Part shown: positions 1 through 64,000 of the stretch, piece after piece
Layout of the letters: the number at the start of each line of letters is the position of its first letter
Numbering within the stretch: position 1 is the stretch's first letter
NCBI RefSeq assembly: GCF_000022205.1
Contig: NC_012029.1
Coordinates: 1,860,001-1,924,000, forward strand
DNA from: Halorubrum lacusprofundi ATCC 49239
Lineage (GTDB): Archaea > Halobacteriota > Halobacteria > Halobacteriales > Haloferacaceae
Length of the DNA: 64,000 nt
Reading direction: 5' to 3'
Translations under genes and position numbers: made by a program
Notes under the pieces: model-generated
Told to the model about the DNA's origin: nothing
The model's input: only the letters and a program-made list of their open reading frames with translations
Database searches by the model: none

Positions 1-546
1 ACGCGCGGAATTGTCGGCGGTGCGGCGGCTGGCGCCGTCGCGTACGTTCTCGGCTATCTGGTCGTGTACGTGACACAGGGCGACCGGATCGCGGAGGGGC
101 TGTCGGGAGTCAACTTCTTCACCGAGCTGTTCGGCGGCGACCCGATCTCGACGTGGCAGGCCGCCGGCTGGCTGTTCTATAACGCACACTTCGTCGACAC
201 CATGTCGCCCGGGGTGTTCGGCGGTGCGCAGTCGACGAACCTCATCATGGAGGCGGACGGCGGTTCGCTACTCTTCATCCTCCCGCCGCTCCTGCTCCTC
301 GTCGCCGGTGTCGTCGCCGGGCGGGCTGCCGGCGCGTCCGACCCGGCCGAGGGGGCGCAGGCCGGCGCGTTCGTCCTCACCGGGTACCTCCCGCTCGCGG
401 TGATCGGGGCGTTCCTGTTCCGGTACACCGTGGGCGACGGGAGCGTGGCGCCCGACCTCATCACCGCCGTGCTGCTCGCCGGCGCCGTCTATCCGGCCGT
501 TTTCGGCGCGATCGGTGGAGCCGCCTCGTCGCTGCTGAGCGACTGA
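1..546 (+). CDS. Haloarchaeal multi-pass membrane protein, 5' end missing
   Basis: The frame is open from base 1 to the TGA at 544-546, so the gene starts upstream of the window; the GTG at 64 is probably internal. The visible 181 residues hold a Gly/Ala-rich hydrophobic segment at the start, an extracytoplasmic-looking stretch, and three more hydrophobic segments near the C-terminus. The layout resembles small haloarchaeal membrane families of unknown role. No catalytic motif is visible and no function is assigned. Confidence 0.75.
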   Translation, partial: TRGIVGGAAAGAVAYVLGYLVVYVTQGDRIAEGLSGVNFFTELFGGDPISTWQAAGWLFYNAHFVDTMSPGVFGGAQSTNLIMEADGGSLLFILPPLLLLVAGVVAGRAAGASDPAEGAQAGAFVLTGYLPLAVIGAFLFRYTVGDGSVAPDLITAVLLAGAVYPAVFGAIGGAASSLLSD

Positions 547-592
547 GTCGGCGAACGGCCACCCCGTCCCGATGGCGCGCCTCGGAGAATTC

Positions 593-1045
593 TCAGTAGT
601 CGATGTCCTCGGGGTCGACTCGGTCGCCGTACTCCCGCACGGGATCGACGGGGCGCCCCTCGTCCGTCTCGGGCGCGACGTAGTCGATGAACGCCTCGAC
701 ATCCGGCTCTCGGATGCGGACCTCGACGTTGACCTCGCCGAGCTCGTCCGGCTCACCGACCGCGAAGTTGACGACGCCCTCGAACGCCGCCTGCTTTTTC
801 AGCGAGAAGTCGAACCCCTCGTCGGTGCTGTTCTGCAGGAACACCCGCCGGGCCGTGTCGAGGATCTCCTGTTCGTGGAGCACGTCGGAGAAGGCGTCGA
901 GGGTGTGTCCCTCAGCGACCAGTCGGCCGTCCTCGTGGATCGGCTCCGCGTCCGGGAACACGTTCCTGATCGCGTCGGCGACCCGGTCGGTCACCTCGGT
1001 GTCGCGGACGGGGGCCTCGATGCGCACGTCGATGCTGTAGATCAC
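593..1045 (-). CDS. UPF0201 family RNA-binding-domain protein
   Basis: This 150-residue acidic protein matches the archaeal UPF0201 family in length and layout, with alternating short strands and helices and the phrase FLQNSTDEGFDFSLKKQAAF near the middle. The family is related to ribosomal L5-like/RNA-binding folds; its cellular role is unproven. Its ATG overlaps the last 4 bases of the upstream UPF0200 kinase gene (ATGA), so the two are almost certainly translated from one mRNA. That pairing is a recurrent archaeal arrangement. Confidence 0.85.
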   Translation of the reverse strand: MIYSIDVRIEAPVRDTEVTDRVADAIRNVFPDAEPIHEDGRLVAEGHTLDAFSDVLHEQEILDTARRVFLQNSTDEGFDFSLKKQAAFEGVVNFAVGEPDELGEVNVEVRIREPDVEAFIDYVAPETDEGRPVDPVREYGDRVDPEDIDY

Positions 1046-1662
1046 GAGCCGTCACCTCCGGCGTTCGGGGTCGCGGGATCTGCGTCGGCTACCTCGTCGG
1101 CGTTCCCCTCGCCTTCCGCGACGCCGAGCACCTCCCGGACGCGTCCCCGGAACGCCGCCAGCGTCCCGGTGTTGTCGATCTCGACATCGGCCCGTTCGAG
1201 CGTTTCGCCGAGGCCGAGTTCGATCTCGCGGGCGTCGCGCTCGCGGAGGGCCTCCAGATCGGAGTCGGACTCGTCGCGGCCGCGGTCGTCGAGCCGCTCG
1301 GCGCGGATCTCGAAGGGAGCGCGGACCGCCACGAGCGTGAAGTCGTCGCCGAACGCCTCCCGGAAGCGCTCCAGTTCGACGGTCGAGCGGAGCCCGTCGA
1401 CGAGCACGGTGTCGCGCTCGCCGTCGGCCGCCGCCTCCCGGATCAGCGGGAGCGTCCGGGTGGCGATCGCGTCGTCGCCCTCCTCCTCGCGGAGGGTGCC
1501 GGCCATTCGCCCGTGGTGTTCGGCCGGGTCGAGCCCGCGGCGGCGGCACTCGGCGCGGATCACGTCGCCCATGACGACGACCGGGATCCCCACCTCTTCG
1601 GCCACGTTCGCCGCCTCCCCCTTCCCGCTGCCGGGGAGGCCGACGGTTCCGATAACGTTCAT
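1042..1662 (-). CDS. UPF0200 family P-loop kinase (dephospho-CoA kinase/adenylate kinase-like)
   Basis: This 206-residue P-loop protein carries a Walker A motif GLPGSGKGE at residues 8-16, followed by the UPF0200-typical VVVMGDVIR segment. It has the fold of small nucleotide kinases, but the true substrate of the family is not established. The tail after about residue 190 is low-complexity and acidic. It is the first gene of a two-gene unit with the UPF0201 gene, sharing a 4-base overlap. The ATG at 1662 puts the P-loop close to the N-terminus, as expected. Confidence 0.85.
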   Translation of the reverse strand: MNVIGTVGLPGSGKGEAANVAEEVGIPVVVMGDVIRAECRRRGLDPAEHHGRMAGTLREEEGDDAIATRTLPLIREAAADGERDTVLVDGLRSTVELERFREAFGDDFTLVAVRAPFEIRAERLDDRGRDESDSDLEALRERDAREIELGLGETLERADVEIDNTGTLAAFRGRVREVLGVAEGEGNADEVADADPATPNAGGDGS

Positions 1663-1771
1663 TAGCGGCGAGTAGTCCCGTGTCGGACTTAGGTCTGCTG
1701 TTGGGGCGTGGGTGTCGACGTCGGCGCGAACCGTCGGCGTTTTTTATACGAGGCGGTTGAGATTGGAGTGA

Positions 1772-1846
1772 GGGCACATAGCTCAGCCCGGATAGAGCGT
1801 CGGACTTCTAATCCGACGGTCGTGGGTTCGAATCCCACTGTGCCCG
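1772..1846 (+). tRNA. tRNA-Arg (anticodon UCU)
   Basis: The acceptor stem GGGCACA (1772-1778) pairs with TGTGCCC (1839-1845), with G at 1846 as discriminator. The anticodon stem TCGGA/TCCGA frames the loop CTTCTAA, giving anticodon TCT. The T-arm contains GGTTCGAATCC. CCA is not encoded, and no intron is seen. A TATA-like run (about 1739-1748) lies about 25 bases upstream. The 3' end is repeated downstream (see findings), so this tRNA may have served as an integration site. Confidence 0.95.
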
Positions 1847-2186
1847 TATCAGCGAGGAGCGCAGCGGCGAGCGAACCGGCACAGTGGGATTCGAACCCAA
1901 TCAGTTGCGCGCAGCGAGCGAAGCGAGCGAGCACGTCTGATTCTGGTTCGAATCCCGTCGTGCACGTTCTTTCCTGTGGTCACTCACGGGCACGACTGTC
2001 AAGCGGGGGGGAAGGGAAAGGTCGACATTTTTAAAGACTCCAGAAAATCTGTTTCATTACCGACTGGCCGGTCGACGCGGACAAGCGAATGAATCAGCTG
2101 TTCGGCCGGACCTATTCGTGTTCGACCTCGACTGGCCCGAGCTGCTGGAGGAACTTCGCGATCGTGGTTCGGGTAGCTCCGATCAT
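1847..2186. other. tRNA-derived fragments and gene-poor junction
   Basis: This 340-base stretch separates tRNA-Arg from an AT-rich island. Bases 1880-1899 are an exact 20-base inverted copy of the tRNA 3' portion at 1823-1842. Bases 1944-1966 hold another degenerate T-arm plus acceptor-like sequence. Around 2049-2201 the plus strand reads as a short open frame containing FDLDWPELLEELRDRG before a TAG. That resembles a real protein tail, but no start or partner is visible, so it may be the end of a decayed gene. A TATA-like run lies at about 2028-2036. Confidence 0.5.
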
Positions 2187-3044
2187 TCAAATTACTTCTA
2201 GAACAAAAACAATTGTAGTCAAAAAAGACAGTGTATATCCGATAAAAGCTACAAGGCCAGAGATGATGTACAGAATGCCATGAAAACCATATTTCTGTGT
2301 GAATGGAGGCCCAATAATGATGAAATGGTATAGTCTCTCTTTTCCCAATTCAAGATTTTTCCACGAAGTATGGACTAATTTGTTAACTATATATATGCTT
2401 CCTGCTAACACATAAAATGAGCAAAACGATATTATCCAAAATGGATCTTGCGTGAGATCTGCGAAAACAAGTAACATGGACGGCACTAGTAGAGCGAGCG
2501 CTAACAACAGTCTCTCATAGGATTTTGACATATAAAGCCCCATCTTACCTAACAAGTTTGAATTGAACTTCAGATCAGATCGAACTTTGTCGTTATACGT
2601 GGTGTTCACACCGTATTGAACATCCTCTATATCATCTCTACTAACAAGCGGAAGTCTGGTGGAATAGGACTTTTCAGCCCCAAGTAACGAATTTAATCTA
2701 GGCATTGTTAGAACATCAATTGCCCATGCAATAGAATCAAGAAGAAAAATAGCCGATAACATAATAACGAACAAACTCAACGGGGTTCCGAGATCTGCTA
2801 AATTTGCAATGTTATCTCCTAAATAAATTGGGCTCTGATTCTCAACAGATTGCAGATAATTAGTTACTCTATTGAATACGCCTTCTGAAGTGAACGTTAT
2901 TATAATAGCAGATGCAGCGATCAGCAGTTGGATCAATCTTTCTGCGCGTCTTTGTGTATGAAAGTATGTTTCGATCTGTCTATCTAAGTATGAATTTAGA
3001 TGATCGCCATCAATATCTTCTGTTTGAACTTGATCTTTACTCAT
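2187..3044 (-). CDS. Orphan multi-pass membrane protein, AT-rich
   Basis: This 285-residue protein is encoded by sequence far more AT-rich than its surroundings. A soluble N-terminal helix of about 35 residues leads into a membrane segment near residues 38-55, a second near 90-112, a soluble middle region of about 60 residues, a pair near 172-215, and one or two segments at the C-terminus (about 250-285). Asn, Ser, Ile and Tyr are common, unlike the acidic chromosomal proteins. I do not recognise the family. The layout resembles membrane effectors or immunity-type proteins of mobile islands, but no effector motif is seen, so that is only a guess. It sits beside tRNA-Arg. Confidence 0.7.
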   Translation of the reverse strand: MSKDQVQTEDIDGDHLNSYLDRQIETYFHTQRRAERLIQLLIAASAIIITFTSEGVFNRVTNYLQSVENQSPIYLGDNIANLADLGTPLSLFVIMLSAIFLLDSIAWAIDVLTMPRLNSLLGAEKSYSTRLPLVSRDDIEDVQYGVNTTYNDKVRSDLKFNSNLLGKMGLYMSKSYERLLLALALLVPSMLLVFADLTQDPFWIISFCSFYVLAGSIYIVNKLVHTSWKNLELGKERLYHFIIIGPPFTQKYGFHGILYIISGLVAFIGYTLSFLTTIVFVLEVI

Positions 3045-3047
3045 GGG

Positions 3048-3332
3048 TTATATATCTGGATTGTTCGGTAACTTCTCTGCATACAGGTCACCACGCAAAT
3101 ACGCTAGCCTCAACGAGTATCTCATACATATTTCTATTTTTATTGTAGGAAAAACTAACGCATATTTAGCTAGCTTCCGGCAATACTGTTCAATATATTT
3201 TGTACCGGAATCTAACTGCTGGAGCTCCGACTCTGTTGCCGTCGTTGATGGAGATCCACAGAATTCTTTAGTAAGATGTTTTGGGATGCGATCGTCGAAG
3301 GTGCTGTTCGATCGAGAACTACCAAGATCCAA
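3048..3332 (-). CDS. Uncertain small ORF upstream of the orphan membrane protein
   Basis: This 94-codon frame ends in a TAA three bases before the ATG of the membrane protein gene, so the two could be co-transcribed. It is also AT-rich, with a Lys/Tyr/Ile-containing second half that looks protein-like. There is no recognisable domain, and the start is not supported by a clear promoter or ribosome binding site. It may be real, a truncated gene, or chance. Confidence 0.3.
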   Translation of the reverse strand: MDLGSSRSNSTFDDRIPKHLTKEFCGSPSTTATESELQQLDSGTKYIEQYCRKLAKYALVFPTIKIEICMRYSLRLAYLRGDLYAEKLPNNPDI

Positions 3333-3366
3333 GGAGGCGGGAGGAAACTCGACTTCGCTGCGCCCT

Positions 3367-4371
3367 TCAATCCGCCGTACTCGGCGTCCCCAGATACTTC
3401 TCGTTGAGCTCGTACTCGCCGTCGTCGTTCTCGATCAGGTACTCGCCGTAGTAGGGGACGCGATTAGCCACCACTGCCTCGAACGTCTCGGCGATCTCGT
3501 CGCGGGTCATCTCCCCCATCGACCGGAGGTCATCGTTGCGGTTGAGACAGCCCTTTAAGTATCCCTCGTGGGTGACGCGGACGCGGCCGCAGTTGGCACA
3601 GAAGTTCTCGTTCTCGACGGGATCGACGATTTCGACCATGCCGCCGGTGTCGTCGTCGCTGTCCTCGCCCACGAAGTACCGCTTCCGGTCGTGCATCTCG
3701 CGACGCTCGACGCGGTCCGCCTTCTCGGCGAGCCAGTCGTGAACGCGCTCGATGTCGACGTTCCACTCCGGCTTCCCGGTCAGCTCCGGCATGTACTGGA
3801 TGAGCTGGAGCTGGAGCCCCTCGTTGTCGGCGACGTGCTCGACCATCTCCTCGACGTAGCCCGCGGTGTGCGTGAACACGACCATGTTGAGCTTCACGGG
3901 GTCGAGCCCGGCGTCGACGGCGGCTTTGACCCCCTCCAGCACGCGCTCGTAGGCGCCGGATTTGGTGACCTCCGCGAAGTCGTCCGGGTCGAGCGCGTCC
4001 TGCGAGACGTTCACGCGATCGAGCCCGGCCGCCTTCAGGTCCTCGGCGCGCCCGGGGAGGAAGGTCCCGTTCGTCGTCAGCGACACCTCCATCGAGTCGG
4101 GCGTGCGCTCGACGATCTCTTCGAGGTCCTGTCGGAGCATGGGCTCGCCGCCCGTGAACTTCACCGAGTCGACGCCGTACCCCTCGACGACTTCCAGAAA
4201 GCGGACCACGTCGTCGGCGGTCATCTCGTCGTCGCTCGGCTCCATCGGCCCCCGCGTGTCGCCTAACCCCTCGTTGTGACAGTAGACGCAGTCGAAGTTA
4301 CACCGGTCGGTAAGCGAGATTCGCACCCCTGTCACCTCCCGTCCGAAGTCGTCCGCGAGTGGGCCGGTCAT
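3367..4371 (-). CDS. moaA: GTP 3',8-cyclase MoaA (molybdenum cofactor synthesis)
   Basis: This radical-SAM enzyme rearranges GTP in the first step of molybdopterin synthesis. The N-terminal cluster motif CxxxCxxC is at Cys24, Cys28 and Cys31 (CNFDCVYC). The C-terminal cluster Cys residues are at about 258, 261 and 275 (CANCGRVR...KGC). The length of 334 residues is normal. A TATA-like TTAAATAT at about 4396-4403 lies about 27 bases before the ATG, consistent with a leaderless start. The usual C-terminal Gly-Gly is absent; the tail ends STAD. MoaA from some lineages lacks an obvious GG, so activity should not be assumed lost. Confidence 0.95.
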
Positions 4372-4439
4372 GTCCGAACGAAGCCACCGCGTTCGCTTAA
4401 ATATCCGGGTAGATCGTGAGTCCGCGTAACGTGGAGCGG

Positions 4440-5333
4440 TTACGTCCCGTCCGCCTCGGCCGCCTCGTCCGCCTCATCCGTCTCGTCCGCCTCGTCCGCC
4501 TCGTCCGCCTCGTTCGCCTCGCCCGCACCGGCAGCCGAACCGTCACCCGCGGACCCGGATCGCTCGGCGATCGCGACCCGGAGCCCGTCGCTGGCGACCT
4601 CGACGTCGCCGTCGAACCCCGCGTCCCGGACGCTTTGTGCCATCTCGCGCTCGCGACCCCCGGTGTGCGGGTACAGGTGCGAGAGCAGCAGCGTGTCGAT
4701 ATCGGTGCCCGCGAGCGACTCCCCCAGTTGCGTGGGGTTCGGGTGGTTCGACACGTCGGTCCCGTCCGGGAACGAGCAGTCGTGGACCAGCAGGTCGCTC
4801 CCGTCGGCGAACGACGCCATGCCCGCGAACGCCTCCGTGTCCCCCGAGAGCGTGAGCGGCCCGTTCGCGGGGTCGAAATCGGCGCTCGGCGGCGAGAACC
4901 GGTAGGCGAACCCGTCCATCGAGTGGCGCGTCTCGCGGGCGGTCACGTCGAACCCGGCCGCCGCGAAGGGCCGGGCCGCCGACACCTCGCGGACCGCCAG
5001 ATCGATCCGCCCGTCGAGGTACTCGTGAACGTCGAGCAGCCCGTCGAGCAGCGATTTGGTTCCGGCCGGGCCGACGACCTCCAGATGCTCCTCGCCGGCG
5101 AGCCATCGGGCCTTCATCAGTGGGAGCAGCGCCGCGACGTGGTCGAGGTGGTGATGCGTCAAGAGAACGGTCGAGACTCCCTCGTAGCCGGTCTCGGTGC
5201 CGGCCAGCCGCTGGAGGACGCCGCTGCCACAGTCGACGAGGAGGGAACGGTCGCCGTCGTCGAGGAGGTAGCCCGCCTGCACGCGGTCCGGGACCGGCAT
5301 CGCGCTGCCGGATCCGAGGACGGTGAGTTCCAT
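4440..5333 (-). CDS. Metallo-beta-lactamase-fold hydrolase (RNase Z-like) with acidic repeat tail
   Basis: This 297-residue protein has the zinc-binding motif THHHLDH at residues 59-65 and a later SGDTEAF and HLYPHTGG region, as in RNase Z/arylsulfatase-like beta-lactamase-fold enzymes. The N-terminus ([15 protein letters not shown]) is typical of this group. A phosphodiester or ester bond is the likely target, but the substrate cannot be read from sequence. The last 30 or so residues are an Glu-Ala-Asp/Asp-Glu-Ala repeat encoded by a 9-base tandem repeat, probably an unstructured acidic extension. The ATG at 5333 is well placed. Confidence 0.85.
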
Positions 5334-5517
5334 GCCGAGTGTCCGTGCGCCCAGCCACCTAACTCGGTCGGACCACGGGGCGCGTCTCGTCCGGGCGCCG
5401 CGCGTCCGGATCGACGCCCCCGCCGCCCCCGCCGCGACTAACGCGTCGCAGTCCCCGAGATTCCCGACCTGATAATCGGGGAAGAGGGTTCATAAATCGG
5501 ATCCGGATATCGCGGGC

Positions 5518-7035
5518 GTGAGCAGTCAGGGAACCCACCGCGACGACGAACTCGGCATCGACGACGACACGCGTGCGACCGTCGACGGCGAGGAACTGCT
5601 GAACAACCTCGAAATCAACGCCGCAGAGATCGAACGACGGAAGCGGCACAGCCGGTTTGACGAGCGGGACGCCGCGCGGCTCTCGTCGATCGCGGACGAC
5701 GTCGACGCGGTCGCGGACGACATCGTCGACGAGTTCTACGACCACATCGACTCCGATCCGGAGGTCCGGGCGGTACTCGACCGGTCGTCGCTCCCCATGT
5801 CGGCGCTCGTCGCCGGCCAGCGACGGTATCTCACCGGGGTAGTGGGCGGCGACTACGGCCGAGACTACTTCGCCGACCGAGCGCGAGTGGGGCGACTCCA
5901 CGACCTGCTCGGGCTCGAACCCGACGCCTACCTCGGGCAGTACGCGGTGTACTACGAGCGGCTCTTCGATGTGCTGGCGGAGCGGGCCGTCGACGGGAAC
6001 GGTGAGAACAGAAACAGCGAGGGCGGAGCGACCGATGACACCGCCGAGGCGGTCGAACAGTTCCGAGATGAAGCGCTGTCGGTGCTCAAGGCGTTCCTCC
6101 TCGACCAACAGCTCGCGATCGACACGTACGTCGACTCGTACGTCACGGAGGCGGAACGCGAGGCCCGTCGCCAGCGGGAGCTCTCGCGGCGCGTCGCCGA
6201 ACAGATCGGCGAGCCGGCGGCGGCGCTCCGCGAAACCACCGCGGAAGTCGCCGAGGAGAGCGACCGGATCGACGAGCTCGCCGGCCGACAGTCGGACCGG
6301 ATGGACGACCTCTCGCGAGAGGCCAACGAGATGACCGCGACCGTTGAGGAGGTCGCCGCCACTGCCGACGAGGTGGCCGCGACCAGCGACGACGCCGCCG
6401 GTCTAGCTGCCGAGGGCGTCGATGCCGCCAGCGACGCGACGGAGACGATGGAAGAGGTCCGCGAGGCCACCGAGGCCGTCCGCGAGGAGATGGCCGATCT
6501 CCAGGAGCAGGTCGACGAGATCCGGGGCGTCACCGACGTGATCGGCGACGTGGCGGACCAGACGAACCTGCTCGCGCTGAACGCCTCTATCGAGGCTGCC
6601 CGTGCGGGTGAGGCCGGCTCCGGCTTCGCGGTCGTCGCCGACGAGGTGAAGTCGCTCGCGCAGGACGCCAGCGACCACGCCGCAGACATTGAGGATACGG
6701 TCGAAGAGGTGGCCGACAGCGGCGAGGCGACGCTCGACGAGCTCGAACGCGTCGCGGACCGAGTCGCGGACGGAACCGAGCAGGTCGACGAAACGGTAAC
6801 GCGGTTAGAAGCGATCGAGAGCGCGGTCGTCGACGCCTCCGATGGGATCGCCGAGGTGTCGGACGCGATGGACTCACAGGCGACCTCCGTCGAGGAGGTG
6901 GCGGCCATGGTCGACGACTCGACCGAGTCGGCGGAGACGGTCGCTAACAGTGCGAGCGAGATCGCCGCCACGACGGATCGACAGCGCGAGCGCGTCGACG
7001 AGATCGCCGACTCGGCGGCGGAGCTCACGGAGTAG
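5518..7035 (+). CDS. hemAT: Globin-coupled methyl-accepting chemotaxis transducer (HemAT type)
   Basis: The 505-residue soluble transducer has an N-terminal globin-sensor domain (about 20-195) and a C-terminal methyl-accepting signalling domain (about 215-500). His128, in [10 protein letters not shown], matches the proximal haem ligand of HemAT. The signalling hairpin tip reads [19 protein letters not shown] at about 346-364, the CheA/CheW contact. There are no membrane segments, as expected for an oxygen sensor of this class. It probably drives aerotaxis. The start is a GTG at 5518 with a TATA-like element (about 5489-5497) some 25 bases upstream, indicating a leaderless transcript. No che genes lie nearby. 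Confidence 0.93.
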
Positions 7036-7072
7036 ACCGTCAAATCAGGGCCGCGGCCCGACCACCGAACGC

Positions 7073-7498
7073 CTACTTGATCAGGAACACCGGCACGCTC
7101 GCGTCGTCGGCCACGCGGTCGGAGACGCTGCCGAGCGACCGGATCCGCTCGCGCGGCGACTTCCCCTCGGGGCTCATCACGATCACGTCGATCCCGTGCT
7201 CGTCGGCGTAGTCAACGATCTCGGTGTCCGGCGTTCCCTCTATCACGTGAGTCTCGACGTCGACGCCCGCCTCGGCGGCGCGATCGGCGACCGCGGCGAC
7301 TGCATCCTCGCCCTGCGACTCGAGGTCGGCGACGACCTCGTCGTGAAGCTCGCCGGAACTCGCGGTGGCGATACGTCGGTCGACGACGTACAGCGCGTGG
7401 ATCGTCGCGTCGTGGTCGGTCGCCAGTCGGATGGCGTGATCGAGCGCGCGGTTGACCGCCTCGCTTCCGTCGGTCGGCACCAGCAGGTCGTCGTACAT
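7073..7498 (-). CDS. Universal stress protein, single domain
   Basis: This 141-residue UspA-fold protein begins MYDDLLVPTDGSE, the classic first strand plus loop. It contains the ATP-binding signature GIDVIVMSPEGKS...SVSDRVADDASVPVF near the C-terminus. The longer frame upstream of 7498 is GC-rich noncoding sequence; the ATG at 7498 gives the standard family length. It lies convergent to the HemAT-like gene and divergent from trpS. Several Usp genes occur in this window; their individual roles are unknown. Confidence 0.9.
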   Translation of the reverse strand: MYDDLLVPTDGSEAVNRALDHAIRLATDHDATIHALYVVDRRIATASSGELHDEVVADLESQGEDAVAAVADRAAEAGVDVETHVIEGTPDTEIVDYADEHGIDVIVMSPEGKSPRERIRSLGSVSDRVADDASVPVFLIK

Positions 7499-7650
7499 GG
7501 GCGACTGTTCGATCCGGTGGCAAATAACGGTACGCCCGCTCGGTCGCTCGGTGGGAACGCGGCCGGGTGATCTAGCACCCGTGTTCGGCGGCGTGGCAAC
7601 TCCTCTCGCGCAAGCGAACGGTTTTTGCATCGACCGACTGGAGGGGACGT

Positions 7651-9255
7651 ATGGACGAGGACACCCCCCGCACGGACGGCGGGACCGAGCGCGCGGAACC
7701 GACCGAAGACGTCGCGCTCGACCCGTGGGGGTCGGCGTCGGTCGGCGACTACGCGGACCTGTTCGAGGAGTTCGGCATCGAGGCGTTCGACGACGTCGCC
7801 GAGAGCGTGGCGGACCCGCACTACCTGATGCGTCGCGGCGTCATCTTCGGGCACCGCGAGTACGACGCGGTCGCCGAGGCGATGGCCAACGACGAGCCGT
7901 TCGCCGCGCTCTCCGGGTTTATGCCCACCGGCGACCCCCACATCGGCCACAAGCTCGTGTTCGACGAGATCATCTGGCACCAACAGCAGGGCGGCGACGC
8001 GTTCGGGCTGATCGCCGATCTGGAGGCTCACTCCGCCCGCGGAATGTCGTGGGACGAGATCGACGAGCACGCGCGCAACTACCTCCTGAGTCTCCTCGCG
8101 CTCGGCTTCGACGCCGAGGAGGGAGAGCTGTACCGCCAGTCCGACAACCGCGAGGTACAGGATCTGGGGTTCGAACTCGGGTCGAAGGCGAACTTCTCGG
8201 AGTTCGAGGCGATCTACGGCTTCGACGGCGAGACCAACATCTCGCACATGCAGAGCGTGATCACCCAGACCGCGGACATCCTCTACCCGCAGCTCGTCGA
8301 CGAGCCGAAACCCACCGTGATCCCGGTCGGGCCGGACCAGGACCCGCACGTCCGACTGACCCGCGACCTGGCGACCCGCGTGCGTTACTTCAAGGTGACC
8401 GAGGCGTTCGCCTCCTTCGAGCTGAACGACGACGAGCGACAGCTCGTGCGGGCCGCCTACGACGCGCTCGCGGCCGGCGACGAGAGCGACGGGGACGCCG
8501 AGGTCGACGTGCGCTGCGGGGACGCCGCCGAGTGGCTCGCCGACTACGAGCCGCCGGAAACCGACTCGGAGGCTACTGACCTCGTCGCCGCCAAGTCGAC
8601 CGCCCTCGACAAGCTCCGGGCGGGCGGCAAGGAGCCGCTCCGCCCCCGCGTGCGCTTCTTCGACCGCAACGCCACCGAGGAGGCGTTCGAGGCGCTGATC
8701 GAGGCCGTCGACGGCGAGAAGCGCGTCTTCGAGGGCCACGTCGACGCGTTCGATCTCACCCGTGAGGAGGCCGAGGCGCTGGCGCGCGACGTCGAGATCG
8801 ACCACGACGGATTCGGCTTCCGCCAGCCCTCCTCGATCTACCACCGATTCATGACCGGGCTCACCGGCGGGAAGATGTCCTCGTCGGTCCCGGCGAGCCA
8901 CATTTCGCTTTTGGACGACCCCGAGGACGGCTACGACAAGGTCCGGGCGGCGACGACCGGGGGCCGCGACACCGCCGCCGAGCAGCGCGAACTGGGCGGC
9001 GAGGCCGACGAGTGTCCCGTTTACGAGCTGTACGCCTACCTGCTCGCGGGCGACGACGACGAGCTGACGAAGACCGTCTACTCCGAGTGCGTCAACGGCG
9101 AGCGCCTCTGTGGCGGCTGCAAGGAACAGGCCGCCGAGCTAATGTCGGAGTTCCTCGAAGACCATCAGGAGAAGCGCGCGGAGGCCGAGGAGCTCCTCGA
9201 CGACCTCGACATCGACCTCGACTCCGACCGGCGCGGGACGGGCGGCGAGCACTGA
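7651..9255 (+). CDS. trpS: Tryptophan--tRNA ligase
   Basis: This class I aminoacyl-tRNA synthetase charges tRNA-Trp. The HIGH motif is at residues 97-100 (TGDPHIGHK), and the KMSKS equivalent is KMSSS at about 408-412. The length of 534 residues fits the long haloarchaeal form; between the catalytic parts there is an acidic insertion at about 275-330. The ATG at 7651 is followed by an acidic leader before the conserved core starts at about residue 28. The gene stands alone, with a stress protein divergent from it. Confidence 0.95.
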   Translation: MDEDTPRTDGGTERAEPTEDVALDPWGSASVGDYADLFEEFGIEAFDDVAESVADPHYLMRRGVIFGHREYDAVAEAMANDEPFAALSGFMPTGDPHIGHKLVFDEIIWHQQQGGDAFGLIADLEAHSARGMSWDEIDEHARNYLLSLLALGFDAEEGELYRQSDNREVQDLGFELGSKANFSEFEAIYGFDGETNISHMQSVITQTADILYPQLVDEPKPTVIPVGPDQDPHVRLTRDLATRVRYFKVTEAFASFELNDDERQLVRAAYDALAAGDESDGDAEVDVRCGDAAEWLADYEPPETDSEATDLVAAKSTALDKLRAGGKEPLRPRVRFFDRNATEEAFEALIEAVDGEKRVFEGHVDAFDLTREEAEALARDVEIDHDGFGFRQPSSIYHRFMTGLTGGKMSSSVPASHISLLDDPEDGYDKVRAATTGGRDTAAEQRELGGEADECPVYELYAYLLAGDDDELTKTVYSECVNGERLCGGCKEQAAELMSEFLEDHQEKRAEAEELLDDLDIDLDSDRRGTGGEH

Positions 9256-9291
9256 AGCGGCGATCGAGCGCGACAACCGAGCGCGAGTCCC

Positions 9292-9642
9292 TCACAGCTC
9301 GCTTTTTAAGTACGCGCCGAGCATCCCGCCGACCGCGCTCAGCGCGACGGTGTACCCGACCGCGAGCGCCACGATCACGGCCACGAAGAGGAAGCCGCCG
9401 ACCGCGATCCCGAGGTCCCCCGTAAACGGGAGGAACAGGAGTGCAATCGCTAAGAACGCGGCAACCGGGAGGGAGGCGATTCCGCCCGAGAGCGCGCCGA
9501 CCCGAAGCCCGTTTTCGGTGTCGCCGCCGTCGAGGTAAGCCGCGAGTGCGCCGCCGAGGACCGGCGAGATACCGGTAAACGAGAGCCCGATCGTCGCGAC
9601 TGCGCCGATAACCGCGTTGAGGAGGGTGTTGTCGGTGTTCAT
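9292..9642 (-). CDS. DUF5518-type small membrane protein
   Basis: This 116-residue hydrophobic protein has four likely membrane segments. It has the Gly-rich pattern GALAAYLDGGDTENGLRVGALSGGIASLP seen in haloarchaeal DUF5518 proteins, here quoted only in outline: a GG..G.R.GA.SG core after the first pair of helices. It ends GAYLKSEL. The ATG at 9642 gives the usual length; the longer upstream frame is antisense to the HerA-like gene start. No function is known for the family. Confidence 0.8.
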   Translation of the reverse strand: MNTDNTLLNAVIGAVATIGLSFTGISPVLGGALAAYLDGGDTENGLRVGALSGGIASLPVAAFLAIALLFLPFTGDLGIAVGGFLFVAVIVALAVGYTVALSAVGGMLGAYLKSEL

Positions 9643-9766
9643 GCTTGGGCATCTCCCGCAGTCGAGATACATCTTGTGGGCGTCATGCACCTCGCTACGC
9701 CGCGCTCCCGCCGACGGCGACCGCCCGAGCCGATAGTTTATGACGCGGGCGGTGTCTCTCATAAGT

Positions 9767-11707
9767 ATGACCGAGCAGGAGGCGATCCACGTCGCAGACG
9801 TCAGTGAGGGGATCGGCGGCGACGCGACGGCGGAGCCGGGCTCGCCGGTAGAGCTTCCGGTCGTCGACGTGCTCACCGGCCGATCGTTTATTACGGGAAA
9901 AAGCGGATCCGGCAAGAGCAACACGGCGTCCGTCGTCATCGAGAACCTCCTCGATAACGGCTTCCCCGTGATGATCGTGGACACGGACGGGGAGTATTAC
10001 GGCCTTAAGGAAGAGTACGAAATTCTGCACGCCGGCGCCGACGACGAGTGCGACATCGTCGTCTCACCCGAACACGCCGAGAAGCTCGCCAATCTCGCCT
10101 TAGAGCAGAACGTTCCGATCATCCTCGACGTCTCGGGCTACCTCGAAGAAGACACCGCCAACGAGCTCCTCTTGGAGGTCGTTAAACAGCTGTTCGCGAA
10201 GGAGAAGCGCCTCAAGAAGCCGTTCCTGCTCGTCGTCGAGGAGTGTCACGAGTACATCCCGGAGGGCGGCGGGATGGACGAGACGGGGAAGATGCTGATC
10301 AAGGTGGGCAAGCGCGGCCGGAAACACGGCCTCGGCATCGTCGGGATCAGCCAGCGCCCGGCCGACGTCAAAAAGGACTTCATCACCCAGTGCGACTGGC
10401 TCTGCTGGCACCGGCTCACCTGGGACAACGACACGAAGGTCGTGGGACGCATCCTCGGCTCGAAGTACGCGAGCGCCGTCGAGGATCTGGGCGACGGCGA
10501 GGCCTTCCTGATGACCGACTGGGACGAGTCGATCCGCCGGATCCAGTTCCACCGCAAGCAGACGTTCGACGCGGGCGCGACGCCCGGGCTCGACGACTTC
10601 GAGCGCCCGGAGCTCAAGTCGGTCTCCAGCGATCTCGTCGGGGAGCTCCAGTCCATCTCCGACGAGGAGGAGCGTCGCGAGTCCGAGATCGCCGACCTCA
10701 AACAGGATCTCGACAAACGGGACCAGCGCATCCAGGAGCTCGAACGCGAGCTAGAGGACGCCCGCGACCTGAGCAACATGGCCGACCAGTTCGCGCAGGC
10801 GCTTCTCGGGAAGGCCGAAGCGCCGTACCGCGGCGGAAACGGCCCGTCCGTGGCCGCCGGCGGAGAGGGAACGACTGGCGACGACGGCGACCAGTCCGTG
10901 CTCAAGTCGTACGACGAGGCGGTCGCCGCGACCGAGAGAAGCGAGGACGCCGACGGAGACGCCGATGTCGACACAGACACCACCGCGGGCAACCGCGACA
11001 CAGCCCCGAACGACACCGACTCCGACGCCCCGGCCGACGACTCCCCGACCGGCGAGACCCCAACCGACGACTCGAGCGACGGCGCCCCCGTCGATGACGT
11101 CGATCCGGTCACGCGCGCCGACGTGGCCGAGAGCGCGCTCCGGTTCGACGACGCGGTCGAGCTCGGCACCCGCGAGGCCGTTATCGAGGAGCTTCGGAGT
11201 CGGATCGAGGCACTTCCGGAGCTCTCACAGGGGATGCTCCGACACTACCGACGCGAGGGCGTCAGCGACCCCGTCGCCGCCCACATCGACGCCGGCGGCG
11301 ACGGCGACTCCGGCCACGCGTACAGCCGTCACCGCCCCATCCGACGGGCGGGGGTCATTCGTCACGCCGGTCGAGGCCACTACGCCTACGCCGTCCCCGA
11401 CCTGATCCGCGAGGCGTACGCCGACCGACTCGACGAGGAGAGCGTCCGTGAGATCGTCCGCGCGGTCGAGACCGCCTTCGTCCCGCCGGCCGAGCGGAGC
11501 TACCCGCCGGACGCCGATCCGGCCGAGGTCGGCGTCGGAAACGGGTCGGCAGAGACCGATTTGGACGGTGAGGTCGTTTCGCCCGGCGAAGGTGACGACA
11601 GCGACGGAAGCGCGTCGGAAACCGAGGCGAGTGCGGATCAGCCGACGAGCCACCTGAGCGACGCCGCACGGAAGATCGCGGAGCGCGGGCACACCGTCGA
11701 CGAGTAA
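9767..11707 (+). CDS. HerA/VirB4-type ATPase (DUF87) with C-terminal winged-helix region
   Basis: The protein has 646 residues. The P-loop GKSGSGKS lies at 44-51 and the Walker B-like LLVVEECHEYIP at about 155-166, followed by a sensor stretch GISQRPADV. This is the HerA/FtsK superfamily of hexameric DNA-translocating or remodelling ATPases. A coiled coil follows (about 300-345), then a long disordered acidic linker (about 360-460) and a C-terminal domain rich in Arg that may be a winged helix (about 465-575). No nurA or mre11 neighbour is present, so it is probably not the classic HerA repair operon. The ATG at 9767 is preceded by a TATA-like GTTTATGA about 27 bases upstream. Confidence 0.88.
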   Translation: MTEQEAIHVADVSEGIGGDATAEPGSPVELPVVDVLTGRSFITGKSGSGKSNTASVVIENLLDNGFPVMIVDTDGEYYGLKEEYEILHAGADDECDIVVSPEHAEKLANLALEQNVPIILDVSGYLEEDTANELLLEVVKQLFAKEKRLKKPFLLVVEECHEYIPEGGGMDETGKMLIKVGKRGRKHGLGIVGISQRPADVKKDFITQCDWLCWHRLTWDNDTKVVGRILGSKYASAVEDLGDGEAFLMTDWDESIRRIQFHRKQTFDAGATPGLDDFERPELKSVSSDLVGELQSISDEEERRESEIADLKQDLDKRDQRIQELERELEDARDLSNMADQFAQALLGKAEAPYRGGNGPSVAAGGEGTTGDDGDQSVLKSYDEAVAATERSEDADGDADVDTDTTAGNRDTAPNDTDSDAPADDSPTGETPTDDSSDGAPVDDVDPVTRADVAESALRFDDAVELGTREAVIEELRSRIEALPELSQGMLRHYRREGVSDPVAAHIDAGGDGDSGHAYSRHRPIRRAGVIRHAGRGHYAYAVPDLIREAYADRLDEESVREIVRAVETAFVPPAERSYPPDADPAEVGVGNGSAETDLDGEVVSPGEGDDSDGSASETEASADQPTSHLSDAARKIAERGHTVDE

Positions 11708-11708
11708 T

Positions 11709-11775
11709 CGGTCGGGAAGAGAAACCGGTCGGGAAGAGAAACCGGTCGGGAAGAGAAACCGATCGCAGGAGAGAC
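11709..11775. repeat. 17-base tandem repeat between convergent genes
   Basis: Three perfect copies of a 17-base unit (CGGTCGGGAAGAGAAAC) at 11709-11725, 11726-11742 and 11743-11759 are followed by one degenerate copy to 11775. It fills the whole gap between the stop of the HerA-like gene and the stop of the amidase gene. It is not in a coding frame of either gene. It may be a slipped minisatellite or a two-sided transcript end region. Confidence 0.9.
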
Positions 11776-11778
11776 CGA

Positions 11779-12696
11779 TCAGTACGGAACCGACAGATAC
11801 TCGCTCGGCACCGCGTTCCGCGCGGTCACCTGCGGGTCGACCACTTGACTTATTTCGAGGCCGCCGACGAGACTGGAGAACAGGTACGCCTCCGTCCGGG
11901 AGAAGCCGTGTTCGTGTGCCAGTAGCCGGACGACATCGCGATTCGCGAGTTCGACGGCTTCCTCCATCGTCTCGGCGCTCGCGATCGTTTTGACTGCGTC
12001 GCCGGTGTCGACAAGAGGGCGATCGAGCGAGATCTCCGGATCCTCGATCACCGAGAGGGTCACGTCGATCTCGGTGCCGATCTCGGCGCCCGTGCCGCAC
12101 ATCTCGCCGTCGGCCATCGCGGCCTTCGAGTCGCCCATCGCGAGCATCGCGCCCTCCTGGAACACCGGGAAGTACGCGGTCGTCCCAGTCGTCATGTCGG
12201 TCGTGTCGAGGTTGCCGCCGTGGTCGTCCGGGGTGAGCGTCGAGACCGATCCCTCCGCGGTGGCGACCCCGATCGTCCCGATCACGGGCTCGATCGGCAC
12301 GTCGATCCCCTCGAAGTCGATCTGCTCACTCGCTCCCTCGGCGTCCACTTCGGTGATCCGCGTCGCCGGGTGTTCGATCTCGGGATCGTCCTGCAGAAGG
12401 CCGAACCCGGGGGCGGTGAGAACGCGCCCTCGGTCTTCGGTGACGCGCACGTCCTCGATCTCGACCGCGAGCACGTCGCCCGGGCTCGCCCCCTCGACCG
12501 CGATCGGCCCGGTCGCGGCGTTCACCTCCTCGGGGATGGCGTCGAGGCGGTCGTCGTCGGTCTGGATCGCTCCATTCAGGCTGTCGATCGTCTCGATCGT
12601 GAGCGACTCGCCGTCGGCCGCCTCGTAGACGGGCTCCATCGTCGGCGCGAACTCGTAGACGTGACCGTCGCGAGAGGATGTCAGTGCTCGTGACAT
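11779..12696 (-). CDS. Acetamidase/formamidase family protein
   Basis: This 305-residue protein matches the FmdA/AmdA family, which hydrolyses formamide or short amides to ammonia and the acid. Visible family features include the N-terminal strand-rich part, GDVLAVEIEDV, DDHGGNLDTTDMTTGTT (substrate-pocket region) and GDSKAAMADGEMCGTGAEI. The length is normal for the short haloarchaeal form. No transporter or regulator lies beside it, so its substrate is not fixed by context. Confidence 0.88.
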   Translation of the reverse strand: MSRALTSSRDGHVYEFAPTMEPVYEAADGESLTIETIDSLNGAIQTDDDRLDAIPEEVNAATGPIAVEGASPGDVLAVEIEDVRVTEDRGRVLTAPGFGLLQDDPEIEHPATRITEVDAEGASEQIDFEGIDVPIEPVIGTIGVATAEGSVSTLTPDDHGGNLDTTDMTTGTTAYFPVFQEGAMLAMGDSKAAMADGEMCGTGAEIGTEIDVTLSVIEDPEISLDRPLVDTGDAVKTIASAETMEEAVELANRDVVRLLAHEHGFSRTEAYLFSSLVGGLEISQVVDPQVTARNAVPSEYLSVPY

Positions 12697-12856
12697 ATCG
12701 ACTCCAACTCGGAATCACGGAGACAAAAATCCCCCACAGGCCCTCTATCTGAGGAACACAGCGGAGTGTGCCATCTCTGTTACTGTCACTGATCTACGTA
12801 CTAAATATGTTTCACGTTAGATCAACTTTACAAGTCAACATCACCCATGAGTAATA

Positions 12857-14290
12857 ATGATTCATTCTCGGAAGCTATCCCATGTGCTTCTTCTCGTGGG
12901 TGTCGTCGTTCTCGCCGGCTGCGCGGGTGCATCTCTCGGTGACCCGATATCCGCCGATGCAACACCGAATAGCGGGTCGGATATCACAGCGGCCAACGGC
13001 TCTCTCGAAGTTCACTACATCAACGTCGGGCAATCCGTGAGTACGCTCGTTATCGAACCCGACGGCGAGACGATGCTCGTCGACACGGGCCACTACAACG
13101 ACGACGGGAAATACGTACTCGAGTATCTCCGACGACACGACATCACACGGATCGACCACCTCGTGAGCTCGCACAACGACGCGGATCACATCGGTGGGAA
13201 TGCGGCGATCATCGACTATTACGAGACAGAGGCTGGCGGGATCGGTGCCGTCTACGATCCGGGGCTCGCGGCGAGTACACTGACGTACGGTGAGTATCTT
13301 GATGCCGTCGAGGCACACGAGGTGACGCTGTACGAAACGCGAGAGGGCGATTCCGTCTCCTTCGGTAAGACCACCGTCGACGTGCTCGGTCCCCCGGAGC
13401 CGTATCTCGAGAACGAAGCTCGCAACGAGAACAGTATCGTTCTCAAACTCACGCACGGCGAGACGAGTTTCATGCTGTCCGGTGACGCCGAGGACGACCA
13501 AGAGGCGTATCTCGTCGACACGTACGGTGCGCGGCTCCAGTCGACGGTGCTGAAAGCGGGTCACCACGGGTCGAGCAGTTCCTCGAGCGGAGCGTTTCTC
13601 GATGCGGTTGGCCCGCGCGTTGCGGTCATCTCGAGCGCCTACGATTCGCAGTACGGGCACCCACACGAGGAGGTCCTCCAGCGTTTCACCGACCGGTCAG
13701 TGTCGACGTATTGGACGGCGACACACGGTGATATCGTCTTCGTCAGCGATGGCACGAATATCTCGGTACGAACACAGCGGGATGCGCCGACGGAACCGCA
13801 GTCGCTCCGCGACGGCGATCCAATCGAGCCCGGGACGCCTGGCGATGTCGTGGAACGGGCCCAGATCGGTAGTGGTGGAGCCGTCGCTGTTACCGACGGC
13901 GGAGACACCACGGATGACTCAGCCGGTAGCGATGACGAGACGGCCACCGATTCGAACGGGACGCTCGCGATCGCGACGATCAACGCGGACGCGGCGGGTG
14001 ACGACCGCGAGACCCTCAACGACGAGTACATAGTCTTCGAGAACGAGGGGACGGAGACGCTCGATCTGTCGGGGTGGACCGTCGAGGACGAGGTCGGGAA
14101 ACGCTACGCGATGCCGGACGGCGTGACACTCGCTCCCGACGAGACGCTGACACTCAGAACGGGGAGTGGAACCGACACGGAACGGGAACTCTACTGGGGC
14201 TCCGACTCGCCGATTTGGAACAACGCCGGCGACACCGTGATCGTCACAAACACTACCGGGGACCGCGTTCTTGAGGAGTCGTACGAATGA
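12857..14290 (+). CDS. Secreted lipoprotein: ComEC-type beta-lactamase domain plus lamin-tail domain
   Basis: The 477-residue protein starts with a lipoprotein signal ending LAGC (Cys at about 22). It continues with a ComEC/Rec2-like metallo-beta-lactamase domain (about 45-310) with SSHNDADHIGG as the zinc motif and GHHGSSSSSS downstream. A linker rich in Asp/Ser/Thr follows, then a lamin-tail (LTD) domain at about 365-475 with the typical LSGWTVEDE and PDGVTLAPDE strands. Such fusions are predicted extracellular nucleases or DNA-handling proteins anchored to the cell surface. A TATA-like ACTTTACAAG about 27 bases before the ATG suggests a leaderless mRNA. It overlaps the DUF3006 gene by 4 bases. 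Confidence 0.9.
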   Translation: MIHSRKLSHVLLLVGVVVLAGCAGASLGDPISADATPNSGSDITAANGSLEVHYINVGQSVSTLVIEPDGETMLVDTGHYNDDGKYVLEYLRRHDITRIDHLVSSHNDADHIGGNAAIIDYYETEAGGIGAVYDPGLAASTLTYGEYLDAVEAHEVTLYETREGDSVSFGKTTVDVLGPPEPYLENEARNENSIVLKLTHGETSFMLSGDAEDDQEAYLVDTYGARLQSTVLKAGHHGSSSSSSGAFLDAVGPRVAVISSAYDSQYGHPHEEVLQRFTDRSVSTYWTATHGDIVFVSDGTNISVRTQRDAPTEPQSLRDGDPIEPGTPGDVVERAQIGSGGAVAVTDGGDTTDDSAGSDDETATDSNGTLAIATINADAAGDDRETLNDEYIVFENEGTETLDLSGWTVEDEVGKRYAMPDGVTLAPDETLTLRTGSGTDTERELYWGSDSPIWNNAGDTVIVTNTTGDRVLEESYE

Positions 14291-14583
14291 CTGAGATCGA
14301 TCTCGCTGACGGTGCGTACACGGCGGTTGTGGACACGGTCGAAGACGGGCTTGCGACCGTCTTCTTCGAGCGTGACGGCGATGACGTGGGCAACGCCGTC
14401 CTCGACGCCGATCGACTCCCGAGTGAGGGGCGGCATGCGGATGCGATCTTGGACGTACGGATCGAGGACGGATCGATCGCGGCCGCGACCTACGATCCCG
14501 AACGGACTTCGACCCGGGCCGACGCCGCCCAAGACCGGTTCGACCGGCTGTCTAAACGGCCGCCAAAAGACGACCCGGAGTAA
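14287..14583 (+). CDS. DUF3006 domain protein
   Basis: This 98-residue acidic protein has the DUF3006 pattern: an N-terminal strand pair (VVDTVEDGLATVFFE), a central LPSEGRHADAILDVRIEDG and a charged helical tail. The family is often found next to ComEC-like beta-lactamase proteins, and here the ATG overlaps the stop of that gene (ATGA), so they are translationally coupled. A role in DNA uptake or processing is inferred from the partner only. Confidence 0.88.
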   Translation: MTEIDLADGAYTAVVDTVEDGLATVFFERDGDDVGNAVLDADRLPSEGRHADAILDVRIEDGSIAAATYDPERTSTRADAAQDRFDRLSKRPPKDDPE

Positions 14584-15116
14584 TCCGCCACTTCACGGGA
14601 GCCGCGTCTGATGACGTGGAGTTCACAGCTGGAGCCGAGCTCGCAAAAAGCGTGAACTGAGCATCGGCACCAATCAGCGAGGCTCCCGCTGCTCCACCTT
14701 GTTCAGGTAGCTGAAATCCACCATGGATTCTTGTGGAAAATAGGGATATTATGGATTCAAGGGAGCCGTTATCAGTCGTTACAGACTTTGAAACGCAACT
14801 GTATATAAAGAAACGACGATAGTGAATATGAGGCCCTTGTTGAATCCATCAATTGGTGATGGGTTTCAACAGCCGTGCTGCATACGCTGCGTATATCTTG
14901 GACAGTGTCAGATCAATACAATCGGCTCTCTCACAGGACGGATGACAGAACAAACATTGGAGATGGGTGCTAACTCGCGTTCGTCGCATAGAATAGCGGC
15001 CAGCCGAAGTCCCATTCGAGGGTACCTCAGTTAGTAGTCGTCGCAGACCACTGCAAGCATTTGCATATACCATGCCATTCGCAGTAGTGTGTCCCGGTGG
15101 GAATCCGATCGTCGTC
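14584..15116. other. Gene-poor AT-rich stretch, possible decayed mobile element
   Basis: No convincing gene is seen in these 533 bases. There is a near-palindrome around 14718-14732, a hairpin-capable inverted repeat at about 14839-14871 (GTTGAATCCATCA against its imperfect complement), and ATACGC-T-GCGTAT at 14882-14894. A good TATA box (about 14800-14811) precedes an ATG at 14828 that opens a 68-codon frame with Cys residues (PCCIRCVYLGQC). Whether this is a peptide gene or chance cannot be decided. Its composition matches other low-GC gaps flanking the copper genes. Confidence 0.45.
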
Positions 15117-17342
15117 TCAATTCGAGATATCGGCCCGACGCAGGAGCTGGGCGTTGACCGCGACGACTATCGTGCTCGCGGACATCAAAACAGCCCCGAC
15201 GGCGGGCGAAAGCAGGACACCGATGGGTGCGAGTAGGCCAGCGGCGAGCGGGAGTGCGATGACGTTGTACCCGGCTGCCCAGACGATGTTCTCCTGCATC
15301 TTCCGGTAGCTCTTCCGACTGAGGCGGACGAGGCTGGCCACGTCCCGCGGGTCGTTCTCCACGAGGACAACGTCAGCCGACTCAACAGCCACGTCGGTAC
15401 CCGACCCGATGGCAATGCCGACGTCCGCACGGGTTAACGCGGGCGCGTCGTTCACGCCGTCCCCGACCATCGCGACGAGGGTTCCGCCCTCCTGTAACTC
15501 AACAATCTTCTCGTCCTTATCCGCGGGCAACACCTCGGCGAAGTACGTGTCGATGCCGAGTTCTTCCGAGACGGCCCGGGCGACGTCTTCGGAGTCACCG
15601 GTTAACATCGCCACCTCGACACCCATCTGATGGAGTGCCTCGATAGCCTCAAAGCTCTCCTCTCGAACCACGTCCGCGAGTGCCACCGCAGCTACCGCCT
15701 CCTCTTCGCGGAGGAGGTAGACGACACCCTGTCCCCGAGAGCCAGCGCGCTCCGCGAACGCGTCGATTTCTCCCGGTATCTCGACGCCCAGGTGCCGGAT
15801 CAGGTTCGGGCCACCGACGTGAACCGACTCTCGTTTGGTCTCACCCGTTCCCGAGGTGACGGCGGTCGTGTCGACTGTCGCCCGGACGCCACGGCCCTCA
15901 AGCGCCTCGAACCCAGTTGCGTCCGGGACGGTGAGGCCACGTTCTTCGACCTCGGACAGAATCGCCTCGCCAATCATATGCTCGGAGTCGGTCTCGACGG
16001 CGGCCATCAGCGTCAGCGCCTCGTTCTCGGTCAGCGTCCCGGTCGTAGTTACATCGACGATCCCCTGCTCGCCCTTCGTCAGCGTCCCGGTCTTGTCGAA
16101 GACGACCACGTCGAGGTTACGGGCCTCCTCCATCGCTATGCGATCGCGGATAAGCATCCCGTTGCTGGCCGCCATCGATGTGTTGATGGCGACGACGAGC
16201 GGCACAGCGAGTCCGAGCGCGTGCGGACAGGCGATAACCAGCACTGTCACGACGCGTTCAACCACCGGGAATCCGAACCCGACCGCAGCCGTCCACGCGA
16301 CGGCGGTGACAGTCGCCACCGTGAGCGCCGCGTAGAACAGCCAGCCGGCGGCCCGATCGGCGAGCACCTGCGTCCGGGACTTACTCCGCTGGGCCTCATC
16401 GACCAGCCGCATGATGCCCGAGAGAGCAGTCGCGTCGCCGGTTGCGGTCACCCGGACGCGAAGGCTTCCGTCTCGGTTTGTCGTCCCGCCGATGACCTCG
16501 TCACCGGGCTCCTTCGAGACGGGTTTGGACTCGCCGGTGAGCATCGACTCGTTGACGTTCGACTCCCCTTCCTCGACGACGCCGTCGGCTGGCACGTTCG
16601 CCCCGGGGCGAACAAGTACGAGGTCATCCTGCTGAAGTTCGGCGACCGGAACCGTCTCCGGCTCACCACCGTCTGTGAGCCGTTCGGCGGTGTCTGGCAT
16701 CAGGTCGGCGAGGTGGTCGAGTGCTCCCGATGCACGGCGGACGCTCCGCATCTCGACCCAGTGGCCGAGCAGGAAGATGACGATGAGTGTGACGAGTTCC
16801 CAGAAGAACGGCTCGCCGACCCCGAACGCCACGGCCCCGATGCTGTAGACGAACGCGACAGTAATCGCCAGCGAGATCAGTAGCATCATCCCTGGCTCCC
16901 GGTTGTGAGCCTCGACGGCCCCCATCCGGAGGAACGGTACGCCCCCGTACCCGAATACGAGGAGCCCGAAGGCGGGCGCGATGAATTCGCTCCCAGTGAA
17001 GCCTATTGCGGCGAAGCCGAGCCACGACTGTAACGTAGTGCTGTAGTAGAGGACGGGCACTGCAAGGGCGAGACACACGAAGAACCGTCGTCTGAACATC
17101 GCCTCGTGCCCCGAGTGGTCGACCATTGAACCGTGGTCGTGGTCTGCGCTGCCGTGGTCGTTCTGACTGTGGCCGGCGTGATGGTTGTAATCGGGGGATT
17201 CGGCGCGATCATCGGTTTCGTCCGTCGCGCGGCGGTCGCTTTCGGTCTCGTAGCACGCGCAGACCCGACACCCAGGGCACGCTCGATCGGTGGGGCGCTC
17301 GGCGGGGGCGTGCTGATGATGCGCCGCGTGGTCGTCGTCCAT
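15117..17342 (-). CDS. copB: CopB-type P1B copper-transporting ATPase
   Basis: This heavy-metal P-type ATPase (741 residues) exports copper. It has a His-rich N-terminus (about 1-85, with HH and HDHGS clusters) instead of a CxxC metal-binding domain, the intramembrane CPH motif at about 372, phosphorylation [10 protein letters not shown] at about 415, the TGES actuator motif, and GDGVNDAP near the C-terminus. CPH instead of CPC marks the CopB (P1B-3) class. ATG 17342 was preferred over GTG 17351 because a GGAG/GAGG ribosome-binding motif sits just before it; GTG 17351 would overlap the upstream stop. It follows the SHOCT gene and probably shares its mRNA. Confidence 0.93.
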
Positions 17343-17347
17343 CGGCC

Positions 17348-17704
17348 TCACTCCGAACGATCGAGGCGTTCTCGCCGTTGTTCGAATTCCTCCTCGGAGA
17401 GGTCTCCCCGTGCATAGGTGAGGCGCAGTTCTTCGAGTGCGGCGTCCGTATCATTGCTATTGGGAGGGTTAAACACTCTATACAGGAGGTATCCTCCACC
17501 AAGAAATATCACAAGCGGAACGATCCACATCACAAGCCACATCCACGATGCGCCTGCCCCATTCCACATCCCGCCGTCCCACATGTGTCCACTACCCCAC
17601 ATCGTCATCATCGGCCATGCGAACACCATCATCAAAACTGGAAGGAGTATCACGATGGCGACAACGAGCACGAGGAGTCGGTCAAATCCGTCACTCTGGG
17701 CCAT
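17348..17704 (-). CDS. SHOCT-domain small membrane protein
   Basis: This 118-residue protein has two membrane segments (about 8-30 and 50-75) with a Met/Trp/Gly/His-rich loop between them ([13 protein letters not shown]). A short C-terminal SHOCT domain follows ([22 protein letters not shown]). Met and His in the loop could bind copper, an inference supported by the adjacent CopB gene. The ATG at 17704 (MAQSDGF) was chosen over an upstream start because it gives the family length. The gene is followed within 6 bases by the ATPase start. Confidence 0.85.
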
Positions 17705-18150
17705 GCATAGCGTTGGCGGACTGGAGTGATAAGTCCAGCACATGATGGCAGTGAATTGGGAAGTGTACGCTCTGTATTCAGCAAACCTCGTCTGACAGAA
17801 AGTAAGTAGTTCTCAGAGGCTGTACTGAATACAGGGCGCGAATACAGCACGGATGGTTCTCCGAATCGGGCTAACTCAGTTCGGTGGTTACAGGGTATGA
17901 GGAACTATGGTGGTGTAGTGAGGTTTGATCGGGTCGTCTTAAGCTGTTGTGCCATAAATTCACTAACAATTAACAGTCAGTTCCCTCAGCACCCAACTGC
18001 TGTAGATGATAAATACGGAATAAACGCAGGCTGTCTCTAGTTACTCATTTTTTTGTGTTTCATTCCCGTGGCCACTGATATCACGGAAAGCGGAGAAATA
18101 TAAACTACTATACCATTCCCGCTGTCTCGAAAAATGGTGCCGTCTTCGGA
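17705..18150. other. Gene-poor stretch with 10-base inverted repeat
   Basis: No gene is supported in these 446 bases. CTGTATTCAG at 17772-17781 is exactly complemented by CTGAATACAG at 17825-17834, and a further AATACAG follows. This could be the end of a decayed insertion sequence or a regulatory palindrome upstream of the SHOCT/copB unit, whose start lies 68 bases away. The rest is AT-rich without clear signals. Confidence 0.45.
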
Positions 18151-18849
18151 TTAGTGTCCGTGGCCGAGCGCTTCGTTACACATCGTGTTGAGTTCCGAGA
18201 TCTTCTTCGTGACGCTCTCGGGCTTGTCCTGTGGCGGCTCCTCGAGCGCAGGTTGGCCGTGAGCGTCCGGTTCTCCGACGATGATGCTACCAATCATTCC
18301 GACCGTTTCGTGGGGCGTGCAGTAGTAGTGGTAGACCCCTTCAGTCTCGAAGGTGTGTTCGAACGTTGCGCCTGCCTCCGAGAGGAGGCTGCTGTCCCAC
18401 GACGCGGCTCCGTCGGGGACGAGCTGTGGTTGATCGTTGTCTGGGTGGTAGGCCGTGGCAGAGTGGCTCCCACTTTCGTTGTGGAAGGTCACCGTGCCGC
18501 CGACCTCGACTCGGGCCACGTGAGGGTCGAAGTGGTACGTCCCGTCCGTCGTGATCATGTTCACCTGTGCTGTTTCCGTCGGGGCACCAATCTCCTCATC
18601 ATGATGGCTGTCTTCGCCGTGACCCTCTTCTTCGTCGTCGTGGCTCTCTTCTTCCTCGCTGTGTTCGTCCTCGGAGTCGTCGTGGCTCTCCGTCTCGTTG
18701 TGACCATCCGAGTCAGAGTGTTCTTCCGTCGATTCTGACCCGCCATCACTCTCTGCCTGGCCACCCGAACAGCCAGCGAGACCAATGGCCGCCGCGGTAC
18801 CAGATAGGCTGAGCATCCGTCGCCGGGTGTACAGAGATTCGTTTGTCAT
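18151..18849 (-). CDS. Histidine-rich halocyanin-like cupredoxin lipoprotein
   Basis: This secreted blue-copper-type protein has 232 residues. The N-terminus has a twin-arginine-like TRRRMLSLSG signal ending in a lipobox LAGC. A low-complexity linker of His, Asp, Glu and Ser (about 35-95) follows, then a plastocyanin-like domain. Probable copper ligands are the His in SGSHSATAYH, then Cys, His and Met in YYCTPHETVGM. Bound copper would serve electron transfer or buffering; next to a copper exporter, periplasm-side copper handling is more likely. ATG 18849 was preferred to the upstream GTG 18861. It is divergent from the HTH gene. Confidence 0.9.
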   Translation of the reverse strand: MTNESLYTRRRMLSLSGTAAAIGLAGCSGGQAESDGGSESTEEHSDSDGHNETESHDDSEDEHSEEEESHDDEEEGHGEDSHHDEEIGAPTETAQVNMITTDGTYHFDPHVARVEVGGTVTFHNESGSHSATAYHPDNDQPQLVPDGAASWDSSLLSEAGATFEHTFETEGVYHYYCTPHETVGMIGSIIVGEPDAHGQPALEEPPQDKPESVTKKISELNTMCNEALGHGH

Positions 18850-18905
18850 GGGATCAGTCACCTTGCACTTGAGGATACGCTTGCTGGGATAATGGGCGGG
18901 TCGCT

Positions 18906-18926
18906 GTTTTGCGCGCGACGCAAAAC
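18906..18926. promoter_or_regulatory. Perfect inverted repeat, likely operator between divergent copper genes
   Basis: GTTTTGCG (18906-18913) and its exact complement CGCAAAAC (18919-18926) are separated by 5 bases. It lies between a TATA-like element for the cupredoxin gene (about 18888-18893, minus strand) and one for the helix-turn-helix gene (about 18932-18944). That is the place for a dimeric repressor or activator to control both. The adjacent HTH protein is the natural candidate ligand. This is inference from position and symmetry. Confidence 0.65.
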
Positions 18927-18979
18927 GATTCCCTCTTTAAGTATCTTGGAGTATTCATGAACTATTGCGAGGAACATCC

Positions 18980-19330
18980 GTGTCCACACAGGAACGCTCT
19001 GACGAACTCTTGGAGCTCCTCGGCCAAGAACGAGTCCGGCAGATTCTGGCCGCGACGAGTCAGGAATCTAGGTCTGCGAAGGAACTCAGCACAGAGTGTG
19101 ATGTCGCGCTCTCAACCATCTATCGCCGAGTTGAGGACATGATTACCAACGACTTGCTCGTCGAGCAGACACGGATCGAATCAGATGGGAGCCACCACAG
19201 CGTCTACGAGGCGAAGGTCGACCATCTCGACGTCGATATCGACGATGGAACCATCGACGTGAGCGTCCATGTGCGGGAGAACGCTTCCGAGCGGTTCTCG
19301 CGCATCTGGAGCGAAATCAGGGAGAGTTGA
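18980..19330 (+). CDS. Winged helix-turn-helix regulator of the copper module (ArsR/TrmB-like)
   Basis: This 116-residue protein has a DNA-binding winged helix in its first 75 residues (ELLGQERVRQIL...SAKELSTECDVALSTIYRRVEDM) and a short acidic beta-rich tail. Cys occurs only once in the recognition-helix region, so a classic Cys metal site is not evident; His pairs at about 62-63 could contribute. GTG 18980 was chosen; a TTG at 18965 is the alternative. It is divergent from the cupredoxin gene across a perfect palindrome and heads an operon with two small membrane proteins, so it is probably a copper- or redox-responsive local regulator. Confidence 0.85.
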   Translation: MSTQERSDELLELLGQERVRQILAATSQESRSAKELSTECDVALSTIYRRVEDMITNDLLVEQTRIESDGSHHSVYEAKVDHLDVDIDDGTIDVSVHVRENASERFSRIWSEIRES

Positions 19331-19337
19331 CATAACC

Positions 19338-19637
19338 ATGCACATCGAACTCGTCATCGCGAAACTCATCACGGTTGGACTGGGGCTGTTGATAACGTAC
19401 AAGGCCTACAAGGGGTATCGAACGTACGGCAGCGAGCCGATGCTGTACGTCGCTATCGGGTTCCTCTTTATTAGTATCGGCTCTGTCATTGAGGGTGTCC
19501 TGTTCGATGTGGTGGGCTTGTCGATATTCCTCTCTGGAACCATCCAGACTGCTATCGTCGCATTCGGGATGCTCGTCATTCTGTACTCGCTGTACGGTCA
19601 ACTGCCACAACAAGCGAACGAAGGGGAGTCTCCATGA
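19338..19637 (+). CDS. Small three-helix membrane protein (DUF7521-like), first paralogue
   Basis: This 99-residue protein has three membrane segments with a basic KAYKGYRTYGSEPML loop after the first and IEGVLFD after the second. It starts 7 bases after the HTH gene stop and overlaps the next gene by 4 bases (ATGA). I associate it with the haloarchaeal DUF7521 family, but that name is from memory. It aligns with the downstream protein (same helix order and YxxxxGFxFIxxGxxIEGxL pattern), so the pair arose by tandem duplication. Their task in copper handling is inferred from context only. Confidence 0.75.
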   Translation: MHIELVIAKLITVGLGLLITYKAYKGYRTYGSEPMLYVAIGFLFISIGSVIEGVLFDVVGLSIFLSGTIQTAIVAFGMLVILYSLYGQLPQQANEGESP

Positions 19638-19909
19638 CTGGCCACTGGGAACTTGCATTGATCGCTGTTCGCGTCCTGCTCCTTGGCGTCGGTCTCGCGA
19701 CCACCGCAATCAGTTTCCGGGCCTACAGGCAGCAACAGACCCGATACCTCCGCGACGCAACGCTCGGGTTTGGGTTTATTACACTCGGCGTACTCATCGA
19801 GGGATTCCTCTACCAGTTCACTGGGTTGACGCTCACTCAAGTCCACGTCGCCGAATCCGTGTGTCTCGTCTTCGGTCTCGGTATCCTTCTTCGATCGTTC
19901 CTCGATTAA
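19634..19909 (+). CDS. Small three-helix membrane protein (DUF7521-like), second paralogue
   Basis: This 91-residue protein is homologous to the preceding one: an N-terminal helix, RAYRQQQTRYLRDATL, a second helix with GFGFITLGVLIEGFLYQF, and a third helix to the C-terminus. Its ATG overlaps the stop of the upstream paralogue, giving a coupled HTH-membrane-membrane operon. Two non-identical copies suggest a hetero-oligomer. No metal-binding Cys pair is seen; a single Cys lies in the third helix. Confidence 0.75.
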   Translation: MTGHWELALIAVRVLLLGVGLATTAISFRAYRQQQTRYLRDATLGFGFITLGVLIEGFLYQFTGLTLTQVHVAESVCLVFGLGILLRSFLD

Positions 19910-20261
19910 CTAGACAAGCGGCGGTTACGATGGGCAGGTACCGTTGATGCCAACGCACGATGAATGATTCCAACGTACTAACTACAGCTTTCGAATGAAG
20001 CACGCGATTCGTGTTCTCTACTGGACTACTGAACGCCGATCATCGATAGGCATCGATCGAGTATCAAATTCCAGCAGTACACTGCCTTGTGGACGAAATA
20101 ATCGAGGATGCCCCACTCGTCGGACGGTTCCGTTTGAATTAGTGTTCGTGGCACCGACGCGTCTATACTCTCGTTCACCGATCCGGGAACGAAAGAGCAA
20201 CTGCCGGAAGAAGATTTTGTAATTCGAACCGCAGTAGAGGCCCTGAAACGCCCGAATTCGG
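19910..20261. other. Gene-poor stretch
   Basis: No gene is supported in these 352 bases between the copper operon and chorismate mutase. Composition is intermediate, with several short chance frames on both strands and no repeat that stands out. It probably marks the right edge of the lower-GC island. Confidence 0.5.
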
Positions 20262-20555
20262 CTACCGGCTCTCTCGTTGTTCAACTTTGTTCAACTCGAT
20301 CAACAGCCGGAAGATCGCTTTCACGAGGTTGGCGTCGACGTCGAACCGCTCGGCGTTTGCGCCGGCGCGCTCCATTACCTGTTCCTCCTGCCCCTCGTCG
20401 GTCGTCGGGAGGTCGCGCTCCTCCTTCACGGCCGCCACCGTGTCGGCGACGTAGGTCCGTCGGGCGATCAGTTCCACGATCTCGCGGTCGATGTCTTCGA
20501 TCTCGCGTCGCAGTTCGTCGAGGCTTCGGTCCTCGGAGTTCGGTGTGTCACTCAT
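20262..20555 (-). CDS. aroQ: Chorismate mutase, AroQ type
   Basis: This 97-residue all-helical mutase converts chorismate to prephenate for Phe and Tyr synthesis. Family residues are visible: the first-helix Arg in LDELRREIEDIDREIVELI, Arg/Lys in ARRTYVADTVAAVKEER, and the helix-3 segment VKAIFRLLIELNKVEQR. The length is standard for the monofunctional AroQ form. It lies 30 bases after the stop of the shikimate kinase gene and is probably in the same operon, an aromatic-pathway unit. Confidence 0.93.
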   Translation of the reverse strand: MSDTPNSEDRSLDELRREIEDIDREIVELIARRTYVADTVAAVKEERDLPTTDEGQEEQVMERAGANAERFDVDANLVKAIFRLLIELNKVEQRESR

Positions 20556-20585
20556 TGGTAGGTTTGGGGTCAGTCGATAGTGTGC

Positions 20586-21479
20586 TCACTCGACGGCCGC
20601 ACCGTCGTTTCTGGTGGTCGTTCGCCGCAGGGTTCCGGGACGGTTGCTCCACGCGTCGGCGACCGCGTCGAGGTCGGTCTCGGGGTCGTCGGGGTCCGCG
20701 ACGGCGACGACGCTCGGACCGGTCCCCGACAGCGACACTCCGGTGGCGTGGGGCATCGCCTCGACCGCGGGGTCGGCGTCGAAGCCGAGCGCGGCGGAGA
20801 ACGCGAGTCCGTTAACGGTCATCGCCTCGGCGTACCGGCCGTCGAGCGCGAGGTCGGCGACGAGATCCGCCATCGGCGCGACGGCCTCACAGCGGGTCAC
20901 ATCCGCGTCCGCGCTGTAGGCGCGCTCGGGAGGCGTCCACACGAGAACGTCCCAGTCGACGGTCTCGCGCGACCGTAGCTCGTCGGCGTCGTTGTCGGTA
21001 ACGGTGACGCCGCCGAGCATCGAAGCGGTCGCGTCGTCGAACGCGCCCGTGACCGTGACGCCCGCCTCGCGGGCCGCTCGGACCCCGAGTCGGCAGGCGT
21101 CGAGGCGGGTGACGTCGACGGACGGGTCCGCATCGTCGTCTCCAACCGCCAGCCCGAGCGCGTCACAGGTCGCGAGCACGGTCGCATTGGCGGCCGCGCT
21201 GGAGCTTTTGAGTCCCGCTGCGAGGGGCACGTCGCTGTCGGTCCGGACGGTGCCGCCCTCGCCGTCGCCCCAGCGCTCGGTCGCGAGCGCGACGCAGTGC
21301 TCGATCAGGGCGGTGTCACCGTCGGGGTCCTCGGCGATCGTCCCGCGCACGCCGTCGGCGTCCGGGTTGAGCGTCACCGTCGCGCGGGTCTCGACGTCGA
21401 TGCCGAAGGCGGCGCCGGTGCCCGTCGCGAGCGCGTTCAACACGGTGCCGGCGCCGAGCGCCGCTGCCCGTCCCTCCAT
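20586..21479 (-). CDS. aroK: Archaeal-type shikimate kinase (GHMP superfamily)
   Basis: This enzyme phosphorylates shikimate. Archaea use this GHMP-kinase form, which is unrelated to bacterial AroK. The ATP-binding GHMP motif PLAAGLKSSSAAANA is at about 84-98, and the C-terminal SLSGTGPSVVAV is the third GHMP motif. The length is 297 residues from ATG 21479 (MEGRAAALGAG), which puts the first conserved strand at the N-terminus; a longer frame to 21521 is not needed. It lies upstream of the chorismate mutase gene in the same direction. Confidence 0.92.
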   Translation of the reverse strand: MEGRAAALGAGTVLNALATGTGAAFGIDVETRATVTLNPDADGVRGTIAEDPDGDTALIEHCVALATERWGDGEGGTVRTDSDVPLAAGLKSSSAAANATVLATCDALGLAVGDDDADPSVDVTRLDACRLGVRAAREAGVTVTGAFDDATASMLGGVTVTDNDADELRSRETVDWDVLVWTPPERAYSADADVTRCEAVAPMADLVADLALDGRYAEAMTVNGLAFSAALGFDADPAVEAMPHATGVSLSGTGPSVVAVADPDDPETDLDAVADAWSNRPGTLRRTTTRNDGAAVE

Positions 21480-21581
21480 GTACTCACGGCTCGCGAGCGC
21501 GGACAAAGAGGTAGCGATCACGGCGAGTCTCTCGGGGCGGTCGGGGGCGGCGCGGCGTGGACCGCCGGATCGGCCTCTCCC

Positions 21582-22175
21582 TCAGACCGGCTCCGCGCGC
21601 CGGAGCGCGGCGTCAACCTCGTACCAGTCCGGATCCGGTCGTGCGCGAGTCTCCCGACTTCGGAACGTGATCGAGGCGTCGAAGCGTCGGGTCCCGCCGG
21701 CGAATCGATCGTCGGACGAGAACCGTTCGGTGACGTAGTCGTAGCCGACCGCCTCGCGCTCGATGGAGTTCGGGCGCGTCGCGTACGCGTCGACGCGGAG
21801 TTCGACCGTACCGTACGTGAACCGTCCGGCGTTCTCGACGGTGAGCTGCGCCTCCACCGTCGTCTCATAGCCGTCGTCGGTCACGCTGAGCACGTCGACG
21901 TTCGTAACCACGAGACCGGAGCCGTCGGGGCCGACCTCATCCGGGGAGTCCCCATCGTCCGCCTGCTCGGCGGCGGACTTTTCGTCCTCCGAGAGGGATT
22001 CGCGTTCGCCGTCATCTCCGTTTTCGCTCTCGGAGTCGCTCGCGTCGTCGCTCGCAGAGGTCTCCGTCCCGTCTCCGGAGCCGCCGGCGTCCTCGCTCGA
22101 CTCCACGAGACAGCCGGCGAGCAGTCCGGGAACCGCAGCGGCCAACAGTCGTCGACGGCGGAGCGAGGGCGTCAT
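21582..22175 (-). CDS. Acidic lipoprotein, last gene of a three-gene secretion unit
   Basis: This 197-residue protein has an Arg-rich signal (LRRRRLLAAAVPGLLAGC) with a lipobox ending in Cys at about 22, and a twin-arginine route is likely. A disordered acidic stretch (about 25-80) precedes a beta-rich domain with the phrases LVVTNVDVLSV, VEAQLTVENAGRF and YGTVELRVDAY. That pattern is typical of an immunoglobulin-like or FxLYD-type extracellular domain. It starts 2 bases after the stop of the membrane protein gene. The function is not known. Confidence 0.8.
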   Translation of the reverse strand: MTPSLRRRRLLAAAVPGLLAGCLVESSEDAGGSGDGTETSASDDASDSESENGDDGERESLSEDEKSAAEQADDGDSPDEVGPDGSGLVVTNVDVLSVTDDGYETTVEAQLTVENAGRFTYGTVELRVDAYATRPNSIEREAVGYDYVTERFSSDDRFAGGTRRFDASITFRSRETRARPDPDWYEVDAALRRAEPV

Positions 22176-22177
22176 GG

Positions 22178-22639
22178 TCACTCCGTCACCAATCCAAGGA
22201 CGCCGGTCACCGCGCCGACGACGGCAGCGACGACCGCGGTCGTGAGTATCGATCCGAACGCGTCCGCGATCCCGTGAGCCTGCGTCGCCGCCTCGCCTTG
22301 CGACGCGACGACGAGGACGACGACGACCAGCCCGTACGCCAACGCGCCGAGCCCGCCTCCGATCCCGCAGGTCGCGGCTGCCTCTCTCGCGTCGTACGCC
22401 CGCGACCCGACGAGGAGGCCGAGGACGCCTGCGAGCAGAGGCGCAATGACCAAGGCGGCGGCGGTGATGGCGAGGTACGACTGCGCGACGAACACCGGGC
22501 CGAACCGCGCGGTCTCGCCGGTGGCCGCCGCGGCGAGCGCGGTCTCCGCCCACCCGGTGGTCGCGGCGGCGACGAGCCCGACGCCGGCGCCGACGACCGC
22601 GAACACCGCCGCCGTGAGACCGACTCCGTTTCCGTTCAT
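22178..22639 (-). CDS. Four-helix membrane protein, middle gene of the lipoprotein unit
   Basis: This 153-residue Ala/Gly/Val-rich protein has four predicted membrane segments and no charged catalytic motif. Its ATG overlaps the TGA of the upstream lipoprotein gene (TGATG), and its stop lies 2 bases before the next start, so the three genes form a tightly packed operon. I do not recognise the family. It could anchor or export the two lipoproteins, but that is speculation from operon structure. Confidence 0.75.
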   Translation of the reverse strand: MNGNGVGLTAAVFAVVGAGVGLVAAATTGWAETALAAAATGETARFGPVFVAQSYLAITAAALVIAPLLAGVLGLLVGSRAYDAREAAATCGIGGGLGALAYGLVVVVLVVASQGEAATQAHGIADAFGSILTTAVVAAVVGAVTGVLGLVTE

Positions 22640-24033
22640 CAGACGACCGCCCACCCGTTCGCCAGTTGTCCCTGCCAGCCGGTGCGTTCCTCCCACGCGT
22701 CACCCGAGAACCCGGCCGCGACCACGAACTCGCCGGCCTGCACGACGTAGCCGTACTGGACGCCGGCGTGCTCGCCGAACCCGTACCGCTCCCCCTCCGC
22801 TTCGTGGTGGTAGAGGCGGTGCCAACGGGTCGGGCCCTGATATATCGGTGCTTGGTCCTCGCCGTCTTCTCCGTCACCCTCGTCGCTTCCGCTCTCCCCG
22901 CCGCCCTCGCTTCCTCCCTCCCCCGTCGCGTCCCCGGAGAAATCGGATCCGGCCGCGGTGGCGTCGGGGTCGATCGGCGCGCGCCCTTCAGTCGAGGCGG
23001 CAGCGACCGCCTCGTCGAGCCGATCGTTCGCGGTCGACGCGTCCGGATACCGCTGCACGTACAGGGGGACGCCCTCAAGTTCGTGTGCCCACCCCTCGAA
23101 CGTCCGACTCGGTCGGTTGCCGGCGGCGGGGCGGGTCGCAAACGCGACGAACAGCTCCTCGGTCCGGTCCTCGGAGCGCGGTATCGGTCCGAGGCGCGCG
23201 CGCAGTTCCTCGCGGCGGGCCGCCTCGAACGCGTTCCCGTATATCCGCGGGATCTGGTTCCGATCATGCTCCTCGTCGTCGTACGGCTCGTGCGCAAACG
23301 CCGAGAATCCACGACTCGCGAGGCCGAGTTCCACGAACGCCTCGCCGCGGACACGCCGTCGCTCGGCGTCGTCGTCCGGGAGCGGGTACAACAGGCGGTT
23401 CAAAAGCCGATTGTGGATCGGCTCGCGGGAGAACGCCTCGTCGACGTAGGTGGCGGTGCCGACGGCGGCGAAGCCGCGGCGCATCCGCGAGAGCTCCTCT
23501 AAGAAGCGGTCGACATCGCCGCGGGGGGCGAACGTCCGGAGCTTCTCGACGTGCCGCTCCGTGCGCGAGACGATCCGGAATCGGGGGTGGAACTGCGGCT
23601 CTAGCGCGTCGGCGGCGGTGTCGGCGGCCGTGCGCCCGGCTTCGTCGAGTCGGTCAGCCATCTCGACCGTCACCGCGTCGTTCTCGTCGACCGCGTCCCG
23701 CACATCGTCGATCTCGGCGACGACCTCCCGGATCGCGTCCCGATACGTCGCGACCGCCGACGGGTACTCGGTCGCGAACCACACCGCGTCGTCGACCACG
23801 TTCCGGGTCGCCGTCGCGAGCGCCTCGTTCGCGACCGGTTCGGGGTCGTCGCCGTCGACCTGCTCGTCGCCGGCGGTCTCGCCATCGCCGCCACCGTCGT
23901 CGCCGCCGTCCGCGTTCGGAGGGTCTTCCGCGGCCGCGTCGGGGTACTCGACGCCCTCGACGCCGAGACACCCGGAGAGCCCGACGACTGCGGCGGCGCC
24001 GACGCCCAACAGGCCCCGTCGCGTCCGTTGCAT
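22639..24033 (-). CDS. Large lipoprotein of unknown function, first gene of the unit
   Basis: This 464-residue protein has a twin-arginine-like signal (RTRRGLLGVGAAAVVGLSGC) and a lipobox. An Asp/Gly-rich linker (about 25-65) is followed by a mostly helical domain with many Arg/Glu (about 70-330), a second acidic linker (about 355-395) and a C-terminal Trp/Tyr/His-rich part (TRWHRLYHHEAEGERYGFGEHAGV). TATA-like TTTAAGG lies about 27 bases upstream of the ATG, a leaderless start. No enzyme motif is recognised. It is haloarchaea-like in composition. Confidence 0.8.
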   Translation of the reverse strand: MQRTRRGLLGVGAAAVVGLSGCLGVEGVEYPDAAAEDPPNADGGDDGGGDGETAGDEQVDGDDPEPVANEALATATRNVVDDAVWFATEYPSAVATYRDAIREVVAEIDDVRDAVDENDAVTVEMADRLDEAGRTAADTAADALEPQFHPRFRIVSRTERHVEKLRTFAPRGDVDRFLEELSRMRRGFAAVGTATYVDEAFSREPIHNRLLNRLLYPLPDDDAERRRVRGEAFVELGLASRGFSAFAHEPYDDEEHDRNQIPRIYGNAFEAARREELRARLGPIPRSEDRTEELFVAFATRPAAGNRPSRTFEGWAHELEGVPLYVQRYPDASTANDRLDEAVAAASTEGRAPIDPDATAAGSDFSGDATGEGGSEGGGESGSDEGDGEDGEDQAPIYQGPTRWHRLYHHEAEGERYGFGEHAGVQYGYVVQAGEFVVAAGFSGDAWEERTGWQGQLANGWAVV

Positions 24034-24196
24034 GAACTACCCTCCCGGCGGAGGGGCCTTAAAGGTGCCATCCCCGATTCTCGCGACTGAGGCCGGACGG
24101 CGGCGGGGGCTGTGGCGAGGGCGCCGACGGCGACCACGACGCCTCCGCCGACCACCGAGCGCGCCCCTTTTGAGGCGCGCGCACCGAACGACGTGT

Positions 24197-24655
24197 ATGT
24201 CTGCACCTTCACGCAGCGACGTTCCCCCCACGTCGATCGGGATCGACCTCCGCGAGGAGGGCGTCGTCATCGAGTACCTCGACGGGCGAACCACCCTCTA
24301 CCGCGGCGTTCCCGACGCCGTCGAGGGCTCGGTGACGGCCGGCCCGGGCAAGGAGACGCACGTGCTCGTCACCGACCCGACGGAGACGGAGGGCGTGATG
24401 ACGTACGTCAACGACTACAACACCGACGACGAGATTTTGGAGGACTCCGGCGTCGGTCGCGTCATCGTCGAGGACGGCGAGCGCGACGAGGTGTTCCCCG
24501 GCGTGATCGTCGGGCGGACCGGCCAGCGCAACGAGGTGATCGCCGATCCCGAGATCGCCGGCGGTCGCGTGTTCGTCTTCGTCGAGGACGGCTGGACGGA
24601 GGGGAGCTACGAGATCGTCGAGGCGCCGGAAGACGGGCTCGACGCGCACCGGTGA
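24197..24655 (+). CDS. Conserved haloarchaeal protein (DUF5796-like)
   Basis: This 152-residue acidic protein is full of short beta strands: GIDLREEGVVIEYLDGR, ETHVLVTDPTETEG, VFPGVIVGRTGQRNEV and GRVFVFVEDGWTEGSYEIVE. No catalytic motif or signal peptide is visible. It resembles the haloarchaeal DUF5796 family by memory of layout, a family without known function. The ATG at 24197 is within 60 bases of the gene-free promoter region shared with the divergent lipoprotein operon. Confidence 0.7.
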   Translation: MSAPSRSDVPPTSIGIDLREEGVVIEYLDGRTTLYRGVPDAVEGSVTAGPGKETHVLVTDPTETEGVMTYVNDYNTDDEILEDSGVGRVIVEDGERDEVFPGVIVGRTGQRNEVIADPEIAGGRVFVFVEDGWTEGSYEIVEAPEDGLDAHR

Positions 24656-24710
24656 CCGCGATGCGGACGCTGACCCCGACGACGATGCCGATGTCGGCAG
24701 ATCCACCCCG

Positions 24711-24950
24711 ATGAGCCTCGCGAAACCTTGGCGCGACCTCGACCGCTCGACGGTCCGGAGCGCGCCGAGCCGCTACGCGCTGTACGAGCTGGGCGACGCG
24801 GAGGGGGACACGGTCGGGTTCGGGACGGGGGTCCTCCGTGACGAGTTGAAGGAGGCCCTGGCGTACCGAGACGCTGACAAGGTGCGGTGGGAGGTCGCCG
24901 ACTCGACCGAGCACGCGGAGCGACTGCTCGCGGAGCACGTCGAGGAGTAG
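24711..24950 (+). CDS. Small GIY-YIG-like protein (DUF7508-like)
   Basis: This 79-residue protein has a strand-strand-helix start, RYALYELGDAEGDTVGFGTG, then an Arg/Glu-rich helix and a last strand/helix. The YALYELG...VGFGTG phrase recalls the two-strand core of GIY-YIG nucleases, but the full catalytic Arg/Glu set cannot be confirmed. I associate it with DUF7508 from memory. It could be a stand-alone fold with nucleic-acid contact; confidence in any function is low. Confidence 0.6.
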   Translation: MSLAKPWRDLDRSTVRSAPSRYALYELGDAEGDTVGFGTGVLRDELKEALAYRDADKVRWEVADSTEHAERLLAEHVEE

Positions 24951-25037
24951 TCGGGAGGCCGCTCGGATTGCCGAGACGAGCCGCACTCACCGAGAGCGAC
25001 CGACAGACGAAAGTCCCGCGGTCGCCGAGGGATCCGT

Positions 25038-25388
25038 ATGAGCGACGAGGCGGACGCCGACGACGAGGTGCTGCGCGCGAGCGACATCGGCGGCGAGGGA
25101 CCCCCGATCGAGGAGAAGCCGTACAAGATCGTCTTCGAGGCGAACAAGTGCTTCGGGGCGGGCAAGTGCGCCGAGGTCGGCGACAACTGGGTGATGGACG
25201 TGCAAAGCGGGATGGCGAAGCCGCGGTCGTACTACATCGGCGAGGACGAACTGGACGAGAACATTCGAGCCGCCGAGGTGTGTCCCGCGAAGAAGGAGCG
25301 CGGCGTGATCCACGTCGTCGACCGCCGGACCGACGAGGAGATCGCGCCGGACCCGCACGGCGACGGGACGCTCTCGGTGGACTGGTAG
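25038..25388 (+). CDS. Short ferredoxin with a single Cys cluster
   Basis: This 116-residue protein has the motif KCFGAGKCAEVGDNW (Cys at about 41 and 47) and a distal CPAKK (about 80). That makes three Cys in a Cx5C...CP pattern, suggesting a [3Fe-4S] or incomplete [4Fe-4S] ferredoxin. The N-terminal 30 residues are an acidic haloarchaeal leader. It would carry electrons for an unidentified oxidoreductase; no partner gene is adjacent. Confidence 0.82.
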   Translation: MSDEADADDEVLRASDIGGEGPPIEEKPYKIVFEANKCFGAGKCAEVGDNWVMDVQSGMAKPRSYYIGEDELDENIRAAEVCPAKKERGVIHVVDRRTDEEIAPDPHGDGTLSVDW

Positions 25389-25478
25389 GGGGCAGGGCGC
25401 TCGGGGAACCCGAGCCGCGCTGGGCGCCGCCGCGGCATCCGAAAGGGGTTTGACCCCGCCGCCGGTATCCGAATCCGC

Positions 25479-25563
25479 GCGGGGGTGGCTGAGCCTGGCC
25501 AAAAGCGGCGGACTTAAGATCCGCTCCTGTAGAGGTTCGAGGGTTCGAATCCCTTCCCCCGCA
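25479..25563 (+). tRNA. tRNA-Leu (anticodon UAA)
   Basis: This is a class II tRNA of 85 bases. Acceptor GCGGGGG (25479-25485) pairs with CCCCCGC (25556-25562), with A at 25563. The anticodon stem GCGGA/TCCGC frames the loop CTTAAGA, anticodon TAA. A long variable arm follows, and the T-arm contains GGGTTCGAATCCC. No intron and no encoded CCA. Confidence 0.95.
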
Positions 25564-25686
25564 TTCCTGTCGCAGTTCGCACAGTAACACGGTTTGGCTG
25601 TCCAATACACCCTGAATCGCGTAATTCAGGATTCTCACCTAGCCGTAGGAGAACTACATATACATCGAGTACATTCCGAATGAGAT

Positions 25687-26124
25687 ATGGAACGAATCGA
25701 ACGATACAAGCGAACAGTCTGGGAGCGGCATTCGAACCCAAAAAGCGGATGGAGTCGCGTACTCGTGCTCCCTGTACTCCTCTATGCGGTGTCTGATCGA
25801 AATTGGAAACTCGGAATGGCTGCCGTTGCGTTCACGCTCGTCAATCCGGTATTGTTCTCGCCTCCGGAGGATACCGATGCGTGGATGACTCGGGTCGTAC
25901 TTGCCGAAGAGTGGTGGGTCGAAGAGCAAGAGCAGCGCGTCTTGGGACTCACGTATCCGAACCTTCTCAACCTTCTCAACATCCCTTTGACGGGATACGC
26001 GTTCGCTTCCGTCTACCGGAAAAAACCGGTTCGAGCGGCGCTTAGCGGGATGGGTTCAATGATACTGAAGTTCTGGTACGTTGGATCTCTCGTTCGCAGA
26101 TACGATGCAGAGCAATCAGCGTGA
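25687..26124 (+). CDS. DUF6653-like membrane protein
   Basis: This 145-residue protein has two to three hydrophobic segments (RVLVLPVLLYAV; LGMAAVAFTLVNPVLF; a weaker LNIPLTGYAFASVY) and a conserved-looking central stretch RVVLAEEWWVEEQE. It is somewhat less GC-rich than its neighbours. It resembles the DUF6653 family by length and the PxxWMTRVVLxEEWW pattern; function unknown. It lies just after tRNA-Leu, which may be coincidence or sign of insertion at a tRNA. Confidence 0.7.
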   Translation: MERIERYKRTVWERHSNPKSGWSRVLVLPVLLYAVSDRNWKLGMAAVAFTLVNPVLFSPPEDTDAWMTRVVLAEEWWVEEQEQRVLGLTYPNLLNLLNIPLTGYAFASVYRKKPVRAALSGMGSMILKFWYVGSLVRRYDAEQSA

Positions 26125-26191
26125 CCGTCCGAGTTCAGCACGCACCCTCACCGACAAACTGTTTCGGCGGCTTCGCCGACGCCACTACCTC

Positions 26192-26253
26192 GTTCTTTAT
26201 AAGTGATTGTCGCGGTCGCTCACGGCTATTTAAATAGCGTATCGCCGTCGACG
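26192..26253. repeat. Dispersed noncoding element, copy 1
   Basis: TTTATA..., GTCGC, TCACG, ATTTAAATA, GTATCGC and TCGACG occur here in this order and at nearly the same spacing as at about 57013-57074. The spacer between the blocks differs. The block sits between convergent genes, in a region with no coding sequence. See the finding on this element. Confidence 0.6.
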
Positions 26254-26268
26254 CTGACCCGACCGCCC

Positions 26269-27573
26269 TTAACAGGAGCAGTAGTAGTCGCGGTCGACGA
26301 ACTCCGTCTCGAACAACTTCGCGGCCGGCGCGGGGTCGGACGGGCGGTAGATCCCCGTCGTTAGGTTCCCCTCGCGCTCGAAGTCGCCGGCGACGAGCCG
26401 CCGCCAGTCGGCGGTCGACAGCTGGTCCCAGAACACGTCGTCGCCCGCGAGCAGCGCGAGGTAGTCGCGGAGGTACACCCACCGCGTCGGCTCGACGCCC
26501 GACGACTCGTACTCGGCGTCGGTGACGGCGGCGTACGCCGCCATCGGGAGGTTCGCGCCCGCGGCGACCGGCATCCCGATCCACTTCCACGGTCGGGTGT
26601 TGACGTCGAGCAGGAGGAACTCCTCGCGCTCGTCGTCGTACACGAACTCCGCCTCGCTGATCCCGTGGTAGCCGGCGTCGTCGAGCACCGCCAGCGCGCG
26701 CGCCTCGATCGCCGGCTCGTCGGCCGTCTCCACCAGACAGGAGGTACCGAACTGCTGCGGGAATCGCACCGCGGCGTTGCCGACGACCGCGAGCGCGTCC
26801 CCGACGCCCGAGGGCGGGACGTACGACGCGAGCGAGTGGTCTCGACCGGTGGCGATGTCGACGCGTTTCTGCGCCATCACGGCGATCTCCTCCTCGCGGG
26901 CGGCCGCGACCGCGTCCGCGAACTCCTTGCGGTCGGCGACCTCCAGTACGTTGGTGCCGAACGCCTCCTCGAAGTCGCGTTTGAGCTCCGGTTTCACCAC
27001 GAGCGGGAACCCGAGCGCCTCGGCGGCCTCGTCGAGGGTGGCGTCGGCGTCCGGCGTGCCCGTCGCCGCCTCCGCCGTCTCCGTGAGCCGGTACGTCTCC
27101 GGGTACGGAACGCCGAGCGTCTCGCAGGTCGCGTACAGCTCGGACTTGTTCAACACGTCGTCGAGCGTGTCGATCCCGGCGAAGGGGAGCCGGACACCCT
27201 CGGGATCCGCCCGCGCGTACGCCAGCGCCCACTCGTCCATGCAGCCGAACGCGACCGCCTCGCGGCCGATCGCGTCGACGATCGCCTCCACGTCCTCGCG
27301 GAACCCGTCGAGGTCGTCGAGCGGGTACGTCACCGCGCCCGCGAAGTCGACCGCATCCGAGGGTGGTGCGAGCCCGTCGTGGCGGAGCGCGTCGTCGTCT
27401 CCGGGGCGGTCGAGCGCGATCACGGGCACGTCGTGGGCGTCGAGCGCGCGGGCGACGCCGAGTCCGGTCACGTGTGCGTTGCTGACGAGGGCCGGCGGTC
27501 GGTCGAAGGAGGCGTCCGCGAGCGCATCGATCAGCGCCTCTGTCGAGCGAAACTGCGCTGCCATACCCGTCAT
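26269..27573 (-). CDS. ATP-grasp enzyme (carboxylate-amine ligase type)
   Basis: This 434-residue protein has ATP-grasp features: the flexible Lys region PLVVKPELKRDFEEAFG (about 175-195), the MAQKRV segment, and C-terminal YHGISEAEFVYDD...FLLLDVNTRPWKWIGM, the Mg-binding Glu/Asn pair. The fold ligates an acid to an amine at the cost of ATP. Its N-terminal ALVSNAHVTGLGVARAL domain resembles those of cell-surface or polysaccharide-modifying homologues. The product is unknown. ATG 27573 was taken; ATG 27564 is equally possible. It ends in the unusual tail DRDYYCSC. Confidence 0.82.
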   Translation of the reverse strand: MTGMAAQFRSTEALIDALADASFDRPPALVSNAHVTGLGVARALDAHDVPVIALDRPGDDDALRHDGLAPPSDAVDFAGAVTYPLDDLDGFREDVEAIVDAIGREAVAFGCMDEWALAYARADPEGVRLPFAGIDTLDDVLNKSELYATCETLGVPYPETYRLTETAEAATGTPDADATLDEAAEALGFPLVVKPELKRDFEEAFGTNVLEVADRKEFADAVAAAREEEIAVMAQKRVDIATGRDHSLASYVPPSGVGDALAVVGNAAVRFPQQFGTSCLVETADEPAIEARALAVLDDAGYHGISEAEFVYDDEREEFLLLDVNTRPWKWIGMPVAAGANLPMAAYAAVTDAEYESSGVEPTRWVYLRDYLALLAGDDVFWDQLSTADWRRLVAGDFEREGNLTTGIYRPSDPAPAAKLFETEFVDRDYYCSC

Positions 27574-27744
27574 GGTCGGTCCGGGTACAAAGGCGCACCA
27601 GTACCGGCCCGGCGTGCCACTACCGGTGACGCGGGCGGCCACCACTACCGATGATACGGTCTCCGACACAATCGGGACGGACCGACGAACCGCCGACTTC
27701 CCCGACGCAACGCGCTTTTACTCGTGTGTCGCCTCCGATCCGGT

Positions 27745-28386
27745 ATGAGCGAGCGCGAGAGCAAATCCGAAGACGGAGGCGAGATCGGCGGTGACGGCGA
27801 GGGCGAGGGAGTGACCGGTGACGGCGAGGGAGTGACCGGTGACGGCGAGGGAGTGACCGGTGACGGCGAGGGAGCGATCGGCGGCGGCGGCGACCTCCCC
27901 GACCGCGTCCGCCGCGCGTTCGCGGACCACGGCTCCTTCGAGCCCGTGGACGAGGGCGTTTGGGTTGCGGAGACGACCCCCTTCGACGCCGAGGTGCGCG
28001 CCGAGCCCGCCGCGGACGGCCGGATCCACTTTGTAGTGACCGTCCGGGTGCCGACCCTCTCCGCGACGGCGGCCGACGAGGTCGCCGACGTGGTCGAGGA
28101 GGGGTGGATCGAGACGTTCGAACTCCGCGTCGTCGACGTGGGCGGAGTCACTCGCGGTGACCACGAGTTCGACCCCACTGTCGCGGTCGCCGCCGACGAG
28201 ATTACGGTCGATTTCGAGCTGACTGAGATCAACGAGCGGCGCGGCGTCGACGACGCCGGGGCGCTGATCAACTTCGTCGAGGGGACCTACGTGCAGGGGG
28301 TCATCCCCGGCTACGAGTACACCGAGCCGCTCGACGGGCTGCTCTCCGCGGCGCGCCAACAGGGCAACAGCGGCGGCGGGTTCTAG
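27745..28386 (+). CDS. DUF5813-like protein with repeat-expanded N-terminus
   Basis: This 213-residue acidic protein has an N-terminal disordered part of 50 or so residues. It contains three perfect copies of a 7-residue unit (EGVTGDG) encoded by a 21-base repeat at 27805-27867. The rest is a compact alpha/beta domain (LPDRVRRAFADHGSFEP...ELTEINERRG...VQGVIPGYEY). It resembles haloarchaeal DUF5813 by layout, function unknown. ATG 27745 is preferred; the repeat sits after it, so the tail length can vary between strains without disturbing the domain. Confidence 0.75.
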   Translation: MSERESKSEDGGEIGGDGEGEGVTGDGEGVTGDGEGVTGDGEGAIGGGGDLPDRVRRAFADHGSFEPVDEGVWVAETTPFDAEVRAEPAADGRIHFVVTVRVPTLSATAADEVADVVEEGWIETFELRVVDVGGVTRGDHEFDPTVAVAADEITVDFELTEINERRGVDDAGALINFVEGTYVQGVIPGYEYTEPLDGLLSAARQQGNSGGGF

Positions 28387-28424
28387 GCCGATAGGGGCAA
28401 ATGCCGCGAGCCCCTTGGTCAAAT

Positions 28425-28748
28425 ATGCTCGCGCTGTTCGGGTTCGTCAGCCTTCTCGCCCTCGTGGCCTTTCACACGCTGATCGCCGGGGTGGCGACCC
28501 GCTTTTTCCGGCTCCGGCTGAACACCTCGTGGGGGGCGATCGTGTACACGCTCGTGTTGACTCCGATGTTGCTCCTGATCTCGATGCTGGTGTTCACCGG
28601 CGTCCTCAACGTCGGCACTGGCATCAATCTCGGCAGCCCGACGCTCGTCGTCGGGCTGCTCGTCGCACTTCCCGTCGTGCTCGGGGCGGCGATCGACTAT
28701 CTCTACGTTCCGCCTCCGGACGACGTCGAACTGCCGGACACGAACTGA
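28425..28748 (+). CDS. Three-helix membrane protein
   Basis: This 107-residue hydrophobic protein has three predicted membrane segments and a Pro/Asp-rich C-terminus (YVPPPDDVELPDT). The first helix is ALFGFVSLLALVAFHTLIAG; a TRFFRLRLNTSWG loop follows. Its family is not recognised with certainty; haloarchaeal equivalents carry uninformative names. ATG 28425 is used because the upstream frame lacks coding character. Confidence 0.75.
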   Translation: MLALFGFVSLLALVAFHTLIAGVATRFFRLRLNTSWGAIVYTLVLTPMLLLISMLVFTGVLNVGTGINLGSPTLVVGLLVALPVVLGAAIDYLYVPPPDDVELPDTN

Positions 28749-28805
28749 CGACGGCATCGAAGACGGCGACGCTGCGACCGCTTCACCTCTGCGCTCGTCG
28801 ACGGA

Positions 28806-29399
28806 CTACTCGCCCAGCAACTCCGACAGAACCTCCTCGACCCGCGCGATGACCGCCTCCGGCGACTGCGAGGCGTCGATGCGGACGAACCGGTCCGGCT
28901 CGGCGTCGATCAGTCGCTCGTAGTTTTTCCGGACCGCAGCGAGGTAGCCGTCCTGCTCGAATTTGTTCGTCCGGCCTGCGCGCTCGGCTGCCTCGCGGGC
29001 GTCCAGATCGAGGTAGATCGTCGCATCCGGCGGCCGCGAGAAGGCGGCGTGGATTCCCTTTATATACTCTAGTGGGCGGTCGATGTCGACATCGCTGGCG
29101 GCGAGCGTCGCCGCCTGATAGGCGAACCGGGAGTCGGAGTAGCGGTCGGAGATCACGAGGTCGCCGTCGGCGAGGGCGGGCTCGATCGTTCCCGAGAGGT
29201 GGTCCGCGTGGTCGGCCGTCAACAGGAATAGCTCCGCGAGCGGGTCGGCGTCGTCGGCCGCGATCGACCGGTCGACCGCCTCGCCATACCAGCTGTCGGT
29301 GGGCTCGCGGGTGAACGTCGCGTCGGGGTAGACGTCGTGGAGCGCCTCCCAGACGGTGGTCTTTCCGCTGCCGTCGAGCCCCTCCAGCGTGATCAGCAT
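28806..29399 (-). CDS. tmk: Thymidylate kinase
   Basis: This 197-residue kinase phosphorylates dTMP to dTDP. The P-loop GLDGSGKTT sits at residues 6-14; the [11 protein letters not shown] region (about 90-100) is the catalytic/TMP-binding segment (DRY-like). An Arg-rich lid region follows ([11 protein letters not shown]). The length is normal. ATG 29399 gives a start right at the first strand ([12 protein letters not shown]). It diverges from the CNNM/CBS gene. Confidence 0.92.
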
Positions 29400-29552
29400 G
29401 GTCGCGCTCCGGCGCGGCAAGGAATAAACGGCGCGGGTTCCGACGAGACCCTTTTTAGTGGCTCCGCGTCGAACCGCCGGCATGGTCGACGATATCCATC
29501 ACACCAGTCACATCCGTCACACCCGCCACGCCCGCGGACCGCGGAGGCACCG

Positions 29553-30947
29553 ATGATAGATATCGCGATCTCCGCCACTCGGGTCGTCGCGGCGCTCGTG
29601 TTGGTCGTGTTGAACGGCTTCTTCGTCGCCTCCGAGTTCGCCTTCGTCCGCGTCCGCTCCACCTCGGTCGAGCAGCTGGTCGAGGAGGGGCGCCCCGGCT
29701 CGGGAGCGCTGCAGGACGTGATGGGGAGCCTCGACGACTACCTCGCGGCGACGCAGCTCGGGATCACGCTCGCCTCGCTCGGGCTCGGGTGGGTCGGCGA
29801 GCCCGCGATTGTGGCGCTGATCGAGCCGGCGCTCGGACCGCTGCTCCCCCCGAACCTCGTCCACATCGTCGCGTTCGCGATCGGGTTCAGCATCATCACG
29901 TTCCTCCACGTCGTGTTCGGTGAGCTGGCGCCGAAGACGATCGCCATCGCGCAGGCCGAGCGGGTCGCGATGATGTTGGCGCCCCCGATGAAGCTCTCCT
30001 ACTACCTGTTCTCGCCCGGCATCGTCGTGTTCAACGGGGCGGCTAACGCCTTCACGCGCATGCTCGGCGTCCCGCCGGCCTCGGAGACGGACGAGACGAT
30101 GAAGGAGCGCGAGATCCGCCGCGTGCTCGCGCGCTCCGGCGAGGCCGGTCACGTCGCAGACGTCGAAGTCGAGATGATCGACGCCGTCTTCGAACTCGAC
30201 GACACCGTGGTCCGGGAGGCGATGGTCCCCCGACCGGACGTGACGAGCATCCCGGCCGGCGCGGACCTCGCCGCGATCCGCACGACCGTACTCGACGCGG
30301 GTCACACCCGGTACCCGGTAGTAGCGGCTGACGACGCAGACCGCGTGGTCGGCTTCGTTGACGCGAAAGACGTGTTGCGCGCGGGTGAAGCGGGTGACGA
30401 GTCGGTCACGGCTGCCGATCTCGCACGCGACCTCGTGATCGTTCCGGAGACCACGTCGCTGAGCGATCTGCTCGTGCAGTTCCGCGATGAACGCCGTCAG
30501 ATGGCCGCCGTCGTCGACGAGTGGGGCGCCTTCGAGGGGATAGTCACCGTCGAAGACACGGTCGAGACGCTCGTCGGCGACCTCCGCGACGGCTTCGACG
30601 CCGCGGGCGGCGACCACGCGGTTCGGAAGACCGGGGCGGGGGCCTACGAGGCCGACGGGTCGGTCTCGCTATCCGTCGTCAACGACGCGCTCGGCACCGA
30701 CTTCGACGGCGACGGGTTCGAGACGCTCGGCGGACTCGTGCTCGATCGACTCGGTCGCACCTCGGAAACCGGGGATACGATCGCGGCCGGCGACTACCTC
30801 TTCGAGGTCACGGCGGTCGACGGCGCCCGCATCTCGACAGTCCGGATCGAGGAGGTCGACGAAGGCGACGAAGTCGACGGCGAGGACGAGGTCGACGGAG
30901 CCGGTGACGGGGCCGATGACGAATCCGGCGGGGCGGACGGCGCCTGA
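29553..30947 (+). CDS. CNNM/CBS-domain membrane protein (hemolysin C/CorC family)
   Basis: This 464-residue protein has an N-terminal CNNM/DUF21 membrane domain with about four helices (about 8-190; typical FVASEFAFVRVR motif), a CBS pair (about 205-330) and a C-terminal CorC_HlyC domain (about 350-430). The family is thought to transport or sense Mg2+/Co2+, though direct proof is limited. It ends in an acidic Asp/Glu/Gly tail. The ATG at 29553 begins directly at the membrane domain. Confidence 0.9.
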   Translation: MIDIAISATRVVAALVLVVLNGFFVASEFAFVRVRSTSVEQLVEEGRPGSGALQDVMGSLDDYLAATQLGITLASLGLGWVGEPAIVALIEPALGPLLPPNLVHIVAFAIGFSIITFLHVVFGELAPKTIAIAQAERVAMMLAPPMKLSYYLFSPGIVVFNGAANAFTRMLGVPPASETDETMKEREIRRVLARSGEAGHVADVEVEMIDAVFELDDTVVREAMVPRPDVTSIPAGADLAAIRTTVLDAGHTRYPVVAADDADRVVGFVDAKDVLRAGEAGDESVTAADLARDLVIVPETTSLSDLLVQFRDERRQMAAVVDEWGAFEGIVTVEDTVETLVGDLRDGFDAAGGDHAVRKTGAGAYEADGSVSLSVVNDALGTDFDGDGFETLGGLVLDRLGRTSETGDTIAAGDYLFEVTAVDGARISTVRIEEVDEGDEVDGEDEVDGAGDGADDESGGADGA

Positions 30948-31028
30948 CGCCGGCCGATTATCCTGGCCTGTTCCCCGCGAGGGCGAACCGCCGCGGACCT
31001 TTTTACCGCACGCCGCGACCATAGGAGC

Positions 31029-31922
31029 ATGTTCGATCGCATCCTGTTCCCGACCGACGGCAGCGACGGGGCGAGCGCCGCGTTCGATCACGTCCTCGAT
31101 ATCGCGGCCGATCACGGCGCGACCGTCCACGTTCTCAACGTCGCCGACACGACCCACGACAGCGTCACACGGATCGACGGCGAGATTGTCGACGTACTCG
31201 AACGCGAGGGCGAGGAGATCGTCGAGGCGGTCGCGGACCGCGCTGCCGACCGGGGAATCGAGACGGTGACCAAGGTGCTTCAGGGCGGCGTCGCCGAGAC
31301 AATCGCCACGTACGCCGGGGAGCACGAGATGGACCTCGTCGCCATGCCGACTCGCGGTCGAACGGGATTCGACCGCCTGCTCCTCGGGAGCACCACCGAG
31401 CGCGTCGTCCGAGAATCGACGGTGCCGGTGCTCAGTATCCGACCGGACGGAGAGACGGCGCGGTACCCCTACCGGAACGTTCTCGTGCCCACCGACGGGA
31501 GCGAGCGCGCCGCCGACGCCCTCGACCGGGCGCTGACGCTCGCCAAGCGCGCGGACGCGACGGTCCACGTCCTCACCGTCGTCGACGTCGCGACCGTCGG
31601 GGGCGAGGGGTACTCGGGCGTGGACGCGCTGGTGGAGGGTGCCGAGGAGACGGTCATGGAAGCGGCGGCGACCGCCGAGGAAGCGGGTGTCGATTCGGTC
31701 GAGGCAGTCGAGGTCGGGTCGTCTGCAACGCGCGGGATCCAGTCGTACATCGACGAGAACGACATTGATCTGGTCGTCATGGGGACGCAGGGACGAACCG
31801 GAGTCAAGCGGTACCTCCTCGGGAGCGTCGCCGAGCGCACCGTCCGCACGTCTCCGGTACCGGTGTTGACGGTTTCCGACCCGGGCGACGAGGCGGGTGA
31901 CGAAACGGGCGACGAAGACTGA
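31029..31922 (+). CDS. Double-domain universal stress protein
   Basis: This 297-residue protein contains two UspA folds in tandem, residues about 1-145 and 150-290. Each has the start (LFPTDGSDGA; LVPTDGSERA) and the ATP-binding signature (MPTRGRTGFDRLLLGSTTERVV; MGTQGRTGVKRYLLGSVAERTV). Both repeats keep the G-x2-G-x9-G(S/T) residues, so both could bind ATP. Acidic tail at the end. It follows the CNNM/CBS gene by 81 bases and may share its control. Confidence 0.92.
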   Translation: MFDRILFPTDGSDGASAAFDHVLDIAADHGATVHVLNVADTTHDSVTRIDGEIVDVLEREGEEIVEAVADRAADRGIETVTKVLQGGVAETIATYAGEHEMDLVAMPTRGRTGFDRLLLGSTTERVVRESTVPVLSIRPDGETARYPYRNVLVPTDGSERAADALDRALTLAKRADATVHVLTVVDVATVGGEGYSGVDALVEGAEETVMEAAATAEEAGVDSVEAVEVGSSATRGIQSYIDENDIDLVVMGTQGRTGVKRYLLGSVAERTVRTSPVPVLTVSDPGDEAGDETGDED

Positions 31923-32029
31923 CTCGGGCATCGATCTCCCGCTTCGCGGCTCCGCCGATTCCCACTCCTCGTCATCGCGGCGTCTGACGCCGCGGTAGGT
32001 TTACGGGCGTTCCGTCCGACGTATCGTGT

Positions 32030-32926
32030 ATGAAAGTGTTGGTAGCCGGCGGAACCGGGTTCATCGGGTCGTACCTCTGCCGCGCGCTCGCAGACGGGGG
32101 TCACGAGGTGACTGCCCTCTCCAGGTCGCCGAGCGATACCCCCGAGGGGGTCGCGTCCGCGACGGGCGACGTTACCGACTACGACTCGATCGCCAGCGCG
32201 GTCGAGGGGCAAGACGCGGTGGTGAACCTGGTCGCGCTCTCGCCGCTGTTCGAGCCGAAGGGCGGGAACGTCATGCACGACCGGATCCACCGCAAAGGCA
32301 CAGAGAACCTCGTTCGGGCCGCCGAGGAGGGCGGCGCCGAGCGGTTCCTCCAGTTAAGCGCGCTCGGCGCCGACCCCGACGGCGACACCGCCTACATCCG
32401 CGCGAAGGGACAAGCCGAGGAGATCGTCCGCGAGAGCGGCCTCGGCTGGACGATCTTCCGCCCCTCCGTCGTCTTCGGCGAGGGCGGCGAGTTCGTCTCC
32501 TTTACCAAGCGGCTGAAGGGGATGTTCGCGCCGGGTCTGCCTCTGTACCCGCTTCCCGGCGGCGGGAAGACCCGCTTCCAGCCGATCCACGTCGAGGACC
32601 TCGTCTCGATGCTGGTCGCGGCGCTGGAAGAGGACGAGCACGTCGGCGAGACCTACGAGATCGGCGGTCCAGAGACGTTGACGCTCAGGCAGGTGACCGA
32701 CCTCGTGTACGAGGCCGAAAAGAAGGGAGTCACGATCATTCCCCTGCCGATGCCGCTCGCCCGGATCGGGCTCACAGTCCTTGGCGCCGTCCCGGGGTTC
32801 CCGATGGGCGCTGACCAGTACCGGTCGTTGAAGTTCGACAACACGACCGCACACAACGACGTCGAGGCGTTCGGCGTCGACCCTGCCGAGCTGACCACGC
32901 TCGGAGAACACCTCGGGGTGGTGTGA
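32030..32926 (+). CDS. NDUFA9-like NAD(P)-dependent oxidoreductase
   Basis: This 298-residue extended SDR-type protein has the N-terminal nucleotide motif GGTGFIGSYL (residues 7-16) and the family phrase RFLQLSALGAD...YIRAKGQAEEIV. Atypical SDRs of this group (complex I NDUFA9-like) bind NAD(P)H and may lack a classic YxxxK. The C-terminal half includes QPIHVEDLVSM and YEIGGPETLTLRQV. The start at 32030 matches the first strand. It precedes the cetZ1 promoter region. Confidence 0.9.
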   Translation: MKVLVAGGTGFIGSYLCRALADGGHEVTALSRSPSDTPEGVASATGDVTDYDSIASAVEGQDAVVNLVALSPLFEPKGGNVMHDRIHRKGTENLVRAAEEGGAERFLQLSALGADPDGDTAYIRAKGQAEEIVRESGLGWTIFRPSVVFGEGGEFVSFTKRLKGMFAPGLPLYPLPGGGKTRFQPIHVEDLVSMLVAALEEDEHVGETYEIGGPETLTLRQVTDLVYEAEKKGVTIIPLPMPLARIGLTVLGAVPGFPMGADQYRSLKFDNTTAHNDVEAFGVDPAELTTLGEHLGVV

Positions 32927-33068
32927 TGGCGGCGACGATCGAGGTGTCGCGGGCCCGATCCGGGGGACGTCGACGCCCCGCGACCTCCGACTCGACCGCT
33001 GATCAGAGCGCCAACCGGTCGATCGTGTCAACGAGCCGAATATCACGGGTAATAACAGCAACCGAAGG

Positions 33069-33110
33069 TTTAAATACGCGATCACGTTCTGTTCATTTCA
33101 AACGCGGAGG
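33069..33110 (+). promoter_or_regulatory. cetZ1 promoter and Shine-Dalgarno
   Basis: TTTAAATA at 33069-33076 is a strong archaeal TATA box. GGAGG at 33106-33110 lies 9 bases before the ATG of cetZ1. So this gene, unlike most here, seems to have a leader of about 20-25 bases with a real ribosome-binding site. Confidence 0.75.
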
Positions 33111-33119
33111 GAGCACACG

Positions 33120-34298
33120 ATGAAACTTGCAATGATCGGATTCGGACAGGCGGGGGGAAAAGTCGTCGACAAATTCCTGGAGTACGACAAGCGGACGGGC
33201 TCGGAGATCGTCCGCGCGGCCGCGGCCGTCAACACGGCCAAAGCCGATCTCATGGGCCTCGAGCACATCGCTGAGAACCAGCGCGTGCTCATCGGTCAGT
33301 CCCGGGTGAAGGGCCACGGGGTCGGCGCTGACAACGAACTCGGCGCGGAGATCGCCGAGGAGGACATCGACGAGGTACAGGGCGCCATCGACTCGATCCC
33401 GGTCCACGAGGTCGACGCGTTCCTCGTCGTCTCCGGGCTCGGCGGCGGCACCGGCTCCGGGGGCGCGCCTGTGCTCGCGAAACACCTCAAGCGGATCTAC
33501 ACCGAGCCGGTCTACGGGCTCGGTATCCTGCCGGGTAGCGACGAGGGGGGCATTTACACCCTGAACGCGGCCCGCTCGTTCCAGACGTTCGTCCGCGAGG
33601 TGGACAACCTGATGGTGTTCGACAACGACGCCTGGCGGAAGACCGGCGAGTCCGTCCAGGGCGGCTACGAGGAGATCAACGAGGAGATCGTTCGACGGTT
33701 CGGCATCCTGTTCGGCGCCGGCGAGATCCAGCAGGGCCAGGAGGTCGCCGAGAGCGTCGTCGACTCCTCGGAGATCATCAACACGCTCTCCGGCGGCGGC
33801 GTCTCCACGGTCGGCTACGCCGAGGAGGAGGTCGAAGAGCGCACCTCGGGCGGGCTGCTCTCCCGGCTTCGCAACGACGACGGGGAAGACCAACTCGACA
33901 GCGCACACACCACGAACCGGATCACCAGCCTCGTCCGGAAGGCGGCGCTGGGCCGGCTCACGCTCCCCTGTGAGATCGAGGGAGCCGAGCGCGCCCTGCT
34001 CGTGCTTGCGGGGCCGCCGGAGTACCTCAACCGGAAAGGTATCGAGCGCGGGCGGAAGTGGCTCGAAGAGCAGACCGGCTCGATGGAGGTCCGCGGGGGG
34101 GACTACCCGTACCGCGGCGCCGGCTTCGTCGCGACCGTGATCCTGCTCGCGGGCGTCACCAACGTCCCGCGGATCAAGGAGCTCCAGCAGGTCGCCATCG
34201 AGGCGCAGGACAACCTCGACGAGATCCGCGACGAGAGCGAGGAGAACCTCGACGAACTCGTCAGCGACGACAGCGACGAACTCGAATCGCTGTTCTGA
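33120..34298 (+). CDS. cetZ1: Tubulin-like CetZ1
   Basis: This 392-residue FtsZ/tubulin-superfamily GTPase begins [19 protein letters not shown], the recognisable CetZ1 N-terminus. The tubulin signature GGGTGSG is at 108-114. Later regions include [19 protein letters not shown] and the T7-like catalytic loop. CetZ1 is known in Haloferax to support cell-shape change to motile rods, not division. The acidic C-terminal tail ends SDELESLF. It is followed within 14 bases by cofC, in the same direction, suggesting a shared transcript. Confidence 0.93.
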
Positions 34299-34311
34299 GG
34301 AGACCCTCCTG

Positions 34312-34965
34312 ATGGAGGTCATTGTTCCGTTTTCGACAGAGCGCCCCAAGTCGCGACTCTCCGCCGTCCTCACACCCGACGAGCGCGCCGCGTTCGCGCG
34401 GACGATGCTGCAAGACGTACTCGCCGCGATCGACGCGGCCGACGGCGAGCCGCGAATATTGGCGACCGGCGCGGTCGGTATCGATCTCCCCTCCCCGGTG
34501 GAAATCGACGACCGCCCCCTGACCGACGCGGTCAACGCGGCGATCGACGCCCGTCTCGGAAACGACGGCGCAGAGCGCGTCGCGGTCGTCATGGCCGACC
34601 TCGCGCTCGCGACGCCGAACGCCCTGCGGGAGCTGTTCGCGGCCGGACGCGAGGCCGAGGTCGCGATCGCCCCCGGCCGCGGCGGCGGAACGAACGCGTT
34701 CGTCGCCGGCCACCCGGCGTTCCGGGTCGACTACCACGGTGCTTCCTACCTCGATCACCGGCGTATCGCCGACGAGATCGGCGCGGGCGTGCGGGTCGTC
34801 GACTCCCACCGGCTCGCGACCGACGTGGACGAGCCGGCCGACCTCGCGGAGCTGCTGATCCACGCCGAGGCGGACGGCGACGGCGGGAGGGCGGCGCGGT
34901 GGCTCCGCGACGCCGGCTTCGCGCTCGACACGACGGACGGGCGGGTCGGCGTCAGGCGGGAGTGA
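34312..34965 (+). CDS. cofC: 2-phospho-L-lactate guanylyltransferase CofC (F420 synthesis)
   Basis: This 217-residue nucleotidyltransferase activates 2-phospholactate (or phosphoenolpyruvate) with GTP for coenzyme F420. The start [19 protein letters not shown] and the later [14 protein letters not shown] and [13 protein letters not shown] are family features. It lies 13 bases after cetZ1 and is followed by cofG at 35054, so F420 genes are grouped here. Confidence 0.92.
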
Positions 34966-35053
34966 GGCCGGTTTCCCGCGGGGTCGACCTCCCGGCGACG
35001 CCCTCGGATCCGCGACCGCGATCCTTTTTGAGTCGCGACCGAGAGAGACGAAC

Positions 35054-36217
35054 GTGTTCGCAGCCGCCGAGGAGTACGGGATCGAGATCGAGCCCGACCC
35101 CGAACGGGTCGAGCGACTGCTCTCGATCACCCCCGCCGACGTCGAGCCCGCCGACCGGCTCACCTTCGCGCGGAACGTCTTCGTCCCGCTGACGACCGCC
35201 TGCCGGTACACCTGCACGTACTGCACCTACTACGACGTGCCCGGCGAGGCGTCGTTGCTGTCTCCCGAGGAGGTCCGGCAGCGGTGTCGCGTCGGGGCCG
35301 ACGCCGGCTGCACGGAGGCGCTGTTCACCTTCGGCGACGAGCCCGACGACCGGTACACAGCGGTCCACGATCAGCTCGACGAGTGGGGATACGACTCGAT
35401 TCTGGAGTACCTCTACCGTGCCTGCGAGATCGCGTTAGAGGAGGGACTGCTCCCGCATTCGAACCCCGGTGATCTCACGGAGGCGGCGTTTGCGGACCTC
35501 CGCGAGGTGAACGCCTCGATGGGCGTCATGCTGGAGACGACCGCCGACGTCGACGCCCACAGCGGCGGTCGCCGGAAGACCCCGGGCCAGCGGCTCAACA
35601 CGATCCGCGCCGCGGGCCGGCAGGGTGTGCCCTTCACCACCGGCATCCTCCTCGGTATCGGCGAGGACTGGCGCGACCGCGCGGAGAGCCTGCTCGCGAT
35701 CCGGGAGATCCACGAGCGACACGGCCACGTCCAAGAGGTGATCGTGCAGAACGTCGTCCCGAACGAGCGATCGGACTTCGAAAAGCCCGATCTGGCGACG
35801 ATGCGCCGGGTCGTCGCGATGGCGCGGGCCGCGCTCCCCCCCGAAGTGTCGGTCCAAGTGCCGCCGAACCTCTCGCCCGCGGCCGACCTCGTCGACTGCG
35901 GGATCGACGACCTCGGCGGCGTCTCCCCCGTCACCGACGACTACGTCAACCCGGACTACGCGTGGCCCGACCTCGACGGCCTCCGGACGGTCGCCGACGC
36001 GGGCGGGATGCCGCTTCGCGAGCGCCTCCCGACCTACGCCCGATTCCTCCCCGACGGGCTCAGGCCCTCGGACACGGAGCCTGCCGCGCCTCCGGCCGGC
36101 CGCGACGCGTGGATCCCGCCGGCGGTCCGCGACCGGATGCGCGCGGACGACCCGCACGGGCGACGGCTCCGTGGCGTCGCGCGTGGCGACGGCCCGCTCG
36201 CGGTCCGTGGGGATTGA
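35054..36217 (+). CDS. cofG: 7,8-didemethyl-8-hydroxy-5-deazariboflavin synthase subunit CofG
   Basis: This 387-residue radical-SAM enzyme forms the deazaflavin ring of F420 together with CofH, which is not in the window. The cluster motif CxxxCxxC is Cys50, Cys54, Cys57 (CRYTCTYC). Downstream are the TTADVDAHSGGRRKTPGQR and HVQEVIVQNVVPNERSD regions. The start is GTG (35054). A C-terminal Arg-rich extension follows the core. It follows cofC by 88 bases. Confidence 0.94.
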   Translation: MFAAAEEYGIEIEPDPERVERLLSITPADVEPADRLTFARNVFVPLTTACRYTCTYCTYYDVPGEASLLSPEEVRQRCRVGADAGCTEALFTFGDEPDDRYTAVHDQLDEWGYDSILEYLYRACEIALEEGLLPHSNPGDLTEAAFADLREVNASMGVMLETTADVDAHSGGRRKTPGQRLNTIRAAGRQGVPFTTGILLGIGEDWRDRAESLLAIREIHERHGHVQEVIVQNVVPNERSDFEKPDLATMRRVVAMARAALPPEVSVQVPPNLSPAADLVDCGIDDLGGVSPVTDDYVNPDYAWPDLDGLRTVADAGGMPLRERLPTYARFLPDGLRPSDTEPAAPPAGRDAWIPPAVRDRMRADDPHGRRLRGVARGDGPLAVRGD

Positions 36218-36288
36218 GTGTGAGAGAGCACGGATAAACAACTGCGCTGCCAGTAGCTTCTTTAAATACTAATCCAAATGAGAGAGTG

Positions 36289-37149
36289 ATGCTATCACTA
36301 CAGTTCGGCGGTGTCGGGTTGAGCGCGGCCCTGACGGGGATCCTGTTCTCCGTGGCGCTGTTCCTCGTCGGATTCGTCGGCGTGCTGCTGCTGGGGAAGT
36401 TCGTGTTCGTACCGGCGGTCATGCGGGTATTGGGGTCGCGCGGGTTCGACGAGGCCGTTCGCAGTCTCGGCTCGAGCGTGGCGAACGCCGTCGTGTGGGT
36501 GGCGGCGATCGCCATCGGATTCACGATGGCCGGCTACAGCGCGTTCCTCTCGGCGTTCGCCGTCTTCGGCGGCGCCATCGCGCTCGCCGTCGGCTTCGCC
36601 GCACAGGACCTGCTCGGGAACTTCGTCGCCGGGATCTTTATCCTGAAGGACAAGCCGTTCGAGGTCGGCGACTGGATCGAGTGGGACGGGAACGCGGGCC
36701 GCGTCGAGGACATCGACCTGCGGGTCTCTCGCGTCCGAACCTTCGATAACGAGCGGATCACGGTGCCGAACGGCGACCTCGCGAACAACGCGGTCACGAA
36801 TCCGGTCGCCTACGAGACGCTTCGCCAGAAGTTCGTGTTCGGCATCGGCTACGAGGACGACATCGCCGAAGCCACCGACATCATCGTCGAGAAGGCCGAG
36901 GCGCACGCGGAGATCCTCGACGACCCCGCGCCCTCGGTTCGGGTGGTCGAACTGGGCGACTCCGCCGTAGGCCTGCAGTCGCGCTGGTGGATCGGCGAGC
37001 CCGGCCGGGGGGACTTCGTCCGCGTGCGCTCCGAGTACGTCACCGACGTGAAGGAGGCGTTCGACGAGGCCGGCATCGACATGCCGTACGTCCACCGGCA
37101 GCTCACCGGTAGCGTCGAAGTCATCGAGTCGGTCGCCGACGACGAGTAA
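36289..37149 (+). CDS. Small-conductance mechanosensitive ion channel (MscS family)
   Basis: This 286-residue protein has three membrane helices and the pore-lining helix (FGGAIALAVGFAAQDLLGNFVAG, here noted as Gly/Ala-rich around residues 90-115) with a cytoplasmic beta domain (KDKPFEVGDWIEW...RVRTFDNERITVPNG). It would release solutes on membrane tension, useful in salt brine. TATA-like TTTAAATA lies about 27 bases before the ATG at 36289; the ATG at 36278 stops after 3 codons and is discarded. Confidence 0.9.
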   Translation: MLSLQFGGVGLSAALTGILFSVALFLVGFVGVLLLGKFVFVPAVMRVLGSRGFDEAVRSLGSSVANAVVWVAAIAIGFTMAGYSAFLSAFAVFGGAIALAVGFAAQDLLGNFVAGIFILKDKPFEVGDWIEWDGNAGRVEDIDLRVSRVRTFDNERITVPNGDLANNAVTNPVAYETLRQKFVFGIGYEDDIAEATDIIVEKAEAHAEILDDPAPSVRVVELGDSAVGLQSRWWIGEPGRGDFVRVRSEYVTDVKEAFDEAGIDMPYVHRQLTGSVEVIESVADDE

Positions 37150-37228
37150 CGCGAGCGTTGGTCGCGTTTTACTTTTAAACCCCAGCGGTGACGGCGAGGT
37201 CACTTATAAATGACACCCGATCTCCCGC

Positions 37229-37975
37229 CTACCGCGTCGCCGCCTTCCACTCCCGGAGCCCGAGCCGCTCGCCGTTCAGGTCCTCGGCGGGCGCCTCGGT
37301 GGCGGCCCAGACGAACAGCGGCGCGACGCTCTCGGGGTCGCGGGCGCGCTCCTTCCCGGTGAGGTCGGTCGCGACGAGCCCGGGGTCGACGACGCCGACG
37401 GTCGCCGAGAGGTCGGCCGCGAACCCGCGCGCGACCGCCTCGGCGGCCGCCTTCGAGACGGCGTACGCGCCCATCCCCGACCGCGACTCGTGGGCGACGC
37501 CGCCCGACGGGACGACGACTCGCGCGTCGTCGGCGAGGTGCGGGACCGCCTCCGCGATCGTCGCGAAGACGCCGCGGGCGTTGGTCCGCATCGTGTCGTC
37601 GTAGTCGGCGTAGCTCGTCTCGTCGGTCGGGCTCTCGCCCGGCCCGCCGTGGAAGACGGCCGCGTTCGCGAACACCACGTCTATCGGGCCGGCCTCTCGG
37701 GCGACCTTCTCGAAGAACCGCTCCAAGTCGAATTCGTCGCGCACGTCGACGCGGGCGCCCCACGCGGTGCCGGCGTCCTCGCTCCCGCTCTCTCCTTCGC
37801 CTTCGTCTCTGCCCCCGTCCTCGTCTCCGCTCTCGTTCAGCGCCGCGACTGTCTGATCAACCGCGTCGCCGTCGCGTCCGGAGACGGCGACGAACGCCCC
37901 CTCGTCGACGAACGCCTCGGCGACCGCCCGCCCGATCCCGCTCGTTGCGCCGGTGATCGCGACCGTGGGCTCCAT
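37229..37975 (-). CDS. Short-chain dehydrogenase/reductase
   Basis: This 248-residue classical SDR has the coenzyme motif TGATSGIGRAVAE (about 8-20), the N-A-A segment VFANAAVF and the catalytic YAVSKAAAE (Tyr-x3-Lys, about 170). An acidic insertion of about 30 residues (DEDGGRDEGEGESGSEDAGT) is present between strand 2 and strand 3 and looks recently expanded. Substrate unknown. It is convergent with mscS and divergent from crtD. Confidence 0.9.
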   Translation of the reverse strand: MEPTVAITGATSGIGRAVAEAFVDEGAFVAVSGRDGDAVDQTVAALNESGDEDGGRDEGEGESGSEDAGTAWGARVDVRDEFDLERFFEKVAREAGPIDVVFANAAVFHGGPGESPTDETSYADYDDTMRTNARGVFATIAEAVPHLADDARVVVPSGGVAHESRSGMGAYAVSKAAAEAVARGFAADLSATVGVVDPGLVATDLTGKERARDPESVAPLFVWAATEAPAEDLNGERLGLREWKAATR

Positions 37976-38116
37976 ATGGCGATCGGTTGGGTCGTCGCCA
38001 ACTTAGGCGTACCCACTCGGGGCGCTTCTCGACCGATACGTCTCGGTCGGCACTTCCCGTCTCCACCGGCGCCGTCTCCGCAATTCCCGCCAATATCTTC
38101 TCAACCGTCTGGCCGG

Positions 38117-38124
38117 TATTTATA
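38117..38124 (+). promoter_or_regulatory. TATA box of the carotenoid operon
   Basis: TATTTATA at 38117-38124 is centred about 28 bases before the crtD ATG, the spacing for leaderless transcription. It would drive crtD, lyeJ and cruF together. Confidence 0.7.
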
Positions 38125-38148
38125 CCGTCGCCGACCCTACGACCGAGC

Positions 38149-39648
38149 ATGGACGTGGCCCCGGACATCGACGCCGTGGCCGGCGAGTCCGTCGTCGTGA
38201 TCGGCGGCGGATTCGGCGGCCTCTCGACCGCCTGTTACCTCGCTGACGCCGGCGCGGATGTGACCCTCTTGGAGAAGAACGAACAGCTCGGCGGGCGCGC
38301 GAGCCGGCTGGAGGCCGACGGCTTCCGGTTCGACATGGGGCCGTCGTGGTACCTCATGCCCGACGTGTTCGAACGGTTCTTCGGCCACTTCGGACGCGAA
38401 CCGTCGGAGTTCTACGAACTGGAGCGACTCGATCCCCACTACCGGGTGTTCTGGAAGGACGGCGACAAGGTCGACGTGCTCCCCGACCGCGAGGCGAACA
38501 AGGCCCTCTTCGAGGAGTACGAGCCCGGTGCGGGCGAGGCGTTCGAAGCGTATCTGGAGGAGTCCGAACGCACCTACGAGATCGGGATGGAACACTTCGT
38601 GTACGAGGACCGTCCGCGGCTCCGCGACTACGTCGACAAGGACGTGCTCCGGTACTCGTGGGGGCTCTCGCTTCTCGGCAAGATGCAGGGACACGTCGAG
38701 GACTACTTCGACCACCCGAAGCTCCAGCAGCTGATGCAGTACACCCTCGTCTTCCTCGGTGGCTCCCCGACGAACACCCCCGCGCTGTACAACCTGATGA
38801 GCCACGTCGACTACAACATGGGCGTCTACTACCCCGAAGGCGGGATCGGCGCCGTCGTCGACGGCATCGTCGAACTCGGCGAGGACCTCGGCGTCGAGTT
38901 CGTCACCGACGCCGAGGTGACGGCCATCGAGGGACGCCGCGGGGGCTTCGCGCTCGACACCGCCGACGGCGAGCGCTACCTCACGGATCTGGTCGTCTCC
39001 GACGCCGACTACGCCCACACCGAACAGGAGCTGCTCCCGAAACACAAGCGCCAGTACAGCGACGAGTACTGGGAGTCGCGGACGTACGCGCCCTCCGCGT
39101 TCCTGCTGTACCTCGGCGTCGAGGGCGACGTGCCGAACCTCGAACACCACACGCTGGTGTTGCCGACGGGGTGGAACCACCACTTCGAGCAGATATTCGA
39201 CGACCCAGCGTGGCCCGATGACCCCGCTTACTACCTCTGTGCGCCCTCCGAGACCGACGACACGGTCGCGCCAGAGGGACACAGCAACCTGTTCGCCTTG
39301 GTCCCCATCGCGCCCGGGCTGGAGGACACTCCCGAACTGCGCGAAGAGTACCGCGACCTCGTGTTGGACGACATCGCCGAGAACACCGACACGGAGCTGC
39401 GCGACCGGATCGTCTTCGAGGAGACGTTCTGCGTCGACGACTTCGCGGACCGGTACAACAGCTACCAGGGAAGCGCGCTCGGGCTGGCACACACCCTGCG
39501 ACAGACTTCGCTGCTTCGCCCGCCCCACCGGTCCGACGCGCTCGACGGGCTCTACTTCACGGGGTCGACGACGACCCCCGGTATCGGTGTCCCGATGTGT
39601 CTCATCAGCGGACAGCTGACCGCCGAGGAGCTGTCGAAGACGGCGTGA
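38149..39648 (+). CDS. crtD: Carotenoid 3,4-desaturase CrtD (phytoene desaturase family)
   Basis: This 499-residue FAD-dependent desaturase has the dinucleotide motif GGGFGGLS at 19-26 and the C-terminal FAD contact GSTTTPGIGVPM. Family similarity alone would allow phytoene desaturase; its place ahead of a lyeJ-like prenyltransferase and cruF suggests the bacterioruberin 3,4-desaturase. The start at 38149 sits at a TATA box. Its stop overlaps the next start (GTGA). Confidence 0.88.
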   Translation: MDVAPDIDAVAGESVVVIGGGFGGLSTACYLADAGADVTLLEKNEQLGGRASRLEADGFRFDMGPSWYLMPDVFERFFGHFGREPSEFYELERLDPHYRVFWKDGDKVDVLPDREANKALFEEYEPGAGEAFEAYLEESERTYEIGMEHFVYEDRPRLRDYVDKDVLRYSWGLSLLGKMQGHVEDYFDHPKLQQLMQYTLVFLGGSPTNTPALYNLMSHVDYNMGVYYPEGGIGAVVDGIVELGEDLGVEFVTDAEVTAIEGRRGGFALDTADGERYLTDLVVSDADYAHTEQELLPKHKRQYSDEYWESRTYAPSAFLLYLGVEGDVPNLEHHTLVLPTGWNHHFEQIFDDPAWPDDPAYYLCAPSETDDTVAPEGHSNLFALVPIAPGLEDTPELREEYRDLVLDDIAENTDTELRDRIVFEETFCVDDFADRYNSYQGSALGLAHTLRQTSLLRPPHRSDALDGLYFTGSTTTPGIGVPMCLISGQLTAEELSKTA

Positions 39649-40544
39649 TCGGAGCCGTGAGCGACACCGTAACCGGCCCCGATCAACGCTCGATCCCCGA
39701 CCTCCTCCAGTACCTGCTAGTGCTGTCGCGGCCGCGGTTCTGGCTGTATCTCGCCGGTCCCGTCGCCGTCGGCGTCACCTACGGAATTGCCGACGTGAGC
39801 GAGCTGTTCACGCCGGTCACTGTCGGGCTTGCGGCGTACTTCCTCGTGCCGGCGAACGTCTTCCTCTACGGCGTCAACGACGCCTTCGACGCCGATATCG
39901 ACGAGCTGAACCCGAAGAAAGAGGGTCGCGAGGCGCGCTGGCGGGGCGACCGACTCGTCGCACTCGCGGTGGTCGTCTCCGGCGCGCTCGGGGTCGCCGT
40001 ATTCGCGATCACACCGCGAGTCGCATGGCCGTACCTCGCCGGCTTCCTGCTTCTCGGTGCCGGCTACAGCGCCCCGCCAGTGCGGTTCAAGACGACGCCG
40101 TTCCTCGACTCCGTCTCGAACGGATTGTACATCTTACCGGGTGCGGCCGCGTACGCTGCCGTGTCCGGGACGCACCCACCGATCGCGGCGCTCGCGGGCG
40201 CATGGCTCTGGGCGATGGGGATGCACACCTTCTCTGCGATCCCCGACATCGAGCCGGACCGCGCCGCCGGGATCCGGACGACGGCGACGCTTCTGGGTGA
40301 GGGGCGGACCTACGCGTACTGCGTCGCCTGTTGGGTCGCCGCCGCGGTCGCGTTCGCCGCGGTCGACATCCGGCTCGGCGTGCTGCTCGGCGTGTACCCC
40401 GTCTTCGCGGCGTGGGTCGCCCGGTCGTCGATCGCAGTCGACCGCGCGTACTGGTGGTTCCCGGCGCTGAACACCGCCGTCGGCACCCTGCTGGCGATGG
40501 GGGGACTCTGGCGCGTCTACCCCGTCACGGAGGCCCTCGCGTGA
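39645..40544 (+). CDS. lyeJ: Lycopene elongase/hydratase LyeJ (UbiA-type prenyltransferase)
   Basis: This 299-residue membrane prenyltransferase adds C5 units to lycopene on the way to bacterioruberin. Asp-rich motifs NDAFDADID (about 80-90) and PDIEPDRA (about 200) coordinate Mg-diphosphate. About eight membrane helices are visible. Start GTG 39645 overlaps the crtD stop; GTG 39657 is an alternative. The stop overlaps the cruF start. Confidence 0.88.
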   Translation: MIGAVSDTVTGPDQRSIPDLLQYLLVLSRPRFWLYLAGPVAVGVTYGIADVSELFTPVTVGLAAYFLVPANVFLYGVNDAFDADIDELNPKKEGREARWRGDRLVALAVVVSGALGVAVFAITPRVAWPYLAGFLLLGAGYSAPPVRFKTTPFLDSVSNGLYILPGAAAYAAVSGTHPPIAALAGAWLWAMGMHTFSAIPDIEPDRAAGIRTTATLLGEGRTYAYCVACWVAAAVAFAAVDIRLGVLLGVYPVFAAWVARSSIAVDRAYWWFPALNTAVGTLLAMGGLWRVYPVTEALA

Positions 40545-41422
40545 GCGACCCCGCCGAATCCGCCGCAACGTCGGGACGACTCGGCGCGCTCCGCGCCCGA
40601 CTTCCCGACACGCGCCGCGAGGCGGAGCGTCTGCTCGACAGAATCGTCCGCGAGAACCGGTTTACGATTGCCGTGCTGTTCCCCCTCGTCGGTGCGATCG
40701 CACTCGTCGGCAGCGCGGAGGGGTGGGTGCCCGAGCCGCTCGCGTTTAACCCGTGGTTCGTGCTGTTCGGTGTGCTGGTGATGCGGTCGCCGCTCGTCGT
40801 CGGGGTGTTGCCCGCGCTCGACCGCCGCGCGGTCGGGTGGCTCGGGGTGCTCGTCGCGTACACCTACGCGATCGAGCTGTTCGGCGTCGCCACCGGGTGG
40901 CCCTACGGCACCTTCGAGTACACCGTGAGCCTCGGGCCGATGCTCGGCGGGGTGCCGCTGGCGCTCCCCGTCTTTTTCATTCCGCTCGTGGTGAACGCCT
41001 ACCTGCTCTGTCTGCTGCTTCTCGGCCCGCGGGCGTCGAACGGGTGGCTCCGGCTCGCGACCGTGATCGCCGCGGTGGTCGCGATGGATGTGGTGCTCGA
41101 CCCCGGCGCCGTCGCGCTCGGCTTTTGGAGCTTCGGCGGCGGCGCCTTCTTCGGTGTTCCCCTCTCGAACTACGCCGGCTGGGTGTTGTCGGCGACGGTC
41201 GCGGTGGTCACGCTCGACCGCGCGTTCGAACTTGGGGCGCTCGGCGATCGACTGCGCGACTGCGAATTCATGCTCGACGACATGGTGAGCTTCGTGATCC
41301 TCTGGGGCGGAATCAACCTCTGGTACGGGAATCTACTCCCCGCCGCCGTCGCGGTCGCATTCGGCGTCGGGCTCGTCCGCGCCGACCGATTCGATGCGAC
41401 CCTGTTCACGCAGTGGCGGTGA
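40541..41422 (+). CDS. cruF: Bisanhydrobacterioruberin hydratase CruF
   Basis: This 293-residue, roughly eight-helix membrane protein completes bacterioruberin by adding water at the end groups. The DVVLDPGAVALGFWSF and GVPLSNYAGWV segments are typical of CruF-like hydratases. Start GTG 40541 overlaps the lyeJ stop (GTGA), so crtD-lyeJ-cruF is translated as a chain. Pathway assignment rests on gene order plus family. Confidence 0.88.
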   Translation: MSDPAESAATSGRLGALRARLPDTRREAERLLDRIVRENRFTIAVLFPLVGAIALVGSAEGWVPEPLAFNPWFVLFGVLVMRSPLVVGVLPALDRRAVGWLGVLVAYTYAIELFGVATGWPYGTFEYTVSLGPMLGGVPLALPVFFIPLVVNAYLLCLLLLGPRASNGWLRLATVIAAVVAMDVVLDPGAVALGFWSFGGGAFFGVPLSNYAGWVLSATVAVVTLDRAFELGALGDRLRDCEFMLDDMVSFVILWGGINLWYGNLLPAAVAVAFGVGLVRADRFDATLFTQWR

Positions 41423-41471
41423 GGTCGACCGACTCGCGACTCCTTATATACGCCCCACCATTCCGGTACGT

Positions 41472-41516
41472 ATGAGCGTTTGCGTCACGGACCATCGAGC
41501 GGAGGAGACCGAATGA
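41472..41516 (+). CDS. Fourteen-codon upstream ORF coupled to dacZ
   Basis: ATG at 41472 opens a 14-residue frame (MSVCVTDHRAEETE) ending in TGA at 41514-41516, which overlaps the ATG of dacZ (ATGA). A TATA element at 41444-41450 lies about 25 bases upstream of this ATG, so leaderless translation would begin here, not at dacZ. GGAGGAG within the small frame is the probable ribosome-binding site for dacZ. The peptide has no known homology; a regulatory leader peptide is inferred. Confidence 0.6.
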   Translation: MSVCVTDHRAEETE

Positions 41517-42070
41517 GCGGGCTCGCGATCGAGTACGGCACCCATGATCGGGTCCGGGAGATCGTCGATCGGCTGACCTACTGCGCCGAACACGTCAGCG
41601 TCGCGTTCGACGGCTGGGACGAGCCGCACGTCAAGGGGCCGGGGCTCTACTTCGCGGTCGTCGCCGACCGCGGCTACGGCGCGTACGCCGACCCAATGGG
41701 CGACAACCGGTGGCCCCGAAAGAGCTGTACCACGGTGTTCGACGAGGACGCGTTCGTCGACGCCGTCGAGACGGTGAGCGTCAAGCGGGACGGCGGGATC
41801 GTCGTCGCGGTCGACGGCGAGATAGAGGCACAGATGGTGCGGTTCCGCGACCTTGGCACCCGGAGCGGCGAGTCCACCCTCGTCGACGACGTGAGCTACG
41901 AGCCGTGGATGGGGTCGCGGCATATGAGCGCGATCGAGACCTCAGTCCGGCCGGAGGTCGTAGCGACCGTGACGCTGAGCGAGGAGACCGGCCGGGTGAG
42001 CGTGTTCCGCAACGGCGACGCGGAGTCGATGGAGCGCAACGAGCTCGGCGGGGTGTGGCGCGTAGAGTAG
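41513..42070 (+). CDS. dacZ: Diadenylate cyclase DacZ (c-di-AMP synthase)
   Basis: This 185-residue soluble protein has a DisA_N-type domain that joins two ATP into cyclic di-AMP, in haloarchaea a signal tied to osmotic balance. Family features are the N-terminal REIVDRLTYCAEHVSVAFDGW, the central GPGLYFAVVADRGYGAYAD and the SRHMSAIETSVRPEVVATVTLSEETGRVSVF segment, here quoted in outline as the nucleotide-binding SRHxxA...SEETG pair. It sits beside a Na+/Ca2+ exchanger. ATG 41513 overlaps an upstream mini-ORF. Confidence 0.88.
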   Translation: MSGLAIEYGTHDRVREIVDRLTYCAEHVSVAFDGWDEPHVKGPGLYFAVVADRGYGAYADPMGDNRWPRKSCTTVFDEDAFVDAVETVSVKRDGGIVVAVDGEIEAQMVRFRDLGTRSGESTLVDDVSYEPWMGSRHMSAIETSVRPEVVATVTLSEETGRVSVFRNGDAESMERNELGGVWRVE

Positions 42071-42174
42071 CCGGTTCGGTCTCTTTCGACGTAGTCTGTC
42101 CGTGTCGGCAGAACAGCCGGGACAAGTGTTTCGCACCGGTGGAAAAATGTAGGTGTGACAACGTAGGTAGAGGA

Positions 42175-43485
42175 GTGAACCTTCGCCACCCGCTCGTGGC
42201 CGTCGCTCTGACGCTCGTCTTGACGGTCCCGTGGGTCGGACTGTTCATTTCGTACGGGGGATACGGAACAGTCCACCCGGGAGAGAACGTGACGCCGCTG
42301 GCGGCGGTCGTCGTGGCAGGGGTCGCGATTCTCGGAGCAGCGTTTCTGCTCGCGTGGGCGGCCGAGACCGCGGAGAAAGACGTTCCGCAGGGATTCGCCA
42401 TCGCGGTTCTCGCCGTGCTTGCGGTCGCCCCGGAGTACGCGGTCGACGCGCTGTACGCGTGGCAGGCGGGCGCCGGATCGGCCGCGGCCGGAAATCTCGC
42501 GATCGCGAACATGACCGGTGCGAACCGTATCCTCATCGGGCTCGGGTGGTCTGGTATCGCGCTGTTTACGATCTATCGCGCCAAGACCACGCGTGATTCC
42601 GCAGTCGAACGCCGCCCAGGGTTCCTCACCGACGCGGTCACGCTCAACCGCGACCTCGCGACGGAGATCACGTTCCTCCTCGCCGCCACGGCGTACGCGT
42701 TTCTGATCCCGCTGCGAGGCGGGATCGGCCCGATCGACTCCATCGTGCTGGTCGGGCTGTTCGTGCTGTACATTGCCATCGTCATCCGAGGAGACGTCGA
42801 GGAGTCAGACCGACACGTCGGCGTTCCCGCCTACTTTCAAGCGTACCCGAAAGTGCCGCGGATCGCCGTCATTCTGTTCGGCTTCCTCTTCTCGGGCGCG
42901 ATCATCTTCACCGCGGTTCACCCCTTCGCAGAGGGGCTCGAACAGTTGGGGCTCCAGTACGGCATCCCGGAGTTCTTCATGATCCAGTGGCTCGCGCCGC
43001 TGGCCTCGGAGAGCCCGGAGTTGATCGTCGTCGCGTACCTCGTGAACAAAGCTCGCTCGACGGCCGGGTTCAACACGCTCATCTCCTCAAAGCTCAACCA
43101 GTGGACCCTGCTCATCGGAACGCTCGCGATCGTGTACTCGATCTCGGCCGGCGCCGTCGGCACCCTCTCGTTCGACGCCAAGCAGGCCGCGGAGATCTGG
43201 ATCACCGCGGCACAGAGCTTCTTCGCCATCGCGATCATCGTGAACTTCGAGATCAACGTGCGCGAGGCGGTCGTCCTGCTCGTGCTGTTCAGTTCGCAGG
43301 TCCTCACGGAGTTCTACGTCATCCGAACGTACGCTGAGCCGGCCGCGACCGAGGTGAGCATGACGGTGTTGTACGCGTACACCGCGGTCTACGCCGTCAT
43401 CGGTGTCGCGCTGTTCGTCAAGCGTCGGAAGAGCGCCAGCAAACTCGTTCGGCGTGCGATTTCGACGGCGCGGACCGCGTTGTGA
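42175..43485 (+). CDS. Sodium/calcium exchanger family antiporter
   Basis: This 436-residue protein has about eleven membrane helices and two alpha repeats. APEYAVDALYAWQAG is the first conserved ion-binding loop, and ASESPELIVVAYLVNKAR the second. Both carry the Glu-Pro-type signature of YrbG/CaCA exchangers. Start GTG 42175 follows a GGAG-like sequence; TATA-like GGAAAAATG is about 28 bases upstream. Location next to dacZ is suggestive of ion control by c-di-AMP, but no direct link is shown. Confidence 0.88.
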   Translation: MNLRHPLVAVALTLVLTVPWVGLFISYGGYGTVHPGENVTPLAAVVVAGVAILGAAFLLAWAAETAEKDVPQGFAIAVLAVLAVAPEYAVDALYAWQAGAGSAAAGNLAIANMTGANRILIGLGWSGIALFTIYRAKTTRDSAVERRPGFLTDAVTLNRDLATEITFLLAATAYAFLIPLRGGIGPIDSIVLVGLFVLYIAIVIRGDVEESDRHVGVPAYFQAYPKVPRIAVILFGFLFSGAIIFTAVHPFAEGLEQLGLQYGIPEFFMIQWLAPLASESPELIVVAYLVNKARSTAGFNTLISSKLNQWTLLIGTLAIVYSISAGAVGTLSFDAKQAAEIWITAAQSFFAIAIIVNFEINVREAVVLLVLFSSQVLTEFYVIRTYAEPAATEVSMTVLYAYTAVYAVIGVALFVKRRKSASKLVRRAISTARTAL

Positions 43486-43521
43486 CGGCGCCGGTGGTAT
43501 TCCTTCGGAGGGCCGATCGCC

Positions 43522-45813
43522 TCAGTCGTCGTCGTTGAGAACTCCCTCGGCGACGGCCATGTCGTCGACGCTCGGGTCGTCAGCGGAACGCCGCAGGACG
43601 AACCGCTTGCGAATCAGGTCCGCGAAGTAGATCACGGTTCCCAAGATGAGCAGGCTGTCGCCCGGGAGCCGCGCCCAGAACAGCGTCTGGACGAGCGGCC
43701 CCTCGTAGAACGCGAGGCTGCGCGCCGCGGCGTAGCCCTCCGTGAACGCGACCTCCAGTTGGAGGAACCCGACGGGGAGCACCGAGACGAACACCATCAG
43801 TGCGAGCCCGACGTTCCAACACCAGAACGACGCTCGGAGCCACGAGCCGTCCCAGCGCTCGGGGTCGATCGACAGCTGGAGCATGTACGCCACCATCCCG
43901 AGCGCGAGGAAGCCGAACGCGCCGAACATCGCGGCGTGGGCGTGCCCCACAGTGAGGTAGGTGCCGTGCTCGTAGTAGTTGATCAGCGGGAGGTTGATGA
44001 AGAAGCCGAGCACCCCGGCGCCGACGAAGTTCCACACCCCGCTGGCGACGATGAACATGAAGGGGAGTGTGTAGGGGAACCCGCCGGATTCGGTCATCGC
44101 TCGGTACTGCCCGATCGCCTCGTAGAGGATGAAGATCAGCGGGAGCAGCTCCAGCGTCGAGAAGATGCTCCCGATCGGGACCCAGTAGTCGGGCATCCCG
44201 ATCCACCAGTAGTGGTGCGAGACGCCGATGACACCGGTCCCCATCACGAGCAGGGCCTGCAGCATCACGGCCTTCTCGGCGCTGCGCCGCGACAGGAGGT
44301 TCATCGAGACGAGCGTGAGTCCGATGATCGCGACGATGAAGAACTCGAAGGCGCCCTCGACCCACATGTGGACGACCCACCACCGCCAGAATTCCGTGAC
44401 GGCCATGTTCGTCGACGGCGTGAACATGAAACCGGCGACGAACAGCAAGGTGATCGAGCCGCCCGCGTAGAGGATCATGTGCGCGAGCCCGTACACCGGC
44501 TCGCGGTCGAGCAGCGGCTTGAGCCCGCGGATCGCGAGGATCGCCCAGAGCACGAAGCCGACGAGTAGGCCGCCCTGCCACACTTTCCCGACTTCGAGGT
44601 ACTCTAACCCCTCGTTACCGAGGAGCCACCACAGCTGGCCATCGAAGTAGCCGTTCGCGCCGAGCCAGATGCCGCCCATCCCGCCGACGACGACGGTCAC
44701 CAGCGCGCCGAGCAGGACGTTGACGTACCGCGCCTGATTCCTCGGCTCATGGCCGGTGAGAAGCGGCGGGAGGAACAGCCCGGCGCCGAGCCACGTCGAC
44801 GCGATCCAGAGTATTCCGAGATCGATGTGCCACGTCTTCGCGATCGAGAAGGGGAGCACCTGCAGGATGTGGATCCCGAAGAGTTCCTCGATCCCGAAGA
44901 ATCCGGCCCGTTCGATGTAGAAGTGCGCCAGTAACCCTCCCAACAGCACCTGCGCTACGAACAGCCCGGCGGCGATCGGGATGAACCGGAGCGCCGCGCG
45001 CTGGCTCGGGAAGATGCTCACGTCGCCCGGCTCCGGCACGGCGATCCCCTCCGCCGACGGCTCCGGAAGCTTCACCGACTTGTACAGGAGGATCCCCGCC
45101 CCCGCCGCGGCGACGAGCAGCACCATGGCGATCACGCTCCACGTCATCGCAGCGCCGGTGGCGTCGTTGCCGGCGGCCGGCGAGTAAGGCCACTCGTTCG
45201 TGTAGGAGTTGCCGCCGTCGGGCCGATCGGTGTGAGAGAACCACGCCGTCCACAGTGCGAAGTCGGCGAAGTCCTCGGCCTCCTCCGTCGACTCGATCAT
45301 CCCGACCGGAACGCCCCGATCGCGGTCGCCCTCGTGGTAGCGCTCGACGTACGTCTCGCGCACCTGCTCGTGGGCGTACGCTTCCGCGGCGGAGTACTGG
45401 ACGGTGTCGCTCCCGTCGTGCGCGCCGTCGAGGTCGTCGCGGACCGTCTGGTCGACCGCCGCGCGCTCGGAGGAGCTGAGCGAGTCGTAGCCGGCGCCGT
45501 ACTCCTCCTGCGCGTAGTACTCGCGCATGTGCTCGGTCTTCAGATCGAGCGTTTCGGCGGTGTAGTCCTCGCCGTAGTACGCGCCGTTACCGAGTATCGA
45601 CCCGTGGTTCATCAGCCCGTACTGCTGGAACGCCGCCTTCCCGTCTTGCACCGTCTCCCCGGTGGCGATCGTCTCGCCGTCGGGACCGACGACCTCCTCG
45701 GGAATCGGCGGCGCCTCCTGGTACGCGAACCACGCCCCGGCGCCCATTACGACCAGATTCAACAGGAACGCCGCGACGATGACCTTCGCGATCGTCTTGC
45801 GTGTGAGTTCCAT
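43522..45813 (-). CDS. norZ: Quinol-dependent nitric oxide reductase (qNOR, NorZ)
   Basis: This 763-residue protein reduces 2 NO to N2O with quinol electrons. The N-terminal extension with a cytochrome c-like fold but no CxxCH marks the quinol type. Catalytic-site features are HMWVEGAFEFF (His and Glu), HHYWWIGMPDYW (two His for FeB) and VGHAHAAMFGAFG (haem ligands). About 14 membrane helices are expected. A weak promoter lies near 45838-45845, just before a palindrome at 45854-45866. Its start is divergent from a MoaD-like gene. Confidence 0.93.
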   Translation of the reverse strand: MELTRKTIAKVIVAAFLLNLVVMGAGAWFAYQEAPPIPEEVVGPDGETIATGETVQDGKAAFQQYGLMNHGSILGNGAYYGEDYTAETLDLKTEHMREYYAQEEYGAGYDSLSSSERAAVDQTVRDDLDGAHDGSDTVQYSAAEAYAHEQVRETYVERYHEGDRDRGVPVGMIESTEEAEDFADFALWTAWFSHTDRPDGGNSYTNEWPYSPAAGNDATGAAMTWSVIAMVLLVAAAGAGILLYKSVKLPEPSAEGIAVPEPGDVSIFPSQRAALRFIPIAAGLFVAQVLLGGLLAHFYIERAGFFGIEELFGIHILQVLPFSIAKTWHIDLGILWIASTWLGAGLFLPPLLTGHEPRNQARYVNVLLGALVTVVVGGMGGIWLGANGYFDGQLWWLLGNEGLEYLEVGKVWQGGLLVGFVLWAILAIRGLKPLLDREPVYGLAHMILYAGGSITLLFVAGFMFTPSTNMAVTEFWRWWVVHMWVEGAFEFFIVAIIGLTLVSMNLLSRRSAEKAVMLQALLVMGTGVIGVSHHYWWIGMPDYWVPIGSIFSTLELLPLIFILYEAIGQYRAMTESGGFPYTLPFMFIVASGVWNFVGAGVLGFFINLPLINYYEHGTYLTVGHAHAAMFGAFGFLALGMVAYMLQLSIDPERWDGSWLRASFWCWNVGLALMVFVSVLPVGFLQLEVAFTEGYAAARSLAFYEGPLVQTLFWARLPGDSLLILGTVIYFADLIRKRFVLRRSADDPSVDDMAVAEGVLNDDD

Positions 45814-45853
45814 CGGGTGGTCGTACCCTCCACACGGACTATCAGTTTGGCGG

Positions 45854-45866
45854 CAACATGTTCGGA
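45854..45866. promoter_or_regulatory. nor palindrome, site 1
   Basis: CAACATGTTCGGA centres a near-palindrome (AACATGTT) about 41-53 bases upstream of norZ. Followed by ACGG, it forms a direct repeat with the sequence at 45946-45962. The position beyond the TATA region fits activator or repressor binding. Confidence 0.6.
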
Positions 45867-45944
45867 CGGCGTTCCCAGCAACTGACAGCGCAAGTCACCG
45901 TCGCGGGCGCTACGGCCCGATGTCGACGGTGCGAACCGACGGCA

Positions 45945-45956
45945 CGAACATGTTCG
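45945..45956. promoter_or_regulatory. nor palindrome, site 2
   Basis: CGAACATGTTCG is a perfect 12-base palindrome, 33-44 bases upstream of the MoaD-like start. It shares AACATGTTCG with site 1 in the same orientation. The divergent norZ and MoaD-like genes are probably governed by one regulator that recognises this sequence. Confidence 0.65.
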
Positions 45957-45994
45957 TACGGTGGCTTACCGGGAAACACCGCATACGAATGGGT

Positions 45995-46417
45995 ATGCCA
46001 ACGACCCGCGAGGCGACGACGTCAGAGTCCGCGAGCGCGTCCGAAACGACGACCGAAACCACCGTCACGGTGCGTTGCACCGGTCACGTCCGGACGGAGC
46101 TCGGGAAGTACGAGTTCGAGTACACGTTCGAGGGAGACACCCTCAGGGAGTTCCTCGACGAGCTGTTCGTAGAGTACCCGGAGCTCCAGGAGATGCTGAT
46201 CGCGGAAAGCGAGGAAGAGTCGACCCACAGCGGCTGGGCGCCGACGCCGGAGGAGCTACCGGGGACGTGGACGAAGAACCCGGTCGGCGAGCAGACGATC
46301 GCGTACGCCCGGATCCTCGTGAACGGTCACTTCAACGAGAACGAGAAGGGGTTCGACACCGAGCTGGAGGAGGGCGACCGGGTCGCGCTGGTGTACCCGT
46401 TCATGTTCTGCTGTTAG
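45995..46417 (+). CDS. MoaD/ThiS-like ubiquitin-fold protein
   Basis: This 140-residue protein has an N-terminal Thr/Ser-rich leader (about 1-25), then beta-grasp strands VRCTGHVRTELGKYEFEY, helix TLREFLDELFVEYPEL, a middle segment containing STHSGWAPTPEELPGTW, and terminal GDRVALVYPFMFCC. MoaD and SAMP proteins normally end GG; this one ends CC. It may be a sulfur/metal relay or a regulator-like modifier for the nor system, which is inference from context. ATG 45995; ATG 45989 is possible. Confidence 0.7.
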   Translation: MPTTREATTSESASASETTTETTVTVRCTGHVRTELGKYEFEYTFEGDTLREFLDELFVEYPELQEMLIAESEEESTHSGWAPTPEELPGTWTKNPVGEQTIAYARILVNGHFNENEKGFDTELEEGDRVALVYPFMFCC

Positions 46418-46467
46418 CCGGGGGTGTCGGGGAGTTCGGCTCCGCTGCCGCCGTCGCTCGTTCACCG

Positions 46468-46567
46468 GAGGCCGACCTGCGAGAGGCCGACCTGCGAGAG
46501 ACCGACCTGCGAGAGACCGACCTGCGAGAGACCGACCTGCAAGAGACCGACCTGCGAGAGACCGACT
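46468..46567. repeat. 15-base tandem repeat
   Basis: About 6.6 copies of GAGACCGACCTGCGA with small variations lie between the MoaD-like stop and the multicopper oxidase stop. In one plus-strand frame it translates to a five-residue unit (ETDLR), reminiscent of pentapeptide repeats, but no initiation is evident and the frame belongs to no real gene. Confidence 0.9.
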
Positions 46568-47762
46568 AGGCTTCGTAGCCCGCCATCTCCATCACGGAGG
46601 CGAACTGCTCTGAGTCCATCGCGCTCTCGTACACCATCCCGCCGATCATGCCGCCGGGGTAGCTGTCGCCGTTCATCGCGTGGTTCACCTTGTGACAGTG
46701 GAGCGCGTAGACACCCGGGTCGGCGTCGGCGGTGAACTCGATCGTCTTCCGCTCGGCGGGTGCGATGGGGATCACGTCCTCACGGTGCCTGGCGGCCTCG
46801 GGGATGACGCCGCCATCCTTCTCGACCACGGTGAAGCCGTGGTTGTGGTTGTGCATCGCGTGTGACTCGTAGCCGGCGTTGACGAAGTGGATCCGCACCT
46901 GATCGCCCTCCTCGACGATCAAGGGGGAGCCCTGTTCGGGGTGGAATGTGTACGGCGCGGAACGACCGTTCACGGTGAAGGCGTCGGGGTTGCGGTCGCG
47001 GTGGCTGAAGTCCACGTCGCCGCCAGCCGTCGAGGCGGACAGGCGAGTGTCCCAGTCTTTGATCGTCATGAACGCCTCCTTGTCGGGGGCTTCGTACCCC
47101 TCCGGGTCGACGCGAAGGATCCCGTACATCCCCATATCGAGATGGTTCTGCGTCTGGTAGTGGCAGTGGTAAAAGTGGGTGCCCGGCTGGTTCGCGTCAA
47201 TCTCGTAGGTATACTCCTCGCCGGGCGCGACCTGCTGGCCCGTCGTCGTCGGGACGCCGTCGTCCATCCAGTCCTTGCTGAGCCCGTGGACGTGGAAGGT
47301 GTGCGGGCGGTTGTGCGCCGAGTTGTCGTAGGTGATCTCCAGTTGGGTTCCCTCGGTTACCCGGAGCAACGGGCCGGGGACGCTCGGATCCGTGTCCGGC
47401 GTCTGCCACGCCCAGACCTCGGGGAGCTCCCACGGACCGCCCTGCGTGTCCTCGCCGAGCAGCTGGTGGCGACACGGGGTCGTGGACACCGTGATCTGCC
47501 CGTCCCGCTCGTCGAGGTCGATCGTCGTTCGCGGGGACGTGTACGGGTGATCCGTCTCCACGCCCGTAGAGTCGCTTCCTGACCACTCCTCGACCTGCTG
47601 TTGGACCGTCTCGTCGGTGACCGCGTTCTCCGCGCCCTCCCCGGCATCCGCTCGCGGAGCGCCACACCCCGCGAGCCCGACGGTGCCGAGTGCGGCGGCC
47701 GCCGAGAGGAAGCCGCGTCTGGAAGCGATGCGTCGCCCGGTGTCGTCGCCGTCTCTCGTCAT
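46566..47762 (-). CDS. Two-domain multicopper oxidase, exported
   Basis: This 398-residue protein has a twin-arginine-like lipoprotein signal (RRGFLSAAAALGTVGLAGC). Domain 1 carries HTFHVHG and HFYHCHYQTQNHLDMGM; domain 2 carries HAMHNHNHGF and YALHCHKVNHAMNG. These are the four HxH/HCH copper sites of a multicopper oxidase. It lacks the exact spacing of copper nitrite reductase. A TATA-like CTTATATG (minus strand) lies about 27 bases before ATG 47762. Near norZ it might handle nitrite or copper; this is not proven. Confidence 0.87.
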   Translation of the reverse strand: MTRDGDDTGRRIASRRGFLSAAAALGTVGLAGCGAPRADAGEGAENAVTDETVQQQVEEWSGSDSTGVETDHPYTSPRTTIDLDERDGQITVSTTPCRHQLLGEDTQGGPWELPEVWAWQTPDTDPSVPGPLLRVTEGTQLEITYDNSAHNRPHTFHVHGLSKDWMDDGVPTTTGQQVAPGEEYTYEIDANQPGTHFYHCHYQTQNHLDMGMYGILRVDPEGYEAPDKEAFMTIKDWDTRLSASTAGGDVDFSHRDRNPDAFTVNGRSAPYTFHPEQGSPLIVEEGDQVRIHFVNAGYESHAMHNHNHGFTVVEKDGGVIPEAARHREDVIPIAPAERKTIEFTADADPGVYALHCHKVNHAMNGDSYPGGMIGGMVYESAMDSEQFASVMEMAGYEA

Positions 47763-47925
47763 ACCCGAACATGGACGGGACTGACATATAAGCGAGGTAG
47801 CGGATACACAAACCCTGAGAACGCCGTCGATTGACGTGAGATTTATATATCCGAAAGGCATTGCGAACGCCTCACATTCCCGCGGTCCAGATCGACGAGG
47901 CGTGTGTCTCAGGGGCGATCGGTAA

Positions 47926-50364
47926 CTACTCTTGCGTCTCCGACTGTCCGGCTTGGGTCGGGCTGCGCCGAATCCCCCAGAGGTACCGGTAGATCGGGTA
48001 CACGTACTCCTCGATCGGGCCCTGTACCCCGCGCGGACTCGAGTATACGAGCACCGGAACTCCGCTTCCCTGCGCGAGTTTGATCACGTTGTCGGGAGTG
48101 CTCCCGAAGACGCGGCGTCGGAGGCGGCGGGTCCGGGTAGCTCCGATGATGAGGATACCGCCGTTTTCGCGGGCCCGATCGACCAGCCCGTCGGCGATCG
48201 TCTGAGCGGTAGTGTTGTGGATCTGGACCGACGACGCGTTCGGGAGCCCGGAGACCGTCGCCTCCGTGTTCTCGGGGCGGCCCTCGCCGCCTTCCGGGGT
48301 GATGTTGATCACGTGGATCTCCGCGTCTCGCTCGCCCATCCGGTCGATGAGCGAGAGCAGGTCCATGTGGTGGGGTCCGCCGCCGGCCCCGATGTTGACC
48401 ACGTCAAGGGCGTCCGGATCCAGCACGCCGCTCGCGAACAGCACGCCGCACGGGGCCTTGTACTCGACGTGTTCAGCGATCTCGGTGTGCTCCTCGGGGT
48501 AGCCCATCAACACGAGGTTCGACTCCTTATCCCGGGCCGTCTGGACGATGTCGAACCCGACGTCCCGACAGGTGTGTCCTTCGACCGCGTACGACACGTC
48601 GAGGTCCTCGGCCGCCAGCAGCTCCTGAATGCGCGTGATCCGGCCGCGGGTGATCTCCTCGACCGCCTCGTACGGCGTCTGTTCGGGGATCTGAGTGACC
48701 GTCAACACGTCGACGAACGGCTCGCCCTCCTGATACTCGGCCATCGCAGCCGCCAGCCGCGCGTACCGGACGGCCCGATCCGGCCGCGCAACCGGAACGA
48801 GAATACGGAACGAATCCTCGCCCGGCGTCTCGGCGGTGCCGCCGGACGCGTCGGCAGTGACGTCGGTCTCCGCGACGTCGGCTACGGTGGTGTCGGCCTC
48901 CGCGACCGCTCTTTCTGCCTCAACCTGGCTGGCCGACGTGGTGGACGGTACGACCTCCTCGTACAGCTCGTCCATGTCCGGTTTGCCGCCCCAGATCAAG
49001 TACGCCGCGAGCATCCCGACGATGAGGCAGACACCGACGACGACGCCCTTGACCGGGAGGTTGGTGATGAGCGCGACGTTCGCGATCACCCCGATGATCG
49101 GGACCAGCGGGACGCCCGGCACCCGGAACCCGCGCTCGATGTCCGGGTACCGGCGCCGGGAGTAGATGAGCGCGATGTTCACCACGGAGAGCGGCAACAG
49201 CAGGTTCAGCGTCGCGAATCCGGTGAGCGTCGTCAGCCCCAGATTCGTGAAGGTGATCGGCCCGAGCGCCGGCAGCGCCACCGTGAGATCGAACGGGATC
49301 ACGCCGCCTTCCGCCGGGAAGAGTCCGATGAACACGACGATGAGGGCGACGATCACCCCCGTCGCGGAGGCCACGCTCCAGAACGGGGTGCCGTACTGCC
49401 GGTGGATCCGCGAGAACGGCCGCGGCGCCTGCCCCTGCCGGCCCATCAGCGACCCGATCCCGCTGGCCGCGAGGATGCTCGCGTTCGAGGCGCTCACCAT
49501 GCTGAATATCGCGCCGGCGACGATAAGCGATCGTCCCGCGGGGCCGAGGAAGCCGGCGGCGACGCGACCCATAGCGGTCTCGCCCTCCTCGGCGATGACT
49601 TCGGCCGGGACCGGTGAGTTCACCATCGACACGATGACGAACGCGTAGAGGATCGTCACCGTGAGGATGCTCGCGGCGATCGCGAGCGGCACCGTCCGGC
49701 GGGGCTCGATGATCTCTCCGGCGCTCGCGGCGATCGCGGAGAAGCCGAAGAAGGTGATGAACGCCAGCGCGGCGATCGAGACGATCCCGACCGGGTCGCC
49801 GGTAAAGCCGGCGGCGAAATTACCGGCGGCGACGGCCGGTCCACGGAACGCGACGGCGCCGCCGATGAACGCCAGGAGGACGGCCACCTTCGCGCCCGTC
49901 ACGAACAGCTGGAAGGTCCCGCTCTCCTCGGTCCCTCTGGCGTTGAGGACCCCGAGCAGCAGGGCCGCGAGCACGCCGGAGCTCCCGTGAGGGAGGACGT
50001 GGAGCGACTCCGGGAGGATGAACCGGACGACCCACTCGTCCATCGTCGCGAGGTAGAAGGCGGTCGTTCCGGTGTACCCCAAGAACAGCATCGCGCCGAC
50101 GACGTACACCAGCGTGTCGTGCTCGAAAGTGCGCGAGGAGAACAGATAGCCGCCGCCGTTCTCGGAGTAGATCGACGCGAACTCGGAGTACGACGCCGCG
50201 GTCAGGCTCGCAACGATCGCCGCGAGGACGAAGGCGATCACGGCGCTGCTCCCGATCTCGGCGACCGCCGTGCCCGACAGCGAGAAGATCCCCGCCGCGA
50301 TCATCGTCCCCAACCCGATCGCGAAGGCGATTTTGAAGTCGAGCGTCCGGGTGTGCTCTACCAT
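47926..50364 (-). CDS. Amino-acid permease fused to universal stress protein domains
   Basis: This 812-residue protein joins an APC-type transporter (about 1-460; the first helix has FAIGLGTMIAAGIFSLSG, about twelve helices) to two C-terminal UspA-like domains (about 515-660, and 665-790). The fusion suggests that nucleotide or stress-signal binding gates transport. Fusions of this kind are known in haloarchaea. ATG 50364 chosen, MVEHTRTLDF; the longer frame is noncoding. No gene for a substrate-specific partner is nearby. Confidence 0.9.
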   Translation of the reverse strand: MVEHTRTLDFKIAFAIGLGTMIAAGIFSLSGTAVAEIGSSAVIAFVLAAIVASLTAASYSEFASIYSENGGGYLFSSRTFEHDTLVYVVGAMLFLGYTGTTAFYLATMDEWVVRFILPESLHVLPHGSSGVLAALLLGVLNARGTEESGTFQLFVTGAKVAVLLAFIGGAVAFRGPAVAAGNFAAGFTGDPVGIVSIAALAFITFFGFSAIAASAGEIIEPRRTVPLAIAASILTVTILYAFVIVSMVNSPVPAEVIAEEGETAMGRVAAGFLGPAGRSLIVAGAIFSMVSASNASILAASGIGSLMGRQGQAPRPFSRIHRQYGTPFWSVASATGVIVALIVVFIGLFPAEGGVIPFDLTVALPALGPITFTNLGLTTLTGFATLNLLLPLSVVNIALIYSRRRYPDIERGFRVPGVPLVPIIGVIANVALITNLPVKGVVVGVCLIVGMLAAYLIWGGKPDMDELYEEVVPSTTSASQVEAERAVAEADTTVADVAETDVTADASGGTAETPGEDSFRILVPVARPDRAVRYARLAAAMAEYQEGEPFVDVLTVTQIPEQTPYEAVEEITRGRITRIQELLAAEDLDVSYAVEGHTCRDVGFDIVQTARDKESNLVLMGYPEEHTEIAEHVEYKAPCGVLFASGVLDPDALDVVNIGAGGGPHHMDLLSLIDRMGERDAEIHVINITPEGGEGRPENTEATVSGLPNASSVQIHNTTAQTIADGLVDRARENGGILIIGATRTRRLRRRVFGSTPDNVIKLAQGSGVPVLVYSSPRGVQGPIEEYVYPIYRYLWGIRRSPTQAGQSETQE

Positions 50365-50482
50365 TGTAACCCGATCCGAAATGAGACCACCAAAAACTGT
50401 TGGTCGGTTACCTGTTGCCGGGGATTTCTGTTGAATCCGAACGTGCGCGAGATTTATTGGTCTCCCCTGCGACCCCGAGGCC

Positions 50483-51037
50483 ATGCGCATCGGTATCGTC
50501 TCCGACACCCACGACGACCTCGCCGCCGTCGAGGCGGCCGTCACGCTGTTCGAACGCGAGGGCGTCGACGCCGTCGTCCACTGCGGCGACTTCGTCGCGC
50601 CCTTCTCCGTGACCCCGTTCGACGTCGGGGGCGATTCCGACGCCGGCTTCGACTTCTACGCCGCCCGCGGCAACAACGACGGAGAGTGGGCGGTCCAGTC
50701 GACCGTCGAGTCGTTCGGCACGTACCTCGGCGAGGCGGGGACGCTCTCGTTCGGGGACGAGGAGAACGCCGTCGACATCGCCGTCACCCACGGCACGAGC
50801 GCGGTCGTCGTCGACGCCCTCGTCGACTGCGGCGACTACGACTACGTGTTCCACGGTCACACCCACGCGCACGACGCCGAGGAGCGCGACGGGACGGTGC
50901 GGGTGAATCCCGGCGGACTCCCCATCCCCGTCGACGGCGCGGACGACGCCTTCCGCGTCGCGGTCCTCGACATTGGAGCGGACGCCGGCGGGGCGAGCGG
51001 GGCCAACGCGGTGATGCACCACGTCCTCGACGCCTGA
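50483..51037 (+). CDS. YfcE/MJ0936-type metallophosphoesterase
   Basis: This 184-residue phosphodiesterase has the metal motifs SDTHDD (7-12), HCGDF (about 33-37), GNND (about 62-65), a later HG and HGHTHAHD (about 124-131). It hydrolyses a phosphodiester, substrate unknown. The length is standard. The start at 50483 places the first strand MRIGIVSDTH at the N-terminus. Confidence 0.93.
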   Translation: MRIGIVSDTHDDLAAVEAAVTLFEREGVDAVVHCGDFVAPFSVTPFDVGGDSDAGFDFYAARGNNDGEWAVQSTVESFGTYLGEAGTLSFGDEENAVDIAVTHGTSAVVVDALVDCGDYDYVFHGHTHAHDAEERDGTVRVNPGGLPIPVDGADDAFRVAVLDIGADAGGASGANAVMHHVLDA

Positions 51038-51106
51038 CCGCTCTCGCGGCGGTGGGCGTTGATCCCGCATCCCGAGTGTTATCGCCGTCCGTGGGTCCGT
51101 ACGCGC

Positions 51107-51343
51107 ATGCGACACGTCCATGGATCCCTCCTCACGATCGACTTGACGGACCGGACGGCGTCGACGACCCCCATCGACGACTGGCTCGATCTGGGCGCTC
51201 GGATCGTCGAGTTAGAGCGTGTGTTCAACAACGCCCGCGGCTTCGATCGGTGCGACCTCGGTGGCGACGAAGGCGGCAGCAGCGGAGGGGACGGAAACGG
51301 TGCCGGCGGTTCGAGAAGCGAAAATGCGTCCGCAGACGACTAA
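51107..51343 (+). pseudogene. Internally deleted aldehyde ferredoxin oxidoreductase remnant
   Basis: This 78-codon frame starts like an AOR-family enzyme (MRHVHGSLLTIDLTDR, cf. the AOR N-terminus). It jumps after residue 28 or so to the C-terminal AOR-like GARIVELERVFNNARGFDR. The many-hundred-residue tungsten/iron-sulfur core between is missing. The acidic end (about 55-78) looks like a natural C-terminus. An in-frame deletion is likely. It may be expressed but cannot be an oxidoreductase. Identification is from recall of the family ends. Confidence 0.6.
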
Positions 51344-51367
51344 TCGCGGCAGAAGGGAGCCGACGCC

Positions 51368-52957
51368 TCAGTTGTCCGTGTTGGAGTCGGAGTCGCCGAG
51401 ATCGGGACTCTCTGCGCCCACTTCCGAGTCGGCGTCGACGGTCTCGACTCCGCGGAACTCGAACCGCGCACCGCCCCCCTCGGCGTCGACGAGGGCGACG
51501 GTCCACCCGTGCGCGTCGGCCACCTCGGCGACGATCTTGAGGCCGAACCCCGTCCCCTCCGGGTCGGTCGAGACGCCGGCGTTGAACACCCCGTCGCGGC
51601 GGTCCCCGGAGATTCCGGGGCCATCGTCTTCGACGTAGAAGCCGTCACCGTCGGCGAGGGAGCCGACCTTGACGTGGACCGATTCGCCGGCGTGAGCGAC
51701 CGCGTTGGCGAACAGGTTCTCCAGAGCCTGCCGCAGCCGACTCCGGTCGGCGCGGAGCCGGAGGTCGTCGCCGACAACGAGGTCGGCGGCAGCGGTGTCG
51801 ACGCTGTCCCAGCACTCCTCCGCCAGCGTGGCGAGCGACACCGCTTCGGTCTCGTCGATGGCGGACCCCTGTCGCGCGAGGGTGAGCATATCCTCCACGA
51901 GCGCCTCCATCCGATCGAGCGAGCGGGCGACAGTGTCGATCTCGGCTAAGTCCTCGTGCTGTTCTCGAAAACGCTCGCGGATCAGGTCGAGGTTCCCCGT
52001 CGCGACGTTGAGCGGGCTCCGGAGGTCATGGGAGACGAGGCTGGCAAACTCTTCCAGCCGATCGCGCTCGCGGGCGATCTCTTGTTCCCGGACCCGGAGC
52101 TGGCGCTCCCGCTCGATCCGAACGAACACCATCGTAACGGTGGCGGCCCAGAGGCGCGCGACGGCGAGGTCGGACTCGTCGAACGCGTCCGGATCCGTGT
52201 CTCCGACGTTGATGAGTCCGTATCGGCCAAGCGGGAGGATCAGCTCGCTGCGGATCGTCGAATCCGGGTTGTGCCGCTCCGTGTCGGCGTGCGTGTCTGA
52301 CACGTACACCGGATCGCCGGACTCGAACGCCTCCCACGAGATGCTCGATGCGTCGGGGCCGAACGTCGGGTGGTCGCCGACCAGATCGTCGGCCGCGTCG
52401 GTCCAGACGATCGGATCGAGGATGTCACGATCCTCGTCGTACAGCCAAATCGCCGCGATCGGGTGGCCGAGCACCTCTTCGACGTACTCGACCGCTGCCT
52501 CCGCGGCGAACTCCCGGTCGGTCGTCTTCAGCAGATCCTGTGTCGCCTCGTGGAGCGCCTCCAGCGTCCGCGTCCGGCGGTGGAGCTCGGCCTGCTCTGC
52601 GCGCTCCTCCCTGACATCGACGATCGTTGCGACCAGGTACGTCTCGCCGTCGTGTTCGAACGGGCCGAGGCTGAGCGTCACGGGCACTTCGGTCCCGTCC
52701 GCGCGTCGTGCGCACAGGTCCAGGCTCGCCGCCATCGAGCGGGGTTCGGGGTCGACGACGTAGCGGTGGAGCTCCTCGCCGGCCGCATCTCCGTGGGGAT
52801 CGTACAGCAGCGTCTCGAAATGGGTCCCCTCCACCTCCATGGGCGTGTATCCGAGGATCTCCTCGACCCGCTCGTTGCCGGCCCGGACGACGCCGTCGCT
52901 GTCAACGATCACGACCGCGTCTGGAATGCCGTCGAGGGCCTCCGGGAATCGTTCCAT
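51368..52957 (-). CDS. PAS-GAF-type histidine kinase, soluble
   Basis: This 529-residue sensor kinase has an N-terminal PAS domain (about 5-125), a GAF domain (about 150-285), an HisKA segment with the phospho-His in EEFASLVSHDLRSPL (about 310), and an HATPase with NLFANAVAH (N-box), DDGPGI and GFGLKIV (G boxes). No membrane segments. No response regulator adjoins it, which is common in haloarchaea. The start at 52957 follows the DUF5806 stop by 2 bases, so the pair is co-transcribed. Confidence 0.9.
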   Translation of the reverse strand: MERFPEALDGIPDAVVIVDSDGVVRAGNERVEEILGYTPMEVEGTHFETLLYDPHGDAAGEELHRYVVDPEPRSMAASLDLCARRADGTEVPVTLSLGPFEHDGETYLVATIVDVREERAEQAELHRRTRTLEALHEATQDLLKTTDREFAAEAAVEYVEEVLGHPIAAIWLYDEDRDILDPIVWTDAADDLVGDHPTFGPDASSISWEAFESGDPVYVSDTHADTERHNPDSTIRSELILPLGRYGLINVGDTDPDAFDESDLAVARLWAATVTMVFVRIERERQLRVREQEIARERDRLEEFASLVSHDLRSPLNVATGNLDLIRERFREQHEDLAEIDTVARSLDRMEALVEDMLTLARQGSAIDETEAVSLATLAEECWDSVDTAAADLVVGDDLRLRADRSRLRQALENLFANAVAHAGESVHVKVGSLADGDGFYVEDDGPGISGDRRDGVFNAGVSTDPEGTGFGLKIVAEVADAHGWTVALVDAEGGGARFEFRGVETVDADSEVGAESPDLGDSDSNTDN

Positions 52958-52959
52958 CG

Positions 52960-53703
52960 CTACTCCTCGGCCGGCTCGTGGACGTGCCCGCACTCGGGAC
53001 ACCGGACTTCCTCGCCTCGAAGGTCCGCGGAGGAGGCGCGCACCTCGCGCATCACCTCGCTGATCCGATCTTCCGCTTCGAGCTCGTCGGCGACCGCGAG
53101 ATCGACCCCCTCGACCTCCAAGAGGAACTTCGCGACCTCCGTCACCTCGTACATCATCTCGTCTAAGTCCTCGGCGGTGAAGAAGCCGGACATCGCCCCG
53201 TAGAGGAACGTCGCGCCCGCCTTCGTCACCTTCTCCTCGAAGGAGTACCGCGCCTGATTGACCGCCTGCGGCGTGTACGTGTCGGTCATAAACGGGACCA
53301 GCTCAGGGAGGTTCTCGCCGATCTTCGTCATCTCGACGCCCGTTTCGGTGCGGAAGTCAGCACAGAGCCGCGCGATCGCCCACTCCCGGGCCGTGATGTA
53401 CGTCCGGTCGCGGAGGAACTCGTTGACGCGCTCGTAGCGGGCGCCGTCCATCTTCTTGAACCGCTCGTACTTGCGGACCTCGGGCGGGACCTGTTCGGCG
53501 TTCCCGTCGCCGTTGCTCGCGGCGTCCCCGGTATCGCCGTCGCTCACAGCGCTCTCGTCGCCGTCGAGGGCACCGCTCTCGTCGGCGCCCGACCGGGACT
53601 CGTTGGCCGGCTCCGACGGCTCCGACGGCTCCGCCGTAGTGTCTGTAGTCCCGTCGGCGGCGTCCGATCCCTTGTCCGACGCGGGATCGGTTGATTCGTT
53701 CAT
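52960..53703 (-). CDS. DUF5806-like protein with C-terminal Cys pair
   Basis: This 247-residue protein has a disordered acidic N-terminus (about 1-70), a helical domain containing YERFKKMDGARYERVNEFLRD and LCADFRTETGVEMTKIGENLP, here given only as landmark phrases, and a zinc-ribbon half CPECGHVHE at the end. It resembles haloarchaeal DUF5806; function unknown. It lies directly ahead of the histidine kinase gene and may be its partner. Confidence 0.75.
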   Translation of the reverse strand: MNESTDPASDKGSDAADGTTDTTAEPSEPSEPANESRSGADESGALDGDESAVSDGDTGDAASNGDGNAEQVPPEVRKYERFKKMDGARYERVNEFLRDRTYITAREWAIARLCADFRTETGVEMTKIGENLPELVPFMTDTYTPQAVNQARYSFEEKVTKAGATFLYGAMSGFFTAEDLDEMMYEVTEVAKFLLEVEGVDLAVADELEAEDRISEVMREVRASSADLRGEEVRCPECGHVHEPAEE

Positions 53704-53822
53704 GTTGTGGGTAACCTAACCGCTGAATAAAAGGGTTGTCGGTGGGCGTCGAGACCGGGGAGGGCCGGAATCAGTCCAATATCGGAGATCCATTTTTGTA
53801 CCGGGGTGCGGACGTGAGACGT

Positions 53823-54191
53823 ATGAAGGTGCTTTGCGGAATCGGCGGCAGCGACGACTCGTTTCGCGCGCTTGACCGGACCGTCGAGCGGGCGGCGGTC
53901 GCGAACGACGACCTCACCGTCGCGGTGGTCGACAACGAGGATTCGTCGGTCGCTCCGGATGACGTGATGGAACGCGCTCAGGAGGCGGTCGATGACGCCG
54001 GGATCGATGCCGATGTCAGGCGGGTCGGGGGTGACCCCGGAAGCCGGCTCGTGGAGATCGCCGAGACAGAGGGATTTGAGGAGATCGTTCTCGGTGGAGG
54101 TCACACGAGCCCGATGGGGAAGATCACGATTGGGTCGATCGCCGAGTTTGTCCTGTTGAACGCCAAGACCTCCGTCACGCTGGTCAGATGA
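53823..54191 (+). CDS. Short universal stress protein
   Basis: This 122-residue UspA-type protein begins MKVLCGIGGSDDSF; the ATP-loop (GGGHTSPMGKITIGSIAEFVL) is near the end. It is shorter than usual because one helix-loop is missing. The ATG at 53823 gives a good first strand. It overlaps the acetyltransferase start by 4 bases (ATGA). Confidence 0.88.
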   Translation: MKVLCGIGGSDDSFRALDRTVERAAVANDDLTVAVVDNEDSSVAPDDVMERAQEAVDDAGIDADVRRVGGDPGSRLVEIAETEGFEEIVLGGGHTSPMGKITIGSIAEFVLLNAKTSVTLVR

Positions 54192-54778
54192 GCGACCGAG
54201 GATACCCCGAGGCGGTGGCCAACGAGTTCTCCACTCCCCCCACAGCGTTCACGGACCGAGAAGGACGCACCATCGAGGTCCGTCCCTACGAGAACACCGA
54301 CGAGGGGTACGAGGCGCTCGTCGAGATGTACGACGCCTTCGATCCCGCCGACCGGGCACAGGGGATCCCGCCGGGCGGCGAAAAGCGCATCCGCGAGTGG
54401 CTGGACGCGATCCTCGGCGACGACTGCCTCAACGTGATCGCGTGGTGCGGCGACGAGATCGCCGGCCATGCGACGCTGGTGCCCGACGACGAGGCCTACG
54501 AGCTGGCGATCTTCGTCCATCAGGAGTACCAGCGCGCCGGTATCGGCACACACCTGATCCGCGGGCTGCTCGGCTACGGGCAGGCAGAGGGCATTCAGAA
54601 GGTGTGGCTCACCGTCGAGCGCTGGAACCGTGCGGCCGTCTCGCTGTACAAGAAGATCGGTTTCGAGACCTCCAACGCCGAGAGCTTCGAACTGGAGATG
54701 GGGCTCCGGCTGAACCCGGACGGGGACGGAGACGGAAACGCAGGTGGAGACGGAGACGAGGACGAGGACGACCAGTAG
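54188..54778 (+). CDS. GNAT-family N-acetyltransferase
   Basis: This 196-residue acetyltransferase has the acetyl-CoA-binding segment HQEYQRAGIGTHLIRGLL (about 118-135, QxxGxG/A variant RAGIGT) and the later VERWNRAAVSLYKKIGF. It transfers an acetyl group to an unidentified amine. Acidic Gly/Asp tail at the end. Overlap with the Usp gene implies a two-gene unit. Confidence 0.88.
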   Translation: MSDRGYPEAVANEFSTPPTAFTDREGRTIEVRPYENTDEGYEALVEMYDAFDPADRAQGIPPGGEKRIREWLDAILGDDCLNVIAWCGDEIAGHATLVPDDEAYELAIFVHQEYQRAGIGTHLIRGLLGYGQAEGIQKVWLTVERWNRAAVSLYKKIGFETSNAESFELEMGLRLNPDGDGDGNAGGDGDEDEDDQ

Positions 54779-54892
54779 CGTCGGTGGAGATCACCTGCAG
54801 CGCCACAGAGGGTGGTCTGGGTCGTTCCGGAGAACCGTGTAGTGTTGGCCGGGATCTTCAAGCCTTTACGTGCGGCGGGCGAGCGCTCCGGT

Positions 54893-55516
54893 ATGAGTCA
54901 TCGAATCCTTCTGCTGGGGGCGCCGGGCGCCGGAAAGGGAACGCAGAGCGCGAAGCTCGCCGACGAGTACGACGTCGAGCACGTCACCACGGGCGACGCG
55001 CTCCGCGCGAACAAGGACATGGAGACCGAGTACGGGACGCCCCGATCGTTCATGGAGGCGGGGGAGCTCGTCCCGGACCCGGTCGTCAACGAGATCGTCA
55101 AGGCCGCGCTGGCGGACGCCGACGGGTTCGTGCTCGACGGCTACCCGCGCAACCTCGACCAGGCGGAGTACCTCTCGGAGATCACGGATCTCGACGCCGT
55201 GATCTTCCTCGACGTCGACGAGGAAGTGCTCGTCGACCGACTCACCGGTCGCCGTGTCTGCGACGACTGCGGCGCGAACTTTCACGTCGACTTCCAGCCG
55301 CCCGAGGAGGCGGGCGTCTGTGACGAGTGCGGCGGCGAGCTGATCCAGCGCGACGACGACACCGAGGAGACCGCCCGCGAGCGACTCGAAGTGTTCTACG
55401 AGAACACCGAACCCGTGATCGATCACTTCCGTGACGAGGGCGACCTCGTCGAGGTCGACGGCGAGGCGACGCCCGACGAGGTCTTCGAGCGCATCCGGGA
55501 CGTTCTCGACGAGTAA
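54893..55516 (+). CDS. adk: Adenylate kinase
   Basis: This 207-residue kinase balances ATP, ADP and AMP. P-loop GAPGAGKGT at about 8-16; LID-domain zinc Cys pairs CDDC and CDEC (about 122-150); the [13 protein letters not shown] motif. TATA-like CCTTTACG lies about 27 bases before the ATG, so translation begins leaderless at 54893. It is followed by the DUF106 gene. Confidence 0.95.
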
Positions 55517-55635
55517 CGGTCGGGCTGTCGATCGGTCTCGCGGCGACCGCCGGACTGTCGATCAGTATTGCGGCGACCGCCGCGTCGCCAGCGATCCTGC
55601 AAGGTTCTTAACCGTCGACCGACAACCGAGCGGTA

Positions 55636-56550
55636 ATGAGCAAGGTCGAACGGAGAGTCCGCTCGCTGGTCCGCGAGGACGGCGAGATGCGAGACGCCGT
55701 CGAGGTCATCCTCGACAGCGCCACTGACGGCGAGGTCCAGTGGATCGACGTCCGCGACGAGATCACGAGCGGCCAGTGGGGCCGGCTCATCGAAAAGGAG
55801 ATCCTCGTCGACGGCGACACCGGCTTCGCGCTGGCGGACCGCGACGCCATCGCGGCGGGACTAGAGGACGACGATGACGGCGATCTGACCAGCAGCGACG
55901 TCGACACCCCCGAGACGACCACGTGGTCCAAATGGGACAAGATCGCCGGCATCGCGACGCTGGGTGCCTTCGTCGGGTACGCGGTCAACCCGGTGCGCAA
56001 CGCGATTGCGGGCGCCTTCGACCTCGTGTTGGGGCCGCTCCTCAACGTCGTTCCCTTCTACGTCGTGGTCATGGTGATCGCGCTTGCGACGGGGCTGTAC
56101 TCGACGCTGCTGCGCGCGGGCCTCATGGATATGGACAAGATGAGCGCGTACCAAGACCGGATGAAGGACATCCAGGACCGCCGTAAAGATGCCAAGGAGC
56201 GCGACGATCAGGAGGCACTCGACGCCATTCAAGAGGAGCAGATGGAGGCGATGGGCGACCAGCTCGGAATGTTCAAAGAGCAGTTCCGCCCGATGGTGTG
56301 GATCATGTTCCTCACGATCCCGGCGTTCCTCTGGATGTTCTGGGTAATCGGCTACCGCGGCTCCACCGCCGCGTACCCCGACGTCGCCGCTCAGGAACTT
56401 ATCGTTCCGCTCGCCGGTACCGTCACGTGGGACACGGGAATCGTCGGCCCGATCCAGATGTGGATCGTCTGGTACTTCCTGTGTTCGATGGCGTTCACCC
56501 AGCTCGTCCAGAAGAGCCTCAACATCGAGATGTCGCCGTCGTCGTCGTAG
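55636..56550 (+). CDS. DUF106/EMC3-like membrane protein insertase
   Basis: This 304-residue protein is related to EMC3/TMCO1/YidC-type insertases. Three membrane segments lie at about 110-130, 140-160 and 225-245 with a fourth at 275-290. A long charged amphipathic region sits between (MSAYQDRMKDIQDRRKDAKERDD). The N-terminal 90 residues are an acidic helix-turn-helix-like part. In many archaea this gene stands after adk and secY; only the adk neighbour is visible here. Confidence 0.9.
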   Translation: MSKVERRVRSLVREDGEMRDAVEVILDSATDGEVQWIDVRDEITSGQWGRLIEKEILVDGDTGFALADRDAIAAGLEDDDDGDLTSSDVDTPETTTWSKWDKIAGIATLGAFVGYAVNPVRNAIAGAFDLVLGPLLNVVPFYVVVMVIALATGLYSTLLRAGLMDMDKMSAYQDRMKDIQDRRKDAKERDDQEALDAIQEEQMEAMGDQLGMFKEQFRPMVWIMFLTIPAFLWMFWVIGYRGSTAAYPDVAAQELIVPLAGTVTWDTGIVGPIQMWIVWYFLCSMAFTQLVQKSLNIEMSPSSS

Positions 56551-57104
56551 CTCGCTCGCTTCGACGTTTTTCGGCTGCGCCGTCCTATTCTTCCGTGCCA
56601 ACGGCTCTGTTAAATCCTCACCGAGAGAGATATTCTGAGTCCGGAGTAGTCAGTACAGACACAGCGGCGATCGATAGCGGGAGCGGGTGAATCAGATCGG
56701 TTGTTCGGTTGTTTATAAGTGAGAAGCGGTGTCGCTGTCGGCTGTTTATAAGCGATCGACATCCTCCGCGGCAGAGACCTCCAAAGTCCCAGTCGCCGAC
56801 GGCGAAGCCGCCGGCTGCCCCTTTAAGCCCCACCCAGCCGCACCGCAACCACAGCCCCTCACCTCCCCAGCCTCGCGGTTCGCGCTCTCCGAGCGCTCAC
56901 CGCGTCCAGCGAGAATCGAAGATTCTCTGGCAGCCGGCGCGTAGTGCCGGCGACCTCGCACGCGCTCCTTGTGGCCTGTCGGCCACTCGGAGGCGCGCGC
57001 CACCGCCCGTTTTTATAGCGACCGTCGCCGCTATTCACGTGCATTTAAATATTGTATCGCTACCGACGAACTGCAACACCTACTCCCGTAGCCGATCAAG
57101 ATTC
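56551..57104. other. Gene desert with repeats after DUF106
   Basis: No gene is supported. Two TTTATAAG-like motifs are close together at about 56710-56718 and 56746-56753. A Gly/Pro-codon-rich segment at about 56790-57000 has palindromic GC patches. At about 57013-57074 lies copy 2 of the dispersed element seen at 26192-26253. This could be a rearrangement junction or repeat-derived regulatory region. Confidence 0.55.
57013..57074. repeat. Dispersed noncoding element, copy 2
   Basis: The blocks TTTATA, GTCGC, TCACG, ATTTAAATA, GTATCGC and CCGACG occur in the same order and almost the same spacing as at 26192-26253. Copy 2 lies upstream of the MFS gene end, outside coding sequence. Confidence 0.6.
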
Positions 57105-58481
57105 TCACCGACCCCGGGCGTACGCCTCGAACTCCTCGCCGAAGACGAGGAAGTAGCCGGTCCCGGCGACGCCGATCACGGCGGCGACGGTGAAGGCGAC
57201 CTCCGGACTGACGAAGTCCCAGAGGTAGCCGCCGATCGCGGCGCTCGGGATGACGATCGTGTTTCGCAGCAGGTAGTAGGTCCCGGTGACCCGGCCGCCG
57301 GCGCCCTGTTCGGCGGGACCGACGATGAGCGCCTTATGCGAAGGGAGGCCGGCGAACCGGAGCCCGGAGAACGCGAAGACGAGGACCAGCGCCCACTGGA
57401 TCGAGACGAACGGCGAGAGGAGGTCGGGACCGAAGACGAGGACGAGAGGGAACACGCCGTACACGAAAAAGCCGAGCGCGACGATCGGCTTGAGCCCGAC
57501 CCGCTCGGCCAGCTTCGCCGCGGGGACCATCGTGATCAGCGCGACGACCATCTCGACGCCCAGCAGGTAGCCGAAAAAGGCCTGCGGCGAGAGGTCCACG
57601 GCGTAGGAAATCCCGCCGACCGCGACCGTCCTCTCTAGTCCCACCGAGAAGATCCGCGTGACGACGAGCACGAAGAAGACGTACACCATCCCGTTCGCGA
57701 AGCGGACGAGAGTGTCGCCGATCAGCAGCGGCCGGAGCGGGTCGGGCATCTCGCGGAGGTCCGTCCGGATCCGGGAGACGCCCTCGAACCGCCCGCCACC
57801 GACGGCGTCCCCGCTCGCGTCGTACAGGACGTGTTGCACGAGCGTCCCGACGACGCCGAAGACGACCGCCACCGCGAGCACGTACCGAAAGCTCACGGTG
57901 AACGCCGGATGGAGGTCGATGAGAATCGCCGCGAGGACGGGACCGATCAGGAGCGCGGTGCGTCGGAACGTCTCCGTGCTCGCGAACCCGGCCGCCAGCC
58001 GGGACGGGTCCGTCGCCTGCTTGACCACGGCGAAGGTCGCGCCGAGGCCGAACGACTTCCACGCCTGCGCGAGCACGAGCCCGACGAAGATCCAGATCCA
58101 CGGTTCGATCGTCACGCCCGCGACCGTGACCGCCCCGACGTTCGGGGCGATCAGCCAGACGACGAAGCCGACGGTCGAAACGAGTCCGAAGGCCGTCAGC
58201 GCGTACCGCGACCCGATGCGGTCGGATATCGCGCCGCCCGGATACGGGTACACCGCGGAGATGACGTTGCCGAAGGTCCCGAACAACCCGACGACGAACC
58301 CGGACGCCCCGAGCGCCACCATGTACTCCGGGAGGAACCGGCTCGTCATCTGGAACCCGAGGCTGAACGCGAACATCGACAGCGAGACCACCAGCACGTC
58401 ACGCTCTAAGGCGAAGAACTGACGGAACGTCTCTAGCGGGCCCGTTTCCTCCGGGTCGGCGATCGCTTGGTCCTTGCTCAT
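57105..58481 (-). CDS. Major facilitator superfamily transporter
   Basis: This 458-residue protein has twelve membrane segments and the MFS loop signature GGAISDRIGSR (residues about 82-92) between helices 2 and 3. A cytoplasmic loop near residue 220 is enlarged. It probably exports or imports small solutes; the substrate is not indicated. ATG 58481 (MSKDQAIADPEE) is a good start. It is divergent from the adjacent hydrolase gene. Confidence 0.92.
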   Translation of the reverse strand: MSKDQAIADPEETGPLETFRQFFALERDVLVVSLSMFAFSLGFQMTSRFLPEYMVALGASGFVVGLFGTFGNVISAVYPYPGGAISDRIGSRYALTAFGLVSTVGFVVWLIAPNVGAVTVAGVTIEPWIWIFVGLVLAQAWKSFGLGATFAVVKQATDPSRLAAGFASTETFRRTALLIGPVLAAILIDLHPAFTVSFRYVLAVAVVFGVVGTLVQHVLYDASGDAVGGGRFEGVSRIRTDLREMPDPLRPLLIGDTLVRFANGMVYVFFVLVVTRIFSVGLERTVAVGGISYAVDLSPQAFFGYLLGVEMVVALITMVPAAKLAERVGLKPIVALGFFVYGVFPLVLVFGPDLLSPFVSIQWALVLVFAFSGLRFAGLPSHKALIVGPAEQGAGGRVTGTYYLLRNTIVIPSAAIGGYLWDFVSPEVAFTVAAVIGVAGTGYFLVFGEEFEAYARGR

Positions 58482-58594
58482 CGTGAGGGGATCGACGCCG
58501 CGACCTTCGTGTCCGTGTGTTCCTCACGCCGGCAAATAAGTTCTCACCCGATCGCCGCCCCAAGGTTTACTCTCGGCTCGTCACAGGTACGAGC

Positions 58595-59530
58595 ATGCAC
58601 GCCGACGAGATCGATCCGCAGGCGAAGGCGGCGATCGAGCGCCAAGAGCGGTTCCCGCTGCCGCACAGCCCGTGGGGGCTGAAGCTCGCGCGGCTGCTCA
58701 CGGGGCCGGCGATGTGGATTCAGAACCGCAACCCGCCCGCAGTCGGGAAGACCGTGGACGGGGCGGTCCCCGGGCCAGCGGGAGACCTCGATGTCCGGCT
58801 GTATCTACCGGACGACGACGGCCCGTTTCCCACGGTCGTGTTTTTCCACGGCGGCGGGTTCGTGCTGGGGAGCATCGAGACCCACGACTGGCTCTGCCGC
58901 CATCTCACGCGGGACAGCGGCTGTGCCGTCCTCTCGGTCGACTACCGGCTCGCGCCCGAACATCCCTTCCCCGCGGCAGTCGCGGACGCATACGCGGCGG
59001 TGGAGTGGGCGGCCGCCAACCCGGACACGATCGACGGGACCGGGAGAGTCGCGGTCGCCGGCGACTCAGCGGGCGGCGCGCTCGCCGCCGTCGCCGCGCT
59101 CATGGCTGCCGAGCGCGACGGCCCCGAGATCGCGTATCAGGCGCTGTTGTACCCCGGCGTCGGCGTCGAGGCCGATCAGCCATCTATCGAGGAGCACGCC
59201 GGTATCGTCCTCGACGAGGCGGACTTGGAGTGGTTCACGGAGTGTTACTACGACCACGAGATCCACGAGCGTAACCCGTACGCCGACCCGACGAACGCGG
59301 GCGACGTGTCCGGCGTCGCTCCCGCCACGGTCGTCACCGCCGGGTTCGACCCGCTGCGCGACGGCGGGAGAGCGTACGCCGAACAGCTGGTTCGAGACGG
59401 GGTGGCCACGCGCTACGAGAACTACGCGGACCAGGTGCACGGGTTCATGACGCTCCGCGACGTGGATCGGGCGACGGAGGCCATCGCTGACGTGGCCGAC
59501 GATCTCGCCGACGCGCTCCGGGCGGATTGA
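58595..59530 (+). CDS. Alpha/beta hydrolase, hormone-sensitive-lipase type
   Basis: This 311-residue esterase has the HSL oxyanion motif HGGGF (about 84-88), nucleophile GDSAGGAL (about 155-162), acid residue in FDPLRDGG and catalytic His in DQVHGF. It hydrolyses short-chain esters, real substrate unknown. ATG 58595 (MHADEIDPQ) is preferred to an upstream ATG. It is divergent from the MFS gene, so the two may serve one compound. Confidence 0.92.
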   Translation: MHADEIDPQAKAAIERQERFPLPHSPWGLKLARLLTGPAMWIQNRNPPAVGKTVDGAVPGPAGDLDVRLYLPDDDGPFPTVVFFHGGGFVLGSIETHDWLCRHLTRDSGCAVLSVDYRLAPEHPFPAAVADAYAAVEWAAANPDTIDGTGRVAVAGDSAGGALAAVAALMAAERDGPEIAYQALLYPGVGVEADQPSIEEHAGIVLDEADLEWFTECYYDHEIHERNPYADPTNAGDVSGVAPATVVTAGFDPLRDGGRAYAEQLVRDGVATRYENYADQVHGFMTLRDVDRATEAIADVADDLADALRAD

Positions 59531-59586
59531 TGGGACAGTAACGGAGACGGCCGACCGTCTCCGGGGCGAGTGTACTTCGATTCTAT

Positions 59587-60237
59587 TTATAAACCGCCGG
59601 CCGCGACGAACTCGCGGATCACCGCTGCCTCGGCCTTCCGCACCAGTTCGCCGGCCGTGCTCGTCGAGCAGTCGAGGGCCGCGGCGACGTCTTCGACGGC
59701 CCCGTCGCGGGGTATCTCGTAATACCCCGCCGCGACTGCCGCCTCCAACGCGTCTCGCTGCCGATCGGTGAGCCGCGACGGCGACGCCGTCCGCTCGAAC
59801 TCGTGGACCTGCTCGATGGCAACGTCGCCGAGGTCGGTGAGCGCCTCGTGGAACGCGCCGAGCGCCGCCGCTTCTCCGACCGCCTCGAACCGCACGTCGC
59901 CCGTGTCCAGAAAGACGACCGGCGGGAGAAAGACCACGTGTGCGGCCGCGATCGCGTCAAGCACCGCCGGCGCGAACTCGTAGCCGTCCTGTCGGAGGAA
60001 CGCGTACGTCCCGTCCCCGTCTTCGACGAGTTCCTTCTCCACGAGCGAGTCGACGACCCGAACGACCGACGCCGTCGCGTCTGCGTCCGCGTCACACCAG
60101 AACAGCGTCGTCGCGTCCGCAGTGGGACTCCACGTCAACAGCTCGGCACGGGTCACCGGCCCGGGCTCGATGACCCGACGGTGAAGCGGATGCACGAGCC
60201 GCTCCGGGTACGCCGCCGCGAACTGGACGCGTTTCAT
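59587..60237 (-). CDS. Bat-type helix-turn-helix regulator
   Basis: This 216-residue protein has the haloarchaeal bacterio-opsin-activator-like HTH at the C-terminus: SRLTDRQRDALEAAVAAGYYEIPRDG...VAAALDCSTSTAGELVRKAE. The N-terminal 150 residues form a small sensor-like domain without recognised ligand site. It follows the alpha/beta hydrolase gene in the same direction after a 31-base gap and may regulate it. Confidence 0.88.
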   Translation of the reverse strand: MKRVQFAAAYPERLVHPLHRRVIEPGPVTRAELLTWSPTADATTLFWCDADADATASVVRVVDSLVEKELVEDGDGTYAFLRQDGYEFAPAVLDAIAAAHVVFLPPVVFLDTGDVRFEAVGEAAALGAFHEALTDLGDVAIEQVHEFERTASPSRLTDRQRDALEAAVAAGYYEIPRDGAVEDVAAALDCSTSTAGELVRKAEAAVIREFVAAGGL

Positions 60238-60268
60238 TCTCTCGCCGCGGATTTCGGGCGTCGACGAT

Positions 60269-61201
60269 TTAAATGCCGGTTTCGGTCGCCGTCTTCCGTC
60301 GCGCAGGTGACGAGGAGTCGTTCAGAATCTCGGGGACGGAGCGAAGCAGCGTCTGGAGATGGTCTGCACCGTCGAGCACCGCTAGCCGGGCGGTCGGTAG
60401 CTCCGCCTCGAACCGTCGAACGGCAGCGATCGGGACGTTCGCGTCGTCGCCGCCGTGCCAGAACCGAACCGCCGCGTCGATCGCTTCGAAGTCGACGTTC
60501 CAATCGGCCGCGATCTGTCGGAACTCGGTGACTGCGCCGCTGCGGTTGCGGGCAAGCGCTTCGAGGAAGTCCGCCCGGACGATCTCCGCCGCGTGGTCGG
60601 ACACGGCGTCGGTCGGATCGCCGGTAGTGTACTGGGCGACGACGAACGAGGGGTCGCGGCGCTGTGCCACCCACCGCTGGGCGCGGAACAGCGCGGCGAG
60701 CACCGAGGGCGCCGTCGATCCGATCCAGTTCAACACTCGCTGTGTCGTGGGACGCTCGCGAGCGTACTCCGGCGGGGTCGCGCCGGCGACCACGTCCAGT
60801 CGATCGATCCGACTCGGCAGCGCCGCCGCGGCCGCGAACGCGTACGGGGCGCCGCCCGAGAACGCGACGAGACGCGCAGTGTCGATCCCGGCGTGGTCGA
60901 GTACGGTGCGGACGACTCGCCCGCCGTCCCGTATCGATCGGTCGGACCAGGGGTCGGATCGACCGTATCCGGGACGGTCCGGTGCGAGTATACGGACATC
61001 AGTGTCCCGCGCCGTCGACTCGAACAGCTCCGCGAGCCGGCGCGAACCCGGCGTCCCGTGGAGAAACACCATCGGAGAGCCGTTTTCCGCCCCGTACTCC
61101 GCGTACGCGAGCCGTCGGTCGCCCGTTTCCTCGACCGTCGCGAACTGTACGTCGTCTCTCGTCGACGGTCGGTCCGGCGCGGGAGCGGTCTGTGTCATCA
61201 T
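60269..61201 (-). CDS. Alpha/beta hydrolase
   Basis: This 310-residue protein has oxyanion motif HGTPGS, nucleophile in AFSGGAPYA (Ser in a AxSxG setting), acidic FWHGGDDANVP and His in GADHLQ. Family members include haloalkane dehalogenases, esterases and epoxide hydrolases; substrate unknown. ATG 61201 chosen (MMTQTAPAPDRPST); ATG 61249 is a possible longer start. The TATA-like region at about 61257-61269 lies upstream. Confidence 0.85.
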   Translation of the reverse strand: MMTQTAPAPDRPSTRDDVQFATVEETGDRRLAYAEYGAENGSPMVFLHGTPGSRRLAELFESTARDTDVRILAPDRPGYGRSDPWSDRSIRDGGRVVRTVLDHAGIDTARLVAFSGGAPYAFAAAAALPSRIDRLDVVAGATPPEYARERPTTQRVLNWIGSTAPSVLAALFRAQRWVAQRRDPSFVVAQYTTGDPTDAVSDHAAEIVRADFLEALARNRSGAVTEFRQIAADWNVDFEAIDAAVRFWHGGDDANVPIAAVRRFEAELPTARLAVLDGADHLQTLLRSVPEILNDSSSPARRKTATETGI

Positions 61202-61338
61202 TGTGTCGAAAGACGGGGCCTCGCCGTGAGGAACTGGTGCCGGATCCATCCGGCAGTTTTTGAATAAACGAATCGATCGGTGCCACGACATCTCGCAGAA
61301 CCCCAACGCTTTCGTTCAGACTCGCTGTCAGGTACGGC

Positions 61339-62196
61339 ATGCGACGCCGTCGATTCCTCGCGAGCGGAACCGCCTTCCTCTCCGTCGCCCTCGCCGGCTG
61401 CGGCCACCCCTCCGTCATCCTCGATCTGAACGAGGCGACCGCAGACGACATCGCCGACGAGGTGTCGATGACGGCCGATCCCGGCTCGGAAGAGTACGAG
61501 CTCGTCACGTCGGCGCTCGAAAACGGGTCGGCCACCCGTCGCGGACGGTACGAGCTGTTCGAACCCACCGACACCGTTCGGGTCGACGAGGCCGTCTACG
61601 AGGTCACGGAGACGCGGATCGCGAGCAGCGAGGTGACGGTGTACGAGGTGCTCATCGATTTCGATCCGGCGGACACGACACCGGAACTGGGCGAAATCGC
61701 GTTCGACGATCTCCCGGAGGTGGACCGCGAGCGCCTCGAACCGATCGTCTCCGAGACGGACCCGCCCCAGCAGGACGGCTACGACCTCGGCGTTGGCTAC
61801 GGAAGTGCCGCGGAGGTCGGCAACGAATCGGTGTTCGTGCCGGAGCGGCGGTACGACGTGCTCGTTCACGACGGAGATCGGTACCGGGTCGCAGTCGATT
61901 CGCACACCGCGTCGGAGGCCGAGTACCGGTACGAGGCGACCGAGGTGGCGCCCGACGTGGAAACGTTCGCCGACCACGTCCGAGAGCGGTACCTGTTCGT
62001 GCTCGCTGGGCTCTCGGACGCCGAGCGCGAGGTCGTCGAGGAGTCGATCGACGGCGCGTACTTCGAGGACGACGACGCCTTCCGATCGGTGATCGATCGG
62101 ATCCGAGCGCACGACGGGATCCGGGTGGACGACTTCTACGGGACGTGGCTGCTGGAGTACGAGGGCGCGGAGTACCTCGCCTACGTCGAGTGGTAG
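61339..62196 (+). CDS. Twin-arginine lipoprotein of unknown function
   Basis: This 285-residue protein has the signal RRRRFLASGTAFLSVALAGC with a twin-arginine motif and lipobox Cys at about 21. The mature part is acidic and mixed alpha/beta, with repeats of two similar halves: YDLGVGYGSAAEV...RYRVAVDSHTASEAEYRYEATEV and DAERE...ESIDGAYF, here given as landmarks. No known domain is recognised. Divergent from the hydrolase gene. Confidence 0.78.
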   Translation: MRRRRFLASGTAFLSVALAGCGHPSVILDLNEATADDIADEVSMTADPGSEEYELVTSALENGSATRRGRYELFEPTDTVRVDEAVYEVTETRIASSEVTVYEVLIDFDPADTTPELGEIAFDDLPEVDRERLEPIVSETDPPQQDGYDLGVGYGSAAEVGNESVFVPERRYDVLVHDGDRYRVAVDSHTASEAEYRYEATEVAPDVETFADHVRERYLFVLAGLSDAEREVVEESIDGAYFEDDDAFRSVIDRIRAHDGIRVDDFYGTWLLEYEGAEYLAYVEW

Positions 62197-62258
62197 CTCG
62201 TCGTGAACGACGCTCGGAACGCACCGACTTTACCCGGTGGCGGATCAATCGGAGGCCG

Positions 62259-63518
62259 ATGAACGAGACGACGCGCGAGGCGGTTCGAACGCAAGCGCGA
62301 TCGCACCGGGCACGGCTGCTTTCGGTCCTGCGCGTGCAGTACCCCGACGCGCTCGCCGACCGCGGGTATCGCCTCATTCACCCGACGACCGGAGATCCCT
62401 ACGCCGGAGACCGGCGGCACCTCATCGCGACCTGCCGATCGGTCGCCAACTTCGCGGTCGGCGCGCTCGCCGACGGCCCCGACTGGTGTCTCGACGCCGC
62501 CGAGCACGGCCTGCAATTCCTCCGGGAGGCGCACCGCGCCGACGACGGGGGGTATCACCTCGTCGTCGACGCGGAGGGCGAGCCGGTGGATCGGACGCGG
62601 TCGGCGTACGGCCACGCGTTCGTTCTACTGGCGTACGCCCGCGCGGTCGACGCCGGGATCGAGGGCGCCGAGCGCGACCTCGACGCGACCCGAGAGCTGA
62701 TCGACGACCGGTTCCGCGACGACCGGGGACTCCTCCGGAGCGACTGCGACGCCGACTGGACCGAGCGAGAGCCGTACCGCGGCCAGAACGCGAACATGCA
62801 CGCCTGCGAGGCGTTCCTCGCCGCCTACGAGGCGACGGACGAGGCGAGATACCTCGACCGCGCGCGTCACATCGCCGAGGCGATCACGGTCGACCTCGCC
62901 GCCGAGACCGACGGTCTGCTGTGGGAGCACTACACCGCCGACTGGGAGCACGACTTCGCGTACAACGTGGACGAGCCGCGCCACCAGTTCCGGCCGCCGG
63001 GGTACCAGCCGGGCCACCACGCGGAGTGGGCGAAGCTCCTCGCGCTGCTCGACCGGTACGAGGGCGAGGAGGGTGAGGATGGAGAGAGTGAGGATCCAGC
63101 CGCGACCATCGACTGGTACACCCGCGCCCGCGAACTGTTCGACGCCGCAGTCGACCGCGGCTGGTCGGAGAACGGATTCGTGTACACCCACGCGGCCGAC
63201 GGGTCGCCGATCGTCGCCGATCGATACGGGTGGGCGCTCGCGGAGGCGATCGGCGCGTCCGCGGCACTGGCCGAGCGTGCGGCGGCTCGCGGCGACGCCG
63301 ACGAGGCCGATCGGCTCCGGAACTGGCATCGGCGGTTCCTCGTTCGGACCGACCTGTTCCGCGGCCCGGCGGGCGTCTGGTACGAGAAGCGCCTGCCCGC
63401 GGACGCCGACGGCGACCTCGTCGCACAGGACCCGCCCGGCGTCGAACCCGACTACCACCCGGCCGGCGCGTTCTTCGAGGGGTGGCGCTCCGCGCGGGGA
63501 GAGCTGTCTGACGGGTGA
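62259..63518 (+). CDS. AGE-family sugar epimerase/isomerase
   Basis: This 419-residue (alpha/alpha)6-barrel protein resembles N-acylglucosamine 2-epimerase/mannose isomerase. Conserved-looking His and Glu clusters are visible: RSAYGHAFVLLAYARAV, GQNANMHACEAFLAAYE and PGHHAEWAKLL. Aldose-ketose isomerisation or 2-epimerisation is expected, substrate unknown. ATG 62259 follows GGAGG (62251-62254). An acidic inserted loop (about 270-285) is haloadaptation. Confidence 0.88.
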   Translation: MNETTREAVRTQARSHRARLLSVLRVQYPDALADRGYRLIHPTTGDPYAGDRRHLIATCRSVANFAVGALADGPDWCLDAAEHGLQFLREAHRADDGGYHLVVDAEGEPVDRTRSAYGHAFVLLAYARAVDAGIEGAERDLDATRELIDDRFRDDRGLLRSDCDADWTEREPYRGQNANMHACEAFLAAYEATDEARYLDRARHIAEAITVDLAAETDGLLWEHYTADWEHDFAYNVDEPRHQFRPPGYQPGHHAEWAKLLALLDRYEGEEGEDGESEDPAATIDWYTRARELFDAAVDRGWSENGFVYTHAADGSPIVADRYGWALAEAIGASAALAERAAARGDADEADRLRNWHRRFLVRTDLFRGPAGVWYEKRLPADADGDLVAQDPPGVEPDYHPAGAFFEGWRSARGELSDG

Positions 63519-63551
63519 GGCGGCGCTTCCCCGCTGTGAGCTAGCGAACGT

Positions 63552-64000
63552 TCACGGCCAGTCGGGGTCGATCCCGACGAGGTCGGCGCTGACGCTCCAG
63601 AGCCGCTCGCGCGTCTCGGAGTCGACCGTGTCGTCCGCGGGCGTCATTTCTTCCTCGCCGACGTAGCGACCGGTTCGCTCGGCGTACTCCGGTGACGCGA
63701 CGAGTCGTACGAGGCGGTCGGCCGCGGCTCGGCGCGTCGTCCCGACGCCGGGCAGGAGCCCCGCGATGCGGACCGCGAGCCGGGTTCGGAGCGCGGCGTC
63801 GCGGAACAGGTTCGTCGAGGGGACGAACCCCGGATGGAGGCAGTTCGCCGTGACTCCCGCTGCCTCCGGGATCCGATCGGCGAGTTCGAGCGTGAACGCG
63901 ACGTTCGCGAGCTTCGATCGGGCGTACGCCTCCAAGGGGTCGTAGCCGTCGGCGAACTGGAGGTCGTCGAAGTCGAGCGTCGCACGCCGATGGAGGTCGG
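63552..64000 (-). CDS. Short-chain dehydrogenase, N-terminal part missing
   Basis: The frame stays open to the window end, so the gene starts beyond 64000. The visible C-terminal part has the catalytic segment YARSKLANV (Tyr-x3-Lys), LHPGFVPSTNLF and an end GIDPDWP. It resembles the retinol-dehydrogenase/NAD-dependent epimerase branch of SDRs. The TTG-initiated frame from 63935 is only part of the protein. Confidence 0.85.
   Translation of the reverse strand, partial: DLHRRATLDFDDLQFADGYDPLEAYARSKLANVAFTLELADRIPEAAGVTANCLHPGFVPSTNLFRDAALRTRLAVRIAGLLPGVGTTRRAAADRLVRLVASPEYAERTGRYVGEEEMTPADDTVDSETRERLWSVSADLVGIDPDWP

Follow-up and report, generated by a model that had tools for sequence, protein, structure and literature searches.

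A leaderless upstream reading frame that probably delivers ribosomes to a DAC-like gene in Halorubrum

In mycobacteria, "coupled" small ORFs have been described that begin with a leaderless RTG, span 5-50 codons and end in an RTGA overlap with the next gene, and whose placement is kept while the peptide is not (Shell et al. 2015, PMC4633059). According to a 2025 review, such leaderless coupled ORFs are proposed to deliver ribosomes (PMC12548453). Leaderless transcripts make up 72% of the coding transcripts of the haloarchaeon H. volcanii, and GUG on leaderless mRNA is weak in two reporter studies, yet native cases exist (PMC4983044). Overlapping gene pairs of the same organism showed strict coupling in 9 of 9 cases, and SD motifs in its 5'-UTRs are present without de novo translation start (PMC6728339). 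Initiation on non-leaderless haloarchaeal mRNAs is therefore an open point. Here, a 14-codon frame of Halorubrum lacusprofundi that overlaps the start of a gene is compared with these systems.

The upstream frame and the gene it overlaps

The window is the whole stretch of DNA that was analysed, 64,000 nucleotides from H. lacusprofundi ATCC 49239, and coordinates refer to it unless another contig or locus is named. On its forward strand, the TATA box CTTATATA lies at 41443-41450 and scores 12.3 bits with a position weight matrix built on 108 promoter sites of the same genome. Its first T stands 28 nt 5' of the ATG of a 14-codon, putatively leaderless upstream ORF (uORF), MSVCVTDHRAEETE, which occupies 41472-41516 and closes with TGA at 41514-41516. 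Within this uORF, at 41501-41507 and 12 nt 5' of the gene start, is the Shine-Dalgarno-like motif GGAGGAG. The stop codon lies over the start codon of the downstream gene (ATG at 41513), forming ATGA at 41513-41516. These elements had been described in a first-pass annotation, and re-inspection of the sequence confirmed the coordinates, the 14-codon ORF, the ATGA overlap and the position of GGAGGAG inside the ORF.

A 464-kb sample of this genome was used for the spacing of leaderless genes and for a single-genome scan of the layout. Leaderless genes in this sample have their start codon 27-32 nt past the TATA box, and the 28-nt spacing of the uORF falls inside this range, so that its ATG fits a 5'-terminal start codon. 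In the scan, 6 TATA-spaced RTG starts with an overlapping stop were found, at 5 of the 297 promoter-led genes with an upstream gap. Control searches at wrong TATA distances returned 1, 4 and 3 matches for the same layout. Enrichment in one genome is weak and near the chance rate, and it is the conservation across the genus that decides.

The downstream gene (41513-42070, forward strand) sits between cruF (bisanhydrobacterioruberin hydratase, 40541-41422) and a Na+/Ca2+-exchanger-like gene (42175-43485), and encodes 185 aa. Its product matches Pfam DAC with 27 bits, which is at the 27-bit cut-off. The AlphaFold2 model has a mean pLDDT of 85, and its best PDB matches are diadenylate cyclases (Foldseek E 2e-7). 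D93, G94 and H137 are invariant in 51 aligned sequences, and the 185-aa protein carries the motifs DGG and SRHM compared with the catalytic DGA and RHR of DAC proteins. From the model and these matches, the protein is predicted to be a divergent DAC-fold (diadenylate-cyclase-like) paralogue, a putative c-di-AMP synthase-like protein. In haloarchaea, a family of DAC-fold proteins of about 185 aa can be observed, with DGA or DGG and (R/K)HxSA motifs; some genera have several of them in one genome, at times arranged in tandem.

A second and better DAC match in the genome is a 269-aa protein at G000:C2:1452529, with an mscS-like ORF (named by inspection) on either side. H. volcanii has a dacZ-mscS2 operon with a DacZ of about 30 kDa (PMC6741144), and both the size and the mscS-like flanks of the 269-aa protein fit this operon, indicating a dacZ-like gene. 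The gene at 41513-42070 was rejected as canonical dacZ (HVO_1660 type, about 270 aa, mscS-type neighbour), being 185 aa long and beside cruF, with the dacZ-like gene elsewhere. It had been named dacZ in the first-pass annotation, which called c-di-AMP synthesis dose-critical; with the dacZ-like gene at another locus, the name is wrong and the argument is not supported here. The dacZ-like gene itself (G000:C2:1452529-1452891 and L065; 269 aa, with DGA and GARHMAG motifs) is without a comparable uORF. The TSS data of Braun et al. 2019 (PMC6741144) contain no leaderless or start-codon information for dacZ.

Conservation of the layout and of the peptide

The DAC-like gene is present in 52 of 52 genomes of the genus, and conservation was counted over the 51 distinct Halorubrum species with full sequence. 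In all 51, an RTG (ATG in 33, GTG in 18) stands exactly 28 or 29 nt from the TATA box and begins an open frame of 14-26 codons. One species has the degenerate TATA CTTACTGG, with the spacing unchanged. The uORF stop and the gene start overlap by 4 nt (ATGA) in 41 of the 51 species, including the H. lacusprofundi genome, and by 8 nt in 10; a uORF frame fused to the gene was found in none of the 51. Retention of the small frame in other Halorubrum, which the first-pass annotation had named as one way to check its proposal, is therefore complete in this set (51/51). In the GTG-start clade (e.g. L022, L059, L133), the DNA of the uORF hardly varies over its first 21 nt (GTGACCGACGGCGGCAATCGC), third positions included.

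The gene itself shows little sign of a promoter at its own start. A TATA box 24-35 nt 5' of the DAC gene ATG is absent in the 51 species, with the exception of one weak 2.2-bit site. As for the SD-like motif, 34 of 50 loci have GGAGG at 9-16 nt 5' of the gene; a further 11 have GAGG or GGAG, and 5 have only GGGG.

According to the DAC gene tree, the length of the uORF changed at least 18 times, and its frame relative to the gene changed only 2 times. Both frame-shifted groups have a stop 8 nt into the gene, TAG in one and TAA in the other. If one third of length changes are assumed to be in frame, the chance of the frame being kept in 16 of 18 is about 2e-6 by our own arithmetic. The noncoding spacer from the cruF stop to the TATA box served as internal control: on the same tree (48 taxa) it underwent 40 length and 23 frame changes, compared to 16 length and 2 frame changes for the uORF in those 48 taxa. 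The three frames are about equally represented in this spacer, i.e. its frame drifts freely.

These counts bear on the explanation that the frame is untranslated, with a conserved TATA box and purine start site, and with an open frame up to the overlap owed to chance or shared ancestry. The shortness of the stretch and the near-chance rate of such frames in one genome agree with it. However, the frame was kept in at least 16 of 18 length changes, a stop was kept in both shifted groups, and the RTG was never lost, whereas the adjacent spacer drifts, which makes an untranslated frame very improbable. Outside the genus, no uORF was found before DAC-like homologues in other genera or before paralogues, many of which have a TATA box at their own start. 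The DAC uORF appears confined to Halorubrum, and since homologues of the gene outside the genus appear to manage without it, the gene does not in itself require it.

The layout is conserved more than the peptide: frame and stop are kept in 51 species while pN/pS, pooled over equal-length groups, is 0.93. In the other two frames the ratio is 1.12 and 1.04. Values of pS are 0.253 for the uORF and 0.245 for the downstream DAC gene, for which pN/pS is 0.26. No codon-position pattern of the kind expected for coding sequence was seen in the uORF, changes being even over positions. The peptides are unlike between clades (MSVRVTD..., MSVQESR..., VTDGGNR..., METSVADE...), and an amino-acid-sensing test over the 51 species found neither a residue run conserved across clades nor a conserved run of a sensed codon. 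Start, frame and stop are conserved and the peptide is neutral. Judging from these patterns, the peptide would be disposable, and the start codon at the RNA end, the open frame and the stop at the gene start would be what selection keeps. The SD-like motif is probably also kept by selection.

A regulatory leader peptide would tune the DAC gene in an attenuator-like manner, by ribosome stalling at Cys or charged codons or at an arrest sequence. A uORF at the 5' end of the RNA is well placed for control, and one clade shows hardly any change in the first seven residues of the peptide, VTDGGNR. Against this, the peptide is neutral and dissimilar across clades, Cys exists in only 5 of 51 peptides, and the leader RNA (41472-41572) is no more structured than shuffles (z-score 0.72), so that no attenuator hairpin is evident; this explanation is improbable. 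The first-pass annotation had suggested coupling by a leader peptide, possibly sensing Cys or charged residues. The coupling part agrees with the conserved overlap, but the sensing part is contradicted by the neutral pN/pS, the rarity of Cys, and a net charge ranging from -5 to +4. A role in trans for the peptide, as a functional microprotein, is extremely improbable: haloarchaea commonly have small proteins (PMC4983044), but sequence, length and charge are all unconserved here.

The layout at other genes and the role of the frame

A second uORF of this layout exists in the window, 24 codons at 29482-29556 on the forward strand, before a gene for a CorC-type membrane protein (29553-30947, forward strand; name by inspection), to which it is coupled. 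Of 27 Halorubrum loci of this gene, 26 have the coupled uORF; with other genera added, the count is 41 of 45. In several genera the CorC-type uORF is 14-35 codons long and overlaps the gene start by 4 or 7 nt, in one case by 8 nt. Its stop may be TAG, TAA or TGA; the codon type varies and the place is nearly fixed. A five-species comparison of the window displayed the layout at exactly 2 of 60 called genes, the DAC-like and the CorC-type, both in 5 of 5 species, and a leaderless promoter at the own start of about 20 genes.

The single-genome scan had returned further candidates, and these were tested for conservation. Elsewhere in the genome, the gene of a Cdc48-type ATPase (L156:674-3009, equal to G000:C2:1730674-1733009) has a leaderless uORF of 37-40 codons in 30 of 30 Halorubrum loci, and in 39 of 55 loci when other genera are counted. 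Part of its peptide is conserved (GNRLIPxP, REE), so this uORF may have a function beyond that of a pilot, or may contain a second promoter. A gene of about 569 aa (L150:11725-13514, minus strand) has a uORF of 27-31 codons with a 4-nt overlap in 12 of 16 testable Halorubrum loci. A candidate uORF at a Trm5-like gene (L145) was rejected, being conserved in only 1 of 30; it serves as negative control, indicating that the conservation test is able to fail.

The 14-codon frame is probably a leaderless pilot ORF, one that would deliver ribosomes to the gene by termination and reinitiation. We infer that transcription starts at or beside A41472. Ribosomes would then initiate directly on the 5'-terminal ATG at 41472, read 14 codons and terminate at ATGA, where GGAGGAG would help them to start again at the ATG of the DAC-like gene, which overlaps the stop. 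Also in favour of this reading, the layout is kept at three other genes while the chance Trm5-like candidate is not. One counterpoint is the GTG-type start in 18 of 51 species, as GUG is reported to be weak on leaderless mRNA (PMC4983044). The first-pass annotation had taken the small frame, not the gene, as the first one translated, which is very probably so, given the TATA spacing in 51/51 and the lack of a promoter at the gene start. It had also proposed stop/start coupling with GGAGGAG as ribosome-binding site; with the overlap conserved and GGAGG in 34/50 loci, this is the best explanation if the motif is regarded as an aid to reinitiation.

A different use of the same coupling would be a negative uORF. 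It too would be translated and coupled, but it would be retained chiefly because it holds DAC output down, letting only a fraction of the ribosomes through to the gene. Reinitiation without SD is often reduced (PMC6728339), and the simpler arrangement would be a leaderless DAC start, which the homologues seem to use. However, no independent promoter or leaderless start is left for the gene, so that ribosomes seem to reach it mainly through the uORF, and a mainly negative role is unlikely.

Taking the pilot ORF as the preferred reading, it seems somewhat likely that haloarchaea hold a widespread and undescribed class of such ORFs, perhaps dozens per genome, in which only the 5'-terminal start codon and the stop at the next gene are conserved. 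If so, pilot ORFs would give archaea a way to load ribosomes onto genes that have no usable start themselves, and the class may include genes that are at present listed with a short 5'-UTR. A conserved 5'-terminal uORF that hands over ribosomes would explain part of the non-leaderless mRNAs, and the question is testable at the loci named here. Such frames should not be taken for sensing peptides or annotated as small proteins. The comparison of frame conservation with peptide conservation can be used to find more of them.

Relation to described systems

Several known systems share part of this layout. The uORFs of H. volcanii (Babski et al. 2016, PMC4983044) are also haloarchaeal small ORFs upstream of genes, 15-31 aa in size, but that survey covered only 5'-UTRs of 150-250 nt, and the Halorubrum case would count as a 5'-UTR of 41 nt. 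The 5'-terminal uAUGs of E. coli (Beck et al. 2016, PMC4965119) likewise place an AUG at the RNA 5' end before an SD-led gene, and some affect the downstream gene; unlike the Halorubrum frame, they are bacterial and stand on conventionally SD-leadered mRNAs. The overlapping pairs of H. volcanii (Huber et al. 2019, PMC6728339) have in common with the present locus the ATGA overlap, the SD inside the upstream frame and the haloarchaeal ribosome. The tested pairs are, however, annotated genes, and the upstream partner in Halorubrum is a 14-codon frame without a conserved product.

An archaeal leaderless coupled uORF is undescribed in the literature searched, and an earlier mention in ribosome-profiling studies of H. 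volcanii is possible. The closest likeness is to the mycobacterial coupled ORFs (PMC4633059), with which the Halorubrum uORFs (14-26 codons) share the predicted leaderless RTG, the small size, the RTGA overlap, and a placement that is kept without the peptide. The mycobacterial ORFs are bacterial, and the Halorubrum case is archaeal, with a TATA promoter. Compared to the mycobacterial ORFs, haloarchaeal overlaps include 7 and 8 nt besides 4, and the conservation of the frame extends over 51 species, with a spacer as control.
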